NCBI GenBank assembly: GCA_028343315.1
Contig: JAOLYI010000018.1
Span: forward strand, 1 to 7,457
DNA: 7,457 bases
Direction: 5' to 3'
From: Candidatus Pelagibacter sp.
GTDB taxonomy: Bacteria; Pseudomonadota; Alphaproteobacteria; Pelagibacterales; Pelagibacteraceae
How positions within the stretch are numbered: the first letter of the stretch is position 1; each line of letters starts with the position of its first letter. A model generated the notes under the pieces. That model saw nothing but the letters and a program-made list of their open reading frames with translations. It did no database searches and was not told the DNA's origin. Shown here in pieces: positions 1-7,457 of the stretch. The translations under genes were made by a program, and so were the position numbers.

Positions 1-560
1 TAAAAAATAATATTAAACTCATCTATTCTGCTACATCTGCTTCTTTGGGAAATAGAGGAAATGATAAAAATTTATCACCCTATGCTTTTTCAAAATCAAA
101 AAATTTAGAATTACTTGAAAATTTAAAAAAATGGTTCAATTTTAAATATGAAGTAATTTATTTTTATAATGTGTATGGCCCTCATCAAATATGCAGAGGA
201 GATATGTCAACTGTTATAGGAATATTTGAAGATCATTACAGAAAAGGCAAACCACTACCTGTTGTGAAACCGGGTACTCAATCTAGAAGATTCACTCACA
301 TATATGACACAGTCGATGTTTGTTACCTGGCTTGGAAAAAAAACCTTTGTAGACACTATAGTATAGCCAATAAAAAATCGTATTCAGTTCTAAAAGTAGC
401 AAAAATGTTTAAATCGAGTATTAAATTTTTACCAAAAAGACTAGGTGAAAGATACGCGTCCGCTCTTATAAATGAGAATTTAACCAACAGAATGTATAAG
501 CACTTTGGAAAAATTAATTTAAAGAATTATATAAACGAATTTATTAATAAAAATAATTAA
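1..560 (+). CDS. NAD-dependent epimerase/dehydratase, extended SDR family (5'-truncated by window edge)
   Basis: The reading frame is open from position 3 without a start, so the N-terminal third, including the Rossmann GxxGxxG nucleotide-binding loop, lies outside the window. About 185 residues are visible. The active site is recognisable: a Ser/Thr-rich strand YSATSASLG (visible residues 8-16), then the catalytic Tyr-Lys pair in YAFSK (27-31, Tyr at 81-83), then the FYNVYGPHQ segment and the RRFTHIYDTVDV segment typical of UDP-sugar epimerases and dTDP/GDP-sugar dehydratases. These NAD(P)-dependent cytoplasmic enzymes remodel nucleotide sugars for LPS, O-antigen or capsule. The exact sugar cannot be told from this part. 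A TTG at 45-47 is not a plausible start, because conserved family sequence continues upstream of it. The stop at 558-560 overlaps the stop of the convergent apt gene. A GT9 glycosyltransferase at the other end of the window also suggests surface-glycan surroundings. Confidence 0.9.
   Translation, partial: KNNIKLIYSATSASLGNRGNDKNLSPYAFSKSKNLELLENLKKWFNFKYEVIYFYNVYGPHQICRGDMSTVIGIFEDHYRKGKPLPVVKPGTQSRRFTHIYDTVDVCYLAWKKNLCRHYSIANKKSYSVLKVAKMFKSSIKFLPKRLGERYASALINENLTNRMYKHFGKINLKNYINEFINKNN
557..560. other. Overlapping convergent stop codons (TTAA)
   Basis: The epimerase stop (558-560) and the apt stop (557-559 on the other strand) share the self-complementary TTAA. As at the other end of the locus, no intrinsic terminator is visible. 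Confidence 0.9.
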
Positions 561-1084
561 TGCCCAGGAAATTCAATTAAACTTTCAGTTTTATAGCCTT
601 TATTTTTTAATAAATTATTTCCTGGTAAATCAAAAAGATTAATAACAAAGATAAAAGCAGCTACATTCCCACCAGACACTTCAATTAAATTAGCTGCAGC
701 TTCAGCAGTTCCTCCTGTAGCTATTAAATCATCTATAATTAGAATTTTTTCATTTTTCTTAATAGAGTCCTTATGAACTTCAATAGTTGCTTTTCCATAT
801 TCAAGTTCAAAATCAACAGAGTGAACAGCAGCGGGTAATTTATTTTTTTTCCTAAGAAGTATAAACGGTTTTTCTAAAATATATGAAACTGTGGATGCAA
901 AGACAAAACCTCTGGACTCTATTGCTGCAACTTTATCAAAATCAATTTTTTTAGCTATTTCAATAATTTTGTCATTTGTGAATTTAAAAGCTTCTGCATT
1001 TTTAATTAAAGTGGTTATGTCTCTGAATAAAATTCCCTTTTTTGGATAATCAGGAATTGATCTAATATGTTTTTTTAAGTCCAT
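557..1084 (-). CDS. apt: Adenine phosphoribosyltransferase
   Basis: Apt converts adenine and PRPP to AMP and pyrophosphate in the cytoplasm. The 175-residue product is close to the usual length (E. coli Apt is 183) and aligns throughout: IPDYPKKGILFRDITTL near the N-terminus (10-26), ESRGF (56-60), LEYG (94-97), the PRPP-binding loop ILIIDDLIATGGT (114-126) with its two Asp, and the typical C-terminus EFPGH. I chose the ATG at 1084, which has a GAAG six bases upstream. A TTG twelve bases further out (1096) would add four residues that the family does not need. The gene is divergent from mtnP, separated by 40 bases. MtnP releases adenine, so Apt is the natural partner that recovers it, and shared regulation is plausible. 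The adenine made here is probably mostly a by-product of polyamine synthesis. That link is inference; the enzyme identity is secure. Confidence 0.96.
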   Translation of the reverse strand: MDLKKHIRSIPDYPKKGILFRDITTLIKNAEAFKFTNDKIIEIAKKIDFDKVAAIESRGFVFASTVSYILEKPFILLRKKNKLPAAVHSVDFELEYGKATIEVHKDSIKKNEKILIIDDLIATGGTAEAAANLIEVSGGNVAAFIFVINLFDLPGNNLLKNKGYKTESLIEFPGH

Positions 1085-1124
1085 TATTAACTTCAAGTTT
1101 TAACAAAAAAGCATTAATAATTAA
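1085..1124. promoter_or_regulatory. Divergent apt/mtnP promoter region
   Basis: These 40 bases must carry the promoters or upstream elements of both apt (leftward) and the six-gene mtnP operon (rightward). For the + strand the best pair I see is TTCAAG (1092-1097) and AATAAT (1116-1121) with an 18-base spacer. This would start transcription at about the two tandem ATGs (1125 and 1128), giving a leaderless or nearly leaderless mRNA. TTAACA at 1100-1105 resembles a -35 box but has no well-spaced -10 partner. On the - strand I see only a weak TATTAA-like -10. There is no room for a riboswitch and no clear operator palindrome. The region is certain by position; the individual boxes are speculative. 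Confidence 0.4.
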
Positions 1125-2006
1125 ATGATGAAAAAAAGAAAACTAGGGATAATTGGTGGCAGTGGACTATATAAAATGGAAGGATTTAAAAATGCCAAAT
1201 GGAAAAAAATTAAAACTACCTGGGGAATCCCTTCAGATGAAATTTTATTAGCAAAATTAGGCTCAGAAGATATTTGTTTCATCCCTAGGCATTCTAGAGG
1301 ACATAAAATTAACCCTTCTAATATAAATTTCAGAGCAAATATTGATGCAATGAAACAGCTTGGTGTTACGGACATAATATCTGTCTCAGCAGTAGGATCT
1401 TTGAAAGAAAATTTGGAGCCTGGAAAGTTTGTTATAGTTGATCAGTTTATTGACAGAACTTTTTCAAGATTAAAAACTTTTTTTGACGAAGAAATTGTAG
1501 CACATGTCTCTATGGCAAAACCAACAAGTCCTGGACTTTCCGATTGTTGTCAGTCAGCCCTTAAAAAATTAAATATTAAGAATCAAAAAGGCGGCACTTA
1601 TGTTGTTATGGAAGGTCCCCAGTTTTCTACATTAGCAGAGTCAAATTTATATAGGTCTTGGGGTGCTGATGTAATAGGCATGACAAATATGCCTGAAGCA
1701 AAATTAGCTAGAGAAGCAGAAATTAGATATTGCACTGTTGCAATGGTAACAGATTATGATTGTTGGCACCCTGATCATGATGAAGTGGATGTGAGTATGG
1801 TTATAGAAACATTAATGAAAAATGCAGCTAATGCTCAAAATATGATTAAGGAAGTAATAAAAACATTTAAAAACTTTTCAGTAGAAAAAGATCCAGCTAA
1901 TAATTGCTTAGATGTAGCTATTATTACAGACCCAAAACTAAGATCAAAAAAAACAATCAAGAAATTAAAAAATATTGCGGGTAGAGTTTTAAATAAAAAA
2001 AATTAA
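1125..2006 (+). CDS. mtnP: S-methyl-5'-thioadenosine phosphorylase
   Basis: MtnP splits 5'-methylthioadenosine with phosphate into adenine and 5-methylthioribose-1-phosphate. The 293-residue protein matches the family in length and along its sequence: phosphate-binding GIIGGSGLY (8-16), PRHSRGH (54-60), INFRANI (67-73), VSAVGSL (87-93), DQFIDRT (106-112), MEGPQFST (162-169), the MT segment of the sugar site (186-187), and TDYDCW (209-214). The two Asp of that last motif (210, 212) bind the 6-amino group of adenine in the human enzyme, which marks adenosine-type rather than guanosine/inosine-type phosphorylases. Two ATGs stand in tandem at 1125 and 1128 and no Shine-Dalgarno sequence precedes them, so the start is uncertain by one codon. 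Family members may also accept 5'-deoxyadenosine. It is the first gene of the operon, and its TAA overlaps the ATG of mtnA by one base, implying translational coupling. The product adenine is handled by the divergent apt. Confidence 0.96.
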   Translation: MMKKRKLGIIGGSGLYKMEGFKNAKWKKIKTTWGIPSDEILLAKLGSEDICFIPRHSRGHKINPSNINFRANIDAMKQLGVTDIISVSAVGSLKENLEPGKFVIVDQFIDRTFSRLKTFFDEEIVAHVSMAKPTSPGLSDCCQSALKKLNIKNQKGGTYVVMEGPQFSTLAESNLYRSWGADVIGMTNMPEAKLAREAEIRYCTVAMVTDYDCWHPDHDEVDVSMVIETLMKNAANAQNMIKEVIKTFKNFSVEKDPANNCLDVAIITDPKLRSKKTIKKLKNIAGRVLNKKN

Positions 2007-3076
2007 TGAAAATTGATGGTAAAAGTTACAGAACGATATGGTTTGAAAATAATATAGTTAAAATTATTGATCAAACAAAACTTCCCCATCAATTTATTAT
2101 TAAGGGTTTAAAAACAGTTAAAGACTCTATAAACGCCATTAAAACTATGGAAGTAAGAGGCGCTCCATTAATAGGCGCTACTGCAGCATACGGTTTAGTT
2201 TTATCTATTAATGAAAATAATGATTTATCTTTTTTAAAACAATCTAGTGAACAACTTATAAATTCAAGACCAACAGCTATAAATTTGAAATGGGCTGTAG
2301 ATAGAATGATGAAGAAACTATCTGGCGTTAATAATAAAGACATATTGAATATTGCATTAGAAGAAGCAAAAGCAATTGCTGAAGAAGATGTAGGCTTTTG
2401 TAAAAATATAGGTTTAAACGGTCTTAAAATAATTGAAGAAATAGCTAATAAAAAAAAAGATACAGTAAATATTTTGACTCATTGCAATGCAGGCTGGTTA
2501 GCAACCATAGACTGGGGTACAGCGACATCACCAATTTATCACGCGCATCAAAAAGGAGTTAAAGTTCATGTTTGGGTTGATGAGACAAGACCAAGAAATC
2601 AAGGAGCTAATTTAACTTCTTATGAATTAAATGAAGAAGGTATTCCTAATACAATAATTGCAGATAACACTGGAGGAATTTTAATGCAAAGAGGCCAAGT
2701 TGATATGTGCATTGTTGGAACTGATAGAACTTTATCTAATGGCGATGTTTGTAATAAAATTGGAACATATCTAAAAGCACTAGCTGCAAAAGATAATAAT
2801 GTTCCATTCTATGTAGCATTACCGAGCTCAACAATTGATTGGAATATTAAAGATCATAAAGAAATACCTATTGAAGAAAGAAATTCTGAAGAACTTTCAC
2901 ATGTTGAAGGATTAGATAAAGATAATAAATTACAAAAGATTTTAATTTATCCACAAAAAAGTAAAGCAATGAACTTAGCTTTTGATGTTACACCTGCTAA
3001 GTATGTAACAGGATTGATAACAGAAAAAGGTGTTTGTGAAGCATCAGAACAAGGATTGAAAGGTTTATTTAAATGA
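2006..3076 (+). CDS. mtnA: S-methyl-5-thioribose-1-phosphate isomerase
   Basis: MtnA isomerises the aldose methylthioribose-1-phosphate to the ketose methylthioribulose-1-phosphate, the step directly after MtnP. The 356-residue product belongs to the aIF2B/MtnA fold. The N-terminal motif MEVRGAPLIGATAAYG (48-63) is typical. The catalytic Cys160 (in LTHCNAG) and Asp240 (in VGTDR) fall at the same numbers as in Bacillus subtilis MtnA, and RPRNQGANLTSYEL (195-208) and DNTGG (220-224) are also conserved. These features separate it from true translation-initiation aIF2B subunits. Some MtnA enzymes also accept 5-deoxyribose-1-phosphate. The ATG overlaps the mtnP stop by one base and there is no clear Shine-Dalgarno sequence, so initiation probably depends on mtnP translation. 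The 3' end overlaps the next gene by ATGA. A nine-A run at 2450-2458 lies inside the gene without breaking the frame. Confidence 0.96.
   Translation: MKIDGKSYRTIWFENNIVKIIDQTKLPHQFIIKGLKTVKDSINAIKTMEVRGAPLIGATAAYGLVLSINENNDLSFLKQSSEQLINSRPTAINLKWAVDRMMKKLSGVNNKDILNIALEEAKAIAEEDVGFCKNIGLNGLKIIEEIANKKKDTVNILTHCNAGWLATIDWGTATSPIYHAHQKGVKVHVWVDETRPRNQGANLTSYELNEEGIPNTIIADNTGGILMQRGQVDMCIVGTDRTLSNGDVCNKIGTYLKALAAKDNNVPFYVALPSSTIDWNIKDHKEIPIEERNSEELSHVEGLDKDNKLQKILIYPQKSKAMNLAFDVTPAKYVTGLITEKGVCEASEQGLKGLFK
3058..3063 (+). promoter_or_regulatory. Ribosome binding site of the exported hydrolase-like gene
   Basis: GAAAGG lies nine bases before the ATG at 3073, inside the end of mtnA. It is one of the better Shine-Dalgarno matches in the operon and supports the ATGA-overlap start, which also places a well-formed signal peptide at the very N-terminus. 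Confidence 0.55.
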
Positions 3077-4080
3077 AAAAAATATTATTAATTTTAAGTT
3101 TTCTAATTATTGCGAATATTGCTGAAGCAAGAGATTGTACAAGTGGAAATATTAAAGGCGATGCATTTATTTATAGTGATGGAAAAAAAGTAAAAGTAAT
3201 TCAAGGCACAGATATTCCTAATCCTGCTAATAAAATTATAATGATTTTTAATAAAGGTGGATGGAAAGTAGAAAGTAAGTGGGGTGAATGTAAAGACCAT
3301 ATACCAAAACAATTAGGACAATTATCTGGAAAAAAAATTAAAGGAAAAGAATTAGTTTTTATGTTGAATGGAAATCTACATAAAGCCGGAGGAGCTGATG
3401 GAGGAGCCTGTGGGTGGAAGTTTAAAGGAGCATGGCATCAAGATTGGTATGATTGCGTAATAGCTGATTGGGGAATTCCAAAACGAGTTGATGTTAATAA
3501 AGAACTTATCGAAAAATTAGTTTCTAAAGGAACTCCAAGAAATCAAATATTTATGTCGGGTTTATCTTGTGGTGGAATAGACACATTAAGACATAAAGGC
3601 CTACATCCCAATGATTTTAACGCAACTATTTCATTCATGCCTAATTGTTGGGATACTAAACCCAATACTCCTTTGAGAAAAATGCAAATTGATGAATTAA
3701 AAAGTTTTAAACGTATAGATGCGCTGGTATTTACAAGCCCAGTGGACGGCGAGCCTGACTGGCACAGCAATACCGAATGGATGAAAAAAGATTTAGAAAA
3801 TATTCCAGGTATAAAAATGATTGATACCCCTGGACACACTGGAAAAAACATTATTGTAAATGGTAAAAAATGTAATGTGAAAGAGAAAATGAAAGGCGGT
3901 TGGGAAATTAAATGGCCTGAAGGTAAAACTAAACTAACAAGTGAAAAAAAGTTTATCACATTAGATAAGAAACAAAAAAAGGAAATGAAGAAAAAACCTA
4001 TGGGACATTACTTGGTATCATACAGCTGCTTTAATTATTATCATCCGGAAATAGTCAAATATATTGATTCAAGGTTATAG
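3073..4080 (+). CDS. Exported alpha/beta-hydrolase-like protein of unknown function
   Basis: I do not recognise a named family. The 335-residue protein begins with a classical signal peptide: KK, a hydrophobic core LLILSFLIIANI, and a likely signal peptidase I site after AEA (residue 19). The mature part has eight Cys (22, 73, 113, 128, 166, 192, 267, 319), an even number that suits periplasmic disulfides. Residues 159-168 (IFMSGLSCGG) look like the strand-nucleophile-elbow of an alpha/beta hydrolase with Ser165 in GxSxGG. Asp225 (SPVDGEPDW) and His255 (TPGHTG) are candidates for the acid and histidine of a triad, and GNLHKAGGADGG (100-111) could shape the oxyanion side. A Lys-rich stretch (about 285-308) precedes the C-terminus. 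It sits between mtnA and the aldolase with overlaps at both ends, so it is a true operon member although its compartment differs from that of its neighbours. Codons 217-235 are unusually GC-rich. The hydrolase fold is inference; export is well supported. Confidence 0.8.
   Translation: MKKILLILSFLIIANIAEARDCTSGNIKGDAFIYSDGKKVKVIQGTDIPNPANKIIMIFNKGGWKVESKWGECKDHIPKQLGQLSGKKIKGKELVFMLNGNLHKAGGADGGACGWKFKGAWHQDWYDCVIADWGIPKRVDVNKELIEKLVSKGTPRNQIFMSGLSCGGIDTLRHKGLHPNDFNATISFMPNCWDTKPNTPLRKMQIDELKSFKRIDALVFTSPVDGEPDWHSNTEWMKKDLENIPGIKMIDTPGHTGKNIIVNGKKCNVKEKMKGGWEIKWPEGKTKLTSEKKFITLDKKQKKEMKKKPMGHYLVSYSCFNYYHPEIVKYIDSRL
4071..4074 (+). promoter_or_regulatory. Ribosome binding site supporting the GTG start of the aldolase
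   Basis: AAGG ends five bases before the GTG at 4080. The combination of this site, the TAGTG stop/start overlap and the match of the N-terminus to FucA-like enzymes decides the non-ATG start. Confidence 0.45.
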
Positions 4081-4724
4081 TGAGCAAACTTAAAACTGAT
4101 GTAATTAGATATTCAAAAAAACTTAATATAACTAATTTATCAGCTTTAAGGTCAGGAAATATTTCAGTTAGAGCTAAAGAGAAGGGCGTAGATGGTTTTT
4201 ATATAACTCCATCTGGAATGAAGTACGCTTCATTGAAGACCAAAGATATTGTTTTTGTTTCACTAAAAGGACTCTTTGATAAAAAAAAGAATAAACCGTC
4301 CTCTGAGTGGAGGTTTCACCAAGATATTTATGTGAATAAAAAAGAAGCTAAAGCTATAGTTCATGCTCATTCAACATGCGCTACGGCCGTATCCTCTCAT
4401 CAAAAAAACATTCCAGCTTTTCACTACATGGTTGCAGTTGCTGGCGGTGAAGATTTAAAATGTACTAAATATGCAACTTTTGGAACCAAGCAGCTTTCAA
4501 AAAATATTATAAAAGCACTAAAAAATAGATCAGCCTGTTTGATTGCAAATCACGGACAAGTTGCGTTTGGAGATAATTTAGAAAAAGCTTTTGAGCTTGC
4601 TCAAGAGATCGAAAATATTTGCCATCAATATATAAATGCCCTAAGAATCGGAATACCTAAAATACTTTCTAAAAAAGAAATGAAAATTGTTTTAGGAAAA
4701 TTTAAAAATTATAAAAAAGGATAA
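4080..4724 (+). CDS. FucA-like class II aldolase, probable methylthioribulose-1-phosphate aldolase (Ald2 type)
   Basis: This is a zinc-dependent class II sugar-phosphate aldolase of 214 residues, resembling E. coli L-fuculose-1-phosphate aldolase (about 215) along its whole length. With a constant offset of three it keeps the FucA catalytic residues: Glu76 in PSSEWRFH, zinc ligands His95 and His97 (VHAHS) and His158 (NHG), and Tyr116 in HYMVAVAGG. The phosphate-site motifs SGNISVR (25-31) and ITPSG (42-46) are present too. No fucose genes are nearby; the genes just upstream make methylthioribulose-1-phosphate. FucA-like enzymes called Ald2 cleave that compound to dihydroxyacetone phosphate and methylthioacetaldehyde in the DHAP shunt of Rhodospirillum rubrum and some E. 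coli. The main alternative is MtnB, the dehydratase of the same superfamily, but the PSSEWRFH block favours an aldolase. Family certain, substrate inferred from context. Translation starts at GTG and overlaps the preceding stop by one base. Confidence 0.9.
   Translation: MSKLKTDVIRYSKKLNITNLSALRSGNISVRAKEKGVDGFYITPSGMKYASLKTKDIVFVSLKGLFDKKKNKPSSEWRFHQDIYVNKKEAKAIVHAHSTCATAVSSHQKNIPAFHYMVAVAGGEDLKCTKYATFGTKQLSKNIIKALKNRSACLIANHGQVAFGDNLEKAFELAQEIENICHQYINALRIGIPKILSKKEMKIVLGKFKNYKKG
4713..4720 (+). promoter_or_regulatory. Ribosome binding site of speD-speE
   Basis: AAAAAAGG ends ten bases before the ATG at 4731, inside the last codons of the aldolase. It is a weak Shine-Dalgarno match at a slightly long distance. 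This is the only junction of the operon where stop and start do not overlap (6-base gap). Confidence 0.35.
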
Positions 4725-4730
4725 TTTTAA

Positions 4731-5771
4731 ATGATTAAAGTAGGGGAGCACATCACTTTAGATTTCCTTGGTGTTAAAAAAGATTATTCACCAGATTTTT
4801 ACGAAAAGGTAATCTACAAAATAGCAAAAGCTGCAAAAGTAGAAATTTTAAATGTAGCCTCACATAGATTTGAACCACAAGGTTTTACGCTCGTTGCTTT
4901 ATTGTCTGAAAGTCATTTTAGTTTCCACACATTTCCTGAAAGAGGCGTCATTAGTTTTGACTTTTTCACTTGTGGCAAAGTAAATCCAAAAGTAGCTTTA
5001 AAAATTCTAAGAAATGAGATTGAACATGACAGAGTAGTCACCAATGCTTTTGATAGAAGCAGTATTGGACTATACGATGATATTTATAGTACACCTGGTC
5101 AAAAGAAATACTATGTAGTTAAAAATGTGCTAGAAAAGTTTACTTCAAAAGTGGGACAGTTTGTTGAAGTAATGGATATTGAAGAATTTGGACATGCCTT
5201 ATTTATAGATCACGAAATACAAGTAGCAGAAAAAGATGAAAAAATTTATAGCTCAACTTTTTTTAAATCTAGTTATGATTTAAGTAAAAAAAATAACAAC
5301 GTTGCTATTATAGGTGGCGGTGATGGTGGAGTGGCTCGAGCATGTTTGGAAAATAACTCAAATTATATAGACTGGTTTGAACTTGATCCTGAAATAGTTG
5401 ATGCCTGTTATCGTCATTTACCAAAAGTTTGTTCTAAGGTTAAAAAAAGCAATGTCATAAATACTTTTTGGGGAGATGCATTTAAAAGCATTAAGGAGAT
5501 AGAAGACTCTAAGTATGATAAAATCTTCGTAGATTTAAATGATGACCAGTATTGTATAGACCTTGCTAAAAAAAATATGAAAGGTTTAAAAAGAATTCTA
5601 AAAAAAGGTGGAGTTATCACCGCGCAAGTTGGAAGTAACGATAAAAAGCCTAAACAAGTTGAAAATTGGTGTAAAGTTCTAACTAATAGCTTTGGAAACG
5701 TTAAACTGTCAGCCGCCTACGTACCAAGTTTTGACTGTAATTGGAATTTTGCCTCATCTATAATGAAGTAA
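4731..5771 (+). CDS. speD-speE: Fused S-adenosylmethionine decarboxylase-spermidine synthase
   Basis: One 346-residue protein joins two steps of spermidine synthesis. Residues 1 to about 118 are a prokaryotic SpeD: SESHFSFHTFPE (59-70) holds the self-cleavage site between Glu60 and Ser61, where Ser61 becomes the pyruvoyl cofactor. His66 and Cys81 (FFTCG) match the processing and catalytic residues of Thermotoga SpeD with an offset of two. Residues from about 125 are a SpeE aminopropyltransferase: Gln164, Tyr173, the nucleotide loop IGGGDGG (194-200), the acidic strand end FELDP (216-220), GDAF (248-251), and DLNDD (268-272) at the place of the catalytic D-x-x-D-P. Self-cleavage would leave a small beta chain and an alpha chain carrying the SpeE domain. 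The reaction releases MTA, the substrate of mtnP in the same operon. The SpeE site is divergent: YHEM/YQEM is replaced by YSST and the usual DPxGP loop is missing, so the accepted amine is uncertain. No putrescine-forming gene is in the window. Confidence 0.93.
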   Translation: MIKVGEHITLDFLGVKKDYSPDFYEKVIYKIAKAAKVEILNVASHRFEPQGFTLVALLSESHFSFHTFPERGVISFDFFTCGKVNPKVALKILRNEIEHDRVVTNAFDRSSIGLYDDIYSTPGQKKYYVVKNVLEKFTSKVGQFVEVMDIEEFGHALFIDHEIQVAEKDEKIYSSTFFKSSYDLSKKNNNVAIIGGGDGGVARACLENNSNYIDWFELDPEIVDACYRHLPKVCSKVKKSNVINTFWGDAFKSIKEIEDSKYDKIFVDLNDDQYCIDLAKKNMKGLKRILKKGGVITAQVGSNDKKPKQVENWCKVLTNSFGNVKLSAAYVPSFDCNWNFASSIMK

Positions 5772-6568
5772 TGTTTCGTGTATCTTGTATTCAATTAAGA
5801 TCTAATAATCATATTCTTCAAAATTTAAAAAAAACTGAAAAATTTATTATTAAAGCTGTTAAACAAAAAACAGATTTTATCATAACTCCAGAAGTTTCTT
5901 CTTTATTTTCACTTAATAAAAAACAATTACTTAAAATATGTAAATCTATGAAAGAGGATATTTACTTAAATGGAATTAAATTATTGGCAAAAAAATATAA
6001 AAAATGGATTTTAATTGGCTCTTCAATAATAAAAATTTCAAAAAATAAATTAGTCAATCGATCCGTGTTAATTGATAAAAATGGAAAAATTAGAACTTAC
6101 TATGATAAAATCCATATGTATGACGTTGTATTAAGTAAGAAAGAAAAATATTTTGAGTCAAAAACTTTTGAAGCAGGAAATAAAGTTAAATCCTTTAATC
6201 TTCCTTGGGGAAAATTAGGTCTTTCAATTTGTTATGATTTGAGATTTCCAAATCTATATCGAAAATTATCTAAAGCAGGTTCATTATTTTTGTCAGTTCC
6301 TTCAGCTTTTACAGAAACAACAGGAAAAAAACATTGGCATTCTCTATTAAAAGCACGAGCTATTGAAAACTTCTGTTATGTTTTCGCACCAGCGCAAGGT
6401 GGATCTCATTACAATGGTAGAAAAACTTTTGGTCACTCGATGATTGTCTCACCAGATGGAAAAATCTTAAAAGAATTAAATAAATCAGAAGGTGTGATTA
6501 CAGTATCAATTGATCCAAATTTATCAAAAAAATTAAGATCAATTATACCTAGTTTAAAATCAGACTAA
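5771..6568 (+). CDS. Nitrilase-superfamily amidase, Nit1-like
   Basis: This 265-residue C-N hydrolase has the complete catalytic triad Glu41 (TPEVS), Lys113 (YDKIHMYD) and Cys154 (SICYDLRFP). The block KIHMYD followed by FESKTFEAGN (128-137) and CYDLRFPNLYRKL is typical of the Nit1 branch, whose characterised members are deaminated-glutathione amidases acting in metabolite repair. Related omega-amidases (Nit2/MtnU) hydrolyse 2-oxoglutaramate formed in the last transamination of methionine salvage, which fits the operon but less well the CYDLRFP motif. The ATG at 5771 overlaps the speD-speE stop as TAATG and starts exactly at the family's N-terminal strand (FRVSCIQL). A TTG at 5741 would put a ten-residue extension inside the preceding gene and is rejected. 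The last gene of the operon, its stop touches that of the convergent DUF6165 gene. Substrate unknown; family certain. Confidence 0.9.
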   Translation: MFRVSCIQLRSNNHILQNLKKTEKFIIKAVKQKTDFIITPEVSSLFSLNKKQLLKICKSMKEDIYLNGIKLLAKKYKKWILIGSSIIKISKNKLVNRSVLIDKNGKIRTYYDKIHMYDVVLSKKEKYFESKTFEAGNKVKSFNLPWGKLGLSICYDLRFPNLYRKLSKAGSLFLSVPSAFTETTGKKHWHSLLKARAIENFCYVFAPAQGGSHYNGRKTFGHSMIVSPDGKILKELNKSEGVITVSIDPNLSKKLRSIIPSLKSD

Positions 6569-6571
6569 TTA
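6566..6571. other. Abutting convergent stop codons (TAATTA)
   Basis: The nitrilase stop (6566-6568) and the reverse-strand stop of the DUF6165 gene (6569-6571) form the palindrome TAATTA with no base between them. I see no GC-rich hairpin followed by a T-run on either side, so neither transcript has an obvious intrinsic terminator here. Confidence 0.9.
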
Positions 6572-6964
6572 TTCGTAGGATTTAACTTCTTTGATATTTG
6601 AGCCAAGCGCGTTGTTGATAGTTAATTTAATTTTAGCTCTTTCATCATTAAATTTGTAAACGTTTCTCGCAAGTGAAATAAACTTTTCCCCAAAATCATT
6701 ATTTTTTTCTGCTAATCTTTTCCCGTCTTCAATATCCCATAGTTTTAAATTTATTTCTTTTAAATCATTGATATGTTTTTTAATTGCAGCTTGATCGGGG
6801 ATAAATTTTTGCATTGTTTGATTTAAAGATGACAATTCTTTTTCAATATCAGCTAGTTTATCTTTATTTGATATTTTGACTTTTTTTATTTCTAATATTG
6901 TGATCTTGTCAATAAGCTCACCAGCTGAAATTTCTGCCAATATTTTGTCTAATTTATTGCTCAT
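6569..6964 (-). CDS. DUF6165-type conserved protein
   Basis: A 131-residue soluble protein without signal peptide or membrane segment. I match it from memory to the uncharacterised DUF6165 group through its characteristic blocks: EISAGELIDKITILEIK (11-27), LWDIED (75-80), FGEKFISLARNVYKFNDERAKIK (91-113), and the C-terminal GSNIKEVKSYE (121-131). The sequence is mostly charged and helical, and residues 20-75 have a heptad-like pattern that could form a coiled coil. No catalytic motif is visible and no function should be assumed. In my experience members are often found near glycosyltransferase and polysaccharide genes; here the gene is divergent from a GT9 glycosyltransferase, 46 bases away. 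The ATG at 6964 is the only good start; no strong Shine-Dalgarno sequence precedes it. Its stop abuts the nitrilase stop. Confidence 0.85.
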   Translation of the reverse strand: MSNKLDKILAEISAGELIDKITILEIKKVKISNKDKLADIEKELSSLNQTMQKFIPDQAAIKKHINDLKEINLKLWDIEDGKRLAEKNNDFGEKFISLARNVYKFNDERAKIKLTINNALGSNIKEVKSYE

Positions 6965-7010
6965 ATTATTCTTTTACTATATCACTCTTTAATTATACTC
7001 AGAATTAATA
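6965..7010. promoter_or_regulatory. Divergent DUF6165/GT9 intergenic region
   Basis: This 46-base AT-rich gap separates two divergent starts. For the + strand, TATACT (6994-6999) is a good -10 candidate with a mediocre TTTACT (6973-6978) upstream at a 15-base spacing. It would give a leader of only a few bases before the GT9 ATG. The leftward candidate promoter shares the same bases. No Shine-Dalgarno sequence precedes the GT9 start. Confidence 0.35.
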
Positions 7011-7017
7011 ATGTCAA
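6992..7017 (-). promoter_or_regulatory. Candidate promoter of the DUF6165 gene
   Basis: Read leftward, this stretch has a perfect TTGACA (reverse complement of 7012-7017) and a perfect TATAAT (reverse complement of 6992-6997), 27 bases before the ATG at 6964. The spacer is only 14 bases, shorter than the usual 16-18, so activity is uncertain. The -35 hexamer lies over the GT9 start codon. Confidence 0.35.
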
Positions 7018-7457
7018 ATATATTAATTATCAAACACGGTTCTCTTGGAGATTTAATTCAAGCCAATGGTGCAATTAGAGATATAAAAAATTTTTATAAA
7101 AATCGAAAAGTTTTTCTACTTACCGCAGAACCTTATTCTATCTTTATGTCAGAATGTCCTTATCTAGATGGAGTTATTATTGATAAAAGATTACCTAGAT
7201 GGAATTTATTTTATTTAAGTAAATTAAAAAAGCAACTAGCAAGATATGAATTCTCAAAAGTTTTTGATTTACAAAATTCAAGTCGAACAAAATTTTATAA
7301 AAAATTTATTTTAAAAAATTCAGAATGGTCATCTTCAGAAACCAGTTTGGAACCAGGCCAATCTAAAAGAGATTTTGATCAAGATCCTGTTTTAGATCGA
7401 ATAGAGGTACAATTAAAAAAAAGCGGTATTGATCCTGAGTTTACGAAGAACATAGAT
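7011..7457 (+). CDS. Glycosyltransferase family 9 (heptosyltransferase-like), 3'-truncated by window edge
   Basis: The frame runs open from the ATG at 7011 to the last base, giving 149 residues of a protein normally about 300-350 long. The N-terminus NILIIKHGSLGDLIQANGAI (3-22) is the hallmark of the GT9 family, in which the GSLGD loop lies at the acceptor side of the first Rossmann domain. A second strand and helix follow at VFLLTAEPY (35-43), and FDLQNSSRTKF (about 87-97) is also typical. GT9 enzymes such as WaaC/WaaF transfer heptose or related sugars from nucleotide donors to the growing LPS core at the cytoplasmic face of the inner membrane. The donor site lies in the missing C-terminal half, so the sugar cannot be inferred. 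It is divergent from the DUF6165 gene and probably belongs to a surface-glycan cluster continuing to the right. Confidence 0.88.
   Translation, partial: MSNILIIKHGSLGDLIQANGAIRDIKNFYKNRKVFLLTAEPYSIFMSECPYLDGVIIDKRLPRWNLFYLSKLKKQLARYEFSKVFDLQNSSRTKFYKKFILKNSEWSSSETSLEPGQSKRDFDQDPVLDRIEVQLKKSGIDPEFTKNID

Follow-up and report, generated by a model that had tools for sequence, protein, structure and literature searches.

Gene content of the locus

The analysed window (the whole stretch of 7,457 bp) originates from SAR11 (Pelagibacterales), and its genes and features are the following, with scores in bits.

557..1084, minus strand: apt, adenine phosphoribosyltransferase, divergent from mtnP (TIGR01090 199.6, cut-off 185.85)
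1085..1124, no strand: apt/mtnP divergent spacer, 40 bases
1125..2006, plus strand: mtnP, 5'-methylthioadenosine (MTA) phosphorylase (TIGR01694 313, cut-off 274.85; NF006492 444, cut-off 437)
2006..3076, plus strand: mtnA, methylthioribose-1-phosphate isomerase (TIGR00512 428, cut-off 279; solved relatives)
3073..4080, plus strand: accessory gene inside the run, alpha/beta-hydrolase-like, 335 aa
4080..4724, plus strand: class II aldolase, proposed methylthioribulose-1-phosphate aldolase with an Ald2/DrdA-like role (PF00596 164, cut-off 22.2)
4731..5771, plus strand: speDE, SpeD-SpeE fusion of AdoMet decarboxylase and aminopropyltransferase (PF02675, PF17284 and PF01564, all above cut-off)
5771..6568, plus strand: nitrilase-family gene, last in the run (PF00795 169)

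Junctions in the run overlap by 1 base (mtnP/mtnA), 4 bases (mtnA/accessory gene), 1 base (accessory gene/aldolase) and 1 base (speDE/nitrilase-family gene), and the aldolase gene and speDE are separated by a 6-base gap. The coordinates and identities of the genes named in the original prediction, i.e. divergent apt, mtnP, mtnA, class II aldolase and SpeD-SpeE, were upheld by family models, and its overlapping, operon-like run is real in that the junctions overlap or nearly touch; the hydrolase-like gene inside the run had been overlooked. A terminator scan of the window returned one site, located within mtnP (2.9 in shuffled sequences), and a promoter scan returned 27 sites (38.7 in shuffles); as both kinds of site were rarer than in shuffles, the scans argue neither way. 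No riboswitch or other Rfam element was found in the window at gathering score.

The SpeD-SpeE protein carries PF02675 at residues 7-109 and PF17284 with PF01564 at residues 119-339, all in one frame. The SpeD half exceeded the cut-off of TIGR03330, the SpeE half scored under the spermidine-synthase equivalog cut-offs (96 of 250 bits), and both halves match solved relatives. Among 289 alphaproteobacterial genomes eight matched at E 1e-20, three of them at 61-94% identity, these being genomes that also occur in the order sample described below, and five at 25-29%. The Ca. Pelagibacter fusion is reportedly the subject of Green et al. 2011, a study cited in PMC8437039. Two fusions from Ca. Pelagibacter are described as making spermidine, spermine and thermospermine (PMC11107197), and by analogy we infer that the window's protein would synthesise the same three polyamines.

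The best match of the mtnP product among solved MTA phosphorylases had an E-value of 2e-78, and the MtnP and MtnA step of the DHAP shunt is present by models (TIGR01694 and TIGR00512 above cut-off). The third enzyme is a class II aldolase by fold class (PF00596) and catalytic positions, as the positions of E73, H92, H94 and H155 of FucA, which we take to be catalytic, are kept in the alignment. It stayed under the cut-off of the MtnB model (66.7 of 137 bits) and falls under the FucA model cut-offs as well; by score, fuculose-phosphate aldolase (163.8 bits) is a closer match than DrdA (136 bits). From families and context, its predicted role is the cleavage of methylthioribulose-1-phosphate. 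Classical methionine salvage was dropped as a candidate, since the aldolase of the window, which the MtnB test covered, is not MtnB by model score, and since acireductone dioxygenase (ARD), the marker of that pathway, exceeded the cut-off in none of 97 genomes of the order (one weak match), in a search of incomplete sensitivity that gave matches in 5 of 14 control genomes and scores above cut-off in 2.

The product of the accessory gene had no Pfam or NCBIfam match; it begins, judged by eye, with a signal-like N-terminus, and its weak structure model (mean pLDDT 63.9) matches carboxylesterase and thioesterase folds, which is consistent with an alpha/beta hydrolase-like protein and nothing finer. 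For the last gene, PF00795 indicates a member of the nitrilase family with deaminated-glutathione amidase as the nearest model, this best library match being under its cut-off (NF043013, 214.5 of 500 bits). N-carbamoylputrescine amidase, which would be a putrescine source, was dropped as its identity (TIGR03381, 88 of 410 bits).

Conservation of the gene order in SAR11

A comparison of gene order across SAR11, proposed with the original prediction, covered 81 loci picked by aldolase similarity, and order and strands were the same in all 81, which is more than chance. Divergent apt was visible in 77 loci, the other four being cut by contig ends, and the apt/mtnP spacer measured 38-45 bases in 76 of the 77 loci with both genes visible, the exception being L041, whose apt match starts late. 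The run is often interrupted by accessory genes, which occupy the same slots in some loci and are missing from them in others; the family of the gene at 3073-4080 has 18 members in the 81 loci, the window included. Downstream, DUF6165 and a glycosyltransferase gene are also often conserved.

Exchange of the predicted disposal module

A first sample comprised 97 genomes of the order, the only ones searched for the aldolase, the aldolase/SDR and mtnP. Counted raw here and below, i.e. ignoring kinship, 44 of the 97 genomes contained the SpeD-SpeE fusion. Upstream of speDE, the single-domain aldolase was found in 31 of the 44 genomes, mtnP-mtnA together with an antisense aldolase/dehydrogenase fusion, which sits between mtnP-mtnA and speDE, in eight, and one nucleosidase-like gene instead in five, with no overlap between the three module types. 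Seven of the 53 genomes without SpeD-SpeE still held a disposal gene or fragment, and in two genomes without it apt, mtnP, mtnA and the aldolase/SDR gene stood in one row.

In a hold-out of 240 further genomes, tested for presence in the genome and not for place, 197 of the 207 genomes with SpeD-SpeE had a disposal type (190 mtnA, seven the nucleosidase-like gene, none both), as had 7 of the 33 without SpeD-SpeE (six mtnA, one the nucleosidase-like gene). Five of the six exceptions that were opened were cut by contig ends, G397, G402, G485 and G565 lying outside these six; in G622 mtnP was kept, and mtnA and most of the aldolase were missing. Since genomes lacking SpeD-SpeE hold disposal genes or fragments in both samples, disposal serves more than SpeD-SpeE.

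The replacement aldolase/SDR passes NF006192 over its full length (886 and 908 bits, cut-off 639; residues 1-677). The nucleosidase-like gene exceeded the cut-off of PF01048 and may work like a nucleosidase; it was not filed as MtnN, because its scores against PRK05634 (94 of 129 bits) and TIGR01704 (40 of 73.8 bits) were both under cut-off. Nine module swaps were needed on the best SpeD-SpeE tree, of which six were forced by supported branches; L020, whose speDE is divided into two pieces, was for that reason excluded from this tree. On the MtnA tree, which addresses whether the module moves as a block, the aldolase/SDR label needed six changes, four of them forced, with only 12 of the 38 inner branches starred.

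The predicted link of MTA production with MTA removal is supported, and it persists although the removal module has changed repeatedly. The fixed proportion within one operon envisaged for these steps is unsupported, as apt lies on the other strand, an antisense gene is present in 8 of the 44 genomes, and the run is frequently broken up by accessory genes. In the clade of the window the genes are probably co-transcribed, yet this is not the essential feature, and a single transcript is unsupported as the reason for the coupling, the operon being disrupted in the antisense type. A self-contained locus is likewise unsupported: in family-model searches no window gene hit a family that makes putrescine or AdoMet, and none could be assigned to further metabolism of the aldehyde. 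Spermidine is too narrow a term for the product, given the spermine and thermospermine described for the two characterised fusions (PMC11107197).

Proposed mechanism and alternatives

The polyamine-making enzyme yields MTA as an inhibitory by-product. According to our proposal, SpeD-SpeE would make decarboxylated AdoMet and transfer its aminopropyl group, giving spermidine, spermine and thermospermine with one MTA released per transfer, whereupon MtnP would convert MTA to adenine and methylthioribose-1-phosphate, MtnA would isomerise the latter, the aldolase would split the MtnA product, yielding DHAP together with 2-(methylthio)acetaldehyde (DHAP shunt), and Apt would turn adenine into AMP. 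In evolution, either the aldolase/dehydrogenase version or a single nucleosidase-like gene would have replaced the module upstream of speDE, some version nearly always being there when SpeD-SpeE is. That a replacement takes the same place on a swap suggests that MTA production and disposal belong together. We regard it as probable that SpeD-SpeE and an adjoining, exchangeable module for MTA disposal, in the window the DHAP shunt, form a unit that is held together by the need to remove MTA, with co-transcription as an inessential feature.

Alternatively, the three modules could share a place simply because homologous recombination acts between the conserved flanks (apt and speDE) of streamlined genomes whose gene order is conserved, the linkage itself having no function. 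In G093, mtnP and mtnA are 84-87% identical to those of the window and SpeD-SpeE only 67%, which fits such recombination, as do the coming and going of accessory genes in the same slots and the frequent conservation of DUF6165 and the glycosyltransferase gene. Recombination explains the place, but not exactly one disposal type in nearly every SpeD-SpeE genome, and it leaves unexplained why most genomes without SpeD-SpeE lack one; we consider it rather unlikely. The module might also mainly salvage 5'-deoxyadenosine from radical SAM enzymes, or outside nucleosides, its place beside speDE reflecting general handling of SAM by-products. MtnP, MtnA and Ald2-type aldolases are described as acting on both substrates (PMC10986504, PMC8102628, PMC6079011), and some genomes without SpeD-SpeE have disposal genes; however, in the hold-out their presence tracks SpeD-SpeE (197/207 with, 7/33 without) and the modules adjoin speDE, which makes this salvage improbable as the main function. 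Finally, the best NCBIfam and PDB matches of the window's aldolase are FucA, as expected of a fuculose-1-phosphate-type sugar aldolase outside MTA disposal. The enzyme nevertheless misses the FucA cut-offs, has mtnA or speDE as a neighbour in the loci inspected, and is replaced in eight genomes by another class II aldolase, which in two genomes without speDE lines up with mtnP and mtnA, so that a sugar aldolase is very improbable.

SAR11 is described as one of the most abundant bacterial groups of the ocean, and its SpeE has been proposed to run in reverse, breaking down spermidine (PMC8437039). The reverse reaction needs available MTA, so that disposal of MTA beside SpeD-SpeE bears on that claim. 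A joint reading, which we advance tentatively as an open possibility short of a favoured one, combines an obligatory exchangeable MTA-disposal slot beside SpeD-SpeE, the aldolase/SDR version as a new DHAP-shunt branch in which one protein would cleave methylthioribulose-1-phosphate and oxidise 2-(methylthio)acetaldehyde to (methylthio)acetate, and a constant MTA sink that would keep SpeD-SpeE running forward, contrary to the proposed reversal. Should polyamine synthesis always be accompanied by one of the three modules, a strain's genome would indicate whether it is expected to return DHAP and adenine, to end up with methylthioribose or possibly to produce (methylthio)acetate, so that the fates of carbon and reduced sulfur would differ between strains.

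Comparison with known systems

The fusions characterised from Ca. Pelagibacter (HTCC1062 and HTCC7211) resemble that of the window in two-domain architecture and bacterial order, as likened by description, and neighbouring genes are undiscussed in the part of their account available to us (PMC11107197). MtnP-MtnA-Ald2 is the DHAP shunt (PMC5893883), which in the form of MtnP or nucleosidase plus kinase, MtnA and Ald2/DrdA is known from Rhodospirillum rubrum, Rhodopseudomonas palustris, Bacillus thuringiensis and some E. coli. Like it, the window has MtnP, MtnA and a class II aldolase in one run, and ARD was not found in the order sample; unlike it, the module is joined to the MTA-producing SpeD-SpeE fusion, and relatives of the window have the aldolase/dehydrogenase version, which was not found for MTA in a literature search. 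The 5-deoxyribose disposal clusters likewise group a kinase or phosphorylase with an isomerase and an aldolase, whereas SAR11 and a polyamine gene in the cluster are unnamed in the portion of that source consulted (PMC6079011). The replacement aldolase, in passing NF006192, resembles RhaD-type bifunctional aldolase/short-chain dehydrogenases (NF006192, TIGR02632) and differs from them in adjoining mtnP and mtnA, a place that suggests methylthioribulose-1-phosphate rather than rhamnulose-1-phosphate as its putative substrate. The complete unit had been presented as having no known description; its individual parts are already known, the removal route being the named DHAP shunt, and the new result is the swap of the disposal module beside speDE.

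Gene content of the window

The apt, mtnP, mtnA, aldolase and SpeD-SpeE families named in the original prediction were confirmed by Pfam, NCBIfam and solved relatives, and the plus-strand genes of the run are joined by 1-4 base overlaps or a 6-base gap.

Genes of the run (coordinates, strand, product, evidence)
557-1084, minus, apt (NCBIfam)
1125-2006, plus, mtnP (Pfam, NCBIfam, solved relatives)
2006-3076, plus, mtnA (Pfam, NCBIfam, solved relatives)
3073-4080, plus, hydrolase-like gene (no Pfam or NCBIfam match; weak AlphaFold2 model)
4080-4724, plus, class II aldolase (Pfam, solved relatives)
4731-5771, plus, SpeD-SpeE fusion, speDE (Pfam, NCBIfam, solved relatives)
5771-6568, plus, nitrilase-family gene (Pfam)

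The unit had been considered self-contained, which does not hold, because none of the ten window proteins scanned (Pfam, NCBIfam) matched a putrescine-making or AdoMet-making family. No Rfam family matched in the window, and the terminator scan returned one terminator-like site, positioned inside mtnP. In the apt/mtnP spacer (1085-1124), a CTTCAA...TAACAAAAAA stretch kept in many of the near relatives aligned is possibly a shared promoter or operator. On the 3' side (6569-6964 and beyond), the run is followed by a DUF6165 gene on the minus strand and a glycosyltransferase-9-like gene, a place also kept in most loci seen.

The hydrolase-like gene, absent from the original prediction, encodes a 335-aa protein in which a GLSCGG stretch and an N-terminus resembling a signal were recognised by eye, and its weak model (mean pLDDT 63.9) resembled carboxylesterase and thioesterase folds.

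Conservation of gene order and accessory slots

The window aldolase was 88-96% identical to the aldolases of 80 loci (best 80 of 528) titled Pelagibacterales, Pelagibacteraceae or Ca. Pelagibacter, and the window is therefore a SAR11 contig. On comparison of gene order, as suggested with the original prediction, the neighbourhood proved conserved in SAR11: the visible genes among apt, mtnP, mtnA, aldolase, speDE and nitrilase kept order and strands in 81/81 loci (window plus the 80). All six were visible in 76 loci, the others (L007, L009, L010, L012, L023) being cut by contig ends. Since selection was by aldolase similarity, this set cannot reveal aldolase loss. In the relative's locus L020 (5893-6931), speDE consists of two overlapping pieces in different frames, which is a frameshift or a sequencing error.

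Extra genes were located between mtnP and mtnA in 52/77 loci and between mtnA and aldolase in 26/80. Fillers of the latter slot were mostly two unrelated hydrolase-like families with signal-like N-termini (window 3073-4080; L001-L080), with 18 and 12 members when both slots are counted together; relatives of the 335-aa protein occurred in one or the other slot in 17 further loci of the 80. A Tautomerase_3-like gene (PF14832, 146-148 aa, e.g. L008:4435-4881) occupied the mtnP-mtnA slot in 46 of the 77 loci with both genes visible, the window not being among the 46. In L036 (1750-5759), the same slot holds a ca. 4 kb insertion of five genes, including a DUF6165-like gene and surface-sugar-type genes.

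Three proposed disposal types in Pelagibacterales

In total, 97 genomes drawn from the order were searched with SpeD-SpeE, aldolase and mtnP, after which neighbourhoods were read; mtnA and both replacement genes then served as queries against the same set. Full-length SpeD-SpeE was present in 44, and two others gave weak matches only. Upstream of speDE, 31 of the 44 genomes had a single-domain aldolase (type 1), eight had mtnP-mtnA with an opposite-strand 677-aa aldolase/short-chain-dehydrogenase (SDR) fusion (type 2), and in five a single nucleosidase-like gene (176-178 aa) replaced mtnP, mtnA and aldolase (type 3). Close relatives of two types did not co-occur at any position in any of the 44 genomes. 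The aldolase/SDR fusion scored above its NCBIfam cut-off (886 and 908 bits, cut-off 639), and the nucleosidase-like protein below (94 bits, cut-off 129).

Divergent apt was found upstream in 37 of the 44 loci. Of the other seven, six (L081-L084, L117, L121) do not extend far enough to include it, and L112 yielded none. The apt-mtnP distance in L122 was 3 kb, and in genomes G091 and G077 mtnA and aldolase are some 9 kb apart, with unrelated positions taken by other genes in between. Positions of mtnP in G097, G002, G005 and G003 derive from the mtnP search, and the loci of G040 and G073 end before mtnP. Among the 53 genomes without full-length SpeD-SpeE, two had apt-mtnP-mtnA-aldolase/SDR as one row; the nucleosidase-like gene was full-length in four others and fragmentary in one. 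In many genomes outside the clade of the window, three amino-acid-type ABC transporter genes lie immediately 3' of speDE (L089-L128, e.g. L105:7595-9857), possibly for polyamine or by-product transport.

In 240 previously unused genomes (within a draw of 337), 207 had SpeD-SpeE, with mtnA in 190, the nucleosidase-like gene in seven, both in none and neither in ten; the 33 without SpeD-SpeE had mtnA in six and the nucleosidase-like gene in one. The association (Fisher p ~2e-20) ignores relatedness and refers to genome-wide presence, not place. Six of the ten exceptions were examined: five were contig-end cuts, four of them showing part of the aldolase, and in G622 (L146:6935-8007) mtnP and the aldolase end remain beside speDE without mtnA and most of the aldolase, a gap that is either loss or an assembly fault.

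Repeated exchange

The data show the gene families, their linkage and their exchange. On the SpeD-SpeE tree (46 rows: 44 genomes, window and L002), the three types require at least nine changes; shuffled labels gave a mean of 12.4, and as low as nine in 1/200. For the aldolase label, six changes were forced by supported branches. The MtnA tree (41 rows) requires six changes of the aldolase/SDR label, four of them forced. Recombination may have shaped these trees, since G093 shares 84% identity with the window in mtnP and 87% in mtnA, against 67% in SpeD-SpeE; recombination between conserved flanks may likewise account for the shared place of the replacement modules.

Proposed mechanism

SpeD-SpeE releases one 5'-methylthioadenosine (MTA) per aminopropyl transfer, and aminopropyltransferases are inhibited by MTA. 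MtnP or the nucleosidase-like enzyme would remove it, making the freed adenine available to Apt; in the MtnP types, the sugar phosphate would be converted via MtnA and the aldolase into 2-(methylthio)acetaldehyde and DHAP. Classical methionine salvage seems unavailable in the order sample, because acireductone dioxygenase scored above cut-off in 0/97 genomes (controls: matches in 5/14, above cut-off in two). We infer the substrates of all window enzymes, the fate of the aldehyde and the reason for the linkage. Fixed proportion through one mRNA, as originally proposed, cannot be the general reason, because the antisense aldolase/SDR gene separates mtnP-mtnA from speDE in 8/44 genomes and apt is encoded opposite to the run. 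Coupling of MTA production to disposal is better supported than the single sequence could reveal.

Comparison with known systems

In the window aldolase, the FucA positions E73, H92, H94 and H155, which we take to be catalytic, are conserved. Its match to FucA (163.8 bits) is stronger than that to DrdA (136 bits), so that the substrate is assigned from context. Glu76 of DrdA is a metal contact, and kinase-or-phosphorylase, isomerase and aldolase trios occur in six phyla (PMC6079011). The DHAP shunt consists of MtnP, MtnA and Ald2 (PMC5893883, PMC10986504). With the SpeD-SpeE fusions of two Ca. Pelagibacter strains, HTCC1062 and HTCC7211, an E. coli speD deletion formed spermidine, and other E. 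coli strains formed spermine/thermospermine (PMC11107197).

The chemistry of the polyamine and MTA steps is thus already known, and the exchangeable disposal slot is probably new: titles and abstract openings of the literature searched gave no description of the SAR11 neighbourhood or of the swap. As a caveat, PMC8437039 is indexed with one mention each of mtnP, mtnA, methylthioadenosine phosphorylase, methylthioribose and nucleosidase that its main text does not contain, perhaps from a supplement. Reverse-running SpeE is proposed there for SAR11, a claim on which a constant MTA sink adjoining SpeD-SpeE bears. The physiological link has a precedent, because in another bacterium spermidine synthesis feeds adenine recovery via MTA cleavage (PMC13192272).
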